From Eubacteriaceae bacterium (GTDB lineage: Bacteria; Bacillota; Clostridia; Lachnospirales; Lachnospiraceae), in contig CAJTDQ010000003.1 of NCBI GenBank assembly GCA_910574895.1, positions 62,001 through 126,000 of the forward strand: a DNA stretch of 64,000 nucleotides, read 5' to 3'. A program made the translations under genes and the position numbers. Below the pieces are notes generated by a model. It was not told where the DNA came from, searched no databases, and saw nothing but the letters and a program-made list of their open reading frames with translations. Shown piece after piece: positions 1-64,000 of the stretch (its first letter is position 1; the number at the start of each line of letters is the position of its first letter).

Positions 1-1169
1 TTAGAGATATTACTTTTGAAGAATATCTTGAGAAGTATTTAGCTGAAAACGAGGAAATAAATAACTATAATATTCCAATTATTTCTGGAGGAATCGGATA
101 TTTTTCTTATGAATATGGACGCGAATTAAATGAGAATAAAGAAGATATAAAAAACGGGATAATACCAGAGTGTCAATTCATTTTTTATGATAACTTTATT
201 ATTGAGGATTTAGATAATGGAAATATATTTGTCACTTCCAGTGGAAAATGTCAAAGCACAGAAGCTTTTTTTGAAAAAATAGATGCGATATTAAAGGAAG
301 AGACAAGTTGTAAGGATATACAAAGAACATCAGATATAAAAGTAGAAAGCAATTTTACGAGAGAGGAATATGTAGAGTCTGTTGATAAGATGATAAACCA
401 TATACGAGAGGGAGACATTTATGTGGTAAATCTGACGAGACAGCTGATAGTTGAAAGCAAGAGGACTCCATATGAAGTGTTTCGATATATGAGAAGTGCA
501 AACCCTTCACCGTATGGAGCGTATATGAATTACGAAGGTTTTATTATTGTAAGTGCATCCCCGGAACGTTTTTTAAAAATGGACAAGGGAAATATTACAA
601 CACGTCCGATTAAAGGGACAAGAAAAAGAGGGAATGACCGGAAAGAGGATGAGAGGTTAAAACAAGAGCTTTTGGATTCTGAAAAGGATAAAAGTGAGTT
701 GTTGATGATTATTGATCTTGAAAGAAATGATTTAAACAGAGTGTGTGTTCCTGGAAGTGTAAAGGTTACAGATTTATATCATGTGGAAGAATATGCTACA
801 GTATTTCAGTTAGTTGCAAATGTTGAAGGAAAATTAGAAGACAGATATGGTTTTAATGAGGTGTTTCATGCAATGTTTCCAGGAGGCTCTATTACAGGAG
901 CACCAAAGAGACGGGCTATGGAAATAATTGAAGAAGTAGAGAATGGCGCAAGAGGTATTTATACAGGGTGTATAGGATATGTTTCTTTTGACAGAAGTTG
1001 TGATTTAAACATTGTTATCAGGACCGCGGTCTACAAGGATAATAAATATTATATTGGTGTAGGTGGAGGAATAACTTGTGAATCGGATCCACAGTTTGAA
1101 TATGAAGAAACAGAGCAAAAAGCCAAGGCTGTTTTAGAGGCAATTAGAGGTGGTGCAGATGATATGTGA
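1..1169 (+). CDS. pabB: Aminodeoxychorismate synthase component I (PabB), 5'-truncated
   Basis: The frame is open from base 3, so the gene starts before the window; 388 C-terminal residues are visible. The chorismate-binding fold shows PIKGTRKRG, DLERNDLNRV, FPGGSITGAPK and YTGCIGYVSFD. The Lys in PIKGT is characteristic of PabB; TrpE normally has PIAGT there. The expected reaction is chorismate plus glutamine-derived ammonia to 4-amino-4-deoxychorismate, the first step towards p-aminobenzoate and folate. The partner glutaminase PabA is not in view and may lie upstream. The 3' end overlaps pabC, whose product uses this enzyme's product, so the two are probably translationally coupled. Anthranilate synthase is the main alternative and is less likely. 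Confidence 0.9.
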   Translation, partial: RDITFEEYLEKYLAENEEINNYNIPIISGGIGYFSYEYGRELNENKEDIKNGIIPECQFIFYDNFIIEDLDNGNIFVTSSGKCQSTEAFFEKIDAILKEETSCKDIQRTSDIKVESNFTREEYVESVDKMINHIREGDIYVVNLTRQLIVESKRTPYEVFRYMRSANPSPYGAYMNYEGFIIVSASPERFLKMDKGNITTRPIKGTRKRGNDRKEDERLKQELLDSEKDKSELLMIIDLERNDLNRVCVPGSVKVTDLYHVEEYATVFQLVANVEGKLEDRYGFNEVFHAMFPGGSITGAPKRRAMEIIEEVENGARGIYTGCIGYVSFDRSCDLNIVIRTAVYKDNKYYIGVGGGITCESDPQFEYEETEQKAKAVLEAIRGGADDM

Positions 1170-1884
1170 AATTGATGAAGGTTATCAATATGGAATCGGT
1201 GTGTTCGAGACAATCTCTGTCGTGGACGGCAGAGCTGTATTTTTAGAACGTCATATTCAGAGGATGGAAAAAAGTTTAAAAAGACTACACATTGGCAAAA
1301 CAGTGTCTAAAACAGAAATATTATGCTATTTAAGAAAGAATTACATGAAAAATGGTGTGTTGAAGATATGTGTATCGGAAGAAAATATTTTATTTTTACA
1401 TAGAGATAATACATATCACCTGAGTCAATATCAAAAAGGTTTTGAGGTTGCAACAAGTAAAATTTTAAGAAATGAAACAGATACGTGCATATATCATAAA
1501 ATGTTAAACTGTGCTGTGAACATACTGGAGAAAAGGAACTTTGCAAAACAGGGAATTGATGAACCGGTTTTTATTAATACAAAAGGCTATTTGGCAGAGG
1601 GGGCTACAACAAATATATTCTTTGTAAAAGGCAAATTGTTGTATACACCAGATATGAAGTGCGGTTTGCTGCCGGGCGTGATGAGAGATTATATTATCGA
1701 AAACTATCAGGTAAGACAGGATTTTATAAAAAAAGAAGATGTTCAATTTTTTGATGAAATGTTTTTGACGAACTCTCTGTTGGGGATAATGCCAGTGAGA
1801 AAGTTTCATAATATTATCTTTGATAAAATGGAAATGGGTAAAAGATTAAATGAAGAATATCTGATGAAAAGAGCCGATTTATAA
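1159..1884 (+). CDS. pabC: Aminodeoxychorismate lyase (PabC), class IV PLP aminotransferase fold
   Basis: This 241-residue fold-type IV PLP protein has the N-terminal GIGVFETI segment and the catalytic Lys region (YHKMLN), followed by INTKGYLAEGATTNIFF and GLLPGVMRDY, which bind the cofactor phosphate. It should cleave aminodeoxychorismate to p-aminobenzoate and pyruvate. ATG 1159 is preferred over in-frame GTG codons at 1150 and 1153 because AGAGGTGG sits just upstream. The gene begins 11 bp inside pabB. A D-amino-acid or branched-chain aminotransferase has the same fold, but coupling to pabB makes PabC much more likely. Confidence 0.85.
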   Translation: MICEIDEGYQYGIGVFETISVVDGRAVFLERHIQRMEKSLKRLHIGKTVSKTEILCYLRKNYMKNGVLKICVSEENILFLHRDNTYHLSQYQKGFEVATSKILRNETDTCIYHKMLNCAVNILEKRNFAKQGIDEPVFINTKGYLAEGATTNIFFVKGKLLYTPDMKCGLLPGVMRDYIIENYQVRQDFIKKEDVQFFDEMFLTNSLLGIMPVRKFHNIIFDKMEMGKRLNEEYLMKRADL

Positions 1885-1912
1885 AAAAAGATAGGATTTC
1901 CTTCTATTTAGA

Positions 1913-1943
1913 GTGGGTTTTTTATGATAAAAAAGCATCCCAC
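1913..1943. terminator. Weak hairpin between convergent pabC and membrane-protein genes
   Basis: GTGGG pairs with CCCAC around an inner TTTTTTAT/ATAAAAAA stem with a small bulge. It lies between convergent genes, as a shared terminator would, but lacks a clean U-tract on either side. Confidence 0.3.
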
Positions 1944-1970
1944 AAAAATTGGAAATGCCTATAATATATA

Positions 1971-2390
1971 TTATTTAAAATTTCTATTAATTCTTTTAAG
2001 TTCATCCAATGCTTCTTTTTCACGAATACGTCGTTTTTCTTCTTCATATTCATTCCAAAATTTCACTTCTTTTTTGCGTTTCAATTGTTGTGGAGAATTG
2101 TTTGTTGAATCGCTAGGAGTTAATTCATAAATATCTCCTCCAATAAGTATATATGCAATAACTAATATTGCATTAACGATTAATAAAATTAGGATAGAAT
2201 TCAATTTATTGTCCCAAACTAACTGACATAATGACTCGATTTTTTGCATAATAAAATTGGATTCTATAAAACAACTAAGTATAGAGTTTCCTAATCCTAT
2301 AAAAATTAGTAGCGCTAATTCCCCAAATGTAAATATCACGATATTTATAATTGCCATCCATAATTTCCAAAGCAAATCTATAATCTTCAT
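1971..2390 (-). CDS. Small membrane protein of unknown function
   Basis: This 139-residue protein is not recognised. Three hydrophobic stretches lie at about residues 8-37, 40-60 and 63-83. A highly charged tail follows (about residues 100-139) that is probably a cytoplasmic helix or coiled coil rich in Lys, Glu and Arg. On the minus strand AAGGACGAG lies about 8 nt before the ATG, supporting translation. It is a single gene convergent with pabC and no functional motif is visible. Confidence 0.55.
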   Translation of the reverse strand: MKIIDLLWKLWMAIINIVIFTFGELALLIFIGLGNSILSCFIESNFIMQKIESLCQLVWDNKLNSILILLIVNAILVIAYILIGGDIYELTPSDSTNNSPQQLKRKKEVKFWNEYEEEKRRIREKEALDELKRINRNFK

Positions 2391-2863
2391 TTGTTTTCTC
2401 GTCCTTAATGTTTTTTTATGATAACTTAAGGGAATTGAATTGTCAATAATTCTATATCTGAGGGTAACCGTGTTACGATTAAAACAATCAACCTTAATAA
2501 AAAAAGGGTAAATAGTATTGGAAATGAATAAGATTTATGTGAGGCTTAATTAAGCAGGTGAAAGTAAAACTAATTGTACTATGGTTTTGTTAGTAGTACA
2601 CATAACAATTTTAAGTTCAGTGGGTAAAACTCTATAAACGACTACATAAATACTATCATTAATTTTTAGGAAAACATTGGGAATATGTATTGAAAAAAAG
2701 ATAGGAATGTAATAAACTTAAGATAAATCTAGGGCGGACGAAAAAGGGATGAAAAATACATAATTAGAAAGCATAACGCATCAAACTTCTGAAGCAGGAA
2801 TAGAAGTTTGGTGCGTTTATTTTATAGAACGAAAACAAATAGTTAAAAGAGAGGAGAAAGTCT
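2391..2863. other. Intergenic region of 473 bp upstream of the subtilase
   Basis: No convincing gene is present; only very short open frames occur. The one clear structure is the 16 bp hairpin at 2775-2817. The rest is AT-rich and presumably holds the divergent promoters of the small membrane protein and the subtilase. No known riboswitch was recognised. Confidence 0.6.
2775..2822 (+). terminator. 16 bp hairpin just upstream of the subtilase (terminator or attenuator)
   Basis: AACGCATCAAACTTCT (2775-2790) pairs with AGAAGTTTGGTGCGTT (2802-2817) with one G-U wobble and an 11 nt loop, followed by TATTTTATA. It ends about 46 nt before the subtilase ATG. No gene on this strand lies in front of it, so it would stop or modulate a leader transcript. 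Confidence 0.5.
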
Positions 2864-4420
2864 ATGAAACACAAAGTAAACAAAAAAGTATTCAGAAGGA
2901 CATTGGCATTAATTCTTGTGATGACAATGTTGGTAACAGGACACAACTTGAATGTGAAAATAGAGTCTGTTTATGCGACACAAAAAGTACAAAAAACAGA
3001 AGATAATGGAGAAAACAAAGGATATATCATTGTTGCAAAAAATGAGAAAGCCTATAATAGGGCATTGAATGCTATTGATGAAGAATCAATAGAAAGTGGA
3101 GAAAAATTTATTGATAATAATATAATAGTTGCGGAACTTTCAGAACAAGAAGCAGAAGAACTGAATCAAGATAGCAACATCATAATTGAAAAGAATTTGG
3201 TATTGGAAGCTAGTAAAGTAAAGTCAGGTAGTAAATCTAAAAAGGAACTATATAAACAATTAAAAAAGGATAGGAAGAGAGCAAAAGAAAAAAGAGAAGC
3301 AGAGTGGAATTTGCAAGCAATAAATGTAGATGAAGTAGATACAAAGACAGATATAAAAGATAAAGTCAAGATAGCAGTTTTAGATTCAGGTATTGATTTT
3401 ATATCAGGTATGAATTTAGTTAAAAGTGTAAATTTTGTTGACACAGAAGAATATGTTGCTCCTTATTATCAAGATTTAACAGGTCATGGCACAAATGTTG
3501 CTAGTGTAATAGTTGGAGATGGGAAAAATATCGTACAGGGAGTTAATCCAAATGCTGAATTATATTCAGTAAAAGTGCTAGATGAAAATAACCAAGCACC
3601 AATTAGCAGAATTATTGAAGGTATTTATTGGTGTATTGAAAATAATATGAATATAATAAATATGAGTTTTGGAACCCCTACATACTCAAAAGTATTAGAA
3701 AAAGCAGTTAAAGATGCATATGATGCAAATATATTAATGGTCGCTGCATCAGGAAATAAAGATAGTGATGTAGAATATCCGGCTGCATTTGAAAAAGTAA
3801 TGGCAGTTGCTGCAACCAACACAAAATCAGAAATAAGTGATTTTAGTAATACAGGTGAAGAATTAGATGTTGCCGCACCAGGAGAAAAAGTGAGAGTTTT
3901 AGGATTTTTCGGAATGAACGGTGTAACACATGGAACTAGTATTGCCGTACCACAAGTGGTTGGTGTTGCATCATTATTATGGGAACGAGATTTAACAAAG
4001 TCTAATGAGTTTATCAGACAGTTGATTAATTATAGTTCAAAAAATATTGAAAATACAAATGATTGTGGTCTTTTAGATGCAGAGTATGCATTACAGATTT
4101 ATGATGAGTTTGATGATAATTTTGGTGGAATAAATTTAGCAAGTAAAGAACATATACCAGAGAATGATGAAGTATTAGAGATATTCGATGAAATTGTAGA
4201 TGATTCAGCTTATGTAGAAGGTAGATGGGTAAAGACCAGGCATCAAGATCTTGTTACAAATGGTGCGAAAAATGATGGGTTGACGACAACAGAACTAAAG
4301 ATATTAAAAGCAGGAGCAATTTATCCGGACGAAGCTAAATCTGGAATGAATGGTCTTGATGATAATGCTGAATATCATGGTGGATATATGGATTTAGGTG
4401 TAATGATACAAATTATATAG
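2864..4420 (+). CDS. Secreted S8 subtilisin-like protease, reading frame broken near its 3' end
   Basis: This 518-residue product begins with a signal peptide (residues 1-38, probable cut after VYA), then an I9-type propeptide-like segment (about 53-115). The S8 catalytic domain carries the triad Asp174 (VLDSGID), His208 (GHGTNVAS) and Ser359 (HGTSIAVPQ), with oxyanion Asn298 (ASGN). After about residue 440 a second domain starts with RHQDLVTNGA and then runs into a stop. The -1 frame continues this domain at once (4435-4983), so the gene appears to carry a one-base frameshift between 4372 and 4420. The intact ancestor would be about 700 residues. The protease domain itself looks complete, so a truncated enzyme could still be active outside the cell. 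Confidence 0.85.
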   Translation: MKHKVNKKVFRRTLALILVMTMLVTGHNLNVKIESVYATQKVQKTEDNGENKGYIIVAKNEKAYNRALNAIDEESIESGEKFIDNNIIVAELSEQEAEELNQDSNIIIEKNLVLEASKVKSGSKSKKELYKQLKKDRKRAKEKREAEWNLQAINVDEVDTKTDIKDKVKIAVLDSGIDFISGMNLVKSVNFVDTEEYVAPYYQDLTGHGTNVASVIVGDGKNIVQGVNPNAELYSVKVLDENNQAPISRIIEGIYWCIENNMNIINMSFGTPTYSKVLEKAVKDAYDANILMVAASGNKDSDVEYPAAFEKVMAVAATNTKSEISDFSNTGEELDVAAPGEKVRVLGFFGMNGVTHGTSIAVPQVVGVASLLWERDLTKSNEFIRQLINYSSKNIENTNDCGLLDAEYALQIYDEFDDNFGGINLASKEHIPENDEVLEIFDEIVDDSAYVEGRWVKTRHQDLVTNGAKNDGLTTTELKILKAGAIYPDEAKSGMNGLDDNAEYHGGYMDLGVMIQII

Positions 4421-4434
4421 CATGTTATGAATTT

Positions 4435-4983
4435 GTGACAAGGATTGCCTTAAATAACGGAAATGCATCAACAATAAATAGAAGCACCATTAAGGGACTT
4501 GGACAAGCTAGTTATGAATGGATTAAATGGGATTTCGAGGGTGAAGGGGTAGGAGCAGTTACATGGAACAAAATTTTTTCGGATCTGAATGTTTCAAACA
4601 CAAATAAAAACAAGAAATATTTTACATGGGGAATTGCACTTCATATATTATCAGATACATTTGCTCATAAAACATATAGAAAATCAGATAATAAGTTAAT
4701 AGTGCATGAAGATCATTATACGAATCCAAATACGCAAATACCAGGAGCAGATGTTATAACTGTTGTTAAAGGACGCTGGTTAGTAGCAGGGCATGCAGTG
4801 GATTATAGTATAGATTGTTTATTGACAAATAATTATGGCGATTGTGCTGAAATAATAAATGCATTGGAAGATCAAACATATACTAGTAATAGTGAATTGT
4901 TTTTGAAAAAACGTTTGTCACAATATGTTCAAAGTAATGGTGGAACTGTAACATCATATGTAAGAAATGCAAATTATAATTAG
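4435..4983 (+). CDS. Frameshifted C-terminal fragment of the subtilase (zinc phospholipase C-like helical domain)
   Basis: GTG 4435 gives 182 residues, but the frame is open back to 4372 and its upstream residues (CNDTNYIACYEF) join smoothly to the DLG near the end of the preceding gene. There is no ribosome-binding site at 4435. It is therefore best read as the second half of the broken subtilase. HILSDTFAH has an H-x3-D-x3-H pattern and, with the upstream RHQDLVTNGA, recalls alpha-helical zinc-dependent phospholipase C/nuclease folds; this assignment is tentative. It may be untranslated. Confidence 0.5.
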   Translation: MTRIALNNGNASTINRSTIKGLGQASYEWIKWDFEGEGVGAVTWNKIFSDLNVSNTNKNKKYFTWGIALHILSDTFAHKTYRKSDNKLIVHEDHYTNPNTQIPGADVITVVKGRWLVAGHAVDYSIDCLLTNNYGDCAEIINALEDQTYTSNSELFLKKRLSQYVQSNGGTVTSYVRNANYN

Positions 4984-5093
4984 TTATATATTTTGGTATA
5001 AATATAACATAGTATTAGAAAAAATGTTGAAATAATATTAACGGCAATTACGTTTAATAGATATAATAAATAGAAAAGAGTGAGGATACAGCT

Positions 5094-6260
5094 ATGAAAA
5101 AGAAGGAATTAATAGGAAAGATTTTATTAAGTACAGGTACAATTTTATTATCTATGATTTTGCTACCATTAAGTGTGGTTAGTGCTAAGGTGATACCTAA
5201 CGATAAGACAGGGATACCTGATAAAAACTTATATCAGGCAATATTGTTTGAACTAGATAAAAAGAGTGATAAAAAGATTACGGATGATGATTTGGAAGAA
5301 GTGTATTCCATAGGTGAGTATTTTATAGAAAAAAATAGAAATAAAAAAGTCAAAAACCTGAAGGGTCTTGAAAAATTTAAAAAATTGTATAGTTTAGAAA
5401 TTCCTATAAAAGGTTCAACAAGTTTAAAGGGAATTAATAAAATACCAAATTTAGAACAATTAACAATTAGAAATGGCAAGTTAAAAAATCTTAATGTATT
5501 GAAAAAGATATCTAAATTAGAAAGTTTAACTATGCAAAATATTAAATTGAAGGATTGGGCAGCGTTGGGTCAATTAAAAGGATTAACAAGTCTTGAAATT
5601 AATAAATGCAATTTAAGAAGTTTTAGACAAATAAAAAAACTTACAAAACTAGACAGCTTAATTATTAAAAGAACAAAGTTAAAAAAATTAAAAGGAATTG
5701 AAAAATTAACACAATTAACAGGACTATATGTTCCTAACAATTGTTTGTCATCTGTTTCCGGAATTGAAAAATTAACACAATTGTGGGACTTGGATGTATC
5801 TTATAATAAATTAACAAAGCTTCCATCTTTAAAGAAACTTAAAAAGTTAGTTTTAGAACATACATCTTTTTCAGGTAATAAAATAAGCGAGAAAGAATTA
5901 AAAAAGAAATTGCCATCTAAAGTTCCAAATAAGTGGCTTAATAATCAGGTATTTTATCAAAATACAAAAAAGAAGTTAAAAGTAAATCATGTGGAAAATA
6001 TAAATGTTAATACTACAAAAATTACTGGAGTTACAGAAAAGCAAATTAAAAATGTGGTATTAATGACAGAAGAAGGCGAGAAAATTAAAACTGTTAAGTC
6101 AAATAAAAAAGGTAAATTTAGCTTTGATGGACTTGATTTAAGTGCATATGAAGGAATGAAACTAAAAATAGTAATCTTAAGAATATTTTATGATCCAGTT
6201 GAAGATGAAGGTGGATTTGATACATTAAAAACAGTAAAATTTATGGTGCAAAACAAGTAA
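5094..6260 (+). CDS. Secreted leucine-rich-repeat surface protein
   Basis: This 388-residue protein has a signal peptide ending near VVSA (residue 31) and an internalin-like cap starting IPNDKTGIPDKNLY. About seven 22-residue LRRs (LxxLxxLxI/VxxNxL pattern) span roughly residues 85-255, and a C-terminal beta-rich Ig-like domain follows from about 300. No LPXTG motif or transmembrane anchor is visible. It is paralogous to the protein at 59104-60417, with the same domain order and matching motifs such as GIPDK, LPSLKKLK and ITGVTEK. A protein- or host-binding role is only inferred. It has its own terminator downstream. Confidence 0.8.
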   Translation: MKKKELIGKILLSTGTILLSMILLPLSVVSAKVIPNDKTGIPDKNLYQAILFELDKKSDKKITDDDLEEVYSIGEYFIEKNRNKKVKNLKGLEKFKKLYSLEIPIKGSTSLKGINKIPNLEQLTIRNGKLKNLNVLKKISKLESLTMQNIKLKDWAALGQLKGLTSLEINKCNLRSFRQIKKLTKLDSLIIKRTKLKKLKGIEKLTQLTGLYVPNNCLSSVSGIEKLTQLWDLDVSYNKLTKLPSLKKLKKLVLEHTSFSGNKISEKELKKKLPSKVPNKWLNNQVFYQNTKKKLKVNHVENINVNTTKITGVTEKQIKNVVLMTEEGEKIKTVKSNKKGKFSFDGLDLSAYEGMKLKIVILRIFYDPVEDEGGFDTLKTVKFMVQNK

Positions 6261-6270
6261 ATAGTATACC

Positions 6271-6306
6271 AAAAATCAGACATAGGAAATCCTATGTCTG
6301 ATTTTT
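6271..6306. terminator. Bidirectional intrinsic terminator
   Basis: A perfect 16 bp stem, AAAAATCAGACATAGG with its complement around an AAAT loop, ends in a T-run. It lies between the LRR gene and the convergent hydrolase gene and should serve both. Confidence 0.9.
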
Positions 6307-7198
6307 ATATATCAATACCGGCTTTTATTTCTAAAAATTTTAAAATGTCATTATATACTTCCTGACAATTCTTTTCATTGAATATTTCGTGACGCATATC
6401 GTCATATAATTTAGAAAAAGTATTTGGATATCCACAGTTCTTTAAGTGGGAAACGGCTTTTTTGAAAGCCTTGTCATTTCGTCTGCAAGGATCCTTCGCC
6501 CCTGACACAAACATTACAGGCAGAGAAGTGTTCTTGCTGGTCCAGCCTAGTTTACTGTAAACTGCCTGATCAAGATTTGTCAGTGCGTAATATCCATTTA
6601 AAGTAAATGGTACACCACAGAGAGGATCTTTATTGTAATCCTCTACGACACTTCTGTCAGAACAAAGCCAGGCGTTGAGAATGCCTTCTTTTTCAAAAGG
6701 TTTTTCAAAAGGACCATTAATCATGTGCTCAATCATTGGACTTCTATAATGCCAGCCGCGGAACAAAACTAGAAAACGAATCAGCCTTTTGCCAATACCG
6801 GCCAGCGGGTTGTGAGAAGGTGAACCACTAATAACCACGGCATCAATTTCTCTGGAATGTTTTTTCAGATATGCCCGCGAAATTAATGAACCCATACTAT
6901 GCCCGATTAAAACTAATGGAAGCCCCGGATATTCTCTTTTTAAAAACATCGTGAATTCGTGTACATCATCAACTAAACCTTTGTATCCTTTTTCGCCAAA
7001 GTAGCCAAGATCATCTTCAGTGAGAATGTTTTCCCCATGTCCTTTAATATCTGTAATCGCACATATAAAACCTTTTTGATTAAAGTACTTCATTGTCTTT
7101 TCATAGCGTTGTCTTTTTTCACACATGCCATGAACAAATTCTATTATACCGATAGGTTTCATCCCATCAGGTGGATAAGTGATTGTACTAGGTCTCAT
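6305..7198 (-). CDS. Alpha/beta hydrolase, lysophospholipase/monoacylglycerol lipase type
   Basis: This 297-residue protein of the serine aminopeptidase S33/PldB type has the nucleophile elbow GHSMGS, an acid Asp in SGAKDPC and a His in MRHEIFNE. The early VHGMCEKRQRY gives the oxyanion HG motif. No signal peptide is seen, so it is probably cytoplasmic and acts on lysophospholipid or monoacylglycerol esters; the exact substrate is unknown. GTGAGG precedes the start. It lies downstream of the ABC-F gene on the same strand with a 23 bp gap, so both may be co-transcribed. Confidence 0.85.
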   Translation of the reverse strand: MRPSTITYPPDGMKPIGIIEFVHGMCEKRQRYEKTMKYFNQKGFICAITDIKGHGENILTEDDLGYFGEKGYKGLVDDVHEFTMFLKREYPGLPLVLIGHSMGSLISRAYLKKHSREIDAVVISGSPSHNPLAGIGKRLIRFLVLFRGWHYRSPMIEHMINGPFEKPFEKEGILNAWLCSDRSVVEDYNKDPLCGVPFTLNGYYALTNLDQAVYSKLGWTSKNTSLPVMFVSGAKDPCRRNDKAFKKAVSHLKNCGYPNTFSKLYDDMRHEIFNEKNCQEVYNDILKFLEIKAGIDI

Positions 7199-7221
7199 AA
7201 ATATACCTCACTTGTAAAATG

Positions 7222-8856
7222 TTAATCTTCAATATCCATTCCTTCTGTTGTGTAAACAGTTCTCTTTCTTGCCATTTCGTCATTTTCAAGATATTCATCA
7301 TATGTTGTAATTTTATCAATTAACTTGCCATTTACAATTTCCATAATACGGTTTGCAGTTGTCTGGACTACCTGATGGTCTCTTGATGAGAAGAGAAGTA
7401 CACCAGGGAACTTAATCAGACCGGTGTTGAGTGCTGTAATACTTTCCATATCTAAATGGTCTGTAGGTTCGTCAATTACTAAAACATTTGCACCGCTTAT
7501 CATCAGTTTTGACAGCATAACACGGACTTTTTCACCACCGGAAAGAACACGGACTTTCTTAACACCATCATCACCTGCAAAAAGCATGCGTCCAAGGAAG
7601 CCACGTACATAAGTAGCATCTTTGATTTCTGAGTATTGTGTCAGCCAGTCAACAATTACATCATCACAGTCAAAGTCCTTTGTGTTATCTTTTGGGAAAT
7701 AAGACTGACTGGTTGTAATACCCCATTTATAGTCTCCCTCATCCGGTTCCATCTGTCCCATAAGAATCTGGAATAATGTGGTCTTTGCCAGACCGTTAGA
7801 ACCAACAAAAGCAACCTTGTCTTCACGTCCGATTGTAAAAGAGATATCATCTAAAACTTTGACACCGTCAATGGTTTTGGAAAGATGTTCTACAGTCAGA
7901 ACTTCGTTTCCAATTTCTCTGTCAGGTCGAAAATCAATATATGGATATTTACGGCTGGAAGGTTTGATATCATCCAACTCGATTTTTTCTAATGCACGTT
8001 TTCTGGAAGTCGCCTGTTTGGACTTAGAAGCATTGGCGCTGAATCGCTGAATAAAGTCCTGCAACTCTTTAATCTTTTCTTCTTTCTTTCTGTTGGCTTC
8101 TTTCATCTGTTTTACAATCAGCTGACTGGATTCATACCAGAAGTCATAGTTTCCGGCATAAAGCTGAATCTTTGCATAATCAATATCAGCTATCTGAGTA
8201 CATACTTTATTTAAGAAGTATCTGTCATGCGATACTACGATAACTGTATTTTCAAAGTTAATCAAAAATTCTTCTAACCATGCAATAGCGTCTAAATCTA
8301 AATGGTTTGTAGGCTCATCCAAAAGTAAGATATCCGGATTACCAAATAACGCCTGAGCTAATAATACTTTGACTTTTAATGTACCATTCAAATCTTTCAT
8401 AAGACTATAGTGGTGTTCTGTATCTACGCCTAATCCGTTTAAAAGAGTCGCAGCATCTGCCTCGGCATTCCATCCATCCATTTCTGCAAATTCAGCTTCT
8501 AGTTCGGATGCTTTGATACCATCTTCGTCTGTAAAATCCTCTTTCATATAAATAGCATCTTTTTCTTTCATAATATCGTACAGACGCTGGTTTCCCATAA
8601 TTACTGTATCAAGGACAGTCTGGTCATCGTACTGGAAATGATCCTGTTTTAAGAATGACAGACGTTCACCAGGAGTGATGATTACTTCACCGCTGGTAGG
8701 CTCAATTTCTCCTGTTAAGATTTTCAGGAAAGTTGATTTTCCTGCTCCGTTTGCACCGATGAGTCCATAACAATGACCCGGAACAAATTTTATATTAACT
8801 TCTTCAAATAATGCTTTTTTTCCGAAACGTAAAGAAATATTACTTGTACTTATCAT
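7222..8856 (-). CDS. ABC-F family ATPase, YbiT-like
   Basis: This 544-residue protein has two ABC domains and no transmembrane part. Domain 1 has Walker A GANGAGKST and Walker B LLLDEPTNHLD; its signature is degenerate (NGTLKVKVLLAQAL), as in YbiT-like members. A charged linker with RFSANASKSKQATSR follows. Domain 2 has LSGGEKVRV and VIDEPTDHLD, but its Walker A is GSNGLAKTT, with Leu-Ala instead of the usual small pair, and its H-loop reads SSRDHQ instead of SHDR. ABC-F proteins act at the ribosomal E site to relieve stalling; some give antibiotic resistance. The housekeeping YbiT-type role is favoured here. Confidence 0.88.
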   Translation of the reverse strand: MISTSNISLRFGKKALFEEVNIKFVPGHCYGLIGANGAGKSTFLKILTGEIEPTSGEVIITPGERLSFLKQDHFQYDDQTVLDTVIMGNQRLYDIMKEKDAIYMKEDFTDEDGIKASELEAEFAEMDGWNAEADAATLLNGLGVDTEHHYSLMKDLNGTLKVKVLLAQALFGNPDILLLDEPTNHLDLDAIAWLEEFLINFENTVIVVSHDRYFLNKVCTQIADIDYAKIQLYAGNYDFWYESSQLIVKQMKEANRKKEEKIKELQDFIQRFSANASKSKQATSRKRALEKIELDDIKPSSRKYPYIDFRPDREIGNEVLTVEHLSKTIDGVKVLDDISFTIGREDKVAFVGSNGLAKTTLFQILMGQMEPDEGDYKWGITTSQSYFPKDNTKDFDCDDVIVDWLTQYSEIKDATYVRGFLGRMLFAGDDGVKKVRVLSGGEKVRVMLSKLMISGANVLVIDEPTDHLDMESITALNTGLIKFPGVLLFSSRDHQVVQTTANRIMEIVNGKLIDKITTYDEYLENDEMARKRTVYTTEGMDIED

Positions 8857-9110
8857 TTCAAAATCTCCTTATTCTATACTATTTGCTCATCAAAGTATAT
8901 CAGTTTTTATTGATTAAAGCAATGTTATAAGGCAAATATCGGTCATTCAGGGAAAAAATAGATTTTTTTAAAATAAGTCGTTAAATAAAAAGGATAAATA
9001 TGGTATGATAATTAATAGTATTTAATGTTTTCAGTGGATATTGGACTGGTAAAATTGGTATAGACAGCGAAGTAGTAAAGAAAGGTTATTAGACTGGAAA
9101 GGAAAGGCAT

Positions 9111-10940
9111 ATGGGCAATTTAAAAGATTTAAAAGTAGATAGAGGAAATCCGCTGATGATAGGAGCAACTGTTATTGGAGATAGTGTTAATTTTGCAATT
9201 ACTGCAAAGGCGGGAAGTAAATGCGAAGTGATTTTGTATAAAAAAGGGGAGGAACAGGAGAGTTTTAGGATTCCTTTTGAAAATGCTCAGGTTATCGGAA
9301 ATGTGTATGCCATGATTGTTTCGGGATTTGATTATAAGGAGTACGATTATAACTTTTGCATTAATGGAGAAGTTGTTGTAGATAAATATGCAAAGTCATT
9401 AGTTGGCAAGAAGCAGTGGGGAGATGATGGTACAAATATAAAGGCAAGCATTGTGGAAGATAACTTTCAATGGGAGGATGATGCACCTTTATGTATACCT
9501 TTCGAGGATACAATACTTTACAGACTACATGTAAGAGGATTTACAAAACATAGCAGTTCCAAGGTCAGACATAAAGGTACATATTTAGGCATTGTCGACA
9601 AAATTCCATATTTAAAAGAATTAGGTATTACTATGATTGAACTGATGCCGGCGTATGAGTTTCATGAAATCAAAACAGAACAGGCTACATCAATGCGTGG
9701 ACAGTTTCAGATTGAAGAACCAAAGTTGAACTATTGGGGATATACAGACGGGTATATTTTTGCTCCGAAAGCATCATATGCTTTTTCGAACAAGACAGGA
9801 GGAGAAGTAGAAGAGTTTAAATATATGGTAAGAGAACTCCATAAAAATGGTATCGAGTTATCTATGGAATTTTATTTTTCACAGGGAACAAATCCAAAAG
9901 AAATCTTAGACTGTCTGCATTACTGGGTAATGGAATATCATATTGATGGAATTCATGTGAATTGTGAAGAAGCGGTAACGCGCATGATTCAGACAGATGA
10001 TTTGCTTTCTGCTACAAAGATTTTTACTTATAGTTTTGCAATGGATACAGATTTTTATCATAGCAGTTCTAATGTGAGAAATCTGGCAAATTTCAATGAT
10101 GATTTTATGATTGCTGCCAGAAAGTTTATTAAGGGTGATGAGGATATGCTGAACACGATATCTTACAAAGTAAAGGCAAATCCACCGGGAGCGGCTGTGG
10201 TCAATTATGTGGCAAACCATAATACATTTACATTATACGATTCGGTATCTTATGACAGAAAATATAACGAATTAAATGGAGAAAATAATAAGGATGGAGC
10301 CGTTTATAATTACAGTTGGAATTGTGGCGCAGAAGGCACTACAAGAAAACGTAAGGTAATGGATGTTCGAAAGAAGCAGATAAAGAATGCACTGTGTCTT
10401 GTGTTTTTGAGTCAGGGTGTTCCAATGATATATGCGGGTGATGAAATGTGTAATTCACAAAAAGGCAATAATAATCCTTACTGTCTTGATAATGAGATTT
10501 CATGGACAAACTGGAATACGACGGCTATGGCAAAAGAGATTTTGGAATTCACAAAAAATCTGATTCATTTTCGAAAAGAGCATAAAGTATTACATTTAAA
10601 AGACGAGACAAGACAGATGGATTATAAGTCATATGGACTCCCGGATTTGTCTTATCATGGAACGAAAGCGTGGTATGCAGATTTTAGTCATTTTAACAGA
10701 CATTTTTCAACAATGTATTGTGGAAAGTATGCAATGGATGTTATAGGAAATGATGAACAGGATATGTATATTGCTTACAACATGTATTGGGAAGAGCAGA
10801 AGTTTGGCATACCATCGGCTAGAAATAAACGGAAATGGAGAGTAGCATTTTCTACAAGTCACGAGCAGTCAGAAAAAGAAGTTGGAAGAACGCTGGCTGT
10901 GCCGGGAAGAAGTGTGACAGTGCTGATAAGTGAAAAATAG
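9111..10940 (+). CDS. GlgX/isoamylase-like GH13 protein lacking the catalytic residues (pseudoenzyme)
   Basis: This 609-residue protein aligns end to end with GlgX-type debranching enzymes: an N-terminal CBM48-like domain (about 1-120), a barrel with NYWGYTDGYIFAPKASYA, then WNCGAEG, SQGVPMIYAGDE, GNNNPYCLDNEISW and a C-terminal PDLSYHGTKAWYADFS region. The GH13 active-site motifs are lost. Region I reads SMEFYF, region II GIHVN (nucleophile Asp replaced by Asn284), no region III Glu is found, and region IV reads ANHN rather than NHD. It should not hydrolyse glycogen but may bind alpha-glucan or regulate other enzymes. There is no frameshift, so the gene is under selection. Confidence 0.8.
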   Translation: MGNLKDLKVDRGNPLMIGATVIGDSVNFAITAKAGSKCEVILYKKGEEQESFRIPFENAQVIGNVYAMIVSGFDYKEYDYNFCINGEVVVDKYAKSLVGKKQWGDDGTNIKASIVEDNFQWEDDAPLCIPFEDTILYRLHVRGFTKHSSSKVRHKGTYLGIVDKIPYLKELGITMIELMPAYEFHEIKTEQATSMRGQFQIEEPKLNYWGYTDGYIFAPKASYAFSNKTGGEVEEFKYMVRELHKNGIELSMEFYFSQGTNPKEILDCLHYWVMEYHIDGIHVNCEEAVTRMIQTDDLLSATKIFTYSFAMDTDFYHSSSNVRNLANFNDDFMIAARKFIKGDEDMLNTISYKVKANPPGAAVVNYVANHNTFTLYDSVSYDRKYNELNGENNKDGAVYNYSWNCGAEGTTRKRKVMDVRKKQIKNALCLVFLSQGVPMIYAGDEMCNSQKGNNNPYCLDNEISWTNWNTTAMAKEILEFTKNLIHFRKEHKVLHLKDETRQMDYKSYGLPDLSYHGTKAWYADFSHFNRHFSTMYCGKYAMDVIGNDEQDMYIAYNMYWEEQKFGIPSARNKRKWRVAFSTSHEQSEKEVGRTLAVPGRSVTVLISEK

Positions 10941-10991
10941 TGTGGCAGTTTATGAAAGAAAATGACAAGAAACGGATAGAAACAGAACAAA

Positions 10992-11777
10992 ATGGAGTGT
11001 AGTAGTGTGGATGAATTAAATGAGAAAGGTATCAGAAAATTTATAGATTTGGATAAGTGGGGGTTGAGCAGTTTTGCTTTAAAGATTATAGCGGCTGTTA
11101 CTATGTTTATAGACCATTTTGCAATACTGTTTTTAGATAATCATCATACAGCTTATATGATTGCAAGAGGAATAGGAAGAATCAGTTTTCCGATTTTTGC
11201 GTTTATTCTTGTGGAAGGATTTTATTATACCGCTAACAGGGTTAAGCATGGAATTACATTAGGTGTTTTTGCAATTATTTCGGAAATACCATATAACATG
11301 ATGTATGGCAGATTTTTTTATCTGGAAAATCAAAACGTTATTTTTACACTGTTCATAGGGTTTATGATGATTTGGGCATTAGATTCTATATCTATGTACA
11401 GAGTGAATTATTCGGATAATCTGTTAAAGAAAGTCGGAGCAGGAAGAATGAATACTGTTCTTGAACTTATGGCAATGCTGCTGGCATTTATTATTGCATA
11501 TTTTATGAAATGCTCTTACTCTTACGCAGGAATTATGCTGATATTATGCTTTTATGTATTTCGAAAATATCATATTGGCAGGGCAGTATCAAACATTGTT
11601 TTTAATATGGGTATGTTTGGCTACAGTATTCAATGGCTCGGGGTGTTCAGTATGATACCAATCGCTTTTTATAATGAAAAGCCGGGTAAATACAAATGGA
11701 AGTATTTCTTTTATCTATTCTATCCTATTCATATTTTGATATTGGTGGCAGTTAAAATGATACAGTTAAAGTTATAA
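10992..11777 (+). CDS. TraX-family membrane protein
   Basis: This 261-residue protein has about seven to eight hydrophobic helices. The first begins at SSFALKIIAAVTMFIDHFA, and ARGIGRISFPIFAFILVEGF follows; both are typical of TraX. TraX of the F plasmid acetylates pilin, and chromosomal Firmicute homologues are presumed acyltransferases of unknown substrate. The start is uncertain: ATG 10992 has a poor Shine-Dalgarno, whereas in-frame GTG 11007 is preceded by GGAG at a good distance. It follows the GlgX-like gene by 51 bp and may share its transcript. Confidence 0.8.
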   Translation: MECSSVDELNEKGIRKFIDLDKWGLSSFALKIIAAVTMFIDHFAILFLDNHHTAYMIARGIGRISFPIFAFILVEGFYYTANRVKHGITLGVFAIISEIPYNMMYGRFFYLENQNVIFTLFIGFMMIWALDSISMYRVNYSDNLLKKVGAGRMNTVLELMAMLLAFIIAYFMKCSYSYAGIMLILCFYVFRKYHIGRAVSNIVFNMGMFGYSIQWLGVFSMIPIAFYNEKPGKYKWKYFFYLFYPIHILILVAVKMIQLKL

Positions 11778-11908
11778 TATTTACAGTTCTAAAAATACTT
11801 TTAATAAAATGGAACCCTTTTTCTATAATTTGAACCCTTTTTATGTTTTTAATTTCCTTTATACTAAAGTTAACTTTGAAACGGAATAGAGATATAAGGA
11901 GGTATGTT

Positions 11909-13831
11909 ATGATATCAAAGTTAATGAAAAAGGCAGTAACATTTGTACTTTCTACGGCAATGGCAGTAACAGCTATAACGTTTACAATGCCACAGCAGAA
12001 AGTAAAAGCAGCACCAACGACAAGTTCACAATTAGTGTGGAGCGATGAGTTTAATGGTTCATCTTTAGACACTTCAAAATGGGGTTATGAAATAGGAACC
12101 GGAGCAAGTGGATGGGGAAATAATGAACTTCAATATTATACCAATAGAACAGATAATGCATATGTTTCCGGCGGAGCATTGCATATCAGGGCAAAAAGGG
12201 AATCCTATGGTGGTAAAAATTATACATCGGCTAGGTTGAATACAAATGGAAAATTTACTTTTAAGTACGGATATGTTGAGGCACGTTTGGCATTGCCATC
12301 CAGTCAGGGAATCTGGCCTGCATTCTGGATGTTAGGAGCAAATATTGGAAGTGTGGGCTGGCCTGCATGTGGTGAAATTGACATCATGGAAGCAATTAAT
12401 GCAGAAAATAGAACATATGCTACGTGTCATTGGGATTGCAATGGACATTCGGATTATGGAAAGAATACAGGAAATTTTGATATTACACAATATCATACAT
12501 ATGGGCTACAGTGGGACAGTCAGTATATAAGAATGTTTGTAGACGGAAATAAGATTTATGAAATGTATATTGAAAATAATGCTGGTGGAACAGAAGAATT
12601 TCACAGACCGTTCTATTTATTGTTAAACGTAGCAGTTGGTGGAAACTGGCCGGGATTTGCAGTGAATGATAGTGCATTTCCTCAGGAAATGAAAGTAGAT
12701 TATATTCGTGTATATCAGGAAAATCCATCATTCAATAGTTCATCATCAAGTAATGTGGATCATAATACAGGAAGTGGTAATACCGGAAATACCGGTAACA
12801 CTGGAAATACAGGTAATACAGGGAATCCACCTGCAAGTGGCATGGGAATGAATTCTGCAGGAGCAGGTTCAGCTACAGCGTATGTAAATGATTCTTCGTG
12901 GACTGATATTCACTATTCCGTAAATGGTGGAGCACAGCAGAATGTGAGAATGACACAGTCAGGTTCCAAAGCTACATATACTATCAATGGATTAAAATCA
13001 GGTGATTCTGTAAAATATTGGTTTACTTACTGCAATACATCCGGGTTTGTAAAAGATACAGAAAGCTACACATATAATCATAATGGAAGTGGTTCATCAG
13101 GAAATCAGGGAAATACAGGAAATCAGCCAAGTATTAATCCGGCATCCGGAGATGTAGTTATTTATCAGGATGCAAATTATGGCGGACGTTCAGCATCCCT
13201 TGGTTTAGGAAACTTTAATTTAGCATCATTACAGGCAAAAGGTTTTAAGAATGATGATTTGTCATCTATTAAATGTCCATGGGGCTATAAAGTGACTATG
13301 TATGCAGACGATAATTTTAGAGGAGCAGCTAAGGTTATCACAGCAGATACTGCTTTTGTTGGAAGTGATTGGAATGATCAGGTTTCTTCCATAAAAGTTG
13401 AAAAAGCACGTTATCGTATTATTAACCGTCACAGTGGTCTTTGCTTAGATGTTTCCGGTTCTAATACTGCAAGTGGCACAAATGTTCAGCAGTGGACAGG
13501 AAATGGTTCATTGGCACAGACATGGGAAGTATCATTTAACAAAGATGATTCTACATATGTTCTGACTAGTGCAATTCATGGAAAGGCAGTTGACATGGGA
13601 GGCTGGTCCAAAGATAACGGTGGTAATGCTATCATTTGGGATAATAACAATACTGATAACCAGAGATGGTATATTACACCCGTAGATGGTGGATATTCCT
13701 TCCTGATTAACAAACATAGCAATAAGTGTCTTGAAGTAGGAGGCTGGTCAACAGAGGCCGGTGGAAATGCGATACAGTGGGATTATTTTGCACAGCCAAA
13801 TCAGCAGTGGAAGTTTGAAATGGTAAATTAA
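11909..13831 (+). CDS. Secreted GH16 beta-glucanase with CBM56, beta/gamma-crystallin and ricin-type modules
   Basis: ATG 11909 is chosen over an upstream in-frame ATG (11843) because AAGGAGG lies 6-7 nt before it and a signal peptide ending near KVKA follows; 640 residues. Domain order: GH16 catalytic domain (about 30-260) with the active-site signature GEIDIMEA; a Gly-Asn-Thr linker (about 288-307); a CBM56-like domain (about 312-390); a second linker; a beta/gamma-crystallin domain (about 410-490, VVIYQDANYGGRSASL); and a C-terminal ricin-type beta-trefoil (about 495-640, three Q-x-W-type units). GH16 with CBM56 points to beta-1,3-glucan (laminarin, fungal or algal glucan) as substrate. 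It precedes a second secreted glycosidase. Confidence 0.9.
   Translation: MISKLMKKAVTFVLSTAMAVTAITFTMPQQKVKAAPTTSSQLVWSDEFNGSSLDTSKWGYEIGTGASGWGNNELQYYTNRTDNAYVSGGALHIRAKRESYGGKNYTSARLNTNGKFTFKYGYVEARLALPSSQGIWPAFWMLGANIGSVGWPACGEIDIMEAINAENRTYATCHWDCNGHSDYGKNTGNFDITQYHTYGLQWDSQYIRMFVDGNKIYEMYIENNAGGTEEFHRPFYLLLNVAVGGNWPGFAVNDSAFPQEMKVDYIRVYQENPSFNSSSSSNVDHNTGSGNTGNTGNTGNTGNTGNPPASGMGMNSAGAGSATAYVNDSSWTDIHYSVNGGAQQNVRMTQSGSKATYTINGLKSGDSVKYWFTYCNTSGFVKDTESYTYNHNGSGSSGNQGNTGNQPSINPASGDVVIYQDANYGGRSASLGLGNFNLASLQAKGFKNDDLSSIKCPWGYKVTMYADDNFRGAAKVITADTAFVGSDWNDQVSSIKVEKARYRIINRHSGLCLDVSGSNTASGTNVQQWTGNGSLAQTWEVSFNKDDSTYVLTSAIHGKAVDMGGWSKDNGGNAIIWDNNNTDNQRWYITPVDGGYSFLINKHSNKCLEVGGWSTEAGGNAIQWDYFAQPNQQWKFEMVN
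12776..12826 (+). repeat. Gly-Asn-Thr linker microrepeat
   Basis: About six degenerate 9 bp units encode repeated Gly-Asn-Thr between the GH16 domain and the CBM56. This is a flexible interdomain linker inside the gene, not a mobile or CRISPR repeat. Confidence 0.85.
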
Positions 13832-13890
13832 AATAGTTGAATAAATAGTTGTTTAATCTGTTAAAACAAGGTAAAATATAAGAAAGTTAT

Positions 13891-13920
13891 ATCCCTCGAA
13901 TATGATATGTTCGGGGGATT
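13891..13920 (+). terminator. Hairpin terminator between the two glycoside hydrolases
   Basis: ATCCCTCGAA pairs with TTCGGGGGAT with one G-U wobble and a 9 nt loop. It ends about 20 nt before the next gene's start, with only a short T-rich tail, so read-through is possible. Confidence 0.55.
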
Positions 13921-13941
13921 CTTCATAAGGAGGAATTATAA

Positions 13942-15528
13942 ATGAAAAAATTTATTTCTACAATGATTGTCTTAGTGCTGATGACACAACTATTTAGTGC
14001 CTATGGAATAAAGGCAGATGAGAATAACATATCATCTTATAAAAATAAATTTGTTCCTCCTGATGGTAAAACACTGCTGTTTATTGGTCAGGATGATGAT
14101 GAAACAGCGGATTATATAGAAAGCAGCAAAATCGTTCCGGCAGGAATGATGATTTATACAAATTTAGGGGATTTGTCCGCAATGACATCTTCTTATCAAG
14201 GTACCGGATCCAATCAGGCAGGACGAATGGATTTTCAGGATTGGGCAAGACGATATGATAATACCGTATTGAATCTTGGAATTTGGGCGTCAGATAGTAC
14301 TATGCTGTTAGGAATTGCAAATGGAAAGTATGATGAAAATATAAAAAAACTTGCATATTATATTAAGAATTCTAAAAAGCCTGTATATGTTCGTTTCGGT
14401 TACGAGTTTGATGGTCCGTGGAATGTTTATGCACCGGGCTTATATAAATCTGCATATAAACGTTTCGTTGATGTTGTGCGCGATACAACTCCAGGTGGGA
14501 AATTGCAAAATGGTGTAAATGATAACATATCTTTTGTATGGCATTCAGCAGCGTTTTTCCGTCTGGGTGAAAATAATATCTGGCCTGATGTTACAGGACA
14601 GGGCGGATATGATAAAGAACAAATAGAGAGTTATCTGAACAACCCGTATATGACATTAGAAAACTGGTATCCCGGTGATGAGTATGTGGACTGGGTAGGA
14701 ATCAGCTGGTTTGCGTGGGAGCATGAATATCAGGAAAAAGCGGCAGATATAAGAAGAGATGAAGCTGTTGCATTTGCAGAAAAACATAGTAAGCCGGTTA
14801 TGATTGCAGAAGCTGCGCCAAAAGAGATATGGCAGCCACAGAATCCGACAAAAAATTGTTGCGATAATGGCAAAGTCTGCATCTTAGGTGAAGAAGGAAC
14901 CATTCATGAGGGCGATTCATGGACGAACTGGTATCAGCCTATGTTTGAGTATATAGAAAAAAATGATATTAAGGCATTGTGTTATATTAATCAGGATTGG
15001 AATGCACAGAAAATGTGGGAACTTCAAGGTGGCTGGGGAGATTCACGAGTGCAGAACAGCGAAGAATTTTTTGATAAATGGTTAAGAAAGATTGGCGAAT
15101 CCAGATATCTGATGAGTTCAAAAGAGTTGTACCCATATATTGGTTTTATTCCTAGGAATAATGAACAGAATGGTACGACTACAGGAACGGATAAGACACA
15201 AGAGCAGACAACACAGAAAATGCAAAAGGTTTCGAAACCTAAAGGTGTAAAAATAACGAAATTAAAAAGTAGCAGAAAATCTATTAAAGTTTTATGGAAA
15301 AAACGAACAAAAGGTACAAATGGATATGTAATTCAGTATAGTACGAAGAAGAACTTTAAATCTAAAGTAAAGGCAGTGACGATAAAGAGGAATAGGATAA
15401 CTATAAAGAAAATAAAAAAACTGAAATCAAAAAAGAAATACTATGTTAGAATCAGAACGTTTAAGATTGTAAAAAACAAAAAGTATTATTCTGATTGGAG
15501 TAAAGTAAAAAGTGTGAAAACAAAATAG
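13942..15528 (+). CDS. Secreted GH26-like glycoside hydrolase with C-terminal FnIII-like module
   Basis: This 528-residue protein has a signal peptide ending near GIKA. The barrel shows VRFGYEFDGPWN, the GH26-type acid/base Glu region, and VMIAEAAPKE, the probable nucleophile Glu; WVGISWFAWE lies between them. GH26 enzymes mostly cut beta-mannan and some cut beta-1,3-xylan or mixed-linkage glucan, so the substrate here is open, though the adjacent GH16 suggests a beta-glucan. A Thr/Gln-rich linker (about 410-430) leads to a Lys-rich FnIII-like domain also found in two other secreted proteins of this window. AAGGAGG precedes the ATG. Confidence 0.78.
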   Translation: MKKFISTMIVLVLMTQLFSAYGIKADENNISSYKNKFVPPDGKTLLFIGQDDDETADYIESSKIVPAGMMIYTNLGDLSAMTSSYQGTGSNQAGRMDFQDWARRYDNTVLNLGIWASDSTMLLGIANGKYDENIKKLAYYIKNSKKPVYVRFGYEFDGPWNVYAPGLYKSAYKRFVDVVRDTTPGGKLQNGVNDNISFVWHSAAFFRLGENNIWPDVTGQGGYDKEQIESYLNNPYMTLENWYPGDEYVDWVGISWFAWEHEYQEKAADIRRDEAVAFAEKHSKPVMIAEAAPKEIWQPQNPTKNCCDNGKVCILGEEGTIHEGDSWTNWYQPMFEYIEKNDIKALCYINQDWNAQKMWELQGGWGDSRVQNSEEFFDKWLRKIGESRYLMSSKELYPYIGFIPRNNEQNGTTTGTDKTQEQTTQKMQKVSKPKGVKITKLKSSRKSIKVLWKKRTKGTNGYVIQYSTKKNFKSKVKAVTIKRNRITIKKIKKLKSKKKYYVRIRTFKIVKNKKYYSDWSKVKSVKTK

Positions 15529-15545
15529 AATTTGTATAAGAATAA

Positions 15546-15590
15546 AATTCCCAGGTTATGGATGATGCACAATCTGGGAATTCTTATTTT
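15546..15590. terminator. Bidirectional terminator between GH26-like gene and luxS
   Basis: AATTCCCAGGTT (15546-15557) pairs with AATCTGGGAATT (15571-15582), a 12 bp stem with one wobble, followed by TCTTATTTT. It sits between convergent genes. Confidence 0.8.
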
Positions 15591-15592
15591 AT

Positions 15593-16072
15593 TTATTGTG
15601 GATATATGAGTCTTTCTTCTGTGATATTTGTCAAGACTTCATCGTAGTATTTTGTACATATATATTTTGCCATGTTCAGATTCATATCCAGATAGTTTCC
15701 ACAGTCTTTGGCACATGCACCTGGGACGGTATCATTAAAATCTTTCATAAATTCGTACATTCTTGTAACGAGAGGAAGAACTTCTTTGGAAGAATGGTCT
15801 CCTGCCAGTACCATATAAAAACCGGTGCGGCATCCCATAGGACCAAAATAAATTATCTTATCTTTAAATTCTTCATCATTTCTTAAAAAAGTAGCTCCAA
15901 GATGTTCTATTGTGTGAATTTCTGCGGTGTTCATAACAGGCTCAAAATTCGGTCTCGTCATACGAATGTCAAATGTAGTAATGACTTCAGCTCCAACCCG
16001 GTCCTTTCTTGAAACATATAGTCCGGGTAATAATTTCAAATGGTCAATTGTAAAACTTGTAATCTTTTCCAT
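15593..16072 (-). CDS. luxS: S-ribosylhomocysteine lyase LuxS
   Basis: This 159-residue protein is full length for LuxS. The metal-binding HTIEH motif with the later Cys in GACAKDCGNY, together with FGPMGCRTGFY, are diagnostic. It cleaves S-ribosylhomocysteine to homocysteine and DPD, the precursor of AI-2, as part of the activated methyl cycle; a signalling role is possible but not shown. CGGAGG lies 6 nt upstream of the ATG. It is a single gene with its own promoter (16100-16128). Confidence 0.97.
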   Translation of the reverse strand: MEKITSFTIDHLKLLPGLYVSRKDRVGAEVITTFDIRMTRPNFEPVMNTAEIHTIEHLGATFLRNDEEFKDKIIYFGPMGCRTGFYMVLAGDHSSKEVLPLVTRMYEFMKDFNDTVPGACAKDCGNYLDMNLNMAKYICTKYYDEVLTNITEERLIYPQ

Positions 16073-16099
16073 GGTAACCTCCGAAAAATTTCTATAATC

Positions 16100-16128
16100 A
16101 TATTAATGAATTCAATATAAAAAATCAA
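16100..16128 (-). promoter_or_regulatory. Candidate sigma-A promoter of luxS
   Basis: On the minus strand a -35 TTGATT (complement of 16123-16128) and a -10 TAATAT (complement of 16100-16105) are separated by exactly 17 bp, about 30 nt upstream of luxS. Confidence 0.55.
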
Positions 16129-16210
16129 GGGGCAGGTTGTTTTTGTAAAGATAAAAATATATAATGAATGAAAGTTGGAATGTCAGTAGAAAGGATGAAT
16201 CAGCAGTAAC

Positions 16211-17308
16211 ATGGATAATATGACAAAAAGCAATAGTGATATAGAACAGAATAAGCCGCATAAGAGACGTGTAAGGTACAAGGGGACGCATCCCAGAACT
16301 TATGCTGAAAAGTATAAAGAACATAATCCTGATAAATACAAGGACACGATTGAAAAAGTTATTAGTAAAGGAAGTACACCGGCAGGGATGCATATATCTA
16401 TTATGGTAGAGGAAATATTGGATTTATTGGAAATACAGCCAGGACAAAAAGGACTGGATGCAACATTGGGGTATGGTGGTCATACGAGCAAAATGTTGGA
16501 AAAACTGGAAGGAAAAGGGCATGTATATGGTCTTGATATTGATTCGATTGAAATAGAGAAAACGAAAAAGAGGTTGTCGGATAAAGGATTTGGCAGTGAG
16601 CTTTTTACGGCAGTAAATATTAATTTTAAAGATATCGATAAAGTGGCAGAAGAATATGGACCATTCGATTTTATTTTGGCAGACCTGGGTGTTTCCTCGA
16701 TGCAGATAGATAATCCGGAACGTGGATTTACATATAAATATGATGGACCGTTAGATTTACGATTAAATCCAAATCAGGGTGTTTCGGCTGCAGAGCGTTT
16801 GAATAGAATATCATTAGAAGAATTAGAGGGGATGCTCATAGAAAATTCTGATGAACCATATGCTTATGAAATTGCGAAAAAAGTTATTGAAGAACGGAGA
16901 AGAAAGAAAATAGAGACAACACTAGAGTTGAAAAATGTAGTAGAAAAAGCAGTTTCGCAGTCAAAAGAAACGAGGAATATGTCTAATAATGATAAAGAGG
17001 AATTAATGAAAAAGTGTTGTGCCAGAGTTTTTCAGGCACTTCGAATTGATGTGAATAACGAGTTTGAAGTATTGTATGAATTCCTGGAAAAACTTCCGGA
17101 TGTACTAGCACCTGGAGGAAGAGTGGCAGTTTTAACCTTTCACTCGGGAGAGGACAGGTTAGTGAAAAAGTCCTTTAAATCACTAAAAAATGCAGGAGTA
17201 TACAGTGAGGTGGCAAGGGAGGTCATCAGACCCGGAAGAGAAGAATGTATCAGAAATCCAAGAGCAAAGTCCACAAAAATGCGATGGGCAGTAAAAAGTA
17301 TATTTTAG
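16211..17308 (+). CDS. rsmH: 16S rRNA (cytosine-N4) methyltransferase RsmH paralogue
   Basis: This 365-residue, SAM-dependent MraW-type methyltransferase shows LDATLGYGGHT (SAM-binding loop), ADLGVSSMQID, ERGFTYKYDGPLDLRL and LTFHSGEDRLVK. Canonical RsmH methylates N4 of C1402 in 16S rRNA, is about 310 residues long and sits in the mraZ-mraW-ftsL cell-wall cluster. This copy stands alone and has a basic N-terminal extension of about 55 residues (KRRVRYKGTHPRTY), so it is probably a second, divergent RsmH. The Shine-Dalgarno before ATG 16211 is weak. Target identity is inferred. Confidence 0.85.
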   Translation: MDNMTKSNSDIEQNKPHKRRVRYKGTHPRTYAEKYKEHNPDKYKDTIEKVISKGSTPAGMHISIMVEEILDLLEIQPGQKGLDATLGYGGHTSKMLEKLEGKGHVYGLDIDSIEIEKTKKRLSDKGFGSELFTAVNINFKDIDKVAEEYGPFDFILADLGVSSMQIDNPERGFTYKYDGPLDLRLNPNQGVSAAERLNRISLEELEGMLIENSDEPYAYEIAKKVIEERRRKKIETTLELKNVVEKAVSQSKETRNMSNNDKEELMKKCCARVFQALRIDVNNEFEVLYEFLEKLPDVLAPGGRVAVLTFHSGEDRLVKKSFKSLKNAGVYSEVAREVIRPGREECIRNPRAKSTKMRWAVKSIF

Positions 17309-17310
17309 TA

Positions 17311-17330
17311 CACTTTTTAATAAAAAAGTG
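17311..17330 (+). terminator. Small hairpin after rsmH
   Basis: CACTTTTT and AAAAAGTG form an 8 bp stem with an AATA loop immediately after rsmH, but no U-tract follows. A TATGAT -10-like element begins at 17332, so it may be part of the trpS promoter region instead. Confidence 0.3.
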
Positions 17331-17369
17331 GTATGATATTAAAATATGTAGAAATAAAGGAGAGTAGTT

Positions 17370-18374
17370 ATGTTAGGAGATAAGAAAGTATCGTACAGTG
17401 CTATGCAGTCAACAGGCACACTTACATTGGGAAATTATTTAGGAGCTCTTGACAACTGGCTGAAAATGCAGGAAGAATACGAATGTTTTTACGCAATTGC
17501 TGATTTACATTCTCTGACAATAAGACAGAATCCGGCAGAATTGAGAAAGAGAGCCAGAGATTTATATACATTATATGTGGCAGCAGGACTTGATCCGGAG
17601 AAGAATTGTATTTATTTTCAGTCACATGTATCAGCACATGCAGAGCTTGCATGGCTATTGAATTGTTTTACATATATGGGTGAGTTGAACAGAATGACAC
17701 AGTTTAAAGATAAGGCCGCAAAACATTCTGATAATATCAATGCAGGGCTGTTTACATACCCAGCATTAATGGCAGCGGACATTCTTTTGTATCAGGCAGA
17801 TGTAGTACCGGTAGGTCTGGACCAGAAGCAGCACTTGGAATTAACCCGCGATATTGCGAATAGATTTAATGGCATATATGGAGATGTATTTACGATACCG
17901 GAACCTTTGATTGGAAAGTCTACTGCAAAGATTATGAGCCTTCAGGATCCGTCAAGAAAGATGTCAAAGTCAGATGAGAATCCAAATGCAAGCATTTTGC
18001 TTATGGATGATCCTGACACGATTATAAGAAAATTCAAGAGGGCAGTTACAGACTCTGATATGGAGATTCGTTACTCTGATGAGAAACCTGGTATTCAGAA
18101 TTTAATTAATATTTATTCCTGTATTACAGGAAAGACCGTTGAAGAGGTAGAAAAAGAGTTTGACGGTAAGGGATACGGAGACTTTAAGATGGCTGTAGGA
18201 GAGACAGTGGCAGACAGATTAAGACCGTTGCAGGACAGATTCTATGAGCTTCAGAAAGACAAGACTTATCTGAATGGAGTAATTAAGGAGAATGATGAGA
18301 AGGCAGCGTACTTTGCAAATAAAACACTTAGAAAAGTTCAGAAAAAAGTAGGACTGACTGAGAGAATCAGATAA
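17370..18374 (+). CDS. trpS: Tryptophanyl-tRNA synthetase
   Basis: This 334-residue class Ic synthetase is of normal length. The HIGH-equivalent reads STGTLTLGNYLG and the KMSKS loop is present in full (PSRKMSKSDENP). VVPVGLDQKQHLELTRDIA is the tRNA-synthetase Trp signature. It charges tRNA-Trp in the cytoplasm. AAAGGAG lies upstream of the ATG. No T-box leader is visible in the 61 bp upstream. The YjjG-like gene follows after 20 bp and probably shares the transcript. Confidence 0.97.
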   Translation: MLGDKKVSYSAMQSTGTLTLGNYLGALDNWLKMQEEYECFYAIADLHSLTIRQNPAELRKRARDLYTLYVAAGLDPEKNCIYFQSHVSAHAELAWLLNCFTYMGELNRMTQFKDKAAKHSDNINAGLFTYPALMAADILLYQADVVPVGLDQKQHLELTRDIANRFNGIYGDVFTIPEPLIGKSTAKIMSLQDPSRKMSKSDENPNASILLMDDPDTIIRKFKRAVTDSDMEIRYSDEKPGIQNLINIYSCITGKTVEEVEKEFDGKGYGDFKMAVGETVADRLRPLQDRFYELQKDKTYLNGVIKENDEKAAYFANKTLRKVQKKVGLTERIR

Positions 18375-18394
18375 AAACAAGAAAGAATTTCCAA

Positions 18395-19087
18395 ATGATA
18401 AAAAACATATTATTTGACTTAGATGATACAATTTTAGACTTTCATAAATGTGAAAGAACAGCTTTATCAGAAACGTTTATAAAGTTAGGTGTTGAACATA
18501 CGGACAAAATATTGGACCGGTATAGTGTGATTAATGATATGCACTGGAAGAGGCTGGAGAAGGGAGAACTGACCAGAGCGCAGGTGTTGCTTGGCAGGTT
18601 TGAAGTTTTGTTTGAAGAAATTGGAGCAGAATGTTCCAGTGAATTAGCATGGAAGACGTATGAAGAGTTGTTGGGGAACCAATATTCTTTAGTAGATGGA
18701 GCATTGGATTTGCTTGAAAAGTTATATGGAAAGTATCGCTTATATATTGTATCCAACGGAACTGCAACAGTTCAGGATAGAAGAATTGCAGGAGCAAAAC
18801 TGGAAAAATATTTTGAAAAGATATTTATTTCTCAAAAGATAGGATACAATAAACCGGATATAAGATTTTTTGAGAAATGTTTTTCAGAGATTGATGATAT
18901 TAAAAAAGAAGAGACCATTATAATAGGTGACAGTCTCAGCTCTGATATACAGGGAGGGATTAATGCAGGTATCAGAACCTGCTGGTATAACCCTAAGAAA
19001 ACCGGGTATCCAAAATCTATGAACATTGACTATGTTATTCATAGTTTGGATGAGATAGAAGAAGTAATTCAGAGAGAACAGGAATAA
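18395..19087 (+). CDS. YjjG-family HAD pyrimidine nucleotidase
   Basis: This 230-residue HAD hydrolase retains all motifs: FDLDDTILDF (nucleophile Asp), SNGT (motif II), a Lys in YNKPDIRFF (motif III) and IGDSLSSDI (motif IV). The helical cap and the DLDDTILDF variant match YjjG, a 5'-nucleotidase acting on non-canonical pyrimidine nucleotides (house cleaning). It is likely in an operon with trpS and ends at a strong terminator. Confidence 0.85.
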   Translation: MIKNILFDLDDTILDFHKCERTALSETFIKLGVEHTDKILDRYSVINDMHWKRLEKGELTRAQVLLGRFEVLFEEIGAECSSELAWKTYEELLGNQYSLVDGALDLLEKLYGKYRLYIVSNGTATVQDRRIAGAKLEKYFEKIFISQKIGYNKPDIRFFEKCFSEIDDIKKEETIIIGDSLSSDIQGGINAGIRTCWYNPKKTGYPKSMNIDYVIHSLDEIEEVIQREQE

Positions 19088-19141
19088 AAAACAGTGAACG
19101 ATGGTCTGATTATAAATCAGGAGATTGTTCACTGTTTTTTA
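19086..19141. terminator. Bidirectional terminator after yjjG-like gene
   Basis: AAAAAACAGTGAAC pairs with GTTCACTGTTTTTT around an inner small hairpin (TCTGAT/ATCAGG), giving a long stem with a U-tract. It lies between convergent genes. Confidence 0.85.
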
Positions 19142-19806
19142 TTTTGTTTTTTTGCACGTTGTTTATCGTATAAAGACTTATCCAAAAGAATAATTACCAG
19201 ATTAACTATTAGAAAAACTATCATTAAAAAGGCAATATACAAACAGCATTTGCCGATACCAAGGCAATCATAATCCAAGAAAAAGTATGGATATTTTGGA
19301 ACATCAATAAATTCTTCCGGTCTGTTACAATGACATCTGGTAAAAAAACAAATAATATAAACCAAAGGAAACGCCAGCCATGTAATTATCTGTTTCCATT
19401 CAAATAATCCCTTTGGCTGGAATATTATCCAGTCAAGTATAAACATGAAAGGAACAACATAATGTGCAAGTATACTTTCTAAGGGCAGCCCTAAGGATGT
19501 TATCGTATCATAAGATAAAATAATTTTGTTTTCTGAAAAATGATAAACTAAAAATGTACAGACAATCGAAGATAAAGCCATTCCTTTAAAATATGTTAAT
19601 AGCCTGGAACGGGTATCTTTTCCGAGAAAATGTTTGATTAATAAAATAATCATAAAAATCAGACAAAAAATATTGCTCCATAAAGTAAAGAAACTAAACT
19701 CATGGGCATTAATATTTCTGTCGTTTAAGTCCAAATGAATAAAAATTCCTGTGGCACAAATTATTATAAATGTAATTCGATAAATTAATTCAAATCTCTG
19801 CTTCAT
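19129..19806 (-). CDS. Pr6Pr-family six-helix membrane protein
   Basis: Start ATG 19806 is chosen because GGGAG lies 8 nt upstream; an earlier in-frame ATG at 19935 lacks one and would add a poor N-terminus. The 225-residue product has six hydrophobic helices and the family motifs FSFFTLWSNIF, LAHYVVPFMFILDWIIFQPKG and PYFFLDYDCLG. The Pr6Pr (FAR-17a/AIG1-like) family is widespread in bacteria; its biochemical function there is unknown. It is a single gene convergent with the nucleotidase gene. Confidence 0.75.
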   Translation of the reverse strand: MKQRFELIYRITFIIICATGIFIHLDLNDRNINAHEFSFFTLWSNIFCLIFMIILLIKHFLGKDTRSRLLTYFKGMALSSIVCTFLVYHFSENKIILSYDTITSLGLPLESILAHYVVPFMFILDWIIFQPKGLFEWKQIITWLAFPLVYIICFFTRCHCNRPEEFIDVPKYPYFFLDYDCLGIGKCCLYIAFLMIVFLIVNLVIILLDKSLYDKQRAKKQNKKQ

Positions 19807-20019
19807 ATCAAAACTCCCACTTTTATTATTTCCAAAGAAGTAAAATAAATAGTTGTTAAAAATTTCTTTTTCAATAAAAAATATATAGATGAATAAAACA
19901 CAAGTTTTGGTGATAAATCTTGAAGAAGAGCCCAATATATTGTATACTATATTAGTTAGAGTGGGTGCATTTTTGCTCTGACAAATATTATTAATTTACA
20001 TCAGTGGAAATGAGAAGAT

Positions 20020-20433
20020 ATGCTTTTAGAAGAGAATCAATTAGACATAGATACATATTTGAAGTTACGTAAGACTGTTAACTGGAAAATACTTACGAGA
20101 GAGCAGGCAGAGAAAGCCGTCCAGGGAAGTCTGTTTACCGTTGTTGCTTTTGATGATGGACAACCTGTAGGGATGGGCAGAATTGTAGGTGATGGTGCAG
20201 TCATCTGCTATATTCAGGACTTGATTGTCATTCCGGATTACCAGGGAAGCGGTGTGGGACAACAGATTATGGAATATCTGATTGACTACGTAAAGAAATT
20301 GAAACTGCCGGATACAGAGATTATGCTTGACCTGATGTGTGCAGTCGGACGGGAAGAGTTTTACAAGAAGTATGGGTTTATAGCCAGACCAACAGAAAAA
20401 CTGGGGCCTGGAATGATTATGTATATTGAATAG
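20020..20433 (+). CDS. GNAT-family N-acetyltransferase
   Basis: This 137-residue protein is a single GNAT fold. The acetyl-CoA binding motif A reads IVIPDYQGSGVGQQIM (Q-x-x-G-x-G/A), followed by EEFYKKYGFIARP, the usual C-terminal helix. Substrate is unknown; such small stand-alone GNATs often acetylate metabolites or antibiotics. The histidine phosphatase gene follows with a 9 bp gap, suggesting an operon. Confidence 0.85.
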   Translation: MLLEENQLDIDTYLKLRKTVNWKILTREQAEKAVQGSLFTVVAFDDGQPVGMGRIVGDGAVICYIQDLIVIPDYQGSGVGQQIMEYLIDYVKKLKLPDTEIMLDLMCAVGREEFYKKYGFIARPTEKLGPGMIMYIE

Positions 20434-20442
20434 AGGTTGCAG

Positions 20443-21102
20443 ATGAATATTTATTTAATACGGCATGGCAGACAAAACAGTAGGCTTTGTAATGTAGATG
20501 TGGAACTTTCAAAAGAGGGAAGAGAGCAGGCAGAACTGGCAGGAGAGAGATTGAGAAATTATGGGATCGAAGCAGTTTATTCCAGTCAATTACTGCGTGC
20601 GAAAGAGACAGCAGATATTATCAATCAATATCTGGATAAGCCAAGAGTGATAGATGAAAGATGGCAGGAGGCAGACTTTGGAGGAATGACAGGACTGTCC
20701 GATGAGGAAATGAAGCAAAAGTATGGTGATTTTCTGGCAAAGAGAGCGACTATGACAGAGGATATCCCTTATCCTGATGGTGGGGAAAACTGCCAGATGG
20801 TATTTCATCGTGCATTTGCTGCGTTAAAAGATTTGACAAAGCAGCCTTATGAAAATGTGTGTGTGGTAACCCATGGTGGAGTTCTCAGGGCATTGCTCAC
20901 AGGACTGGTGGGTGCAGATTATGCGAAGTGGCTTACTTTTGGAAGACAGATTGAAAACTGCAGTATTACCCATATCATGTATGATGAAAAAATGGAAACA
21001 TTTCATATCGAGAGATTGAATGACTTTGCACATTTTGAAGGAAAAGATTATTTGATGAGAAAACATTTCGGGAATGGTTTCTTTCAAGTGAAAAAAGGTT
21101 AA
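20443..21102 (+). CDS. Histidine phosphatase (phosphoglycerate-mutase superfamily)
   Basis: This 219-residue protein has the N-terminal LIRHGRQN catalytic motif (phospho-His), the RAKET region, WQEADFGGMTG, and the second catalytic His in VVTHGGVLRALL. ATG 20443 is preferred to an in-frame TTG at 20437 because GAGG lies 6 nt before it. It is a broad-specificity phosphatase related to CobC/GpmB; the substrate cannot be told from sequence. It is probably co-transcribed with the GNAT gene. Confidence 0.85.
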   Translation: MNIYLIRHGRQNSRLCNVDVELSKEGREQAELAGERLRNYGIEAVYSSQLLRAKETADIINQYLDKPRVIDERWQEADFGGMTGLSDEEMKQKYGDFLAKRATMTEDIPYPDGGENCQMVFHRAFAALKDLTKQPYENVCVVTHGGVLRALLTGLVGADYAKWLTFGRQIENCSITHIMYDEKMETFHIERLNDFAHFEGKDYLMRKHFGNGFFQVKKG

Positions 21103-21184
21103 ATAAAATAAGAGTATATTTGAGAAAAGATACAAAATGTAAACAAGTTATAATTATAATAGGTTATATCAAGTGAGGTTAGAA

Positions 21185-23092
21185 ATGGCAAATAATTATG
21201 ATGGAAATAGTATTTCCGTACTAGAAGGACTGGAACCGGTCAGGAAACGCCCGGGAATGTATATTGGAAGTGTGGGGACAAAAGGACTCAATCATCTCAT
21301 ATACGAAATTGTGGATAATTCTGTAGATGAACATCTGGCAGGACAGTGTTCAGAAATTACAGTAACATTGGAGAAAGATGGTTCAGCAACGATTAAAGAT
21401 AACGGAAGAGGTATTCCGGTAGACATCAATGAGCAGACCGGACGACCGGCGGTTGAGGTTGTATTTACGACTTTGCATGCCGGAGGAAAATTTGGAGACG
21501 GAAATTATAAAATCTCTGGTGGACTGCATGGTGTTGGTTCCTCTGTAGTAAATGCATTATCATTGTGGCTGGAAGTCAATGTAAAGCGTGATGGAAAAGT
21601 ATATAATCAGAGATATGAACAGGGAAAAATCTGTTATGACTTAAAAGAAACAGGTACATGCAGAAAGAATGATACAGGTACGACAGTAAACTTTTTCCCG
21701 GATGGAGAGATATTTGAAAAAATATATTTCAAGGCAGAGTCCATTAAGAGCAGACTTCATGAGACGGCTTATCTGAATCCGGAGCTGTCAATTATATTTG
21801 AAAATAAGCGTGTCGGAGAAGAAGAGACGGTTACATTTCATGAACCGGATGGTATCAAAGCTTTTATTGCTGACATGAATAAGGATAAAGAAAAGGTAAC
21901 AGACATTGTTTATTTTAAGAATGACATTGATGGTATCGAAATAGAGGTGGCATTCCAGTATATCAATGAGTTTACGGAGAATATTTCAGGTTTCTGTAAT
22001 AACATTTATACGCAGGAAGGCGGTACGCATATTACAGGATTTAAGTCGATATTGACACAGACCATAAATCAGTATGCAAGAGAGCTTGGTACTTTAAAGG
22101 AAAAAGATGCGAACTTTACCGGAGCAGATGTAAGAAACGGTCTGGTGGCAGTGGTAGCCTGTAAACATCCGGACCCACGATTTGAAGGGCAGACGAAGAC
22201 AAAGCTGGACAACCCTGATGCAGAGAAAGTGACAAAGAACATTGCAGGGGAGCAGTTGACACTGTACTTTGATAAAAACTTAGAAACACTTAAGAATGTT
22301 ATCAGTTGTGCAGAAAAGTCGGCAAAGATTCGAAAGTCTGAAGAAAAAGCGAAGACAAATATGCTTTCAAAGAGTAAGTTCTCGATTGACAGTAACGGAA
22401 AACTTGCAAACTGTGAAAGCAGAAAGGCAGAGGATTGTGAAATCTTTATTGTGGAGGGAGATTCTGCGGGAGGTTCTGCAAAGACTGCCAGAGATAGAAA
22501 GACACAGGCAATCATGCCGATACGAGGAAAGATATTAAATGTGGAAAAGGCTTCTATGGATAAGGTATTAGCCAATGCAGAGATAAAAACAATGATTAAT
22601 GCATTTGGCTGTGGATTTTCCGAAGGATACGGAAATGATTTTGATATTGAGAAGTTAAAATTCCACAAAATTATTATTATGACGGATGCGGATGTGGACG
22701 GTTCCCATATTGACACACTGCTTCTCACATTCTTTTACAGATTTATGCCGGAATTAATTACACATGGTCATGTATATATTGCAACACCACCGCTCTATAA
22801 GGTCGTACCGAAACGGGGTGAAGGAGAGTATTTATATGATGATAAGGCATTAGAGAAGTATAGAAAGACACACAATGGTTTCACATTGCAGCGTTATAAA
22901 GGACTTGGAGAAATGGATCCGGAACAGTTATGGGAGACGACATTGGATCCGAAGAGAAGAATATTAAAACAGGTGGAAATAGAAGATGCAAGACTGGCGT
23001 CCGATGTGACGAGCATGCTGATGGGCAGTGAAGTAGGACCAAGACGTGAATTTATTTATAAACATGCAAAAGATGCAGATTTAGATATCTAG
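21185..23092 (+). CDS. parE: Type IIA DNA topoisomerase subunit B (topoisomerase IV-like)
   Basis: This 635-residue protein has a GHKL ATPase (EIVDNSVDEHL, DNGRGIPVDI, GGLHGVGSSVVNALS), a transducer domain and a TOPRIM domain (EGDSAGGSAK, MTDADVDGSHI), ending in RYKGLGEMDPEQLWETTLDP. ATG 21185 follows GTGAGG. The partner A subunit starts 10 bp after its stop. There is no recF or dnaN nearby, so this is unlikely to be the oriC-linked gyrB; it is probably the second, topoisomerase IV-like pair. Whether it mainly decatenates or supercoils cannot be settled from sequence, so it could also be named gyrB. Confidence 0.85.
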   Translation: MANNYDGNSISVLEGLEPVRKRPGMYIGSVGTKGLNHLIYEIVDNSVDEHLAGQCSEITVTLEKDGSATIKDNGRGIPVDINEQTGRPAVEVVFTTLHAGGKFGDGNYKISGGLHGVGSSVVNALSLWLEVNVKRDGKVYNQRYEQGKICYDLKETGTCRKNDTGTTVNFFPDGEIFEKIYFKAESIKSRLHETAYLNPELSIIFENKRVGEEETVTFHEPDGIKAFIADMNKDKEKVTDIVYFKNDIDGIEIEVAFQYINEFTENISGFCNNIYTQEGGTHITGFKSILTQTINQYARELGTLKEKDANFTGADVRNGLVAVVACKHPDPRFEGQTKTKLDNPDAEKVTKNIAGEQLTLYFDKNLETLKNVISCAEKSAKIRKSEEKAKTNMLSKSKFSIDSNGKLANCESRKAEDCEIFIVEGDSAGGSAKTARDRKTQAIMPIRGKILNVEKASMDKVLANAEIKTMINAFGCGFSEGYGNDFDIEKLKFHKIIIMTDADVDGSHIDTLLLTFFYRFMPELITHGHVYIATPPLYKVVPKRGEGEYLYDDKALEKYRKTHNGFTLQRYKGLGEMDPEQLWETTLDPKRRILKQVEIEDARLASDVTSMLMGSEVGPRREFIYKHAKDADLDI

Positions 23093-23102
23093 GGAGGTAA
23101 AA

Positions 23103-25496
23103 ATGGCAGAGCAGATTATTAAAACAGAATATTCTGAAGTGATGCAGAAAAGTTATATTGATTACGCCATGAGCGTTATCTGTGCCAGAGCCCTTCCGGA
23201 TGCAAGAGATGGGTTGAAACCGGTGCAGAGACGTGTTTTATATGCAATGGACCAGTTGGGATTATCTCATGATAAACCACACCGTAAGTCAGCACGTATT
23301 GTCGGTGATACGATGGGTAAGTATCATCCGCATGGTGACAGTTCTATTTATGAGACATTGGTGGTTCTGGAACAGGAATTTAAGAAAGGTATGGCATTGG
23401 TTGACGGTCATGGAAACTTTGGCTCTATCGAGGGAGACGGAGCGGCAGCCATGCGTTATACGGAGGCGAGGTTACAGAAATTTACCGAAGATGCATACCT
23501 TGCAGATTTGAATAAAGATGTTGTAGATTTTATACCAAATTTTGACGAGACAGAGAAAGAACCACAGGTACTTCCGGTTCGTGTGCCAAATCTTTTGGTG
23601 AATGGAGCAGAAGGTATAGCAGTTGGTATGACGACCAGTATTCCGACACATAATCTGGGAGAGGTGCTGGATGCAGTCATTGCATATATGGAAAAAAACA
23701 GCATTACGACAGAAGAGTTGATGCAGATTATGCCGGGACCTGATTTTCCTACAGGGGGTATTGTGGCAAACAAGTCAGAACTGTTAAATATTTACGAGAC
23801 AGGTGTAGGAAAAATTAAACTTCGTGGAAAACTGGAGTTTGAAAAAGGAAAAGGCAGAGAAAAGGATAAACTTGTCATTACAGAGATTCCATACACGATG
23901 ATTGGAGCGGGAATTGGTAAATGTATTTCCGATATTATTGATTTGGTAGAGACAAAAAAGACCAATGATATTGTTGACATTTCCAATGCTTCTAATAAAG
24001 ACGGTATTCGAATTGTGCTGGAACTTCGAAAAGGAGCAGATGTTGAGAAACTCAAAAATATGCTCTATAAGAAGACAAAGTTAGAAGATACTTTTGGAGT
24101 CAATATGCTTGCAATTGCGGATGGCAGACCGGAAGTTATGGGACTGAAAAAGATTATTTCTTATAATGTGGAATTTCAGTATGAACTTGCCACACGCAAA
24201 TATACGACATTGCTGAATAAGGCATTAGAGCAGAAAGAAATTAAAGAGGGTCTGATTAAGGCAACAAATATTATAGATTTGATTATTGAGATTATCAGAG
24301 GATGCCAGAGTCAGAAGCAGGTAAAAGAATGTCTCGTAAAAGGTAAGACAGAGGGAATAAAATTCAAGAATCCGGAGTCAGAAATTTTGGCGGGCAATCT
24401 CTGCTTTACAGAGCGTCAGGCACAGGCGATTCTTGATTTGAGACTTGCAAAATTAATTGGTCTGGAACTCATGGCGCTTCAAAAAGAATATGAAGAGTTA
24501 GTAAACCAGATTGCCGATTATGAGGAAATTTTAAACAGTAAACGTGCGATGACACGTGCAATTAAGAAGGACCTTCAGAATATTAAAAAGGAATATAACA
24601 GAGAACGGCGCACTGTGATAGAAGATGGAAAAGAAGCAGTTTATGATGAGAATGCTTTTATAGAGCAGGAAGTTGTTTTTGTTCAGGATAAGTTTGGTTA
24701 TGCGAAGCTTTTAGAGCCGGCAGCCTTTGACAGAAATATCGAGTCTGTTACAAGGGATAACAAGTATTACTTTAACTGTATGAATACTGACAGTATCTGC
24801 ATTTTTACGGATAATGGTAATGTACATCAGATCAAAGTTCATAAAATTCCAACAAAGAAAGTCAGGGAAAAGGGAGTACCGATTGACAATCTCGGAAATT
24901 ATTCGAGTCAGGGAGAGAGTATTGTTGCATTACTATCTTTTGATATGATAAAAAATAAAAAGTTACTGTTTACAACGAAAAATGGAATGATTAAGTTAGT
25001 CGACGGTAATGAGTTTGAGACGAACAGAAAGACGATAGCAGCGACGAAACTTGGAAAAGATGACGAAGTCGTGTCTGTTAAGATTACAAGAGTGTCCGAG
25101 CGGGAAGTGGTACAGGAAGATATAGGGATGCCCGTTATGCTTTCCGGCGGTTCAGACGAATTTGAACCATTGGATTTTGAGCAGATGGAGTTCGGGCAGA
25201 TGGATATGATTGCACAAGATGTACCGGATACAGAGCTGCAATATACGAGAGAGATTCTTGTACTACAGACGAATGATGGAATTTTCTTAAGATTTCCGAT
25301 CAAAGAGGTTCCTGAGATGAAAAAAGCAACATTGGGTGTTAAGGGAATTAAATTAAATCCTGATGATTTTGTTTCCAACGTTTACCTTCTTGATGTAGGA
25401 GATAACGAGGTGGTAGAATATAAAGGAAAGAAAGTAGAACTTCGTAAGTTAAAGATTGGAAAACGAGGAACAAAAGGAGTAAAAGTAAGACGATAG
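23103..25496 (+). CDS. parC: Type IIA DNA topoisomerase subunit A (topoisomerase IV-like)
   Basis: This 797-residue protein has the breakage-reunion domain with the active Tyr in AAAMRYTEARL and the quinolone pocket YHPHGDSSIYETL, with wild-type Ser and a Glu at the second resistance position, as in ParC. The tower and coiled coil follow. The C-terminal beta-pinwheel lacks the GyrA box (QRRGGKG); in its place is KVREKGVPI. This argues against a true supercoiling gyrase. The acidic segment around FEPLDFEQMEFGQMDM (about 680-700) is an insertion. It is translated with the B subunit from one operon (AGGGAGG before the ATG). Confidence 0.85.
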   Translation: MAEQIIKTEYSEVMQKSYIDYAMSVICARALPDARDGLKPVQRRVLYAMDQLGLSHDKPHRKSARIVGDTMGKYHPHGDSSIYETLVVLEQEFKKGMALVDGHGNFGSIEGDGAAAMRYTEARLQKFTEDAYLADLNKDVVDFIPNFDETEKEPQVLPVRVPNLLVNGAEGIAVGMTTSIPTHNLGEVLDAVIAYMEKNSITTEELMQIMPGPDFPTGGIVANKSELLNIYETGVGKIKLRGKLEFEKGKGREKDKLVITEIPYTMIGAGIGKCISDIIDLVETKKTNDIVDISNASNKDGIRIVLELRKGADVEKLKNMLYKKTKLEDTFGVNMLAIADGRPEVMGLKKIISYNVEFQYELATRKYTTLLNKALEQKEIKEGLIKATNIIDLIIEIIRGCQSQKQVKECLVKGKTEGIKFKNPESEILAGNLCFTERQAQAILDLRLAKLIGLELMALQKEYEELVNQIADYEEILNSKRAMTRAIKKDLQNIKKEYNRERRTVIEDGKEAVYDENAFIEQEVVFVQDKFGYAKLLEPAAFDRNIESVTRDNKYYFNCMNTDSICIFTDNGNVHQIKVHKIPTKKVREKGVPIDNLGNYSSQGESIVALLSFDMIKNKKLLFTTKNGMIKLVDGNEFETNRKTIAATKLGKDDEVVSVKITRVSEREVVQEDIGMPVMLSGGSDEFEPLDFEQMEFGQMDMIAQDVPDTELQYTREILVLQTNDGIFLRFPIKEVPEMKKATLGVKGIKLNPDDFVSNVYLLDVGDNEVVEYKGKKVELRKLKIGKRGTKGVKVRR

Positions 25497-25563
25497 GCAG
25501 CAGGTTTTTGTTATTACTTTGCAAAGGAACAAATGGAGGGGTATACCTGATATAGGAGGATAT

Positions 25564-27699
25564 ATGAGAGTACAGAAGAAAATATTACAGTACATAATAT
25601 CTGTGACTATGGTTATGGCTATAGTCTTAGGTTTGTGTGCAGATTTTACTATAAATTATACAAGAGTTCAGGGTGCGGATGCTTTTGAAACAAGTATTAG
25701 TGGCTTTCCGGAAAGTTACAAGCCATATTTGAGAACTCTGCATAAACAATATCCAAAATGGAAGTTTGTTCCTTATAATACAGGCATAAAGTTTAGTACA
25801 GCTGTAAAAAAGGAGTATGAGGATAATAGAAGTCTTATTGAAAAAAGTTTCAGTAAATATCTGAAGTCTACAGCTCCGGCAGATTACAGTGTATCCGGTG
25901 GATACTATATTCCAAAGGATGGTTCCAGCTGGGTAACTGCGTCAAAAAATGCGATTGCTTATTTTATGGACCCAAGGAATTTCTTAAATGAAAAACATAT
26001 TTATATGTTTGAAAAATTGTCTTATGATTCAACCAGTCAGACACAGGCAGGTGTCGAGGCGATATTAGATAATACGTTTATGCATAAGACAGACATCGGG
26101 TATATAACAACAAAAGCCAAATATAAGTCAACAGACATAAAGTATTCAAAACAAATTTTGGAAGCAGCACAAAAAAGTAAAGTGAGTGCCTATTATATTG
26201 CTTCAAAAATTATACAGGAAATCGGTACAAAGAAGCATGAGAGATATGCAGGTATGGGTGCCAGCGGCAGTATTAATGGAGAGTATTCAAAAAAATATAC
26301 AGGAATATATAACTTTTATAATATTGGGGCGTTTTCCAGTGCGAATCCTATTGCAAATGGATTAAAATGGGCGAGTTCTGATACTTCTTATGGAAGACCT
26401 TGGAATACACCGATGAAATCAATTAACGGCGGAGCTGCTTATATTGGAGAAAAATATATTAATTGTGGACAGGATACGACTTATTATCAAAGGTTTAATG
26501 TGAATAAAAATTCCCAGTATGGTTTGTACCAGCATCAGTATATGACAAATATTTATGGTGCTGCATCAGAGGCGGCGATTACAAGTGATGCATATTTAGA
26601 GATGGGAATTACAAACCTTGCGAAAACATTTGTGATTCCAGTATATAAAAGTATGCCTTCTGAAAATGCAAAAGTCACGATAGGAAATCAATCGAAGAGT
26701 GGATACATTATTTCTAATGTAAACTTAAGAAAAGGACCAGGTACAACCTATAAAACATCAATGACATTGAATAAAAATGATAAGGTCACAGTACAAAAAG
26801 GTGTTATGACAGATATGAATTTTAGTACTACCTGGCTGAGTAATCCTTATTGGTATCAGGTAAAGGGAACAAAAAATGGAAAAGCATTTACCGGATATGT
26901 TTCGGCAGCATATGTAAATCTATATAAAGAAAAAGATATTGCAAAAGGAGCAACAATAAAACTTCCGGTATCTGTAACATCAGGTCACACAGTTTATTAT
27001 GTGTCAGACAATCCGGCTGTGGCGTCCGTTGATTCTTCTGGAAACATTACAGGAGTGAATGCAGGAACGACAACCATTCGGGCATATACAGCGAATGGTG
27101 GTATGAGTTCCGCAGCGGTTGAGGTAAACAATCTCACAGCTCCGAAGAAACCTACAATTCAGGCGAATTCAAAAAATTATAATTCAGTAAAAATACAATG
27201 GAGTCAGGAAGCGGGAGTTACCGGATATTATTTATATAAGAAAAATGCAGAGGGAAAATATAAAATTATTGCGAAACCTGCAGGAACAACTTATAGTTAT
27301 ACTGACACAAAACTGACGACAGGGCAGCCATATAGTTATAAGGTAAAAGCTTATAAAACGATTAATGGGAAAAAATATAAGAGCCCAAGATCTAAAGCGG
27401 TAAGTGCAAAGCCGGTTCCTGGAAAGCCTAAGAAACCGCTCATCACAAATACAGGAAGAGGATTAACAATATCATGGAAATCCATAAAAGGAGCCAGTGG
27501 ATATATCTTATATAGAAGTACAAGTAAGAATGGTACATTTAAGAAGAAGAAAACATTAAAAGGGAAGACATCAGTATCTTTTGTGGATACAAAAGTAACG
27601 GCAGGCAGGACATATTATTATAAGGTAGTGGCATATAGGAAAGTATCAGGAAAGAAAATATATGGAAAAGAATCTGCAAAGGCTCATATGAAGAAATAA
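25564..27699 (+). CDS. Secreted peptidoglycan N-acetylglucosaminidase with SH3, Ig-like and FnIII-like domains
   Basis: ATG 25564 follows TAGGAGG; the 711-residue product has a signal peptide/membrane anchor (about 10-30). An N-terminal segment (FPESYKPYLRTLHKQYP) and a glucosaminidase domain (about 185-350, with SAYYIASKIIQEIG and YNFYNIGAFS) come first. A bacterial SH3 domain follows (about 380-455, VNLRKGPGTTYK), then a BIG2-like domain (about 460-525) and two FnIII-like modules (about 530-705). It probably cleaves the glycan strands of the cell wall during growth or sporulation. The degenerate HAD gene follows after 26 bp. Confidence 0.85.
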   Translation: MRVQKKILQYIISVTMVMAIVLGLCADFTINYTRVQGADAFETSISGFPESYKPYLRTLHKQYPKWKFVPYNTGIKFSTAVKKEYEDNRSLIEKSFSKYLKSTAPADYSVSGGYYIPKDGSSWVTASKNAIAYFMDPRNFLNEKHIYMFEKLSYDSTSQTQAGVEAILDNTFMHKTDIGYITTKAKYKSTDIKYSKQILEAAQKSKVSAYYIASKIIQEIGTKKHERYAGMGASGSINGEYSKKYTGIYNFYNIGAFSSANPIANGLKWASSDTSYGRPWNTPMKSINGGAAYIGEKYINCGQDTTYYQRFNVNKNSQYGLYQHQYMTNIYGAASEAAITSDAYLEMGITNLAKTFVIPVYKSMPSENAKVTIGNQSKSGYIISNVNLRKGPGTTYKTSMTLNKNDKVTVQKGVMTDMNFSTTWLSNPYWYQVKGTKNGKAFTGYVSAAYVNLYKEKDIAKGATIKLPVSVTSGHTVYYVSDNPAVASVDSSGNITGVNAGTTTIRAYTANGGMSSAAVEVNNLTAPKKPTIQANSKNYNSVKIQWSQEAGVTGYYLYKKNAEGKYKIIAKPAGTTYSYTDTKLTTGQPYSYKVKAYKTINGKKYKSPRSKAVSAKPVPGKPKKPLITNTGRGLTISWKSIKGASGYILYRSTSKNGTFKKKKTLKGKTSVSFVDTKVTAGRTYYYKVVAYRKVSGKKIYGKESAKAHMKK

Positions 27700-27725
27700 A
27701 AGTGCGTCAATAGTTAGGAGGCAAA

Positions 27726-28511
27726 ATGATTAATTTTATTGTATGTGGATTAGAAGATATATTTATAAAAGAAGGAGTTAAAGAGGTACCGGAAGAGACG
27801 ATTGAATTGATTTCAAGATTACAGCGCGAGAATATTAAGTTTGCAGTTGCGACGGGACTTAATTATGATTCTGTAAAATCACTTTTTGGTAAAGTGAAAA
27901 ATGATATTATATATATTTGTAATGATGGCGGTGTTATTATTTATCAGGATAGAATAATAAGTAAAACGCCAATTGACAGACTAGTATGTTTTGATGTTGT
28001 AGCAGAGATGGAAAAGGAAGAGTTTGCTGATGATATAAAACTTTTGTTTTCTACAGACAGAGGAACAGTTACAAATAGTGGTGATATAAAGTTTATGGAG
28101 TATTTGAAGTGCAATGGAATTGTTCCGGAAGTAATAGAGAATATACGAGTTGCGCAGGGGGATATTACAAAAATCACACTTTGTTCAGAAAAAGGTTTTG
28201 ATGAGAAAACGTATGAACATATTTATACAAAATGGGCAGGAAAAGTGAATGTTAATATTGCGAATTCGAATCAGGCATTTATTACAGGACCGCTTGTTAC
28301 AAAAGGGACAGCAATCGCATTGGTACAGCATGTTTATGATATATCAGAAGAAGATACTGTTGTTTTCGGAGCAGGGTATAGCGATATAGACATGTTTGAA
28401 CATAGTTATTATAGTTATGCCATGCAGTCGTCAGATGCTCAAGTGAAACATGCAGCAAAACATATTGCAGAAAATGTAAATACAATATTGGAAGATATTA
28501 TGAGGATGTAG
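27726..28511 (+). CDS. Cof-type HAD-superfamily protein with lost nucleophile
   Basis: This 261-residue protein has the fold of Cof/YidA-type HADs. Motif I, normally DxDGT, reads CGLEDIF (residues 7-13), so the nucleophile Asp is Gly8 and the acid/base Asp is Glu10. Motif II is ATGLN, the motif III Lys is in VTKGTAI, and motif IV reads GAGYSDIDMF, with Gly-Asp changed to Gly-Ala. Phosphatase activity by the normal mechanism is therefore unlikely. It sits between a wall hydrolase and a secreted chaperone-like lipoprotein, with AGGAGG before its ATG. Its role is unknown. Confidence 0.75.
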   Translation: MINFIVCGLEDIFIKEGVKEVPEETIELISRLQRENIKFAVATGLNYDSVKSLFGKVKNDIIYICNDGGVIIYQDRIISKTPIDRLVCFDVVAEMEKEEFADDIKLLFSTDRGTVTNSGDIKFMEYLKCNGIVPEVIENIRVAQGDITKITLCSEKGFDEKTYEHIYTKWAGKVNVNIANSNQAFITGPLVTKGTAIALVQHVYDISEEDTVVFGAGYSDIDMFEHSYYSYAMQSSDAQVKHAAKHIAENVNTILEDIMRM

Positions 28512-28557
28512 TAAAGTAACACCCAAAGGTGTATTAATAATTCAGTTTGGAGGAAAC

Positions 28558-29586
28558 ATGACCCGATTAAATAAAAAAAAGATAGCAGTATTAGGTTTAA
28601 CAGCAGTTATGAGTGCAACGCTGTTTTCAGGGTGTAAAGTAAGCAGTGATACTCCTATTCTTGGAAAAATATTAGGACTTCACAGTGATGAAATTTTTGA
28701 AGTAGACCGTCTTGTCTGTTCAGATAATGAATACAAGCTGGTATTTATGAATTATGTGAATAAATATAAAAAAGATTTTGGTGGTGAAATTAACTGGGAA
28801 GCACAAATTGATAAAGATACAACTTTAAAAGACTTTATTATGGAAAAGGTCAAAGAAGATATTTCTGTAAAATATATCCTTTCAGCTATGGCAGAGACCG
28901 AGAGAGTAAAACTGGATAAGGAAGATATGAAGTCTATCAACGGTATGGTTGAAGATTATTATGGGTCATTAAGTGAAGAGGAAAAAGAATATTTTGACTC
29001 GGATATGGATGTGGTTATAAGCGTGTATACCAATTACTATTTGGCAGATAAAGTATATAATAAGGCAACCGAAACTGTTGGAGATGATATCAGTGAGGAA
29101 GATGCAAGAGTAGCGAAAATACAATATATCAGAATGTCATCAGAGAACACTTCAGAAACGGAGATTGTTTCAAAACTTACATCAATAGCGAAAGATGTAA
29201 ATGCGCAGAAAAAAGATTTTGCCAGAGAAGCAAAACAGCTTAGTGAGGATGATTCGGTAGAGCGAATTGTTAAGAAAAATGAGGTAAAGACAAAACTGGA
29301 ATCAGAAGCATTTAATGTAAAGAAAGAAAAAACGAGTAAAGTTATAAAAGATGGAACGGATTATTATCTCATTTATTGTGTTGATAATTATATGAAAGAT
29401 GAGACTACAGCGAATAAAGCAGAAATGATTAAATCCGCAAAAAAGGCTGTATTTAAAAAGAAATATGATTCTTTCTTAAAAGATACAGATTATGATTTCA
29501 ATACATCGGAATGGGAGGATATTGTGCCGGAAGATGTAGAAAATACAAAGACCAGTAGTTTGCTGGAAGTATATGCAAATAGATAA
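28558..29586 (+). CDS. SurA/PrsA-like extracytoplasmic lipoprotein
   Basis: This 342-residue lipoprotein has the lipobox LFSGC (Cys about residue 26). The long helical N-terminal region resembles SurA-N chaperone domains, and the C-terminal part occupies the position of a PPIC rotamase (about 190-300) but shows no clear catalytic residues. It probably helps secreted proteins fold at the outer face of the membrane. GGAGG precedes the ATG. Only 46 bp separate it from the HAD gene. A long inverted-repeat element begins 5 bp after its stop. Confidence 0.65.
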   Translation: MTRLNKKKIAVLGLTAVMSATLFSGCKVSSDTPILGKILGLHSDEIFEVDRLVCSDNEYKLVFMNYVNKYKKDFGGEINWEAQIDKDTTLKDFIMEKVKEDISVKYILSAMAETERVKLDKEDMKSINGMVEDYYGSLSEEEKEYFDSDMDVVISVYTNYYLADKVYNKATETVGDDISEEDARVAKIQYIRMSSENTSETEIVSKLTSIAKDVNAQKKDFAREAKQLSEDDSVERIVKKNEVKTKLESEAFNVKKEKTSKVIKDGTDYYLIYCVDNYMKDETTANKAEMIKSAKKAVFKKKYDSFLKDTDYDFNTSEWEDIVPEDVENTKTSSLLEVYANR

Positions 29587-29591
29587 ACTTT

Positions 29592-29887
29592 GGTTTGTTG
29601 AGGAGTGACTTTCCTGCTGAATCTAATACAGAGAGAATACATTCACCTCATTACTTGAACATTTACTAAAAAGAAAACATAGAATTAATATCTAAAGTAC
29701 CGACTTCATCTTCGAAAAAATCCTGATGATTTTTTCTCAGGTAAGTCTTAAGATTTGATTTTGAAAATCAAATCTTAACTTGATATTAATTCTATGTTTT
29801 CTTTTATAAATGTAATCAAGTAATTCAAGTTCCTGTATTCTCTCTGTATTTGCTTTCAGCAGTGAAATGCCCTAACTTCTACAAACC
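29592..29887. repeat. Long imperfect inverted repeat, element 1
   Basis: Arms 29592-29692 and 29782-29887 pair with roughly three-quarters identity by eye, including uninterrupted blocks of about 24 bp next to the centre and 17 bp further out. The 89 bp centre holds two nested hairpins: AAAAAATC/GATTTTTT (29715-29735) and a 15 bp perfect palindrome (29748-29778). The outer end reads GGTTTGTTGAGG, matching the end of element 2. There is no ORF inside. It resembles a MITE or a structured RNA. Confidence 0.75.
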
Positions 29888-30065
29888 CGAATCTGTCAAA
29901 TGTGAAAGTACGGGCTGTCTGTCCATGCTTTTTTGTCTAACAAATTTAATTTTGTGGGGATGAAGCCTTGGCATATATGTGGGAATATTTAAAAATCGTG
30001 ACGAATCATATGTATCCAGAGGATTTTGCACCAAAATCCGGACTTGGCTGATTAATAAAAGTATA

Positions 30066-30104
30066 TTACATATATATCTACCTAAAAACTAGATATATAT
30101 GTAA
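30066..30104. repeat. AT-rich 15 bp perfect hairpin
   Basis: TTACATATATATCTA pairs exactly with TAGATATATATGTAA across a 9 nt loop. A weaker related hairpin (ATTACATAT/ATATGTAAT) follows at 30138-30179. Neither has a U-tract. Confidence 0.6.
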
Positions 30105-30347
30105 AAAGTGTTTGAAATTTATAGCAGATGAATACATATTACATATCTACTACGAAAAATAAGAATTAGTATATGTAATTTCGTATAGTAAAGCGGAAAA
30201 AACGATTGAAAATACATTGGAAAACTAAAGAATAAATAACTTTATATATGTAAATTTTAAATCTGTTTTGTGGCAAGATGGTGCACTCTTTGTACACATC
30301 ATGCTGGCAACGAAATGCCGCCGTCACAATAATTACAATTTATAAGT

Positions 30348-30629
30348 TTGCAATTTGTGGTGGTGGGAAGAGATATAAAAGGATACACGTTGGAAACATT
30401 GAATTTCATAAACGAATTTGTATAGAAAAAAGAAGTACGTAATTAAAACTAAAATTTGATTTCCGAATCAAATTTTAAGGATTCACGGAGGAGAATTCAA
30501 ATAAAGAATTCTCCGTAGTTGTATCCTGTGTTTTAAATTACTTACTTCTTTTTTATATCTACAAATGTTTATGAAATTCAGTTTCCAAGTGTATCCTTTT
30601 ATACTCAAACCACCTCGACAAACCGCAAT
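30348..30629. repeat. Long imperfect inverted repeat, element 2
   Basis: Arms 30348-30444 and 30536-30629 pair with high identity by eye over about 95 bp. The centre holds AAAATTTGATT/AATCAAATTTT (30451-30476) and GGAGAATTC/GAATTCTCC (30490-30514). Reading the right end on the minus strand gives GGTTTGTCGAGG, nearly the same as the left end of element 1, and both share a central ATTTGATT...AATCAAAT hairpin. It abuts the stop codon of the YfhO gene. Confidence 0.75.
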
Positions 30630-33314
30630 TTATTTCTTTTGTTTTTTGCCAGCTGTCATGATAAATGCTGTAATATTATCTTTGAATATTAATCCTAAGA
30701 ATGCAAGCAGACATAAAATACTGATTGTTAGTCCACTTCCAAATCCTTGTGGAGTATATTTAAATGTTACTTCATGTTGACCGCCATCTACTAATACGCC
30801 GATAAACGCACCATCACAAATAGGAGTAATTGCAGATTCATTTCCATCAACAGAAACCTTCCAGCCTTTGTCGTAAGGGATTGATGTGTACATAATACCC
30901 TGTTGTGATGCAGTAACTGTACCGCTGATTTTTGTATCAGTGCGTTCAGTAACAGTATATGGATTTGCGTTTAAAAGTGCAAAATCTTCCTGCCATGCTT
31001 CTGTATCAAAGGCGTATGCGTAACATGCAGAAATTGCCTGGCCATCGCCTGCAGTAATTGTAATCGTAGAATCAGCAGTTACATTTCCTAAATGACAGAT
31101 ATAATTCTGATTTGTTGAAGAAAATGATTTGGTCGTCGTAGTAGAAGTCGAACCGTTCTGCTCTTCGATAATATTGCCGTTAGTTACAGTAGCAGTAAGC
31201 GTTTCAGATGATGTTGTACAGTAGAAGTAAACATCAAAAGTCTTCTGATTTGGATCCGGTGTGTATTTGTCATTTGCCTCTAAAGCATACTTGGCACTGA
31301 AGGTTCCAACAGCAGATGATTTTAACTGATGGAAAATATTTTTGCCACCATTTACAGCTGTTCGTACAAAGTTATTTTGTGTAGCAAATGGATTTCCGCT
31401 TTTCTTATCCCAGCTGGCTTCAGTACCGGTGTTCATCATGAATCCAAGTGGAAGTGTATTATTATATTTATATAATTTTAATGTACTCTGACCACTTTTT
31501 GTTTTATAAGTCTTCTGATTAACAAGTGTCATATTGTTTGGAAGAGAACAGGAGCCGGTTGCATATTCATATTTAATAGACTGCATTGCAGCAGTTAATG
31601 GTGTGTGCCCATAATATGAGTAGGCGTTGAATGATGTCTGCATACCAATTTCATCATAATAATCCTGTATTGCGGCAGAAGCCACGGATGAAAATGTTGA
31701 AACACTGTCATAACCGAAACGGGCGCCATCATTTCTTGTAGCATGATATTCTCCTTCTGTCCGGTAGAAATTAACTCCCTCAGCTTTTGCCATATCTTCA
31801 GCAGCTTTGTTTAACTCGTCATAGGTAGCTCTTGCTTCGTAATATCCACTACGTGAAGAAGTACTAGGAATACCTGTAACGCTCATGTTTAAAGTTAACT
31901 CACAGAAAACCAATAGTATTAATAAATACGTAAAGAATGCTTTCATGTCATGATATTTTCTGTAGCAGAAGAATAAAAGTACATACAAACCAATAAAGAA
32001 AATACTAAAGTAAATAATCTTAATGATACTTGTATCTACATCCAGTTCACTAAAGAAACCGGTGTTTTTAAATAATTCCTGTAATACTAATATCAGACCG
32101 ACAGAGGCTCCGGCAGAGCCGATAATCTGTGCCGGTTTAAATTCCCGAATATGAATGAAAGCCTCATAAGCCATTGTGACTATAAGGAAAATATAGAGGA
32201 ATGATTCTCTACACGGCAGACTATTTGGAAAATGTAAACCATGCCAGATATAGTTTGGAATGTTAAAATTAAAACTTAATAACATAATAACGGCAATAAT
32301 TGTTTTGCCGACACGTTCTTTTATGCTGATTTTTTTGCATAACCAGAATAGTGGAATTAAAATAAATACAGCCACAGTACAATAAATGTTCGGGTCATGT
32401 GGATATTTTAAGTCTGCTACAGGTATGCAGATTAATGAACGGAACAGCATATAGAGAATAGAAAAATATTCTTCTAAGGCTTCCGGGAATGATGTATCTG
32501 CTGATTTTGTCATAAGCATGTTAAAGTATTCCGGAAGAATCACACATGCTGCCAGACCGCCACCTAAAATAGAATAGATTGCAAAGTCTTTAAAAGCAAG
32601 TAATCTTGCCTTTAACTGTCCGACATTGGAATCAAAATCAGAAACACAAAGTAAATATATAAAATAGATAACACTGTAAATACACAGCATAATTCCAATA
32701 TAATAATTAGAGAAAATCCCTAGCGCCAGTGCGATACAGTACATTTTATAACGTTTTTCATTTACTAAACGGTCAAGACCAAGAATAATAAATGGAAGCA
32801 GCCACATACAGTCAAGCCACATAATATTCCAGCTGAATGCTGCAAAATATGCTGACAGGGCATAAATCATACCAAAAATTACAGCGTTTATATTTTTACT
32901 ATGGAATTTCTTTGTCAGATAGTAAGTAGTAGCAAATCCTGAAAGTCCCATTTTTAGAATAATGGAAAAACTTACGAAGTCTGCCATATTGCCAGGCCAA
33001 ATAATTGTTAAAAGATTAAACGGACTGGATAAGTAGTAAGCAGCGATTGCCAGAAAGTTCATACCGGAACCGATTTCCCAGGTGTAAAAAAGACTTCCGC
33101 CGCCACGCAATTTGTTTTGCAGGATTTCAAGATATGGTGTGTATTGGTGGTAACAGTCACTTCTAAGGTACATTTCATCTCCGAATGGAAATACACCTTT
33201 AATTAAATACACAACAGTCATTGAAATAACAGGTAGGATAAATGCTAAAAAGTAAAGCTTGTTATCACTACACCATTTTGTAAATGAAAAGTTACTCTGT
33301 TTCTTCATTTTCAT
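30630..33314 (-). CDS. YfhO-family GT-C type membrane glycosyltransferase
   Basis: This 894-residue polytopic protein has about 12-13 transmembrane helices in its first 500 residues and a large extracytoplasmic C-terminal domain, then a final helix near 865-885. The acidic loop FGDEMYLRSDCYHQY after helix 1 is the GT-C-type catalytic region. YfhO of Bacillus decorates lipoteichoic acid using an undecaprenyl-phosphate sugar; the same role is inferred because a GtrA flippase and a GT2 synthase precede it in the operon. The ATG overlaps the gtrA-like 3' end by 23 bp. Confidence 0.85.
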   Translation of the reverse strand: MKMKKQSNFSFTKWCSDNKLYFLAFILPVISMTVVYLIKGVFPFGDEMYLRSDCYHQYTPYLEILQNKLRGGGSLFYTWEIGSGMNFLAIAAYYLSSPFNLLTIIWPGNMADFVSFSIILKMGLSGFATTYYLTKKFHSKNINAVIFGMIYALSAYFAAFSWNIMWLDCMWLLPFIILGLDRLVNEKRYKMYCIALALGIFSNYYIGIMLCIYSVIYFIYLLCVSDFDSNVGQLKARLLAFKDFAIYSILGGGLAACVILPEYFNMLMTKSADTSFPEALEEYFSILYMLFRSLICIPVADLKYPHDPNIYCTVAVFILIPLFWLCKKISIKERVGKTIIAVIMLLSFNFNIPNYIWHGLHFPNSLPCRESFLYIFLIVTMAYEAFIHIREFKPAQIIGSAGASVGLILVLQELFKNTGFFSELDVDTSIIKIIYFSIFFIGLYVLLFFCYRKYHDMKAFFTYLLILLVFCELTLNMSVTGIPSTSSRSGYYEARATYDELNKAAEDMAKAEGVNFYRTEGEYHATRNDGARFGYDSVSTFSSVASAAIQDYYDEIGMQTSFNAYSYYGHTPLTAAMQSIKYEYATGSCSLPNNMTLVNQKTYKTKSGQSTLKLYKYNNTLPLGFMMNTGTEASWDKKSGNPFATQNNFVRTAVNGGKNIFHQLKSSAVGTFSAKYALEANDKYTPDPNQKTFDVYFYCTTSSETLTATVTNGNIIEEQNGSTSTTTTKSFSSTNQNYICHLGNVTADSTITITAGDGQAISACYAYAFDTEAWQEDFALLNANPYTVTERTDTKISGTVTASQQGIMYTSIPYDKGWKVSVDGNESAITPICDGAFIGVLVDGGQHEVTFKYTPQGFGSGLTISILCLLAFLGLIFKDNITAFIMTAGKKQKK

Positions 33315-33789
33315 TTTGTGTCCCCTTCCTTTTGTTAAAAATGAATAGTTTACTAAAAATATAATTTAAAACAATTGTTAAAACCATAGAGAGTGCTTTG
33401 GCAATATAAGGATTGCCGCCTATCATCTTGGATATTAACAATATAATTTCCGTCATAACTAATGTGACAATACGGGCATTGGTGAATTTGATAAATTCCC
33501 GTATTATAGCAGAAAAACTTGTGGTTCTGCTTTTAAATACCCAAAGTTTATTTGTAATGTATGCAAAAATAATGGCACATATCGTGGAAATAATATTGGA
33601 TATTAATTCATCACAGCCTACAGCTGTAATTGCTGAGAAAACAACATAATCTACTATAGAAGTTCCCAGACCGAAAAAGATATAGGAAATCATTTCATAA
33701 CTGATCAGTCCACGAATTAAAGTACGAAGCTGCTTGTTACCACAATGTTTTAATAAAGAATCACGTATTTTTATTATAATTTCTTTCAT
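33292..33789 (-). CDS. GtrA-family polyprenyl-phosphate-sugar flippase
   Basis: This 165-residue protein has four transmembrane helices and the GtrA features FGLGTSIVDYVVF, AYITNKLWVFKS and a C-terminal NYIFSKLFIF. It is thought to move undecaprenyl-phosphate-linked sugar to the outer face of the membrane. It lies 18 bp after the GT2 gene and overlaps the YfhO gene, so the three form one operon. Confidence 0.88.
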   Translation of the reverse strand: MKEIIIKIRDSLLKHCGNKQLRTLIRGLISYEMISYIFFGLGTSIVDYVVFSAITAVGCDELISNIISTICAIIFAYITNKLWVFKSRTTSFSAIIREFIKFTNARIVTLVMTEIILLISKMIGGNPYIAKALSMVLTIVLNYIFSKLFIFNKRKGTQNENEETE

Positions 33790-33807
33790 ATGCTTATTCC
33801 TTAAAGA

Positions 33808-34746
33808 TTATTTTGTATGCTCTATATTAGAATCCTGAACAATATAGATCGGTCTGTCTTTTGCTTCAAGATATATGTTGGCAATATATTCTCCTAATAT
33901 TCCTAATGATAATTCAATAATACCGCCCATAAAAAGAACAGCAATCATCAAAGAAGCGTATCCTGAAACTTCAATACCAAAAAATAACTTTCGGACCAGT
34001 GTGACAATAATCATAACAAATGCCAGAAAAGAAATAAAAAGTCCGGAGCAGGTTAGAAATCTTAATGGAGCAATGGAAAAGGATGTAATTCCTGTTAAAG
34101 CATATTTAAATAAACTTTTAAAACTCCATTTTGTCTCACCGGCGGGACGCTCTATATTCTCATAAGGAATCCAGCTGGTCTGAAAACCGACCCATTCGAA
34201 AATACCTTTTGAAAAGCGCTGTACTTCAGATAATTTAATAATATTGTCTACCATTTGTCTGCTCATAATTCTAAAATCAACAGCATTTTGTACTAACTGA
34301 ACGTCTGTAAAACGATTGCTTAACTTATAATAGAGAGCAGAAAATGCACTTTTAATTTTCGATTCGCCTTTTCTACTGGTACGCTTTGCTGCACAACAGT
34401 CATATCCTTTTTCGATTTCGGAAATCATTTTAGGAACGAGTGCCGGAGGGTGCTGCAAATCAGCATCCATTACAATAATGTAATCAGCAGTAGTATTGCA
34501 TAGTCCTGCATACATGGCGGCTTCCTTTCCAAAATTTCTGGAAAATGAGATATACTTTACATTGTCATTATTTCCGGCTAATTCTTTTAAAAGCAAGTGA
34601 GTTTTGTCTTTACTGCCGTCATTTACAAAAATGTACGTAAAACGATAGCCTTCAATATTTTTATAAATTTTTTCTGATTCCCGGTAAAACATTTCAAGCA
34701 TTGCTTCTTCGTTAAAACAGGGAACCACTACGTCGATAGTTTTCAT
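33808..34746 (-). CDS. GT2 polyprenyl-phosphate sugar synthase (CsbB/GtrB-like)
   Basis: This 312-residue protein has a cytoplasmic GT-A domain (about 1-220) with VVPCFNEE, VNDGSKD and the metal-binding MDADLQHPP, followed by two C-terminal transmembrane helices (about 230-255 and 265-290). It should transfer a sugar from a nucleotide donor to undecaprenyl phosphate. CGGAGG precedes the ATG. As first gene of the CsbB-GtrA-YfhO-type operon, it supplies the lipid-linked sugar. The identity of the sugar cannot be read from sequence. Confidence 0.9.
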   Translation of the reverse strand: MKTIDVVVPCFNEEAMLEMFYRESEKIYKNIEGYRFTYIFVNDGSKDKTHLLLKELAGNNDNVKYISFSRNFGKEAAMYAGLCNTTADYIIVMDADLQHPPALVPKMISEIEKGYDCCAAKRTSRKGESKIKSAFSALYYKLSNRFTDVQLVQNAVDFRIMSRQMVDNIIKLSEVQRFSKGIFEWVGFQTSWIPYENIERPAGETKWSFKSLFKYALTGITSFSIAPLRFLTCSGLFISFLAFVMIIVTLVRKLFFGIEVSGYASLMIAVLFMGGIIELSLGILGEYIANIYLEAKDRPIYIVQDSNIEHTK

Positions 34747-34824
34747 CTTTATCCTCCGAAAAGCGACAAAATATTATTGTCCATAATCTTCTCTATTTTA
34801 CTATAAAATGGAACAAGTGTAAAT

Positions 34825-34861
34825 AAAAAAACTTGTCCCCATAATGGAGACAAGTTTTTTA
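34825..34861 (-). terminator. Terminator of argG
   Basis: AAAAAAACTTGTC and GACAAGTTTTTT form a 12 bp stem around an ATAATG-containing loop, 12 bp past the argG stop, with a U-run on the minus strand. It insulates argG from the glycosylation operon. Confidence 0.85.
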
Positions 34862-34872
34862 TAATATGTTTT

Positions 34873-36096
34873 TTATTTTTCAATTCCATTTTCTTTTTCC
34901 ATCATTGCTCTAACCTTTAGTGGAAGACCGAATAATGTGATAAATCCTTCAGCATCATGGTGGTCATATAAATCACCTGTTGTAAATGATGCAAGGCTTT
35001 CACTGTATAATGAATATGGAGAAGTAGTTCCGGCCTTAATGATGTTTCCTTTGTAAAGTTTGAATTTTACTTCACCGGTAACATATTCCTGTGTAGATTC
35101 AATAAATGCCTGAACAGCCTCACGAAGTGGTGTGAACCATTTTCCTTCGTATACAATCTGAGCAAGTTTGTTACCCATATCTTTCTTAACATCCATAGTA
35201 GCTCGGTCGAGAACTAGTTCTTCAAGCTGGTCGTGTGCTTCCATAAGAATTGTTCCACCCGGAGTTTCATAAACACCACGGGATTTCATACCAACAACAC
35301 GGTTTTCAACAATATCTACAATACCAACTCCGTGTTTTCCGCCGAGTCTGTTTAATTCACGGATAATATCAGAAACTTTCATTTCTTTTCCGTTTACAGA
35401 TTTTGGAACACCTTTTTCGAAAGTCATTGTTACATATTCGCCTTCATCCGGAGCTTTCTCAGGAGAAACACCAAGAACTAAAAGGTGATCGTAATTTGGT
35501 TCATTTGCAGGATCTTCTAATTCTAAACCTTCATGGCTGATATGCCATAAGTTTCTGTCACGACTGTAACTCTGGTCTGCTGAAAATGGAAGGTCAATAC
35601 CGTGTGCCTTACAGTATTCGATTTCTGATTCGCGGCTGTCCATATCCCATTTGTCATCTCTCCATGCAGCAATAATCTTAATGTCAGGAGCAAGAGCTTT
35701 GATACCAAGCTCAAAACGAATCTGGTCATTACCTTTACCTGTAGCACCGTGGCAGATAGCAGTAGCGCCTTCTTTTCTTGCAATTTCAACTAATCTTTTT
35801 GCAATACCCGGTCTTGCCATGGAAGTACCAAGTAAGTATTTATTTTCATATACTGCGCTTCCCTGGACACAAGGAACAATATAATCGTCACAGAATTCGT
35901 CTGTAATATCTTCTATGTATAATTTTGTAGCACCTGAGTATTTTGCTCTTTCCTCAAGACCGTCTAATTCCTCTTCCTGTCCGCAGTCGATGCAGCAGCA
36001 GATAACTTCATAATCATAGTTTTCCTTTAACCAAGGGATGATAGCTGTTGTATCAAGTCCGCCTGAATAAGCTAAAATAACTTTTTCCTTTGCCAT
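34873..36096 (-). CDS. argG: Argininosuccinate synthase
   Basis: This 407-residue enzyme has the N-type ATP pyrophosphatase loop AYSGGLDTTA, GTSMARPGIAK and HGATGKGNDQIRFE. It joins citrulline and aspartate to argininosuccinate using ATP. ATG 36096 is preferred to one 15 bp upstream because GGAGG lies 7-8 nt before it. It is divergent from argCJBD across a 271 bp region with palindromic operators. argF and argH are not in the window. Confidence 0.97.
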   Translation of the reverse strand: MAKEKVILAYSGGLDTTAIIPWLKENYDYEVICCCIDCGQEEELDGLEERAKYSGATKLYIEDITDEFCDDYIVPCVQGSAVYENKYLLGTSMARPGIAKRLVEIARKEGATAICHGATGKGNDQIRFELGIKALAPDIKIIAAWRDDKWDMDSRESEIEYCKAHGIDLPFSADQSYSRDRNLWHISHEGLELEDPANEPNYDHLLVLGVSPEKAPDEGEYVTMTFEKGVPKSVNGKEMKVSDIIRELNRLGGKHGVGIVDIVENRVVGMKSRGVYETPGGTILMEAHDQLEELVLDRATMDVKKDMGNKLAQIVYEGKWFTPLREAVQAFIESTQEYVTGEVKFKLYKGNIIKAGTTSPYSLYSESLASFTTGDLYDHHDAEGFITLFGLPLKVRAMMEKENGIEK

Positions 36097-36174
36097 TTTA
36101 CAATCCTCCAAATATATTCTTTTCTTCTTTATATAAATGCAGCAAAAACTTGCGGCATATTGTCAACAGTTGAT

Positions 36175-36203
36175 ACTATACAACACTTATGCATAAAAAG
36201 CAA
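36175..36203 (-). promoter_or_regulatory. Candidate argG promoter with operator in its spacer
   Basis: On the minus strand a -35 TTGCTT (complement of 36198-36203) and a -10 TATAGT (complement of 36175-36180) are 17 bp apart. The palindrome TTATGCATAA (36187-36196) sits inside the spacer, well placed for repression. Confidence 0.6.
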
Positions 36204-36265
36204 GAAAAAATATAAAAAAATGTATAATTATGCAAATATTATGTATAAAACTTGCATATTATGCA
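36187..36265. promoter_or_regulatory. Three palindromic ArgR-like operators
   Basis: TTATGCATAA (36187-36196), TGTATAATTATGCA (36221-36234) and TGCATATTATGCA (36253-36265) share TGCATA/TATGCA half-sites at centre spacings of about 36 and 32 bp. They resemble AT-rich ARG boxes. Regulation by ArgR is inferred from context. Confidence 0.55.
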
Positions 36266-36280
36266 GAAAGAGTGTATAGT
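36252..36280 (+). promoter_or_regulatory. Candidate argC promoter overlapping an operator
   Basis: A -35 TTGCAT (36252-36257) and a -10 TATAGT (36275-36280) are 17 bp apart. The palindrome TGCATATTATGCA overlaps the -35, so a bound repressor would block polymerase. Confidence 0.6.
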
Positions 36281-36367
36281 TACTAACAGTAACATAAAAT
36301 GGCTTGTATTTTAATACGCAAAAGACTAAAATACATTTGAAAGAAAGTATTACAGAGAGAGGTAAAT

Positions 36368-37408
36368 ATGATAAAAGTAGGTATTATTGGTTCTACAGGA
36401 TATGCAGGTGCTGAGATTGTCAGATTAATACAGCAGCACAAGGAAGCAGAAGTAGTATGGTTTGGTTCAAGAAGTTATGTAGATAAAAAATATTCAGAAG
36501 TTTTTAGGAACATGTTTCAGATAGTCGATGCAAAGTGTCTCGATGATAATATGGAGGAACTGGCAGAGGCAGTTGACGTTATTTTTACAGCTACTCCACA
36601 GGGGCTTTGTGGTTCTCTGGTAAACGAAGAGATATTAAATAAGGTAAAGATTATAGATTTAAGTGCTGATTTTAGAATTAAAGATGTAGCTACTTATGAA
36701 AAATGGTACGGAATTGAACATAAAAGTCCGCAGTTTATTGATGAGGCTGTGTATGGATTATGTGAAATCAATAGAGATAAGGTAGCGGACGCTAGAATTA
36801 TTGCGAATCCGGGATGTTATACAACCTGCAGCATTTTGTCCATTTATCCGATGGTAAAAGAAGGGCTCATTGATACAAAGTCCATTATTGTAGATGCGAA
36901 ATCAGGAACATCCGGTGCAGGACGCGGTGCAAAAGTTCCAAATCTTTTCTGTGAGGTAAATGAAAATATTAAGGCGTATGGAGTTACAACACACAGACAT
37001 ACACCGGAAATAGAGGAACAGTTAGGATATGCGGCTGGTGAGGAAGTGTTAATTAATTTTACTCCACACCTTGTTCCAATGCAGAGAGGTATCTTAGTGA
37101 CTGCTTATGCTGATTTGAAAAAAGAAGTTACATATGACGAAGTAAAAGCTGTTTATGACAAGTATTATGGAGATGAATATTTCATTCGTGTATTAGAAAA
37201 GGATGAAACACCTGAAACGAGATGGGTAGAAGGCAGTAATTTCGTTGATGTGAATTTTAAAATTGATGAGAGAACCGGTCGTATTATTATGATGGGAGCT
37301 TTAGATAATCTGATAAAAGGAGCAGCAGGACAGGCTGTACAGAATTTTAATATTATGTTTGGTTTTGATGAGAATGAAGGACTGCAGCAGGTGCCAATGT
37401 TCCCATAA
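36368..37408 (+). CDS. argC: N-acetyl-gamma-glutamyl-phosphate reductase
   Basis: This 346-residue protein has the NADP-binding GSTGYAGAEIVRL, the active Cys in IANPGCYTTC and the HRHTPEIEEQ region. It reduces N-acetylglutamyl phosphate to the semialdehyde, the third step of ornithine synthesis. It is the first gene of the argC-J-B-D operon; GAGAGG lies before the ATG. Confidence 0.97.
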   Translation: MIKVGIIGSTGYAGAEIVRLIQQHKEAEVVWFGSRSYVDKKYSEVFRNMFQIVDAKCLDDNMEELAEAVDVIFTATPQGLCGSLVNEEILNKVKIIDLSADFRIKDVATYEKWYGIEHKSPQFIDEAVYGLCEINRDKVADARIIANPGCYTTCSILSIYPMVKEGLIDTKSIIVDAKSGTSGAGRGAKVPNLFCEVNENIKAYGVTTHRHTPEIEEQLGYAAGEEVLINFTPHLVPMQRGILVTAYADLKKEVTYDEVKAVYDKYYGDEYFIRVLEKDETPETRWVEGSNFVDVNFKIDERTGRIIMMGALDNLIKGAAGQAVQNFNIMFGFDENEGLQQVPMFP

Positions 37409-37487
37409 AAAATGAGTTTATAATAAAAGAAGAGCAAGACAGCACGAAATGTTTGGTGAAAAATAATTGTAACAGCAAGGAGAGATT

Positions 37488-38717
37488 ATGAAGAAAATAG
37501 ATGGTGGAGTAACTGCTCCAAAAGGATTTAAAGCAACAGGACTGCGTGTGGGCATCAAAGAAAGCAATACAGAAAAAAAAGATATGGCGATGATTTACAG
37601 TGAAGCGCCATGTGTGGCAGCAGGTACATTTACGACCAATCAGGTAAAAGCAGCACCTGTAAAATGGGATATGGATATCGTAGAAAATAGTGAGGAAGTT
37701 CACGCAGTCGTATGTAACAGTGGTGTTGCCAATGCATGCACAGGTTCTGAGGGAATGGAATATTGTGAAGATATGGCACAAACTACAGCAGATGCTCTTA
37801 ACATAGGAAAGAACGAAGTTCTAGTAGCATCTACCGGAGTAATCGGTGCACAACTTCCTATGGATAAGATAACAAAAGGAATAGATATGCTTGTACCACA
37901 ACTTAGCGACGGGTTAGATGGCGGACATGATGCGGCACTTGCAATTATGACGACAGATACTATTCCAAAAGAGATTGCTTATGAGGTGGAAATCGGAGGA
38001 AAGACCTGCACAATTGGAGGAATGTGTAAGGGTTCCGGCATGATACATCCAAATATGTGCACAATGCTTGGTTTTGTTATGACAGATATAAATATATCTA
38101 AGGAACTCCTGACAGAAGCATTAAAGGAAGATATTAAGGATACTTTTAATATGGTTTCTGTGGATGGAGATACTTCGACCAATGATACGGTTTTACTTCT
38201 TGCAAATGGATTGGCTGGCAATGAAAAGATAACAGAAAAAAATGAGGATTACCATAAATTTATAGAAGTACTTCACCAGATTAACGTTTTCCTGTCAAAG
38301 AAAATAGCAGGAGATGGTGAGGGAGCAACAGCGCTGTTCGAAGTGAAAATCGTTGGTGCAGAGTCAAAAGAACAGGCAGTTACACTGGCAAAATCAGTTG
38401 TGACATCCAGTCTTACTAAGGCGGCAATTTATGGACATGACGCAAACTGGGGAAGAATTCTTTGTGCATTGGGATATTCTAAAGCACGCTTTAATCCGGA
38501 CGCAGTAGATATTTATTTTGAGAGTAAGGCAGGAAAGCTGAAGATTGTGGAAAATGGAATGGCAACAGATTACAGTGAGGAAAAAGCCACAGAAATTTTG
38601 TCGGAAGAGGAAGTGACAGCTATCTGCGATATGAAGATGGGTGAATACAGTGCAACGGCATGGGGATGCGATCTGACGCATGAATATGTAAGTATAAATG
38701 CAGATTATAGAAGTTAG
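37488..38717 (+). CDS. argJ: Bifunctional glutamate N-acetyltransferase/ornithine acetyltransferase
   Basis: This 409-residue protein is of the self-cleaving ArgJ family: the cleavage site is seen in GEGATALFEV, where the Thr becomes the nucleophile of the beta subunit. TTDTIPKE and the C-terminal CDLTHEYVSINADYRS are also family motifs. It recycles the acetyl group from acetylornithine to glutamate, so this organism uses the cyclic pathway. It may also have acetyl-CoA-dependent synthase activity. Confidence 0.97.
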   Translation: MKKIDGGVTAPKGFKATGLRVGIKESNTEKKDMAMIYSEAPCVAAGTFTTNQVKAAPVKWDMDIVENSEEVHAVVCNSGVANACTGSEGMEYCEDMAQTTADALNIGKNEVLVASTGVIGAQLPMDKITKGIDMLVPQLSDGLDGGHDAALAIMTTDTIPKEIAYEVEIGGKTCTIGGMCKGSGMIHPNMCTMLGFVMTDINISKELLTEALKEDIKDTFNMVSVDGDTSTNDTVLLLANGLAGNEKITEKNEDYHKFIEVLHQINVFLSKKIAGDGEGATALFEVKIVGAESKEQAVTLAKSVVTSSLTKAAIYGHDANWGRILCALGYSKARFNPDAVDIYFESKAGKLKIVENGMATDYSEEKATEILSEEEVTAICDMKMGEYSATAWGCDLTHEYVSINADYRS

Positions 38718-38757
38718 TGTAGTAGACGAAAACATGTAAAGAAAAGAGGAAGTTAAA

Positions 38758-39681
38758 ATGTTAATGAAGGGACAACAGAATTTGCATATGGAAAAATGGA
38801 TAGAGAAGGGCGATGTGCTGATAGAGGCACTGCCTTATATCCAGAGATTTAACCGAAAGATTATTGTTGTAAAGTATGGCGGGAGTGCTATGCTTGATGA
38901 AGATTTTATGTCCAGTGTCATACAGGATATTACATTATTGAAATTAGTTGGATTTAAGCCGATTATTGTGCATGGCGGTGGTAAGGCGATTAGTAAACAT
39001 ATTGACCGTCTCGGTATGGAGACAGAGTTTATTAACGGACTCCGTGTGACCAATGAAGAAACGCTGGATGCAGCAGAAATGGTATTAAACAGCGTAAATA
39101 AAAAGTTGGTTCAGATAGTGCAGCAGTTAGGTGTAAGAGCGATTGGCATCAGTGGCAAAGATGGTAATCTATTAACTGTGAAAAAGAAACTTTCTGCAGG
39201 AGAGGATATTGGATATGTAGGAGAGGTCACAGCGGTGAACACAGATATCTTATTAGATTTGTTAGAGAAAGACTTCCTGCCGATTGTCTGTCCTATAGGT
39301 TTGGATGAAGATTTTCACGGTTATAATATCAATGCGGATGATGCGGCCAGTGCTATTGCCGAAGCTGTCAAAGCAGAGAAACTCGCATTTTTGACAGATA
39401 CAGAAGGTGTCTACATGGATATTGAAGATACAGGTTCAGTCATATCCGAAATGACTGTTTCCGAGGCACAGGAGTTAATCGATAAAGGCATTATTGCCGG
39501 AGGTATGCTTCCGAAAATCAAGAATTGCATGGAGGCAATTAATCATGGAGTTTCCCGTGTACATATTCTGGATGGCCGTATTCCTCATAGTATTCTTCTT
39601 GAAATATTTACAAATAAAGGTATTGGAACAGCTATTTTGGGAGATGAGCAGGAAAAGTTTTATACACATACAAAGATGTAA
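38758..39681 (+). CDS. argB: Acetylglutamate kinase
   Basis: This 307-residue amino-acid kinase has VVKYGGSAM near the N-terminus, [11 protein letters not shown] and the ATP-site [12 protein letters not shown]. It phosphorylates N-acetylglutamate. The N-terminal extension of about 30 residues before the kinase core is often seen in arginine-sensitive forms, so feedback inhibition is plausible. ATG 38764 is an alternative start. It is the third gene of the operon. Confidence 0.96.
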
Positions 39682-39724
39682 AAAGTAACCAGTATAACAA
39701 ATAAAGAGTGTGGGAGGTTTTAAT

Positions 39725-40897
39725 ATGGAATATATGGAAAAAGCAGAACAGTATTTGGCACATACATATAATAGATTTCAAGTTGTAGTAGATAAAGCAG
39801 AGGGTGTATATATATATGATGTCAATGGAAAGAAATATCTTGATTTTGCATCAGGTATCGGTGTTTCCAGTCTTGGATATGGAAACAAAGAATATACAGA
39901 AACATTAAAAAATCAGATTGATAAAATAACACATACATCAAATTTATTTTATAATACACCATCTATTGAAACAGCAGAAAAACTTGTAAAAGTTACAGGA
40001 TTGAAAAAGGTCTTTTTTACAAACAGTGGTGCTGAAGCAATTGAAGGTGCTATGAAAATGGCAAAACGTTATGCATATGACAGAGATGGACATACAGACC
40101 ATGAAATTATAGCGATGAACCATTCATTTCATGGAAGAACAATGGGATCTCTTGCACTGACAGGGAATCCAAATTATCAGAAACCGTTTGGACCGATGAT
40201 AGAGGGAATTAAGTTTGCAGAATATAATAATCTCGATAGTGTGAAAGCGTTAGTTAATGAGAAAACCTGTGCCATTATATTAGAGCCGGTACAGGGTGAA
40301 GGCGGTATATATCCGGCAGAAAAAGAGTTTATAGAAGGCATCAGAAGAATTTGTGATGATAATGATATTCTGATGATTTGTGATGAGATACAGTGTGGTA
40401 TGGGACGTACGGGAAAGATGTTCGCATTCCAGAACTACGATGTGAAACCGGATATTATTGCATCTGCAAAAGCCCTGGGCTGTGGTGTACCGGTTGGCGC
40501 ATTTATTGCAGGAGAGAAGTGCTGCGATTCACTGGTGCCGGGCGACCATGGAACGACATATGGTGGAAATCCTTTGGTAACAGCAGCAGTGGGAACGGTC
40601 TTGGATATTTTCGAGAAAAACAATATTCTGGAAAATGTACAGGAAGTAGGAACATACTTTGAAGAGCAGCTTGAGAAAATTGTAGAAGAGTTTGACAATG
40701 TGACGGTAAGACGTGGAAAAGGTTTGATGCAGGGACTTGTTCTTACAACACCGGTGCGGGAGACAATTGATAAGGCAATAGAAAGAGGACTGCTTGTTAT
40801 TTCGGCAGGTGGAAATGTGCTGAGAATGCTGCCTCCGCTTGTAATTACAAAAGAAAATGTAGATGAGATGATAAATATACTGAGAGCCTGTTTGTAG
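39725..40897 (+). CDS. argD: Acetylornithine aminotransferase
   Basis: This 390-residue class III PLP aminotransferase shows FTNSGAEAIEGAMK, the HSFHGRT motif, ICDEIQCGMGRTG and the PLP Lys in ASAKALGCGVPVGA. It converts N-acetylglutamate semialdehyde to N-acetylornithine with glutamate as donor. ATG 39725 is preferred over an in-frame start at 39710 because GGGAGG lies between them. It is the last gene of the operon; no terminator is evident after it. Confidence 0.95.
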   Translation: MEYMEKAEQYLAHTYNRFQVVVDKAEGVYIYDVNGKKYLDFASGIGVSSLGYGNKEYTETLKNQIDKITHTSNLFYNTPSIETAEKLVKVTGLKKVFFTNSGAEAIEGAMKMAKRYAYDRDGHTDHEIIAMNHSFHGRTMGSLALTGNPNYQKPFGPMIEGIKFAEYNNLDSVKALVNEKTCAIILEPVQGEGGIYPAEKEFIEGIRRICDDNDILMICDEIQCGMGRTGKMFAFQNYDVKPDIIASAKALGCGVPVGAFIAGEKCCDSLVPGDHGTTYGGNPLVTAAVGTVLDIFEKNNILENVQEVGTYFEEQLEKIVEEFDNVTVRRGKGLMQGLVLTTPVRETIDKAIERGLLVISAGGNVLRMLPPLVITKENVDEMINILRACL

Positions 40898-40933
40898 AAA
40901 GATGTATAAAAAATGTAAAATCTGTGTTAAAAT

Positions 40934-40950
40934 TTTACATAGACTTTACA
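40934..40950 (+). promoter_or_regulatory. Pho-box-like direct repeat upstream of the phosphate transporter
   Basis: TTTACA (40934-40939) and TTTACA (40945-40950) are separated by 5 bp. PhoP of Bacillus binds TT[A/C/T]ACA repeats with this 11 bp spacing. The site lies 86 bp before the transporter start, and a PhoP/PhoR-type pair follows downstream. Confidence 0.6.
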
Positions 40951-41035
40951 TTGGATTGTTATGGTGTTAAATGGAAATGAAAAATGAAAAACGAACGATC
41001 TATGAAATACTATGGTTTATGGGAGAAATAAGTAT

Positions 41036-42685
41036 ATGTATTTATTAGTTACAGAGTTACTTAGCGGATTAGCACTTTTCCTATTTGGAATGAAGTACAT
41101 GAGTGATAGTCTGCAGCAGGCAGCAGGTGGAAAATTAAGAGGTATCTTAGACAGATGTACAAAGAATAAGTACATAGCTGTAGTATGCGGAGCATTATTT
41201 ACAGCATTTATACAGTCATCCGGAGCCACAACGGTTATGGAAGTGGGATTCGTTAATGCAGGCATTATGACTTTGGAACAGTCTGTAGGAATTACATTTG
41301 GTGCAAATATTGGTACGACCATTACATCGCAGCTGGTTTCTTTAAAACTTACAGAAGTAGCACCTTTTATCATTTTTATTGGTGCGGCGATACTTTCTTT
41401 TTGTAAAAAACCATTGCTGAAAAAGATAGCAGCAGTAATTTTTGGATTTGGAGCATTATTTCTCGGAATAAATTATATGACATCAGCATTGCATGGCATT
41501 AAGGAAATTCCTGAGCTGATGAATTTATTTAGTTATTTAAGTAATCCGTTCATTGCGGTATTGGTTGGACTTGTTTTTACAGCGGTTGTTCAGAGTTCAT
41601 CTGTGACAGTCAGTGTATTAGTTTTATTGGCGGGTTCAAACATTATTGTTAATCCGGTTACAGGAGGAACAGATTATCTGGCATGTTTATATTTTATATT
41701 GGGTGCAAATATTGGTTCATGTATGCCGGCAGTTATGGCAGCAATGAATACCAATAGAAATGCAAAGCGAACTGCTCTTATCCATGTTATGTTTAACGTG
41801 ATAGGATTGGTTGTAATCGGAGTGTTGCTGATAATAGCGGCAGGACCGATTGTCGATATGATAGGAGCTATTAGCAGTTCAGATAAAAGATTTGTTGCAA
41901 ATGCCGATACGATTTTTAAAACATTTCAGTGTATTATTTTACTGCCGTGTTCGAAGCTGCTTGTTAGTCTATCTAAAAAGATTATTCATGCAAGAGCAGG
42001 AGAAGAATCAGATGATAATGAGATGGTGCTGAAACATATTGATGTGACAGGAGTATCCAATTCAGCTACAGCGGTTGTAGAAGTTGTTCAGGAAATTGAA
42101 CGTATGGCTGATATGGTAAAAGTTAATTTGAAGCAGGCATCAGATGCATTGATACATAAAAATTATGAAAGTTCTGAAAACGTATATGCAAGAGAGAAAT
42201 ATATAGATTTCTTAAGCCATAGAATCACAGAATATATGGTAAACGCAAACCGATATGGACTTCCTTTGGAAGACAGAAAACGTTTAGGTGGATTGTTCCA
42301 CGTAGTAATTGATGTAGAACGTATTGGAGATCATGCAGTCAATATTATGGACGATGCAATGAAAGAGAAAAATCAAAAAATTGAGTTTTCAAAGGAATGT
42401 ATTTCCGAAATGTCCGAAATGTTTGACAAAGTGATAGAAATTTTTGAACGTTCCATTAAAATATTTGTTTCAGAAGACCATACAGAGTTTGAGGCAATTA
42501 ATAAGTTAGAGGATAAAATAGACCGAATGAAGATAGAATGTCAGGAAGGACATGTTGCAAGAATGTCGGAAGGCAAATGTTCTATTGAGTCAGGTTTGAT
42601 TTTTACAGATTTAGTGATAGGCTATGAAAGAATCGCTGATCATGCGGTTAATATTGCTTATTCAATTTTACCTGAGAAAAAATAA
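41036..42685 (+). CDS. Na/Pi cotransporter fused to PhoU-like domain
   Basis: This 549-residue protein has two Na/Pi-cotransporter repeats with the QSS motifs FIQSSGATTVMEVGF and VVQSSSVTVSVLVLL within about eight membrane helices, then two PhoU-like helical bundles (about 340-545, with ERIGDHAVNI and ERIADHAVNI). It should import phosphate with sodium, the PhoU part giving regulation. ATG 41036, 9 nt after GGGAGA, is preferred to an in-frame ATG at 41012. Confidence 0.9.
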   Translation: MYLLVTELLSGLALFLFGMKYMSDSLQQAAGGKLRGILDRCTKNKYIAVVCGALFTAFIQSSGATTVMEVGFVNAGIMTLEQSVGITFGANIGTTITSQLVSLKLTEVAPFIIFIGAAILSFCKKPLLKKIAAVIFGFGALFLGINYMTSALHGIKEIPELMNLFSYLSNPFIAVLVGLVFTAVVQSSSVTVSVLVLLAGSNIIVNPVTGGTDYLACLYFILGANIGSCMPAVMAAMNTNRNAKRTALIHVMFNVIGLVVIGVLLIIAAGPIVDMIGAISSSDKRFVANADTIFKTFQCIILLPCSKLLVSLSKKIIHARAGEESDDNEMVLKHIDVTGVSNSATAVVEVVQEIERMADMVKVNLKQASDALIHKNYESSENVYAREKYIDFLSHRITEYMVNANRYGLPLEDRKRLGGLFHVVIDVERIGDHAVNIMDDAMKEKNQKIEFSKECISEMSEMFDKVIEIFERSIKIFVSEDHTEFEAINKLEDKIDRMKIECQEGHVARMSEGKCSIESGLIFTDLVIGYERIADHAVNIAYSILPEKK

Positions 42686-42694
42686 TATAACAGT

Positions 42695-42728
42695 AAATAA
42701 AATGGACATGGAAACGTGTCCATTTATT
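42695..42728 (+). terminator. Hairpin terminator after the phosphate transporter
   Basis: AAATAAAATGGACA pairs with TGTCCATTTATT (one bulge) across a short loop. It separates the transporter from the regulator genes, at least partly. Confidence 0.65.
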
Positions 42729-42784
42729 GTTACATAGAAGTTTTAAAGGGAATTTCTGAACAATAAAGAAAGGAACAGTACGAA

Positions 42785-43468
42785 ATGCAGAAAATATATA
42801 TTGTGGAAGATGATAAAAATATTGCGGAGATAGAAGAGTTTGCATTAAAGAATGCCGGATATGATGTGTATACTTTCGGAAATGCAAAGAAGTTTGAAGA
42901 AAGATTGGAAAAGGAATATCCTGATTTGATTATTATGGATATTATGCTTCCGGACAGAGACGGGCTGTCTCTCGTAAAAGATTTGAGAGGACATGGGGAG
43001 ACTGCGGCGATTCCGATTATTATGGTGACGGCAAAGACAACAGAAATGGATAAAGTAAAAGGGTTAGATCAGGGAGCAGATGATTATATGACCAAACCAT
43101 TTGGAATTATGGAATTGATATCCAGAGTGAAGGCGATGTTGAGAAGGGCAAATCTTCAAACTGATAGTGATTTGGAGTTTGACGGCATTGTATTAAATGA
43201 TGCAAAACATCAGGTATCCATTGATGGTCAGGTTTGTGAACTTACGTATAAGGAGTTTGAATTATTAAAAATGCTTATGCAGAATTCCGGGATTGTGCTT
43301 CAGAGAAACAGAATATTGGACAGAGTCTGGGGAATTGATTATGAGGGGGAATCGAGGACTCTTGATATGCATATAAAAACTCTTCGGAAAAAATTAGGGG
43401 ATAAAGGTGCTTTAATTCAGACTGTTAGAAATGTAGGCTATACAATGAACTACAGAAAGGAAAAGTAA
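42785..43468 (+). CDS. OmpR/PhoB-family response regulator (PhoP-like)
   Basis: This 227-residue protein has a receiver domain (IVEDDKNI acidic pocket, phospho-acceptor Asp in IIMDIMLPDRD, Lys in YMTKPFG) and a winged-helix DNA-binding domain (about 130-225, LTYKEFELL and HIKTLRKKLG). The kinase gene starts directly after its stop codon. The neighbouring Na/Pi transporter with a Pho box suggests control of the phosphate response; that link is an inference. Confidence 0.9.
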   Translation: MQKIYIVEDDKNIAEIEEFALKNAGYDVYTFGNAKKFEERLEKEYPDLIIMDIMLPDRDGLSLVKDLRGHGETAAIPIIMVTAKTTEMDKVKGLDQGADDYMTKPFGIMELISRVKAMLRRANLQTDSDLEFDGIVLNDAKHQVSIDGQVCELTYKEFELLKMLMQNSGIVLQRNRILDRVWGIDYEGESRTLDMHIKTLRKKLGDKGALIQTVRNVGYTMNYRKEK

Positions 43469-44803
43469 GTGAAAAAAAAGTTATATATTCGAATGACAAT
43501 TGTATCAGCCGCTATGATGTTTCTTACAATGATTATAACTGTAGTAACCTTTTACAATGTTTTTAGTGAGCAGGTTATGGAGGATTTGAAAACAGATGTT
43601 CATATTTTAAATACTACGGAGGCGGTATTACAGTATGTTGAGCAGGATTTTGATCCAAAGATAAGCAATTTAAGAATTACAGTAATTGATAAAAATGGAA
43701 AAGTTCAATATGACAGCAATGCAGATATTGGAAACATGGATAATCATGTGAACCGTCCGGAGATAAGAGAAGCATTAAAATATGGTACTGGAAAAAAAAT
43801 CAGAAAATCTGATACTTTTTCGAAAAATACATATTATTATGCAGAGAGACTGAACAATGGGAAAATACTCCGTGTTGCGAAAGAGGTTGGAAGCATCTGG
43901 CAGTTTTTTAAGCATATACTGCCTATTCTTATTGTGGAATTGCTGCTGGCTGTTGCAATATGTATTCTTGTGGCAAGAATGTTGGCAAGAAGGCTGGTAG
44001 AACCAATTGAATTGCTGGCAAAGAACATTGATGATGACGAAATTACAGCTACTTATGAAGAAATCAAACCGTTTCTTGATAAAATACACAGCCAGCATAA
44101 AGCTTTAAAGAAAAGTGCGAATATGCGTCAGGATTTTACCGCAAATGTGTCTCATGAACTTAAGACACCTCTTGCATCTATCTCGGGATACGCAGAATTG
44201 ATAGAAAATGGAATGGCAAAAGAAGAGGATGTAAGACGATTTGCGGGAGAAATTCACAAGAGTTCAATTCGGTTATTATCTTTAATTAACGATATTATTG
44301 AGTTGTCAGAGTTGGATGTTATGGATAGCGAAATGGCAACCACAACAGTCAGTCTTGCAGAAGAAGCAGAGAATTGTGTGGAAATGCTGCAGATGAACGC
44401 AAAGAAACATGGTGTAGATATTGTAATACATAAAAATCAGGAACGGGGAATTATAGAGGCGAACCGGGACATGATTCAGGAGATTATATACAATCTCTGC
44501 GACAATGCTATCCGGTACAATCAGGATGGAGGACATGTTATAGTATCGGTATTTAGAAAAGAGGATAAGATTGTACTTCAGGTTCAGGATGATGGAATCG
44601 GAATTCCTAAAAAGGAGCAGGAAAGAATTTTTGAGAGATTTTACAGAGTTGATAAGGCACGCTCTAAAAAAACAGGAGGAACCGGTCTTGGGTTGGCGAT
44701 TGTAAAGCATATTGCAGAACAGCATGAAGCAGAGATAGAAATTGATAGTGTCGTAGGAAAGGGAACAAGTATCTCCATATTGTTTCAGAAAAAAACTGTA
44801 TAA
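43469..44803 (+). CDS. Membrane sensor histidine kinase (PhoR-like)
   Basis: This 444-residue kinase starts at GTG 43469, directly after the regulator stop, with GAAAGG upstream. It has a helix at about 8-30, an extracytoplasmic sensor of about 110 residues, a second helix at about 147-167, then HisKA with the phospho-His in NVSHELKTPLAS and a HATPase_c domain (NLCDNAIRYN, DDGIGIPKKEQERIFERFYR, GGTGLGLAIVKH). It should phosphorylate the adjacent regulator. The layout matches PhoR-type kinases, but the signal is not known. Confidence 0.9.
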   Translation: MKKKLYIRMTIVSAAMMFLTMIITVVTFYNVFSEQVMEDLKTDVHILNTTEAVLQYVEQDFDPKISNLRITVIDKNGKVQYDSNADIGNMDNHVNRPEIREALKYGTGKKIRKSDTFSKNTYYYAERLNNGKILRVAKEVGSIWQFFKHILPILIVELLLAVAICILVARMLARRLVEPIELLAKNIDDDEITATYEEIKPFLDKIHSQHKALKKSANMRQDFTANVSHELKTPLASISGYAELIENGMAKEEDVRRFAGEIHKSSIRLLSLINDIIELSELDVMDSEMATTTVSLAEEAENCVEMLQMNAKKHGVDIVIHKNQERGIIEANRDMIQEIIYNLCDNAIRYNQDGGHVIVSVFRKEDKIVLQVQDDGIGIPKKEQERIFERFYRVDKARSKKTGGTGLGLAIVKHIAEQHEAEIEIDSVVGKGTSISILFQKKTV

Positions 44804-44823
44804 TTAGCAAATATTTGTAAATT

Positions 44824-44846
44824 CTAAAATAAGAAGATTATTTTAG
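44824..44846 (+). promoter_or_regulatory. Hairpin next to the Shine-Dalgarno of the DMT gene
   Basis: CTAAAATAA and TTATTTTAG form a 9 bp stem whose end merges into AGGAGG of the next gene. It could limit ribosome access or be incidental AT-rich pairing. Confidence 0.3.
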
Positions 44847-44855
44847 GAGGTTCAT

Positions 44856-45284
44856 ATGTGGGGAATTATTATCGCATTAGTTTCAGGAGCACTTATGAGT
44901 GTTCAGGGAGTATTTAATACTGGAGTAACAAAAGGCAGTAGTATGTGGGCGGCCAATTCATGGGTGCAGCTGACTGCCTTTTTTGTTTGCATTATCGCCT
45001 GGTTCATAACCGGAAGACAAAATGTCATGGGAATGTTCCATATAGAGAACAAATATATGCTGTTAGGGGGAGTCATTGGAGCTTTTATTACATTGACAGT
45101 TATTAAAAGTATGGATTCACTGGGACCTGCCCAGGCAGTTCTTTTAATTGTGGTATCTCAAATTATCGTGGCATATTTAATTGAAGTGTTTGGTCTGTTT
45201 GGTGTAGAGAAAGTACCTTTTGAATGGAAAAAAGTAGTAGGTGCTTTGGTTTCGATTGCAGGTATTTTTATTTTCCATAAATAA
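44856..45284 (+). CDS. YdcZ/DUF606-family small membrane transporter
   Basis: This 142-residue protein has five hydrophobic helices and belongs to the DMT superfamily half-transporters (DUF606/YdcZ): SGALMSVQGVFNT at the start and a conserved LGPAQAVLLIVVSQI. Such halves usually work as homo- or hetero-dimers. The substrate is unknown. A good Shine-Dalgarno (AGGAGG) precedes the ATG. Confidence 0.8.
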   Translation: MWGIIIALVSGALMSVQGVFNTGVTKGSSMWAANSWVQLTAFFVCIIAWFITGRQNVMGMFHIENKYMLLGGVIGAFITLTVIKSMDSLGPAQAVLLIVVSQIIVAYLIEVFGLFGVEKVPFEWKKVVGALVSIAGIFIFHK

Positions 45285-45310
45285 AAATATCAAAAATAAT
45301 AAAAAGGTTA

Positions 45311-45339
45311 TTGATAAGTGGAATTTTATCTTGTACAAT
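45311..45339 (+). promoter_or_regulatory. Candidate promoter of the comEA-comEC operon
   Basis: TTGATA (45311-45316) and TACAAT (45334-45339) are 17 bp apart, 41 bp before comEA. This fits a sigma-A promoter driving the whole gene set up to comEC. Confidence 0.6.
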
Positions 45340-45379
45340 TATATAAGCATTCATAGGGGAAACTCCGAAAGGAGCATGA

Positions 45380-45973
45380 ATGATTAAAAAATTAATATTG
45401 AAAATATTTATTATGCTGTTTATCTGTTCTTTCATAACAGCTTGTAAAGAAAAAAAGGACTATGTTTCATTATCGGATGAAATAACACAAAAAGATATAG
45501 ATAATAAACAGGATAGCAGTGTACAGGATGAAACTTCTGAAAACATTGTAGTATATGTACATGGAGCAGTTAAAAAACCGGGAGTATATGTATTACATTC
45601 AGGTGACAGAGTGTATCAGGCCGTGGATATGGCAGGAGGGATGACATCTGATGCAGAGAAAAGAACGTTGAATCTGGCAGAAACTGTATCAGATGAACAG
45701 GATATTTATATTATGACAAAAAAAGAGTATGATGAAAAACATGAAAGCAATGATAAAGAGAAGCAGAGTATGAGTGAGACTTTGGTAAATATTAATACGG
45801 CAGACAGCAAAATGCTGATGTCGTTACAGGGAATCGGTGAAGCCAAAGCTGCAGCTATTATAGCGTACAGGGAAGAGAATGGATTATTTACATCGAAAGA
45901 AGATATTAAAAAGGTTTCAGGCATAGGTGACTCTACTTATAGCAATATAAAAGATTTGATTACAATAGAATAG
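45380..45973 (+). CDS. comEA: ComEA-type DNA-binding competence lipoprotein
   Basis: This 197-residue protein has a lipobox-like ITAC at about residue 22. An SLBB domain (about 55-115, VYVHGAVKKPGVYVL) and a C-terminal helix-hairpin-helix domain (about 133-195, VNINTADSKMLMSLQGIGEAKAAAII) follow. ComEA binds double-stranded DNA outside the membrane and passes it to ComEC, encoded 3 kb downstream in the same direction. The lipoprotein form, rather than a plain membrane anchor, is an inference from the Cys. Confidence 0.92.
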   Translation: MIKKLILKIFIMLFICSFITACKEKKDYVSLSDEITQKDIDNKQDSSVQDETSENIVVYVHGAVKKPGVYVLHSGDRVYQAVDMAGGMTSDAEKRTLNLAETVSDEQDIYIMTKKEYDEKHESNDKEKQSMSETLVNINTADSKMLMSLQGIGEAKAAAIIAYREENGLFTSKEDIKKVSGIGDSTYSNIKDLITIE

Positions 45974-45985
45974 AGAGGGAATAAC

Positions 45986-46672
45986 ATGAAGGCTTTGGTA
46001 GTAGATGATGAGAAATTAATAGTGAAAGGTCTAAAATTCAGCTTAGAGCAGGAAGGATATGAAGTAGACTGTGCTTATGACGGACAGGAAGCAGTAGATA
46101 AGGCAAAAGAGAATGAATATGATATTATGTTACTTGACCTGATGCTTCCAATATATAATGGGTATGAAGTATGTCAGCAGATTCGGGAATTTTCAGACAT
46201 GCCGATTGTAATGCTTACAGCAAAAGGTGAGGATATGGATAAAATTCTGGGATTGGAGTATGGTGCGGATGATTATATTACAAAGCCTTTTAATATTCTT
46301 GAAGTTAAGGCGAGAATAAAGGCCATTGTACGCAGAAATAAAAGAAAAGCTGCGGCTGTACCGGCTGCGCCAAAGGTAATTACTTCAGGTAAAATGAAAC
46401 TGGATGTTGAAGCAAAGCGTTTATACATAGATGACAGTGAAATTAAATTAACAGTGAAAGAGTTTGATATTTTAAAATTATTGGCTGAGAATCCGGGCAA
46501 GATTTATTCCAGAGAGCAGCTGCTTACAATTATATGGGGTTCTAAGTATCCGGGTGATGCCAGAACTGTGGATGTAAATGTAAGAAGATTAAGAGAAAAA
46601 ATAGAAGAAAATCCGGCAAAACCAGAGTATGTACACACAAAATGGGGCATGGGTTATTATTTTCAAGGATAG
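45986..46672 (+). CDS. OmpR-family response regulator in the competence operon
   Basis: This 228-residue regulator has a receiver (VVDDEK, Asp in LLDLMLPIYNG, Lys in YITKPFN) and a winged-helix domain (LTVKEFDILKLLAENPG, VNVRRLREKIE). It lies 12 bp after comEA and 4 bp before its kinase. It resembles WalR/MtrA-type regulators of cell-envelope functions; the regulon cannot be read here. Confidence 0.9.
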   Translation: MKALVVDDEKLIVKGLKFSLEQEGYEVDCAYDGQEAVDKAKENEYDIMLLDLMLPIYNGYEVCQQIREFSDMPIVMLTAKGEDMDKILGLEYGADDYITKPFNILEVKARIKAIVRRNKRKAAAVPAAPKVITSGKMKLDVEAKRLYIDDSEIKLTVKEFDILKLLAENPGKIYSREQLLTIIWGSKYPGDARTVDVNVRRLREKIEENPAKPEYVHTKWGMGYYFQG

Positions 46673-46676
46673 ATAA

Positions 46677-48143
46677 ATGAAAAAAAAATCATATGAGAAT
46701 ATTTTAAGTTTTATAAAAAGTCTTAGATTCAGAGTGTTTATGATTGTGACACTTTTAGTTATTGTACCTGTTATTATTTCGAGTATTTTTATTTATAATG
46801 TGGCAGTCAGTGAATATACTGACAAAAAAATTGATCGGTTTAAAGCAAATAATACAATGTTAAAAAATAGTATTGTAAGCGAGGGATATCTGGATCAAAA
46901 TAATGAATCACAGATTGTGGATGCTCAGATTGCACAATTGGCAGGAGAGTATAACTGCAGAATACAGGTCATAAACAGCCAGTATATTGTGGTAAGTGAT
47001 ACAGACAGCAGCGAACTGGGGAAAACCAGCATATCGGAAAGTGTTATAAAAAGTATTGATGGAGAAAACATATTTATAAAAAATGAGAAGGAAAATTATG
47101 TAGAATTTGCAGAGCCGTTAGTCATTGCTGCACCTTCAATAACTACAGACAGTAATAAAAAATCCAGTATTGTAGGTGCCGTTTACATACATTATTCCAT
47201 GGATGATGTGGTAGATTATAAGGAGGCAGTGGAGCGTTATGTGCTGATTATTGATATTCTGCTTACAATATTTGCACTAGTTACAGCCTGGGGCTGTTCG
47301 GTATTGTTTAACAGACCGATTCAAAAAATGCATAAAACAATTAAAAGTATTACGCTGGGAGCAGTGGAAGGAGAACAGAACAGCAAAGAATATACAGAAG
47401 TAGCACAGATTAGTGACGAGTTCAGCAGACTTGTGGAACGCATGAATACACAGGATAAATCAAGACAGGAATTTGTATCAAACGTGTCTCATGAGTTAAA
47501 AACTCCTTTGACATCCATGAAAGTACTGGCAGAGTCGCTGATTGGAAATGAAGGAGTGCCTGAAGAGTTGTATCAGGAATTTCTACAGGATATTTGCAAA
47601 GAGATAGACAGAGAAAATGAGATTATAACGGATTTATTAGATTTAGTTAAAATGGAAAAGACAGATGCAGAGATTAATATCTCATCAGTAAATATTAATG
47701 AGATTTTGGAAACAGTATTGAAACGCTTAAAGCCTATTGCAGAAAGCAAAAATATTGAATTGGTATTTGAGAGTTTCAGACCAGTTATTGCTGATGTTGA
47801 TGAATTAAAATTTGCGAGTGTTGCAACGAATCTGGTAGAGAATGCTATCAAATATAATAATACAGATGGTACGGTTACTGCATCTCTGAATTCTGATCAT
47901 CAATATTTTTATCTGAAAGTGATTGATACCGGTATTGGAATATCAGAAGAAGATCAGGAAAGAGTGTTTGAAAGATTTTTTAGAGTAGATAAAGCAAGGG
48001 CAAGGCAAACCGGAGGAACCGGACTGGGACTTGCGATTACCAGAGACATTGTTTTGAAACATCATGGTTCGATTAAGATTCACAGTAAAGAAGGGGAAGG
48101 AACAACGTTTATTGTGAGAATTCCACTCAAGTATATAGCATAG
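46677..48143 (+). CDS. Sensor histidine kinase in the competence operon
   Basis: This 488-residue kinase has two membrane helices (about 18-38 and 185-208) bracketing a large extracytoplasmic sensor. HAMP-like and HisKA regions follow (phospho-His in NVSHELKTPLTS) and then HATPase_c (NLVENAIKYN, DTGIGISEEDQERVFERFFR, GGTGLGLAITRD). It is encoded 4 bp after its regulator and 11 bp before a GerMN lipoprotein, a layout like MtrB-LpqB. Confidence 0.9.
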   Translation: MKKKSYENILSFIKSLRFRVFMIVTLLVIVPVIISSIFIYNVAVSEYTDKKIDRFKANNTMLKNSIVSEGYLDQNNESQIVDAQIAQLAGEYNCRIQVINSQYIVVSDTDSSELGKTSISESVIKSIDGENIFIKNEKENYVEFAEPLVIAAPSITTDSNKKSSIVGAVYIHYSMDDVVDYKEAVERYVLIIDILLTIFALVTAWGCSVLFNRPIQKMHKTIKSITLGAVEGEQNSKEYTEVAQISDEFSRLVERMNTQDKSRQEFVSNVSHELKTPLTSMKVLAESLIGNEGVPEELYQEFLQDICKEIDRENEIITDLLDLVKMEKTDAEINISSVNINEILETVLKRLKPIAESKNIELVFESFRPVIADVDELKFASVATNLVENAIKYNNTDGTVTASLNSDHQYFYLKVIDTGIGISEEDQERVFERFFRVDKARARQTGGTGLGLAITRDIVLKHHGSIKIHSKEGEGTTFIVRIPLKYIA

Positions 48144-48154
48144 AGGGTACATTT

Positions 48155-49111
48155 ATGAAAAAACAGCGATGGTTAATATGTTTAATAATAAGTATAATAA
48201 TTTCAGTGTGTACAGGCTGTGGAGATGATCATAAAGACAATTCATCAGGCATGGATATATATTATATCTCAAATGAGAAACTGGTTACAGAAAAATACCA
48301 GAATAATAATGATAGAGGAGAGCAGCTTGTTGAAGAGTTACTTGGAAGATTGACGAAGTCAGGGGATTTAGAAGGCAATAACAGTGCAATTCCTGAGGAA
48401 GTATCTGTGCAGGGATATAGTATTGTAGATGGAATTGCAAAGATTGATTTTGACGAGAAGTATTATGAATTGAGTCCTAAAAAAGAATTGTTGTGCAGAG
48501 CAGCAGTTGTGCTGACCTTAGTCAAAATTAAAGATGTGGAGTATGTTGCATTTACAGTCAATAATGAGCCTTGTAAAGGGAAAGATGGAAAATTTTTAAA
48601 TGCAATGGATGAATCAGATTTTGTTTCAGATATTGGAGATCAAAAAGAAAAACCGGCAATGGATTTTGTAATGTATTTTGCAAATGAAGATGGAACAGCA
48701 CTGAAAGAATATAAATTGTATAATGCTTCTTATGGAGAGCGCACAAAAGAACAGTTTATTCTCAATCAGTTAATCAAGGGACCTGAAATGCAGGGGTATA
48801 CATTTACAGTATCCCCGAAAGTAAAGGTATTAAGTGTCGTTACGGCAAATAACATCTGCTATGTTGATTTTGACGAGAACTTCTTAACAGAGCAGAGTCA
48901 GGTGTCAGGAAAAATGGTTGTTTATTCTATTGTAAATACTTTATCGGAATTGGATGAAGTACACAAAGTTCAAATTAGTGTAAAAGGGGAAACATCCATA
49001 AAATATAAGAATGAAATATCTCTGGAACATCCGTTTATCAGAAATCTGGATATTATAGAACAAGTGGGAAACGTGGAAATAGAAGAGATAGAAAATATAG
49101 AAATTAAATAA
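48155..49111 (+). CDS. Lipoprotein with tandem GerMN domains
   Basis: This 318-residue lipoprotein has the lipobox VCTGC (Cys 22). Two GerMN domains follow (about 35-135 and 165-280), each with an alternating VDG/AKIDFDEKY or CYVDFDENF strand. GerMN domains occur in spore germination protein GerM and in LpqB, where they act near the membrane surface, possibly in peptidoglycan or protein contacts. Its place after a regulator-kinase pair suggests it modulates that kinase; this is inference. Confidence 0.82.
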   Translation: MKKQRWLICLIISIIISVCTGCGDDHKDNSSGMDIYYISNEKLVTEKYQNNNDRGEQLVEELLGRLTKSGDLEGNNSAIPEEVSVQGYSIVDGIAKIDFDEKYYELSPKKELLCRAAVVLTLVKIKDVEYVAFTVNNEPCKGKDGKFLNAMDESDFVSDIGDQKEKPAMDFVMYFANEDGTALKEYKLYNASYGERTKEQFILNQLIKGPEMQGYTFTVSPKVKVLSVVTANNICYVDFDENFLTEQSQVSGKMVVYSIVNTLSELDEVHKVQISVKGETSIKYKNEISLEHPFIRNLDIIEQVGNVEIEEIENIEIK

Positions 49112-49124
49112 AAGGAGAACAGTT

Positions 49125-51587
49125 ATAAAAAGACCAATTTTTATTTTGTTTTTGGCTTTTGTACTTGGAGAATTTATAACTGTGTATAATATGGCAGGCA
49201 TACTTTGGCTATTGCCTATAATATTGTTTATTTTAAAAATCATCACGAAACAACAGGTGGCTGTATTCGTGATGATTTTTTTAGGTTGTGTAATGGGGTT
49301 TTTGCTAACAAGCCATGAAATAGAAGAGAGGGACAAAGCATATCGTTTCGTGGAGCAGCAGATACGGATAACAGGAAGAGTTAGTAAGATATTAAAGACG
49401 CAGTATGGAGTTTCATTATATTTAGATTGCGTAGAAATTAAGGGTAATGTGTATCGTCATGTAATAATCTATACAGATGAAATTCATGGAGTAAAGATAG
49501 GAAATATTGTGAAGGTTAACGGAGAACTAAAACAGTTTTCTGCAGCAAGAAATAAAGGAAATTTTGATAGTAAAAAATATTATATGACACTTGGAGTGTA
49601 TATAGCAGTCAACGCAGCAGAAATAGAGATTATAGACAGTGCCTATGATTTTATCAGGCAGCAATTATATGAATTTAAAAATAGTATAACGGATAAATTG
49701 GATGTTATATGCAATGGCAATAAGGGGATTTTAAAAGCTCTAAATAACAAAGGTATCATATATCAGGGCATACTTTTGGGAGATAAATCGGAAATGAGTG
49801 CAGAGTTAAAGGAATTATATTCACTGTCAGGAATTTCGCATGTTCTGGCAATCAGCGGTCTGCATATCAGCATTATCGGAATGTTTCTTTATAATTTATT
49901 TCGAAGGCGTTTTAGTTTTGGAGTGTCTATGGCAGTTTCCGTAACAGCAGTAGTAATGTTTGGAATATTATCAGGACTTGGCATCGCTGCTGTGCGTGCT
50001 TTAGTAATGTTTGGATTAAAGATGTTCTCTGAAGTGCTTGGACGAAGTTATGATTATATAACATCAATTTCGTTAGCAGGAATATTATTGCTGATTGGAA
50101 ATCCGTTTGTACTGTGGAATTCAGGGTTTCAGATGTCTTTTGCAGCAATTATAAGTATTGTAATTATATGGAAAAAGATTGTGTATATTTTTCAGTTGGA
50201 TGAAAGTGAAGAGGAGAAATCTTTCGTAAAAAAAAGCGGGAAGAAACTAAGAAATGCTATTTTGTGCAGCTTAACAGTAAGCATATGTATGAACCCGATA
50301 ATTGCATATCACTTTTATTCTCTTCCTACATATTCGTTTTTGTTAAATGTAGTTATTATCCCTCTGATGAGTGTGGTTGTAACGTCCGGAGCTGCCGGGA
50401 TTTTGGTTTCGTTCATTGGAGCAGGTATCGCGAAAATAGTTATTTTGCCAGAATGTTATGTGTTAGATTTTTATGAAAAACTGTGTAATGTAGTTTTAAA
50501 ATTACCATTTTCGAATGTGATTGTGGGGAAAACCGGTTTATATATCGTTTGTTTTTACTATATGGTTATTACAGTGTTTATTTACTATTTAGAGAAAAGA
50601 AGAAAGAAATATCAACTTGAGCGTGAAAAGAAATTAATCGAAATTCCAAAGAAAGGAATGGAGATACAGGAGTACATGGCAAATCAAAAAAGTACTAAGG
50701 GGAGAAGGGAGTTTTCTATTCTTTTAGGAATTGTTGTACTCTTAATGAATTTGTTGATTTATTGTTTTTACCCGGCGAAAAAGTTTTTTATAAAAAGTGA
50801 AGTTTTGGAAATCAGTACACTGGATGTTGGGCAGGGGGATGGTATCGTCATTAGAATGCCAAATGATATTGTGGTTACGATTGATGGTGGAAGTACCAAT
50901 GTAAAAAAGGCTGGGCAGAATAGAATCATCCCATTTCTGAAAGCAGAATGTATATCAGAGATAGATTATGCAGTAATGACACATGCAGACACAGATCATA
51001 TTAGTGGTTTAATTGAGATGTTAAAGCAATCAGATCATTATGGAGTGAAAGTAAGGAATCTGGTACTCCCTGATATTGTGGGAAAAGATGATGCTTATAA
51101 ACAGATGGTGCTGATAGCAGAAGAACATGGTGTAAAAGTTTTGTATATCAAAAAAGGTGATTTCATGAGATTTGGAAAGGTAGAATTGAAGTGTATTCAC
51201 CCTTGTGATGAGACAAAAGCAGATAATAGAAACGGGTATTCTACAGTATTAGGCTTGAAATATAATAAATTTTCCATGCTTTTTACAGGGGATATTTCAT
51301 CAGAGCAGGAAAGAGAACTGCGGACATCATTAGATTATGGTTATATAGTATTGAAGGTGGCGCATCATGGTTCAAAATATTCTACATCAGATGAATTTCT
51401 GCAGTGGACTAAACCAAAGTATAGCATGATATCTGTAGGAGAAAAGAATATGTACGGACACCCGTCAGATGAAACGCTTGAAAGATTAAAGCAGAGCGGA
51501 AGTCAGATATTCAGAACAGATGAAAATGGTTGTATTACAGTAAGTAGTGATGGGGAGACAATAGAGATTGAACGTGTAATAGATTAG
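49125..51587 (+). CDS. comEC: ComEC/Rec2 DNA-uptake channel and nuclease-like protein
   Basis: This 820-residue protein has a DUF4131 domain, a polytopic competence domain (GISHVLAISGLHIS at about 240) and a C-terminal metallo-beta-lactamase domain (about 560-810, LDVGQGDG, HADTDHISG, HHGSKYS). It forms the channel for single-stranded DNA entry. The start is odd: the only codon at correct distance from AAAGGAG (49111-49117) that yields the family N-terminus KRPIFILFLAF is ATA at 49125. The first canonical alternatives, TTG codons from 49146, lack a ribosome-binding site and cut off those residues. Confidence 0.92.
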   Translation: MKRPIFILFLAFVLGEFITVYNMAGILWLLPIILFILKIITKQQVAVFVMIFLGCVMGFLLTSHEIEERDKAYRFVEQQIRITGRVSKILKTQYGVSLYLDCVEIKGNVYRHVIIYTDEIHGVKIGNIVKVNGELKQFSAARNKGNFDSKKYYMTLGVYIAVNAAEIEIIDSAYDFIRQQLYEFKNSITDKLDVICNGNKGILKALNNKGIIYQGILLGDKSEMSAELKELYSLSGISHVLAISGLHISIIGMFLYNLFRRRFSFGVSMAVSVTAVVMFGILSGLGIAAVRALVMFGLKMFSEVLGRSYDYITSISLAGILLLIGNPFVLWNSGFQMSFAAIISIVIIWKKIVYIFQLDESEEEKSFVKKSGKKLRNAILCSLTVSICMNPIIAYHFYSLPTYSFLLNVVIIPLMSVVVTSGAAGILVSFIGAGIAKIVILPECYVLDFYEKLCNVVLKLPFSNVIVGKTGLYIVCFYYMVITVFIYYLEKRRKKYQLEREKKLIEIPKKGMEIQEYMANQKSTKGRREFSILLGIVVLLMNLLIYCFYPAKKFFIKSEVLEISTLDVGQGDGIVIRMPNDIVVTIDGGSTNVKKAGQNRIIPFLKAECISEIDYAVMTHADTDHISGLIEMLKQSDHYGVKVRNLVLPDIVGKDDAYKQMVLIAEEHGVKVLYIKKGDFMRFGKVELKCIHPCDETKADNRNGYSTVLGLKYNKFSMLFTGDISSEQERELRTSLDYGYIVLKVAHHGSKYSTSDEFLQWTKPKYSMISVGEKNMYGHPSDETLERLKQSGSQIFRTDENGCITVSSDGETIEIERVID

Positions 51588-51614
51588 ATGAAATATTGAA
51601 ATCAGGAGGTAAAA

Positions 51615-52142
51615 ATGAGAAAGAAATCGGTACAATTTGCATTAGATAAAAAAGGAAGAAAAATAGTAGTTATTAATCAAATTTTATTTTATGGAAAGAA
51701 GAAACTGCCGTGGAATGAAGTTGAGAAATATTTGAAGTGTTATATTGGAAAAATAATTGAAGTAGCAGAAACAAAAGAATTAATACATATTGCTTCCGAT
51801 TTCCCGGATGAATATAAAGGTTCAGAGGATACAAAGAAGACACATGGTGCCTATGCAAAAGCAAAAGCAAATGCAGTACAGGGAGTAGAAGAAATGGTCA
51901 AGATATCTAGAAAAACAAGTGAAACACCTAATTATAAAGATAAAAATAAGAATAAAGCAAAATATGGATGGCACAGGTATTTATCAAGATTTGCATTACC
52001 AGTAGTATCTGAGGATAATCTTATACGATATTATAATATTTATTTAGCCACATTAGTTGTAAGGAAAACCAAGAATGGTAAATTATATTTATATGATATT
52101 GTAAATATAAAAAAGGAAGACAGTATCGAATTTAATTTATAA
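51615..52142 (+). CDS. Unknown protein, resembling C-terminal domains of phage/mobile-element MuF-type proteins
   Basis: This 175-residue soluble protein has no signal peptide. Visible motifs are LPWNEVEKYLKCYIG, FPDEYKGSEDTK, AYAKAKANAVQG, KYGWHRYLSRF and KLYLYDIVNIKKE. From memory, similar segments occur at the ends of MuF or polyvalent proteins of Clostridial phages, some thought to be nuclease toxins; I cannot verify this. It has a strong Shine-Dalgarno (AGGAGG). It interrupts the common comEC-holA order, so it may be a later insertion. No immunity gene is evident next to it. Confidence 0.5.
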   Translation: MRKKSVQFALDKKGRKIVVINQILFYGKKKLPWNEVEKYLKCYIGKIIEVAETKELIHIASDFPDEYKGSEDTKKTHGAYAKAKANAVQGVEEMVKISRKTSETPNYKDKNKNKAKYGWHRYLSRFALPVVSEDNLIRYYNIYLATLVVRKTKNGKLYLYDIVNIKKEDSIEFNL

Positions 52143-52144
52143 AA

Positions 52145-52203
52145 AAAGAAGCGAGAACCCCGCCTTGAGACAAAAATGTCAGACGGTACAAACCAACTTC
52201 TTT
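52145..52203 (+). other. Structured segment after the unknown gene
   Basis: AAAGAAG (52145-52151) and CTTCTTT (52197-52203) can pair around a GC-richer segment with a GACA/TGTC hairpin. It may be an RNA structure or decayed coding sequence of the preceding gene family. There is no U-tract. Confidence 0.3.
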
Positions 52204-52226
52204 AAAAATATAATAATAGTTACCCG

Positions 52227-52255
52227 ATAAAAAGTCAACTGCTTTTTATTTTTAG
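52227..52255 (+). terminator. Terminator before holA
   Basis: ATAAAAAG and CTTTTTAT form an 8 bp stem with a 7 nt loop and run into TTTTTAG. It probably ends the comEA-comEC transcript. Confidence 0.55.
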
Positions 52256-52383
52256 TTATTTGATTCTTAAATTTCTTGCGGTTAAAACATACAATTTATT
52301 GCGTATTGGTGTAGTAAATGTTATATTTATTACATTAAAAGTCTAGAAAACTTTTGATGCAATAAATTAATTAGAGGTACAGC

Positions 52384-53367
52384 ATGAAGACTCTTACAGA
52401 TGATATAAAGACAGGAAAATTTAAGAGTGTATACTTAATTTGTGGAGAAGAAGAGTATTTAAAGTTAAATTATAAAAATCAGCTCATCAAAGCAATTGCA
52501 GGCGACGATACAATGAATCTTGGAGTTTATGAAGGTAAAAACTTTGATGTGAATGAAGTGATAGATACGGCGGAGACCTTTCCGTTTTTTGCAGAGCGAA
52601 GACTGATTGTTATGGACGGCAGCGGTTTGTTTAAAAGCGGCGGTGAAGAATTGGCAGAATACATGAGTAAAATACCAGAGAGCACAGTATTTTTGTTTGT
52701 GGAACATGATGTTGACAAGCGAAGTAAAATGTACAAGGCTGTAAAAGCTAACGGACATATCTGTGAGATTAACCGTCAGACAGAAAAAGATTTAGCGATG
52801 TGGGCTGCCAGAATTTTTGCCCGTGACGGGAAAAAAATTACTAATGCAAATATGTCATATCTTATCGCAAATGTTGGAACGGATATGGAAGTATTGTCTA
52901 GAGAAATTGAAAAACTGATCAGTTATGATTTAAAGAAAGATGTTATTGCAAAAGAAGATATTGATGCTGTCTGTATTAAACAATTAAATGTCCGTATCTT
53001 TGATATGGTAGATGCAATATCAGTAAAAAATCAAAAGAAGGCTTTAGACTGTTATTATGAATTGGTTGCGGAGAAAGAGCCTCCTATGCGTATTCTTTTT
53101 ATGGTTGCGAGGCAGTTTCATCTGATATTACAGGCAAAAGATTTATCCGCCAGAGGTATGAGCAGAGAGCAGATTGCAAGTGCTATGGGAGTTCAAGGAT
53201 TTATCGCCAGTAAAAGTATTAATCAAAGTCGAAATTTTTCTGTGGCAGAGTTAAAGTCGGCATTAACTGAAAGTGTTAAAACAGAAGAGATGATTAAAAA
53301 AGGTGTCTTGGATGAAAATATTGGAGTGGAGATGCTTCTGATAAAATATAGTAGAAAAAGTACTTGA
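52384..53367 (+). CDS. holA: DNA polymerase III subunit delta
   Basis: This 327-residue protein begins with VYLICGEEEYL, the delta-family N-terminal motif. ESTVFLFVEHDVDKRSKMYK and LSREIEKLISY follow in the AAA+-like part, and the C-terminal collar (about 210-325) is present. Delta opens the beta sliding clamp as part of the clamp loader. A promoter must lie in the 240 bp upstream. It has its own terminator, shared with rpsT. Confidence 0.92.
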   Translation: MKTLTDDIKTGKFKSVYLICGEEEYLKLNYKNQLIKAIAGDDTMNLGVYEGKNFDVNEVIDTAETFPFFAERRLIVMDGSGLFKSGGEELAEYMSKIPESTVFLFVEHDVDKRSKMYKAVKANGHICEINRQTEKDLAMWAARIFARDGKKITNANMSYLIANVGTDMEVLSREIEKLISYDLKKDVIAKEDIDAVCIKQLNVRIFDMVDAISVKNQKKALDCYYELVAEKEPPMRILFMVARQFHLILQAKDLSARGMSREQIASAMGVQGFIASKSINQSRNFSVAELKSALTESVKTEEMIKKGVLDENIGVEMLLIKYSRKST

Positions 53368-53374
53368 GATTAAT

Positions 53375-53410
53375 AAAAAGAAGTTGTAGAGAAAACTACA
53401 ACTTCTTTTT
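53375..53410. terminator. Bidirectional terminator between holA and rpsT
   Basis: A perfect 15 bp stem, AAAAAGAAGTTGTAG with its complement around AGAAAA, ends in a U-run on either strand. Confidence 0.92.
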
Positions 53411-53430
53411 ATTTTACAATTTCATAGAAA

Positions 53431-53694
53431 CTATGCAATTGTGTTAACTAATTTTGTTAATCTTGAAACTTTTCTAGCTACATTGTTCTTGTGGTAGATA
53501 CCTTTTGAACCAGCCATTGTAATAGCCTTTGTAGCGGCTTTTAAAGCTTCATCAGCAGCAGTCTTATCATTTGCTGCTACAGCAGATTCAACTTTTTTGA
53601 TTGAAGTCTTAACTGCTGACTTGATAGCTTTGTTTCTTTCGTACTTTGTCTGATTAACTAAAATTCTTTTCTTTGCTGACTTAATGTTAGCCAT
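53431..53694 (-). CDS. rpsT: 30S ribosomal protein S20
   Basis: This 87-residue basic protein starts MANIKSAKKRILVNQ and has the Lys/Ala-rich helices of S20, with GIYHKNNVARKVSRL near the end. ATG 53694 follows GGAGGT; a longer open frame upstream (to 53850) is untranslated leader. S20 binds 16S rRNA early in 30S assembly. It lies between holA and gpr, as in many Clostridia. Confidence 0.97.
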   Translation of the reverse strand: MANIKSAKKRILVNQTKYERNKAIKSAVKTSIKKVESAVAANDKTAADEALKAATKAITMAGSKGIYHKNNVARKVSRLTKLVNTIA

Positions 53695-53874
53695 TTTTCT
53701 TACCTCCGCGATAATTAAAAAATTTGATTTCCGTTGAGAGAGATTGGAAATCTGTTTCACAGCCTGCGTCCTTTGGAATATGCGGACTACGACGCAGACA
53801 TCAAAAAATATTTTAGTAGAAATGAGATATATTGTCAATACTAAATTCATGAAAGTATAACATTAGGAGGCTAT

Positions 53875-54771
53875 ATGAAGAACATTTATACAGACTTAGC
53901 ATTAGAAGAGAGAGAACGGTTTGAAAGAAATGTAGAAATAAAAGGCGTGGAAATAAAAAATAATTATGATAAAGACATTCATATGAATACAACAGTCGTG
54001 GATATTGTCAATGAACAGGGAGCAAAATCCATGGGAAAACCGGTAGGAAGTTACATCACTATGGAATCAAGAGTATTGAAAGCTCCGGAAGAAACAGAAC
54101 GCAGAAGTATTGCATCAAAACTGGCAGAACATTTATTAGAAGTAATTCAAAAAGATCATGTGAAATCTGTATTGATTGTTGGATTGGGAAATATGCAGGC
54201 TACACCGGATGCTCTTGGACCAAGAACGGTAAAAGAAGTTCTTCCAAGCGAAAAGGTTTACTGTATTGCTCCCGGAGTATTGGCACAGACCGGTATGGAG
54301 ACATTTGATATAGTAAAAGGAATTGTAGGAGAGGTAAATCCGGATATCGTAATTGCAGTTGATTCACTGGCTGCGAGAAATGTCAGAAGAATTACTACAA
54401 CCATTCAGATTACAGATACAGGAATTACACCGGGAGGAGGAATTGGAAATCAGAGAAAAGGATTGAATCAGCAAAGCCTTGGGAAAAAGGTAATTGCAAT
54501 AGGGGTTCCGATGGTAGTCAGCGGAGCTACAATTGTAAATGATACGATGGAGAATCTGATTAAAATCTTATCCAAGACAAACAATCATTGTGTAGCGAAT
54601 TTATTTAAAGATTATACAAATGAGGAAAAGTATCAGTTGTTTGAAGAACTATTATCGGAAGAGACAGAGCAGATGTTTGTCACGCCAAAGGATGTAGATG
54701 AAATTGTTCAAAATTTAAGTACTACAATTGCACATGGATTAAATGAATTTTGCAGACAGGCATTGTTCTAA
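53875..54771 (+). CDS. gpr: Germination protease GPR
   Basis: This 298-residue protein is full length for GPR, the aspartic-type endoprotease that degrades small acid-soluble spore proteins during germination. Key stretches are LIVGLGNMQATPDALGP, AVDSLAARNVRRI and TDTGITPGGGIGN. It is made as a zymogen and cleaved near its N-terminus in the spore. Its presence shows a sporulating lineage. AGGAGG precedes the ATG; a sigma-G promoter is expected but was not confidently placed. Confidence 0.95.
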   Translation: MKNIYTDLALEERERFERNVEIKGVEIKNNYDKDIHMNTTVVDIVNEQGAKSMGKPVGSYITMESRVLKAPEETERRSIASKLAEHLLEVIQKDHVKSVLIVGLGNMQATPDALGPRTVKEVLPSEKVYCIAPGVLAQTGMETFDIVKGIVGEVNPDIVIAVDSLAARNVRRITTTIQITDTGITPGGGIGNQRKGLNQQSLGKKVIAIGVPMVVSGATIVNDTMENLIKILSKTNNHCVANLFKDYTNEEKYQLFEELLSEETEQMFVTPKDVDEIVQNLSTTIAHGLNEFCRQALF

Positions 54772-54824
54772 TGTAAAAGAACCTCACATATATTATATAA
54801 GTGGGACAAAGGTGAGGTAATCCG

Positions 54825-56111
54825 GTGCAAAGAGGAATGAGAAAAAATACAAATCGAATATTGTTTCCGAACATGATGATTTCACAGTCGCTGATTCAAT
54901 CAGTGATGAAAGGAATTATTATTATTCTATGCCTTTACATTGCAATAAAATGCGTAAATCTGATTACGGGAGACAGGGCGAAAGAAGTCAGCAGTCAGGT
55001 AATCAGTGACACTTCAAAAATGCTGGCAAAAGAGATTGTGGAAAATGGCAGCGTTATGAGCCGGTATATGCTGTATGTAGAAAATCACGGTTCGATGACA
55101 GAGGCAGCAAAAAAGGAAGTATTGGACCAGATTGTTTCTGATTATATAAATCATAGTGAGTATACTTATGATACGAGTGACCCGGGATATCAGCAGGTAG
55201 TAAATTTAATATATGAGAATGCAGGGTATGTAGAAGAAGAGACGACTGCTCAACCAAAGAAGGAAGAGCCAAAGAAAAAAACAAAACCTGTGAAAGCCGC
55301 GGCAAATGTAATCGTTCCAATGCCGAAATTAAAAGGTAAGTTATATACTGCAAATAATATAGGTAGTTTCGATAGTGTTATTAATAAGTTTTATATTATA
55401 ACTGCCGCAACGTCTATCAAGGAAAGTGATATGCCGATTAAGGCTGCGATGAATGAAAAATTTAAAATAAAAGGAAATAATAAAAAACCACAGATTCTTA
55501 TTTATCATACACATTCTCAGGAAGAGTTCAGCAATAGCAATGGAAATGAATCTACGACAATCATTGGAGTGGGCGACCGTCTGGCAAGAATTCTGGAAGA
55601 TCAGTTTGGATATAATGTCATACATGATAAATCTGCTTATGATATTGTGGATGGCAAATTGGATAGAAACGAAGCTTATGACCAGTCAAGAGTAGGAGTG
55701 AAAAAAATTCTTGATAAATATCCGTCAATCAGTTTGATTCTGGATATACATAGAGATGGAGTAAATGAGGATACGAGATTAGTTACGGAAATTAATGGTA
55801 AGAAAACTGCACAGGTAATGTTCTTTAATGGAATGTCAAGGTTTAAAACTACAGGAAATATTGATTATCTTTATAATCCATATTTATATGAGAATCTGGC
55901 ATTGTCATTACAGATGAAAGTAAATGCAGAGGCATATTATCCGGGATTTGCAAGACACAATTATGTAAATGCTTATAAATATAATCTTGATTTGTGTAAA
56001 CAGTCAATGTTAATAGAGGTCGGAGCTCAGACGAATACATATCAGGAAGTACGGAATGCAGCAGAACCGCTGGCAAGATTAATAGATATTGTTATGGGGA
56101 AGAAAAAATAA
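54825..56111 (+). CDS. spoIIP: Stage II sporulation protein P (SpoIIP)
   Basis: This 428-residue protein starts at GTG 54825 after GTGAGG. A membrane helix lies at about 25-48; a variable Lys/Glu-rich linker leads to the amidase/endopeptidase domain (about 205-425) with IYHTHSQEEF and DIHRDGV, the metal-binding motifs. SpoIIP works with SpoIID and SpoIIM to thin septal peptidoglycan at engulfment. It follows gpr by 53 bp, a conserved pairing in spore formers. Confidence 0.93.
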   Translation: MQRGMRKNTNRILFPNMMISQSLIQSVMKGIIIILCLYIAIKCVNLITGDRAKEVSSQVISDTSKMLAKEIVENGSVMSRYMLYVENHGSMTEAAKKEVLDQIVSDYINHSEYTYDTSDPGYQQVVNLIYENAGYVEEETTAQPKKEEPKKKTKPVKAAANVIVPMPKLKGKLYTANNIGSFDSVINKFYIITAATSIKESDMPIKAAMNEKFKIKGNNKKPQILIYHTHSQEEFSNSNGNESTTIIGVGDRLARILEDQFGYNVIHDKSAYDIVDGKLDRNEAYDQSRVGVKKILDKYPSISLILDIHRDGVNEDTRLVTEINGKKTAQVMFFNGMSRFKTTGNIDYLYNPYLYENLALSLQMKVNAEAYYPGFARHNYVNAYKYNLDLCKQSMLIEVGAQTNTYQEVRNAAEPLARLIDIVMGKKK

Positions 56112-56160
56112 GATTTTTGTAAAATCGGATTTTAACTGTATGTTTAGTTGGAACTGAACA

Positions 56161-56190
56161 AGACGAAAAATGTCGAAAAAAGTCGAAAAA
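56161..56190 (+). promoter_or_regulatory. Tandem Spo0A-box-like sites
   Basis: Three 10 bp units read AGACGAAAAA, TGTCGAAAAA and AGTCGAAAAA. The middle one contains TGTCGAA, the Spo0A box. They end 6 bp before a candidate -35. Confidence 0.55.
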
Positions 56191-56196
56191 TTATAA

Positions 56197-56225
56197 TTGC
56201 ATTATAAAAAATAATAATATATCAT
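56197..56225 (+). promoter_or_regulatory. Candidate promoter of the secreted-protein operon
   Basis: TTGCAT (56197-56202) and TATCAT (56220-56225) are 17 bp apart, directly downstream of the Spo0A-like sites and 54 bp before the first gene. Confidence 0.5.
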
Positions 56226-56279
56226 ATAAGTAAAGTGAGATCGTGTAAAAAATTATGTGGATAAAAAGGAGGTTTAATT

Positions 56280-57278
56280 ATGAAGAAACTTATAATGATT
56301 TTTTTACTAGGAGCAATAAGTTTATTTACATTAAATGTTAAGGCTGACACTATTCCGTCAAAAGTAACATTTATTGATGGTTATTTAACATTTGAAGTAT
56401 GGCAGGGAAAAGGGAATTCTTCAGTGAGTATAGGTGATGATTATCTTACAAAAAATTTAGATATTGTAGAGTTTGATGAATTTGAAGAACTACAATATGA
56501 AGGGAAAATGGTTGATAAGTCACATTTTACGGTTATGAAATCTGGGCTAAATACTATTATTACATTGAAAGAAGAATATTTAAAGACATTGAAAGATGGT
56601 GACTATTCTTTTGAAGCGGTATTTGCTAAAGCCATTATACCGTTAAAGTTACATATTGTAACTCATAAAGTTAACTTGACGGATGCTTATTTTACATTTG
56701 GGGCATGGGCAGGAAGTGGTACTGCAATTGTGAATTTGACTGAGGGAATGTTTTCGTATAAATATTATCTTGAACTTTTTGAGGGGTTGTGGTACAAAGG
56801 AGAAAAATTAAAAGACTCATGTTATATAATCCGTAAATTTCAAAATGTGACAACCATTATTTTAAAAGAAGAATATTTAATAACATTATCCAATGGTGAA
56901 CATTATTTTACAGCTGAGTTTATGAATGTAAGTGTTAAATTAAAACTGAAAATTAATAAAATTATAAAAGTAAAAAAGCCTGTAAGAGTCAAGAATGTAA
57001 AGAAGATTTTAAAAAAGAAAAAAATTAAGGTGACATGGAAGAAGCAAAAAAATGTTACAGGATATGAGATAAAGTTTGGAACTAACAAGAAACTCACTAA
57101 AAATATAAAAAAGATAAAAATTAGAAAAAATAAGAATTCAGTAATTGTAAGAGGGCTTAAGAAAAATAAAAAATATTATTTAAAAGTTAGAGCGTATAAA
57201 GTGATAGAGGGAAAGAAGTATTGGGGAGTTTGGTCAACAAGGACTACTTTAAAAAACTATAAAAATTATCTACAATAA
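56280..57278 (+). CDS. Secreted protein with two X2-like repeats and an FnIII-like domain
   Basis: This 332-residue protein has a signal peptide ending at VKA (about residue 21). Two homologous repeats of about 100 residues follow (about 27-125 and 130-225), each with a YLTF or YFTF strand, an ITLKEEYL or IILKEEYL segment and DGDYSFEAVF or NGEHYFTAEF; they resemble CBM_X2/Ig-like domains. A Lys-rich FnIII-like module ends the protein. A carbohydrate or surface-binding role is inferred. GGAGG precedes the ATG. It leads a three-gene set. Confidence 0.7.
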   Translation: MKKLIMIFLLGAISLFTLNVKADTIPSKVTFIDGYLTFEVWQGKGNSSVSIGDDYLTKNLDIVEFDEFEELQYEGKMVDKSHFTVMKSGLNTIITLKEEYLKTLKDGDYSFEAVFAKAIIPLKLHIVTHKVNLTDAYFTFGAWAGSGTAIVNLTEGMFSYKYYLELFEGLWYKGEKLKDSCYIIRKFQNVTTIILKEEYLITLSNGEHYFTAEFMNVSVKLKLKINKIIKVKKPVRVKNVKKILKKKKIKVTWKKQKNVTGYEIKFGTNKKLTKNIKKIKIRKNKNSVIVRGLKKNKKYYLKVRAYKVIEGKKYWGVWSTRTTLKNYKNYLQ

Positions 57279-57318
57279 AAAGGTAAAAATTATTTAGTAA
57301 TAAGGAAGAACAGATGAT

Positions 57319-58131
57319 ATGAAAAAGAAACACATTACAATGATTATGTTAGTAGCAATTATGTTTCTAGGAGCTGTTAATGGAAAAATAGTTGACACTG
57401 ATAAAGTTAATGAGGAAAAGAAAGTAGCAACTTGGAAGGAAGTTCCTATAAAAAATGGTATTTCTTTTTCAAAATGTAGTGGAATTGAACAATTTGATCT
57501 GAAAAATAATATAAAAAATTCGGATTATATATTTAGTGGGGAAGTAGTTAGTACAAAAGAATATGAAGTTGAATGGACTGATAATCATGGAGAAAAGTGG
57601 GGGCCATTTCCAAGTTCAATAATAGAAGTAAAGATAAAAGATGAATATTATGGTGCTTCTCCTATAAAAGGAAATACTATAAAAGTTTATTATCCATATT
57701 CATTATCTACAGTGTTTGATGGTTCTTTTGTGATTAGAGACAGAATGGAATATATTTTTGTTACACAAAATTTAGACAATGAGTTTAAAGAACGAAAAAA
57801 GAAACTGGCTCCTGATGATAATTTTCAGCAGGAAAAACATGCAGATGTTTATATATCGGATTCATGTTATGACATAATGGCAATAGAACATAATAAAGTG
57901 ATACTACATAATGATTATTTTATTTGGAATAAAAACGCAATGAATAAAGTTAAGAAAAAATATTTTGTTCAGAAAGATATTATACTTTCAAATGATTTGA
58001 TTGAAAATGGTTGGTTTGTTGTTTTGAGTAAAGAAGATTTTGATAAAGAGTTTTCGAATATGATTAAGAATATGGATAAGTTACCGAATTTAAAAGAGTT
58101 AGAAGAAATTAAGATGAGTAAAAATAACTAG
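57319..58131 (+). CDS. Secreted protein of unknown function
   Basis: This 270-residue protein has a signal peptide (about 1-22). The segment SDYIFSGEVVSTKEYEV with a later IIEVKIKDEYYG and YIFVTQ strand pattern suggests a small beta-barrel (OB/NTR-like) fold, though I do not recognise a family. The C-terminal third is charged. It lies 40 bp after the X2-repeat gene and 35 bp before the zincin gene, so it is probably co-expressed with both. Confidence 0.6.
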   Translation: MKKKHITMIMLVAIMFLGAVNGKIVDTDKVNEEKKVATWKEVPIKNGISFSKCSGIEQFDLKNNIKNSDYIFSGEVVSTKEYEVEWTDNHGEKWGPFPSSIIEVKIKDEYYGASPIKGNTIKVYYPYSLSTVFDGSFVIRDRMEYIFVTQNLDNEFKERKKKLAPDDNFQQEKHADVYISDSCYDIMAIEHNKVILHNDYFIWNKNAMNKVKKKYFVQKDIILSNDLIENGWFVVLSKEDFDKEFSNMIKNMDKLPNLKELEEIKMSKNN

Positions 58132-58166
58132 TATGATAAAGATATAAGAAATGGGAGGAAATAAGG

Positions 58167-58904
58167 ATGAGAAAAAAATACAAGAATCTATATGTTTTTA
58201 TAATTACAATAATGTTTGGAATAACTATGTTCTCATCGAATGTACTTGCACATTCTCTTACACCTTGGGCAAAAATGTACACAAAACAGAAAGCGGGAGG
58301 ATATTATCATTTTGCTATTGGTGATTGGTATCATCCAAATGGGAAGATAGTTAGTTATTATTGGGCAAATAGTACAGTAAAAAGTTATTTTTCTACAGCT
58401 ATAGTTGGTGGAATTAATATGTGGGATGGAATTATAGGTATAAAAGAAACTGAATCAAAAAATGCACAGATGAAAGTTTCATATAATCCTAATATTGCGG
58501 CAGATACAGCGGCGTATGTAGTATGTACATTGCCCTCTAATGGGCATTATGAACCAGGAGGAGTTACTACAGAAATGGTTATTGGAAATATTACAAAATA
58601 CTCACAAACAGACAAAAATAAAGTTTTAGGTCATGAATTGGGACATGTTTGGGGAATGGAAGATTTATATGATGTTAATAAAAATTTGTCAAGTATCTAT
58701 GCTAATCCATATTTTTATCCTAAAGCAACACAAGGAGATAGAAATGGAATACATATATGTTTAAATAATCCATGGTATTATGCTAGTGGGCCGGACAGGA
58801 GAGCAAAATATCAAAAGGCACCAGGCGTATGGGCAAAAAATGAGACTTTAATAATAAACGGAAAGTCTTGTAGATTTGACGCAAATGGTTTTTTAGTTGA
58901 ATAG
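58167..58904 (+). CDS. Secreted zinc metalloprotease-like protein (zincin)
   Basis: This 245-residue protein has a signal peptide ending near VLA (about residue 28). The motif HELGHVWGMED (residues 156-166) matches the HExxHxxGxxD zinc site of metzincin and snapalysin-like peptidases: His156, Glu157, His160, Asp166. Upstream MWDGIIGIKE fits the beginning of such a domain. No propeptide is obvious. The substrate is unknown. It is the third gene of the secreted set and ends at a perfect terminator. Confidence 0.75.
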   Translation: MRKKYKNLYVFIITIMFGITMFSSNVLAHSLTPWAKMYTKQKAGGYYHFAIGDWYHPNGKIVSYYWANSTVKSYFSTAIVGGINMWDGIIGIKETESKNAQMKVSYNPNIAADTAAYVVCTLPSNGHYEPGGVTTEMVIGNITKYSQTDKNKVLGHELGHVWGMEDLYDVNKNLSSIYANPYFYPKATQGDRNGIHICLNNPWYYASGPDRRAKYQKAPGVWAKNETLIINGKSCRFDANGFLVE

Positions 58905-58907
58905 AAG

Positions 58908-58945
58908 AAGTATGCTCAAAATAAAAGTTTTGAGCATACTTTTTT
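58908..58945 (+). terminator. Intrinsic terminator after the zincin gene
   Basis: AAGTATGCTCAAAA pairs perfectly with TTTTGAGCATACTT over 14 bp, followed by TTTTG. Confidence 0.92.
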
Positions 58946-59103
58946 GTTTGGTGAAAGGCTTTATGTTAATAATTTTAAACTATTGCATTAATACATGTAG
59001 GAAAGCATTTGCTAATGTGGAAATATAAATAAATATTAATAAAGCAATAAAAGTTTCAATAACTACGTTTAATTAATATAAAAAAATAGAAAGGAAGGAA
59101 ACT

Positions 59104-60417
59104 ATGAAAGAAGGTAGAGTGAAAGTTCTAAAAAGCATGTGTTTAATGCTACTGTCATTATCATTAGTTATAGCAGTTCTTCTTACAGAGAATGTTGTTC
59201 ATGCCAAAAGCGAAATAATTCCAAATAATGATAAAGGAATACCGGATAAATGTTTATATAAAGAAATATTATATGAACTGGAAAAAAAGAGTAATGGCAA
59301 ATTTACAAAAGATGAAGTAGCAAGCTTATATGGTCTTAGCATACGATTTTCAGTGAATGGAAAAGTAAAAACGCTAAAAGGAATTGAGAATTTAACAAAT
59401 TTGAGATATTTGGCAATTTGGGATGATACTGAATTAACAACTCTTAATGGGATTGAGAATTTAACAAATTTGTGTGATTTAAAAATAGGTGGAAATAAAT
59501 TAGTAAATCTTAAGGGAGTTGAAAATTTAACCAATTTGGAAACATTAAGTATTGGAAAAGGCAAGTTAAAGAATGTTAATGAGATTAAGAATTTGTCTAG
59601 ATTGAAGGAATTGTCTATTAGAGGAAATAAACTGGAAGATTGGACAACTGTAAGTAATCTGACTGAATTAGAAAGTTTGGATATAAGTGGTTGTGGAGTA
59701 ACAGACAGCAAACTTGAAACCATTGTAAGTCAGTTGACGAAATTGACAAGTTTAGGAATTTCAGACAATAGTTTGGACAATTTAAAATCAATTAGTGGAT
59801 TGACAAAACTTGAATCGCTAGGTGCAAATAATTGTAAGTTAAAGAGTTTATCAGGAATTGAAAATTTGATTGAACTACAAAATTTATCTGTATCTAAGAA
59901 TAGATTGACAAACTTGGATGGGATAGAAAATTTGACAAAAATAGGGGTTTTATATGCAGATAAAAATAAGATAACCAGGCTTCCAAGTTTAAAAAAACTT
60001 AAAAGCTTTAACCTTGAATATTCTACTTTTTTTAATAATAAAATCAGTGAAAAAGTCTTCAAAAAGAATTTACCATCACATGTTCCGAATTGGTGGATTA
60101 ACAATCAGGTTTTATTTCAAAATTTTAAAAAGAAACTAAAAGTTAATAAAGTAAAAAAAATAAAAAGTACGACGAAAAAAATTACCGGAGTAACTGAGAA
60201 GAGGGCAACATTAGTATTAATGACATCGAAGGGGAAAAAAATCAAAAAGGTTAAAGTTAATAAAAAAGGAGCTTTTTGCTTTAAGAAACTTGATTTGAAG
60301 AAATATAAAGGGAAGAAACTTAAAATTACAGCATATTTATTATATGATGATCAGATTAATGGTGAACGTGGTAATGTGGCTGTAAAGACTGTGAAATTTA
60401 CTGTTCGAAAGAAGTAA
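59104..60417 (+). CDS. Secreted leucine-rich-repeat surface protein (paralogue)
   Basis: This 437-residue protein has a signal peptide (about 1-35, cut near VHA), an IPNNDKGIPDKCLY cap and about nine 22-residue LRRs of the form IENLTNLxxLxIxxNKL (about 85-300). The same C-terminal beta domain as the protein at 5094-6260 follows (ITGVTEK...VKTVKFTVRKK). It has roughly two more repeats than that paralogue. The upstream 60 bp also resemble each other. No anchor motif is visible. Confidence 0.8.
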   Translation: MKEGRVKVLKSMCLMLLSLSLVIAVLLTENVVHAKSEIIPNNDKGIPDKCLYKEILYELEKKSNGKFTKDEVASLYGLSIRFSVNGKVKTLKGIENLTNLRYLAIWDDTELTTLNGIENLTNLCDLKIGGNKLVNLKGVENLTNLETLSIGKGKLKNVNEIKNLSRLKELSIRGNKLEDWTTVSNLTELESLDISGCGVTDSKLETIVSQLTKLTSLGISDNSLDNLKSISGLTKLESLGANNCKLKSLSGIENLIELQNLSVSKNRLTNLDGIENLTKIGVLYADKNKITRLPSLKKLKSFNLEYSTFFNNKISEKVFKKNLPSHVPNWWINNQVLFQNFKKKLKVNKVKKIKSTTKKITGVTEKRATLVLMTSKGKKIKKVKVNKKGAFCFKKLDLKKYKGKKLKITAYLLYDDQINGERGNVAVKTVKFTVRKK

Positions 60418-60448
60418 AAACAGATTAAATTTAACGTATTATACTTAT

Positions 60449-60490
60449 AAAAAAGCAACCTTACGAGTGAATTCGCAAGGCTGCTTTTTT
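60449..60490. terminator. Bidirectional terminator between LRR gene and dut
   Basis: AAAAAAGCAACCTTACGA pairs with TTCGCAAGGCTGCTTTTTT with two mismatches, leaving a U-tract on both strands. Confidence 0.85.
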
Positions 60491-60503
60491 ATCATTGTAT
60501 AAA

Positions 60504-60935
60504 TTATTTACTGCCGGTAGAACCGAATCCACCAATGCCTCTGACTGTATCAGATAATTCGTTCACTTCTTCAAAATCAACTTTCAAAAATGGAGCAATT
60601 ACCATTTGGGCAATTCGCTCTTGTGGCTCAACCACCCTTTTTTCTGATGCATGATTATATAGAGCGACAGTAATTTCACCACGGTAATCCGCATCAACGA
60701 CTCCAACCTTGTTGGCAGGAGCAAGTCCTTTCTTACAGGAAAGACCGCTTCTGGCATAAATAAATCCTGCATAGCCCATTGGGATTTCCATGGCAATACC
60801 GGTTCCAATAAAAGCAGTTTCGCCAGGCTCAATTGTGACAGCTTCATCAATACATGCATATAAATCAGCCCCCGCTGCGTATTCTGAACCATAGGTTGGA
60901 ATCACAGCGTTTTCATTCAATTTTTTTATATTCAT
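60504..60935 (-). CDS. dut: dUTP diphosphatase
   Basis: This 143-residue trimeric dUTPase has all five motifs: AGADLYA, ARSGLSCKKGL, GVVDADYRGEI, QERIAQMVI and the C-terminal RGIGGFGSTG arm that closes the active site. It hydrolyses dUTP to dUMP, keeping uracil out of DNA and feeding thymidylate synthesis. It lies 54 bp after nrdG on the same strand; both serve deoxynucleotide supply and may be co-transcribed. Confidence 0.95.
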   Translation of the reverse strand: MNIKKLNENAVIPTYGSEYAAGADLYACIDEAVTIEPGETAFIGTGIAMEIPMGYAGFIYARSGLSCKKGLAPANKVGVVDADYRGEITVALYNHASEKRVVEPQERIAQMVIAPFLKVDFEEVNELSDTVRGIGGFGSTGSK

Positions 60936-60989
60936 CTTTATGTTTCCTCCAAATGTTTTTTGCGTTTTTAGTTCTCAGGTCGAAAAAGA

Positions 60990-61517
60990 TTATAGTCGTT
61001 TTTCCCAAAGTACAATCTCACCACGTTCTAAAGTTTCCGGTATTTTAATCAGCCGCTGATTTTCAGAACCTCTGAAAACAAGGCTTGGATTTTTCAGGGA
61101 TTCAATAAATGGTCCATCCACTAAAACATCAATATAGGACAGCAGCTCTATTGTTTCATCCCATTCTTTGTACATATGAGCCATGACATCTTTTTCAAAT
61201 TCATATCCGGTGAAACACCAGATTGTTTTATCGGGATAAGTTTCTTTTATTTTCTTTGCAAGAGGGATAAGACCACGCTGATTCACTCTCTCTAGTGGTT
61301 CCCCACCTAAGAATGTCACACCGGCATAGGCACCAAAACTTAAAGTATCAATAATATAATCTATCGTTTCGTCGTTAAAAACTTTTCCGTAATTAAAATC
61401 CCATGCCTGTTCATTAAAGCAGCCGGGACATCTGTGATGACAGCCGCTGACAAATAATGAAACTCTGATGCCGGGACCATTTGCCACGTCATAAGTTTTG
61501 ATTTCAGCATAATTCAT
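60990..61517 (-). CDS. nrdG: Anaerobic ribonucleotide reductase activating protein
   Basis: This 175-residue radical-SAM enzyme has the Cys-x3-Cys-x2-Cys iron-sulfur motif in CHHRCPGC, the glycine strip GGEPLER and FTGYEFE. It generates the glycyl radical on NrdD. nrdD itself is not in the window. An AGGAGG-type site precedes the ATG (minus strand). Its presence fits an obligate anaerobe. Confidence 0.93.
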   Translation of the reverse strand: MNYAEIKTYDVANGPGIRVSLFVSGCHHRCPGCFNEQAWDFNYGKVFNDETIDYIIDTLSFGAYAGVTFLGGEPLERVNQRGLIPLAKKIKETYPDKTIWCFTGYEFEKDVMAHMYKEWDETIELLSYIDVLVDGPFIESLKNPSLVFRGSENQRLIKIPETLERGEIVLWEKRL

Positions 61518-61558
61518 AATTTGACTACCTCCTTGTAATAATGTATAAAAGAATATCT

Positions 61559-62707
61559 TTATATATTATCTTTTACTGCCTGACTTACAACATCTGCAAC
61601 AACTGGATTAAATGCTTCCGGTAATATGTTTTCTTCGTTTAGTTCTTCATCGGGTACCAATGAAGCGATAGCCAGAGCAGCAGCCAGTTTCATTTCTTCT
61701 GTAATCTGTTTTGCACGGCCTTCCAATGCTCCTTTGAAGATACCTGGGAAGGCTACAACATTATTTACCTGATTAGGAAAATCAGAACGTCCGGTTCCAA
61801 CGACTCTCGCACCGGCAGCTTTTGCCACATCAGGCATAATTTCAGGAACAGGATTTGCCATGGCAAACATAATAGCATCAGTATTCATTGTCTGTACCAT
61901 CTCAGCTGTAACCATGTTTGGTGCAGAAACACCAACAAAAATGTCAGCCCCAACTAATGCGTCAGCTAATTTTCCGTTCATTCCGGAAAGGTTGGTAACT
62001 TCAGCCATTTCTTTCTGGGCCCAGTTTAAATCTTCAATATCTTTTGAGAGAATACCATATAATCCGCAGATTGTGACATCTTTGAAACCATAGTTTAAAA
62101 GAAGTTTGCAGATTGCGATACCGGCAGAACCGTCACCATTGATGACTACTTTACAATCCTCTTTTTTCTTTCCGACTACTTTCAGGGCATTGATAATACC
62201 AGCCAGAACAACGATAGCAGTACCATGCTGGTCATCATGAAAAACAGGGATGTCCAGTCTCTCTTTTAATTTGCTTTCGATTTCAAAACATCTTGGAGCT
62301 GAAATATCCTCCAGATTAATGCCGCCAAAACCGGGAGCAATACGAATAACGGTGTCTATGATTTCATCAGTATCCTGTGTGTCAAGACAAATAGGAACGG
62401 CATTGACGCCGCCAAATTCTTTAAATAATACAGCTTTGCCTTCCATAACAGGCATCGCAGCTTCCGGACCGATATTGCCAAGACCAAGAACTGCACTTCC
62501 GTCGGAGACTACAGCGACAGTATTTGCTTTCCATGTATATTTGTATACATCTTCCCGATTGGCAGCAATCTTTCTGCAAGGTTCTGCAACGCCGGGAGTA
62601 TAAGCGAGGGATAAATCTTCACGTGAGTTTACGTGACATTTTGCCTCAGTGCTTAATTTACCATTTAACTCTTCATGTAATTTTAATGCTTTTTCGTCAG
62701 TTGTCAT
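61559..62707 (-). CDS. NAD(P)-dependent malic enzyme
   Basis: This 382-residue short-type bacterial malic enzyme has SLAYTPGVAEPC, the metal-binding DDQHGTA and the Rossmann INGDGSAGIAI. It oxidatively decarboxylates malate to pyruvate. ATG 62707 follows GGAGG; an in-frame start 33 bp upstream lacks a site. Cofactor preference cannot be judged by eye. The upstream region holds tandem hairpin repeats. Confidence 0.93.
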   Translation of the reverse strand: MTTDEKALKLHEELNGKLSTEAKCHVNSREDLSLAYTPGVAEPCRKIAANREDVYKYTWKANTVAVVSDGSAVLGLGNIGPEAAMPVMEGKAVLFKEFGGVNAVPICLDTQDTDEIIDTVIRIAPGFGGINLEDISAPRCFEIESKLKERLDIPVFHDDQHGTAIVVLAGIINALKVVGKKKEDCKVVINGDGSAGIAICKLLLNYGFKDVTICGLYGILSKDIEDLNWAQKEMAEVTNLSGMNGKLADALVGADIFVGVSAPNMVTAEMVQTMNTDAIMFAMANPVPEIMPDVAKAAGARVVGTGRSDFPNQVNNVVAFPGIFKGALEGRAKQITEEMKLAAALAIASLVPDEELNEENILPEAFNPVVADVVSQAVKDNI

Positions 62708-62734
62708 TTTAATCCTCCAAATTAGAATTTTACA

Positions 62735-62848
62735 GTTCAACCAACAGTTCGAATTTGTTTCGCTCTTCTCGCTGTTATGGCTTATCCGAACGTTCAGCCA
62801 ACAGCTCGAAAATGCTTCACATTTTCTCGCTGTTATGGCTCACCATAT
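62735..62848. repeat. Two tandem 57 bp hairpin-forming repeats
   Basis: Unit 1 (62735-62791) and unit 2 (62792-62848) each start GTTCA[A/G]CCAACAG and contain TCTCGCTGTTATGGCT. Within each, AACAG[C/T] pairs with GCTGTT; unit 2 has an added GAAAATG/CATTTTC stem. Only two copies are present, so it is not a CRISPR. Confidence 0.7.
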
Positions 62849-62909
62849 GACATAAAAATCAAATGTCCAAAATTTTGTAAACAGTTTTTGGACATTTGAT
62901 TTTTATGTC
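62849..62909. repeat. Perfect 24 bp inverted repeat
   Basis: Bases 62849-62872 pair without mismatch with 62886-62909 around a 13 nt loop; the core is ATCAAATGTCC/GGACATTTGAT. It lies upstream of both divergent genes, where a terminator is not expected. Confidence 0.8.
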
Positions 62910-63079
62910 GCATGGCTGAACTGTTATATACATGATATCATAGTTTGAAAATTAACACTATTCTTTTTTAGAATGATATGTTAAAATATGACATAGTAAA
63001 ATTTCTATACATTCTAAAGGGATATCCCCTATATTTCCATAGAAGGTAATTGAATAAAGAAACTTAGGAAGGAGTTTTT

Positions 63080-64000
63080 ATGAGAGAAAAGTTACAGGCA
63101 TTACCGGTAGGTGAATTGAGAGAGATAGCAAAGGCTAATGGAATTAAGTCTGTTTCTATACTTAGAAAACAACAATTAATTGATATGATTCTTGAAGTGA
63201 CACAGCGGAATGAAAAGAAAGAAGAATCTGAGAAAACAGAAGAGTCTGTTAAGGGTTCAGATGAAGATAAACAGGAGACTGCCAGAGAACAGAAAAATAC
63301 CGGAGAGAATGGCAGACATAGAAAGAGACATCATAGTGATAATCTTGAACATAGAGATGAAGTACCACAGGAAAATGGTGTGACGAGAACAGGAATATTA
63401 GAGGTTATGCCTGATGGTTTTGGATTTATCCGGTGTGATAATTATTTACCGGGAGAGGATGATGTTTATGTGGCACCATCCCAGATTAAGAGATTTCAAT
63501 TGAAAACAGGAGATTTTATAACCGGAAGGGTCAGAGAAAAAAGAGAAAATGAGAAGTTTGGTGCATTATATTATGTAGATATGGTAAATGGCGAAAGTTT
63601 AGATAAGGTTTTAAAGCGCCCGAATTTTGAGGAACTGACACCAATATTCCCAAATGAGAGACTGCATCTTGAGACGGACGGTCACAGTACAGCAATGCGT
63701 ATTGTAGATATTGTAAGTCCGATAGGAAAAGGTCAGCGTGGAATGATTGTTTCACCACCGAAAGCAGGAAAGACGACTTTGTTAAAAGAGACTGCGAAAG
63801 CAGTTCTTAAGAATAATCCGGAAATGGAAATGATTATATTGTTAATAGATGAAAGACCGGAAGAAGTGACTGACATTAAAGAGGCGATACAGGGAGATAA
63901 TGTAGAAGTTATTTATTCGACCTTTGATGAACTTCCGGAACATCACAAGCGTGTGTCGGAAATGGTTATCGAGAGAGCAAAGCGTTTAGTGGAACATGGG
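63080..64000 (+). CDS. rho: Transcription termination factor Rho, 3'-truncated by window end
   Basis: The first 307 residues are visible, open to the window edge. An N-terminal Rho_N helix-extended domain (about 1-50, LPVGELREIAKANGI) is followed by a charged linker (about 50-105), the CSD-like RNA-binding domain (EVMPDGFGFIRCDNYLPG) and the ATPase core with Walker A PPKAGKTTLL and LLIDERPEEVTD. Rho is a hexameric RNA helicase that ends transcription. GGAAGGAG precedes ATG 63080. Confidence 0.96.
   Translation, partial: MREKLQALPVGELREIAKANGIKSVSILRKQQLIDMILEVTQRNEKKEESEKTEESVKGSDEDKQETAREQKNTGENGRHRKRHHSDNLEHRDEVPQENGVTRTGILEVMPDGFGFIRCDNYLPGEDDVYVAPSQIKRFQLKTGDFITGRVREKRENEKFGALYYVDMVNGESLDKVLKRPNFEELTPIFPNERLHLETDGHSTAMRIVDIVSPIGKGQRGMIVSPPKAGKTTLLKETAKAVLKNNPEMEMIILLIDERPEEVTDIKEAIQGDNVEVIYSTFDELPEHHKRVSEMVIERAKRLVEHG

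Follow-up and report, generated by a model that had tools for sequence, protein, structure and literature searches.

A recurrent composite of two giant inverted hairpins occupying gaps between gene ends in a Eubacteriaceae bacterium genome

Introduction

The window analysed here is a stretch of 64,000 nucleotides from a Eubacteriaceae bacterium of the Lachnospiraceae, and it is part of contig C3 of a genome (G000) of 2.48 Mb in 27 contigs. Two convergent genes in this window are separated by two very long hairpins, and the question was what such structures are and why they lie between two stop codons. The initial annotation described the second hairpin, at 30348-30629, as a mirror-placed relative of the first, proposed that they were either two copies of one family or the two ends of one ~1-kb composite, and considered chance similarity of AT-rich DNA as the way in which this could fail. 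Covariation between the elements and a genome-wide copy count were suggested as checks.

Results

Anatomy of the composite repeat

For element 2 the RNA fold reached -121.9 kcal/mol, where shuffled sequences averaged -48.6 (z -17.2), and for element 1 it reached -121.8 kcal/mol (z -16.5). The coordinates given for element 2 were right within a few bases, the unit being 30337/30345-30630. The ends were indeed shared, since the minus strand reads GGTTTGTCGAGG at 30624-30613 and element 1 begins with GGTTTGTTGAGG at 29592, and the ATTTGATT/AATCAAAT arm of the common core hairpin was present in each. The fold z-scores and the repeat matches lay far beyond chance, which excluded a chance AT-rich similarity. 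Both proposals of the initial annotation held: the hairpins are inverted members of one family, whose three-way-junction heads align with compensatory changes, and they are the ends of one composite unit that recurs in the genome. The composite is 1,045 bp long and consists of two inverted giant hairpins flanking a middle of ~450 bp, with 18-bp inverted ends (AATTYCGGTTTGTNGRGG; Table 1). A single unit of ~300 nt is built from a foot and the three-way-junction head, both of them conserved, joined by a stem of roughly 90-130 bp.

As had been noted, each hairpin abuts the stop codon of one of the convergent genes (TAA at 29584-29586 and TTA at 30630-30632), and the last base of unit b is itself part of the second of these, in the minus-strand gene 30630-33314. 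The pair thus fills the gap exactly, from stop codon to stop codon. Seven of the 52 gaps in the window are convergent, and the six others measure 41-86 bp. No canonical intrinsic terminator (a short GC-rich hairpin followed by a T-run) was found in 29560-30660. The nearest record found for the upstream gene, 89% identical, was L071, a metagenome-assembled contig of an "uncultured Eubacterium sp."; two further records belonged to an "uncultured Lachnospiraceae bacterium" and to another "uncultured Eubacterium sp."

Table 1. Positions of the composite repeat, its parts and its flanking genes in the window
Feature	Position	Strand	Remark
Composite repeat, two giant hairpin units inverted plus middle	29586..30630	.	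recurs in own genome, order and ends kept
Left terminal inverted repeat (foot) AACTTTGGTTTGTTGAGG	29586..29603	+	first A completes TAA 29584-29586 of upstream gene
Right terminal inverted repeat AATTGCGGTTTGTCGAGG	30613..30630	-	first A completes stop codon of minus-strand gene
Giant hairpin unit a (element 1)	29592..29887	+	fold and unit alignment
Three-way-junction head of unit a (103-position model R1)	29687..29789	+	head model
Left part of middle	29888..30062	.	conserved in several longer copies
Small hairpin TTACATATATATCTA..TAGATATATATGTAA, first unit of tandem hairpin array	30066..30104	.	
Second array hairpin TTACATATCTA..TATATGTAAT	30139..30179	.	
Part of middle	30055..30322	.	inverted relative to hairpins in L033 (30055-30322) and L040 (30066-30316)
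Giant hairpin unit b (element 2, the 30348-30629 feature)	30337..30630	-	repeat matches, fold, alignment
Three-way-junction head of unit b	30438..30541	-	head model
Upstream flanking gene, weak match to PPIC-type peptidyl-prolyl isomerase	28558..29586	+	outside element; stop codon shared
Downstream convergent gene, YfhO-family membrane protein	30630..33314	-	stop codon shared

Copies in the genome

Element 1 with its flanks gave 30 matches in the own genome, and element 2 with its flanks gave 46, in which the reverse self-matches of the palindrome are counted. The matches of the two elements were mostly adjacent, with order and orientation kept. The copy count yielded 16 elements with both inverted ends, 291-1189 bp long and some of them single-hairpin, and 32 hairpin heads by the head model R1. 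The 16 elements were obtained by pairing foot matches by reading their coordinates. The foot pattern search (up to 3 mismatches) was noisy, with 84 matches against 36 for a reversed control pattern; three partnerless feet (C3:167400, C5:62307 and C10:32516) were left out.

Six longer composites at unrelated loci (the window, L021, L022, L025, L026 and L028) were 83-98% identical pairwise over aligned bases. The small tandem hairpin of the middle (30063-30149) was doubled in L021, L022 and L025. Two hairpins with most of the middle missing were found at L023, L024, L027 and L029, one hairpin or a hybrid at L031, L032, L034 and L035, and an inverted middle at L033 and L040, while an extra insert split unit b at its apex in L028 and L029. 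One further composite (L036/L107, contig C5 near 62300-62960) had its right unit cut at the apex, and the adjoining minus-strand ORF entered that unit and terminated inside it.

Placement at gene ends

Gene placement was read from a purpose-made ORF caller (at least 80 aa) rather than from an annotation. By this measure nine of the 16 elements lay in convergent gaps, seven in tandem gaps and none in divergent gaps. At 12 of 25 stop-facing ends the offset was -1, so that TA of the gene and the first base of the element together form the stop codon (TA|A or TA|G); TAG instead of TAA was formed at the left end of L029. The other 13 ends had offsets of 0, +1 (four ends), +2, 4, 7, 9, 12, 15, 20 and 80. 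The flush stop junction was also observed at several loci of the sister genome G060 (the same genome as G013), for example L110, L111 (both ends), L151 and L156. TA stood at both sides of seven elements and nine lacked this TA/TA pattern; as it partly follows from the TAA stops, it does not prove a true target duplication.

Orthologous gaps in related genomes

In a first set of 44 locus-genome comparisons both flanks were recovered in 20, and the 24 with one flank were judged neither filled nor empty. The family was absent from 18 of the 20, whose matched flanks lay 11-342 bp apart. The remaining two gaps were filled, one (L108) by a family member and the other (L111) by a near-perfect hairpin of 86 bp with the same feet. 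The latter, at 1931-2020 of L111 with the foot AATKCCGGTTTATCGCA, stands where the own genome has a giant hairpin. A second set of 12 comparisons gave 11 with both flanks, of which nine had gaps of 11-159 bp and two had gaps of ~500 bp that were free of the family and filled by hairpin arrays. The element of L027 was absent in G060, where a plain 96-bp terminator gap was present instead, and the window locus corresponded in L072 to ~100 bp with a terminator. Element-free orthologous gaps are thus mostly short, often with an ordinary terminator. G060 carries family members at other loci, sometimes of another subtype or orientation (L108, L110, L112).

Some of these gaps held other sequences. 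In the G060 ortholog of the window gap a HIT-family gene (Pfam) lies inside the convergent gap (L071 1724-2113), preceded by three copies of a TAAATTCCG-like motif. L108 2685-3467 of G060 is an ORF flanked on one side by a giant hairpin and on the other by a hairpin array, and we take its product to be a phosphoribosyltransferase with a fused HTH regulator; the same gap of the own genome holds the L022 composite. The arrays belong to a second repeat family of the genus, with tandem units of ~75 bp made of a palindrome (TTACATATAT..ATATGTAA or TTACACGTATA..TATACGTGTAA) and a spacer, and they were seen at L206 and L209 (G022), L108 3602-3850, L071 2196-2765 and window positions 30063-30179. A hairpin of ~110 bp with the foot-like base AATCCCGATTTGT was observed at L132 2186-2314 (G022), its edge flush with the stop of a presumed CTP synthase gene (pyrG).

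The three-way-junction head

The covariation check supported the structure. When the own-genome units (n=23) were aligned, 32 of 62 predicted pairs were doubly compensated in at least one sequence. For the head alone, in 20 sequences from G000, G060 and G002, 98.7% of 619 cells were paired and 20 of 31 pairs were changed on both sides; the covariation was 0.504 against 0.177 for shuffled alignments and about 0.04-0.113 when the pairing was slid. The count of further pair types in the head was not above shuffles, 173 of 500 of which reached it.

In the genus, R1 heads were found in the own genome, G013 (9), G002 (7) and G019, G001, G020 and G009 (one each), and 16 of the 23 genomes had none. 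A wider scan with stricter filters covered 150 genomes of the same family, one per genus and the own included; nine had matches, eight of them among the 149 genomes of other genera, with 26 matches. The origin of the family as an assembly artefact is unlikely because matches occurred in the single-contig genomes G019, G083 and G094.

All 26 other-genus heads had palindromic arms outside the 103 modelled positions (score 21-152), whereas none of 208 control positions taken from these loci did (maximum 11.5). The stems comprised 32-183 paired positions, with 65 or more in all but one of the 26. These lengths come from a stem-extension script that over-extends in AT-rich loci, and own-genus lengths were therefore not used, the 208-position control covering the other genera. 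By eye, the stem sequences looked unrelated between genera, some being GC-rich, and inner arms can be common to copies inside one such genome. G196 carried two heads ~350 bp apart and on opposite strands, as in the window. For many other-genus copies the nearest gene end was over 50 nt away, and some copies stood in tandem or divergent gaps. In G083 (genus g60) two of four loci had the foot AATTCAGGTTTG either on a stop codon or beside it, and the other two had no GGTTTGY within 450 bp. The single-hairpin copies, the stop codons formed by the ends and the spread to other genera with different stems go beyond the initial annotation.

Drift of the arms and strand bias

At one locus, orthologous giant hairpins were compared in G000 (L038), G060 (L157) and G002 (L165), next to a gene that we read as HIT-family. 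The inner parts were conserved and the outer arms had drifted, with 204-248 of 321-324 aligned bases identical. In each comparison 14-30 pairs were doubly changed and 16-25 broken, and most of the pairing was kept. A derivation of the outer arms from an orthologous terminator stem was considered and dropped, as no similarity was recognisable by eye.

On the gene-sense strand, which reads away from the adjacent stop codon, 20 hairpins had 67 A.C mismatches against 37 G.U pairs (p 0.004). The imbalance was 53 against 26 (p 0.003) in 14 hairpins, after six (L108b, L110b, L112a, L033a, L034a and L035a) had been dropped by hand as redundant. The G.U excess that selection on gene-sense RNA would leave was not seen; the excess runs the other way and speaks against selection on the sense transcript. 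If anything, selection or mutation bias favours the opposite strand.

A run of four compensated pairs distinguished G060 from G000 and was matched in 26 of 2000 shuffles. Only one of six comparisons showed such clustering, which was rejected as proof of template switching. The process itself has been described in the published literature (PMC8794818), and the excess of A.C mismatches over G.U pairs together with the drift of paired arms would fit a maintenance at the DNA level by template switching.

Comparison with known systems

No description of the present family was found in the literature searched, most subscription journals being outside its scope, and the family is apparently undescribed so far. 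Rfam searches of the composite (E up to 5) gave 16 matches, all under gathering scores and mostly to miRNA families, and in 16 related loci the single match was a ZMP/ZTP riboswitch (RF01750, L108 236-320) outside the element. In the gene set downstream of this riboswitch, one gene is presumably involved in purine biosynthesis. The "skipping-rope" motif was considered as a known RNA family and set aside, no relevant literature having been found.

REPs are extragenic palindromes of 20-40 bp with GTAG/CGTC tags, often in inverted pairs, and integron attC sites are long imperfect palindromes near stop codons that act as folded single strands. The present family resembles attC in its long imperfect palindromes close to stop codons; unlike attC, its pairs are inverted and do not run in one direction, and no attC core sites were seen by eye. 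With REP/BIME it shares the extragenic palindromes that are frequently arranged as inverted pairs. However, its units of ~300 bp are about ten times longer, they have another foot (AATTYCGGTTTGT), and no Y1 gene is linked to them. REP/BIME palindromic units are associated with RAYT transposases (PMC2817692, PMC3733652). A search for a partner transposase, limited to Y1 (PF01797), found none, and the Y1 loci lacked element ends. An IS200/REP-RAYT origin was rejected, as neither a unit nor a foot lay near the two Y1 loci of the own genome or a G022 fragment. The two own-genome IS200-type transposase genes are L074 and L076, one of which has a differing N-terminal part.

The terminal inverted repeats expected of copies of a MITE are present, as 18-bp ends in all 16 elements. 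In lifestyle the present family comes closest to the SPRITE repeat of Streptococcus pneumoniae, and in form to REP/BIME. SPRITE is described as an AT-rich, terminator-like and MITE-like interspersed repeat with 30 copies in one genome, enriched in convergent gaps and near gene 3' ends, for which co-option as terminators was proposed (PMC3049150). This general character and the placement in convergent gaps and at 3' ends are common to both families. SPRITEs are typically shorter than 200 bp and have simple AAAA/TTTT ends (PMC3049150); the present family is set apart from this size and these ends by hairpins of ~280-375 nt and 18-bp feet, and further by its three-way-junction head, ~1-kb pairs and junction-formed stop codons. 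The stem-loop sequence families of Cozzuto et al. 2008, such as ERIC, were found systematically and resemble the present family as repeats with structures predictable on both strands; the accessible text of that survey has no Lachnospiraceae in the species listed and no conserved head on variable stems (PMC2267715). In E. coli, inverted repeats immediately after stop codons are reported to be common and mostly to be parts of intrinsic terminators (PMC6060812), and the terms "stop codon" and "convergent" do not occur in a review of prokaryotic MITEs (PMC10969869).

Discussion

We proposed that the composite is a non-autonomous palindromic mobile element with a SPRITE- or BIME-like lifestyle and a much larger size, which substitutes for bidirectional terminators and has probably taken on the formation of 3' ends; with some reserve, this is held to be the probable reading. 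It starts from the repeats, inverted ends, stop-codon junctions, conserved head, arms complementary despite drift and occupation of gaps observed above, and from these we infer mobility in trans and function. The two inverted units, sharing their outer feet, would move or convert together, and single-unit copies exist as well. A trans-acting factor may recognise the head in its folded form, be it single-stranded DNA or RNA. Insertion would be tolerated mainly in gene-end gaps, where a foot landing on TA would restore the stop codon. The hairpin would then replace the bidirectional terminator and provide the 3' end of both convergent messages, made by polymerase halting or by RNase III-type cleavage, and template switching between the arms at replication, with or without selection, could keep the stem paired. 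Since no canonical terminator is found in a gap where a relative (L072) has one, a role of the composite in termination or processing is likely. Several observations sit less well with this proposal. The Y1 search gave no autonomous partner, and TA stood on both sides of seven elements only. The ends are flush with two stop codons and leave no remnant of the old gap, which is not what a simple insertion would give. The gene-sense strand carries more A.C mismatches than G.U pairs, 16-25 pairs are broken in each comparison between species, and two family-free orthologous gaps of ~500 bp hold hairpin arrays. The distances of more than 50 nt and the tandem or divergent sites in other genera also count against it.

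It is also possible, if doubtful, that a mobile head makes its own stem, so that mainly the head (with the foot and the inner arms within a lineage) is heritable as sequence and the long arms of copies in other genera, largely unrelated between genera by eye, are built locally and then kept paired by copying from arm to arm. A landing head would cause the flanking DNA to be copied in inverted orientation, or else would insert at the midpoint of a palindrome already present. The resulting giant hairpin would replace the terminator between gene ends. If the reading is true, this mode of transposition and maintenance would, to our knowledge, differ from that of any other element.

The hairpins could instead be host 3'-end elements and not selfish mobile DNA. 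They would act as giant bidirectional terminators or RNA-processing sites, with selection on RNA structure maintaining them and gene conversion spreading them now and then. Such an origin would account for the stop-to-stop placement with nine of 16 elements in convergent gaps, for locations where relatives often carry ordinary terminators, for orthologous hairpins with compensated arms at one locus of three species and for the strong covariation of the head. It is judged unlikely, however, because near-identical composites at unrelated loci and presence or absence between sister species point to spread, the composite is without a T-tract terminator, the gene-sense strand shows no excess of G.U, and inverted feet and whole 1-kb composites exceed what a terminator needs.

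A scarcity of G.U intermediates in head and stem, together with arms that drift and stay largely paired, would be expected if the pairing had no function and palindromes arose and stayed perfect by template switching and arm-to-arm conversion at replication, in gaps free of selection against them, a process known from the literature (PMC8794818), to which the four-pair run between G060 and G000 (26 of 2000 shuffles) could be ascribed. Still, that account seems improbable: it leaves unexplained a head of one model in nine genera, the shared feet and the copy number, and the clustering was not seen in the other five comparisons. Very improbable is an ordinary large MITE, a miniature derivative of a TA-targeting transposon of the Tc1/mariner/IS630 type. 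Inverted ends and TA flanking both sides of seven elements suggest one, whereas nine of 16 lack the pattern, the element replaces the old gap and is not simply added to it, and the outer arms in other species look locus-specific by eye, unlike transposon ends.

Long palindromes are generally expected to be cut or lost in bacteria through SbcCD. A loss of SbcCD as the cause of palindrome survival was considered and found unsupported, as the SbcD of the own genome scored over the curated cut-off. SbcD matches were present in 21 of 23 genomes, 11 of them over the cut-off, and absent from the 65%-complete G013. Yet ~30 palindromes of roughly 300 bp persist in this genome, which encodes an SbcD homologue. 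In several related genera the family preserves its structure at gene-end gaps largely irrespective of sequence. Two questions become testable in this system: whether template switching or selection keeps the arms of long hairpins complementary, and by what route a selfish repeat can come to control the formation of transcript 3' ends. The system also shows that a whole gap between gene ends can be exchanged, up to the stop codons on either side, and that such gaps can house additional genes.
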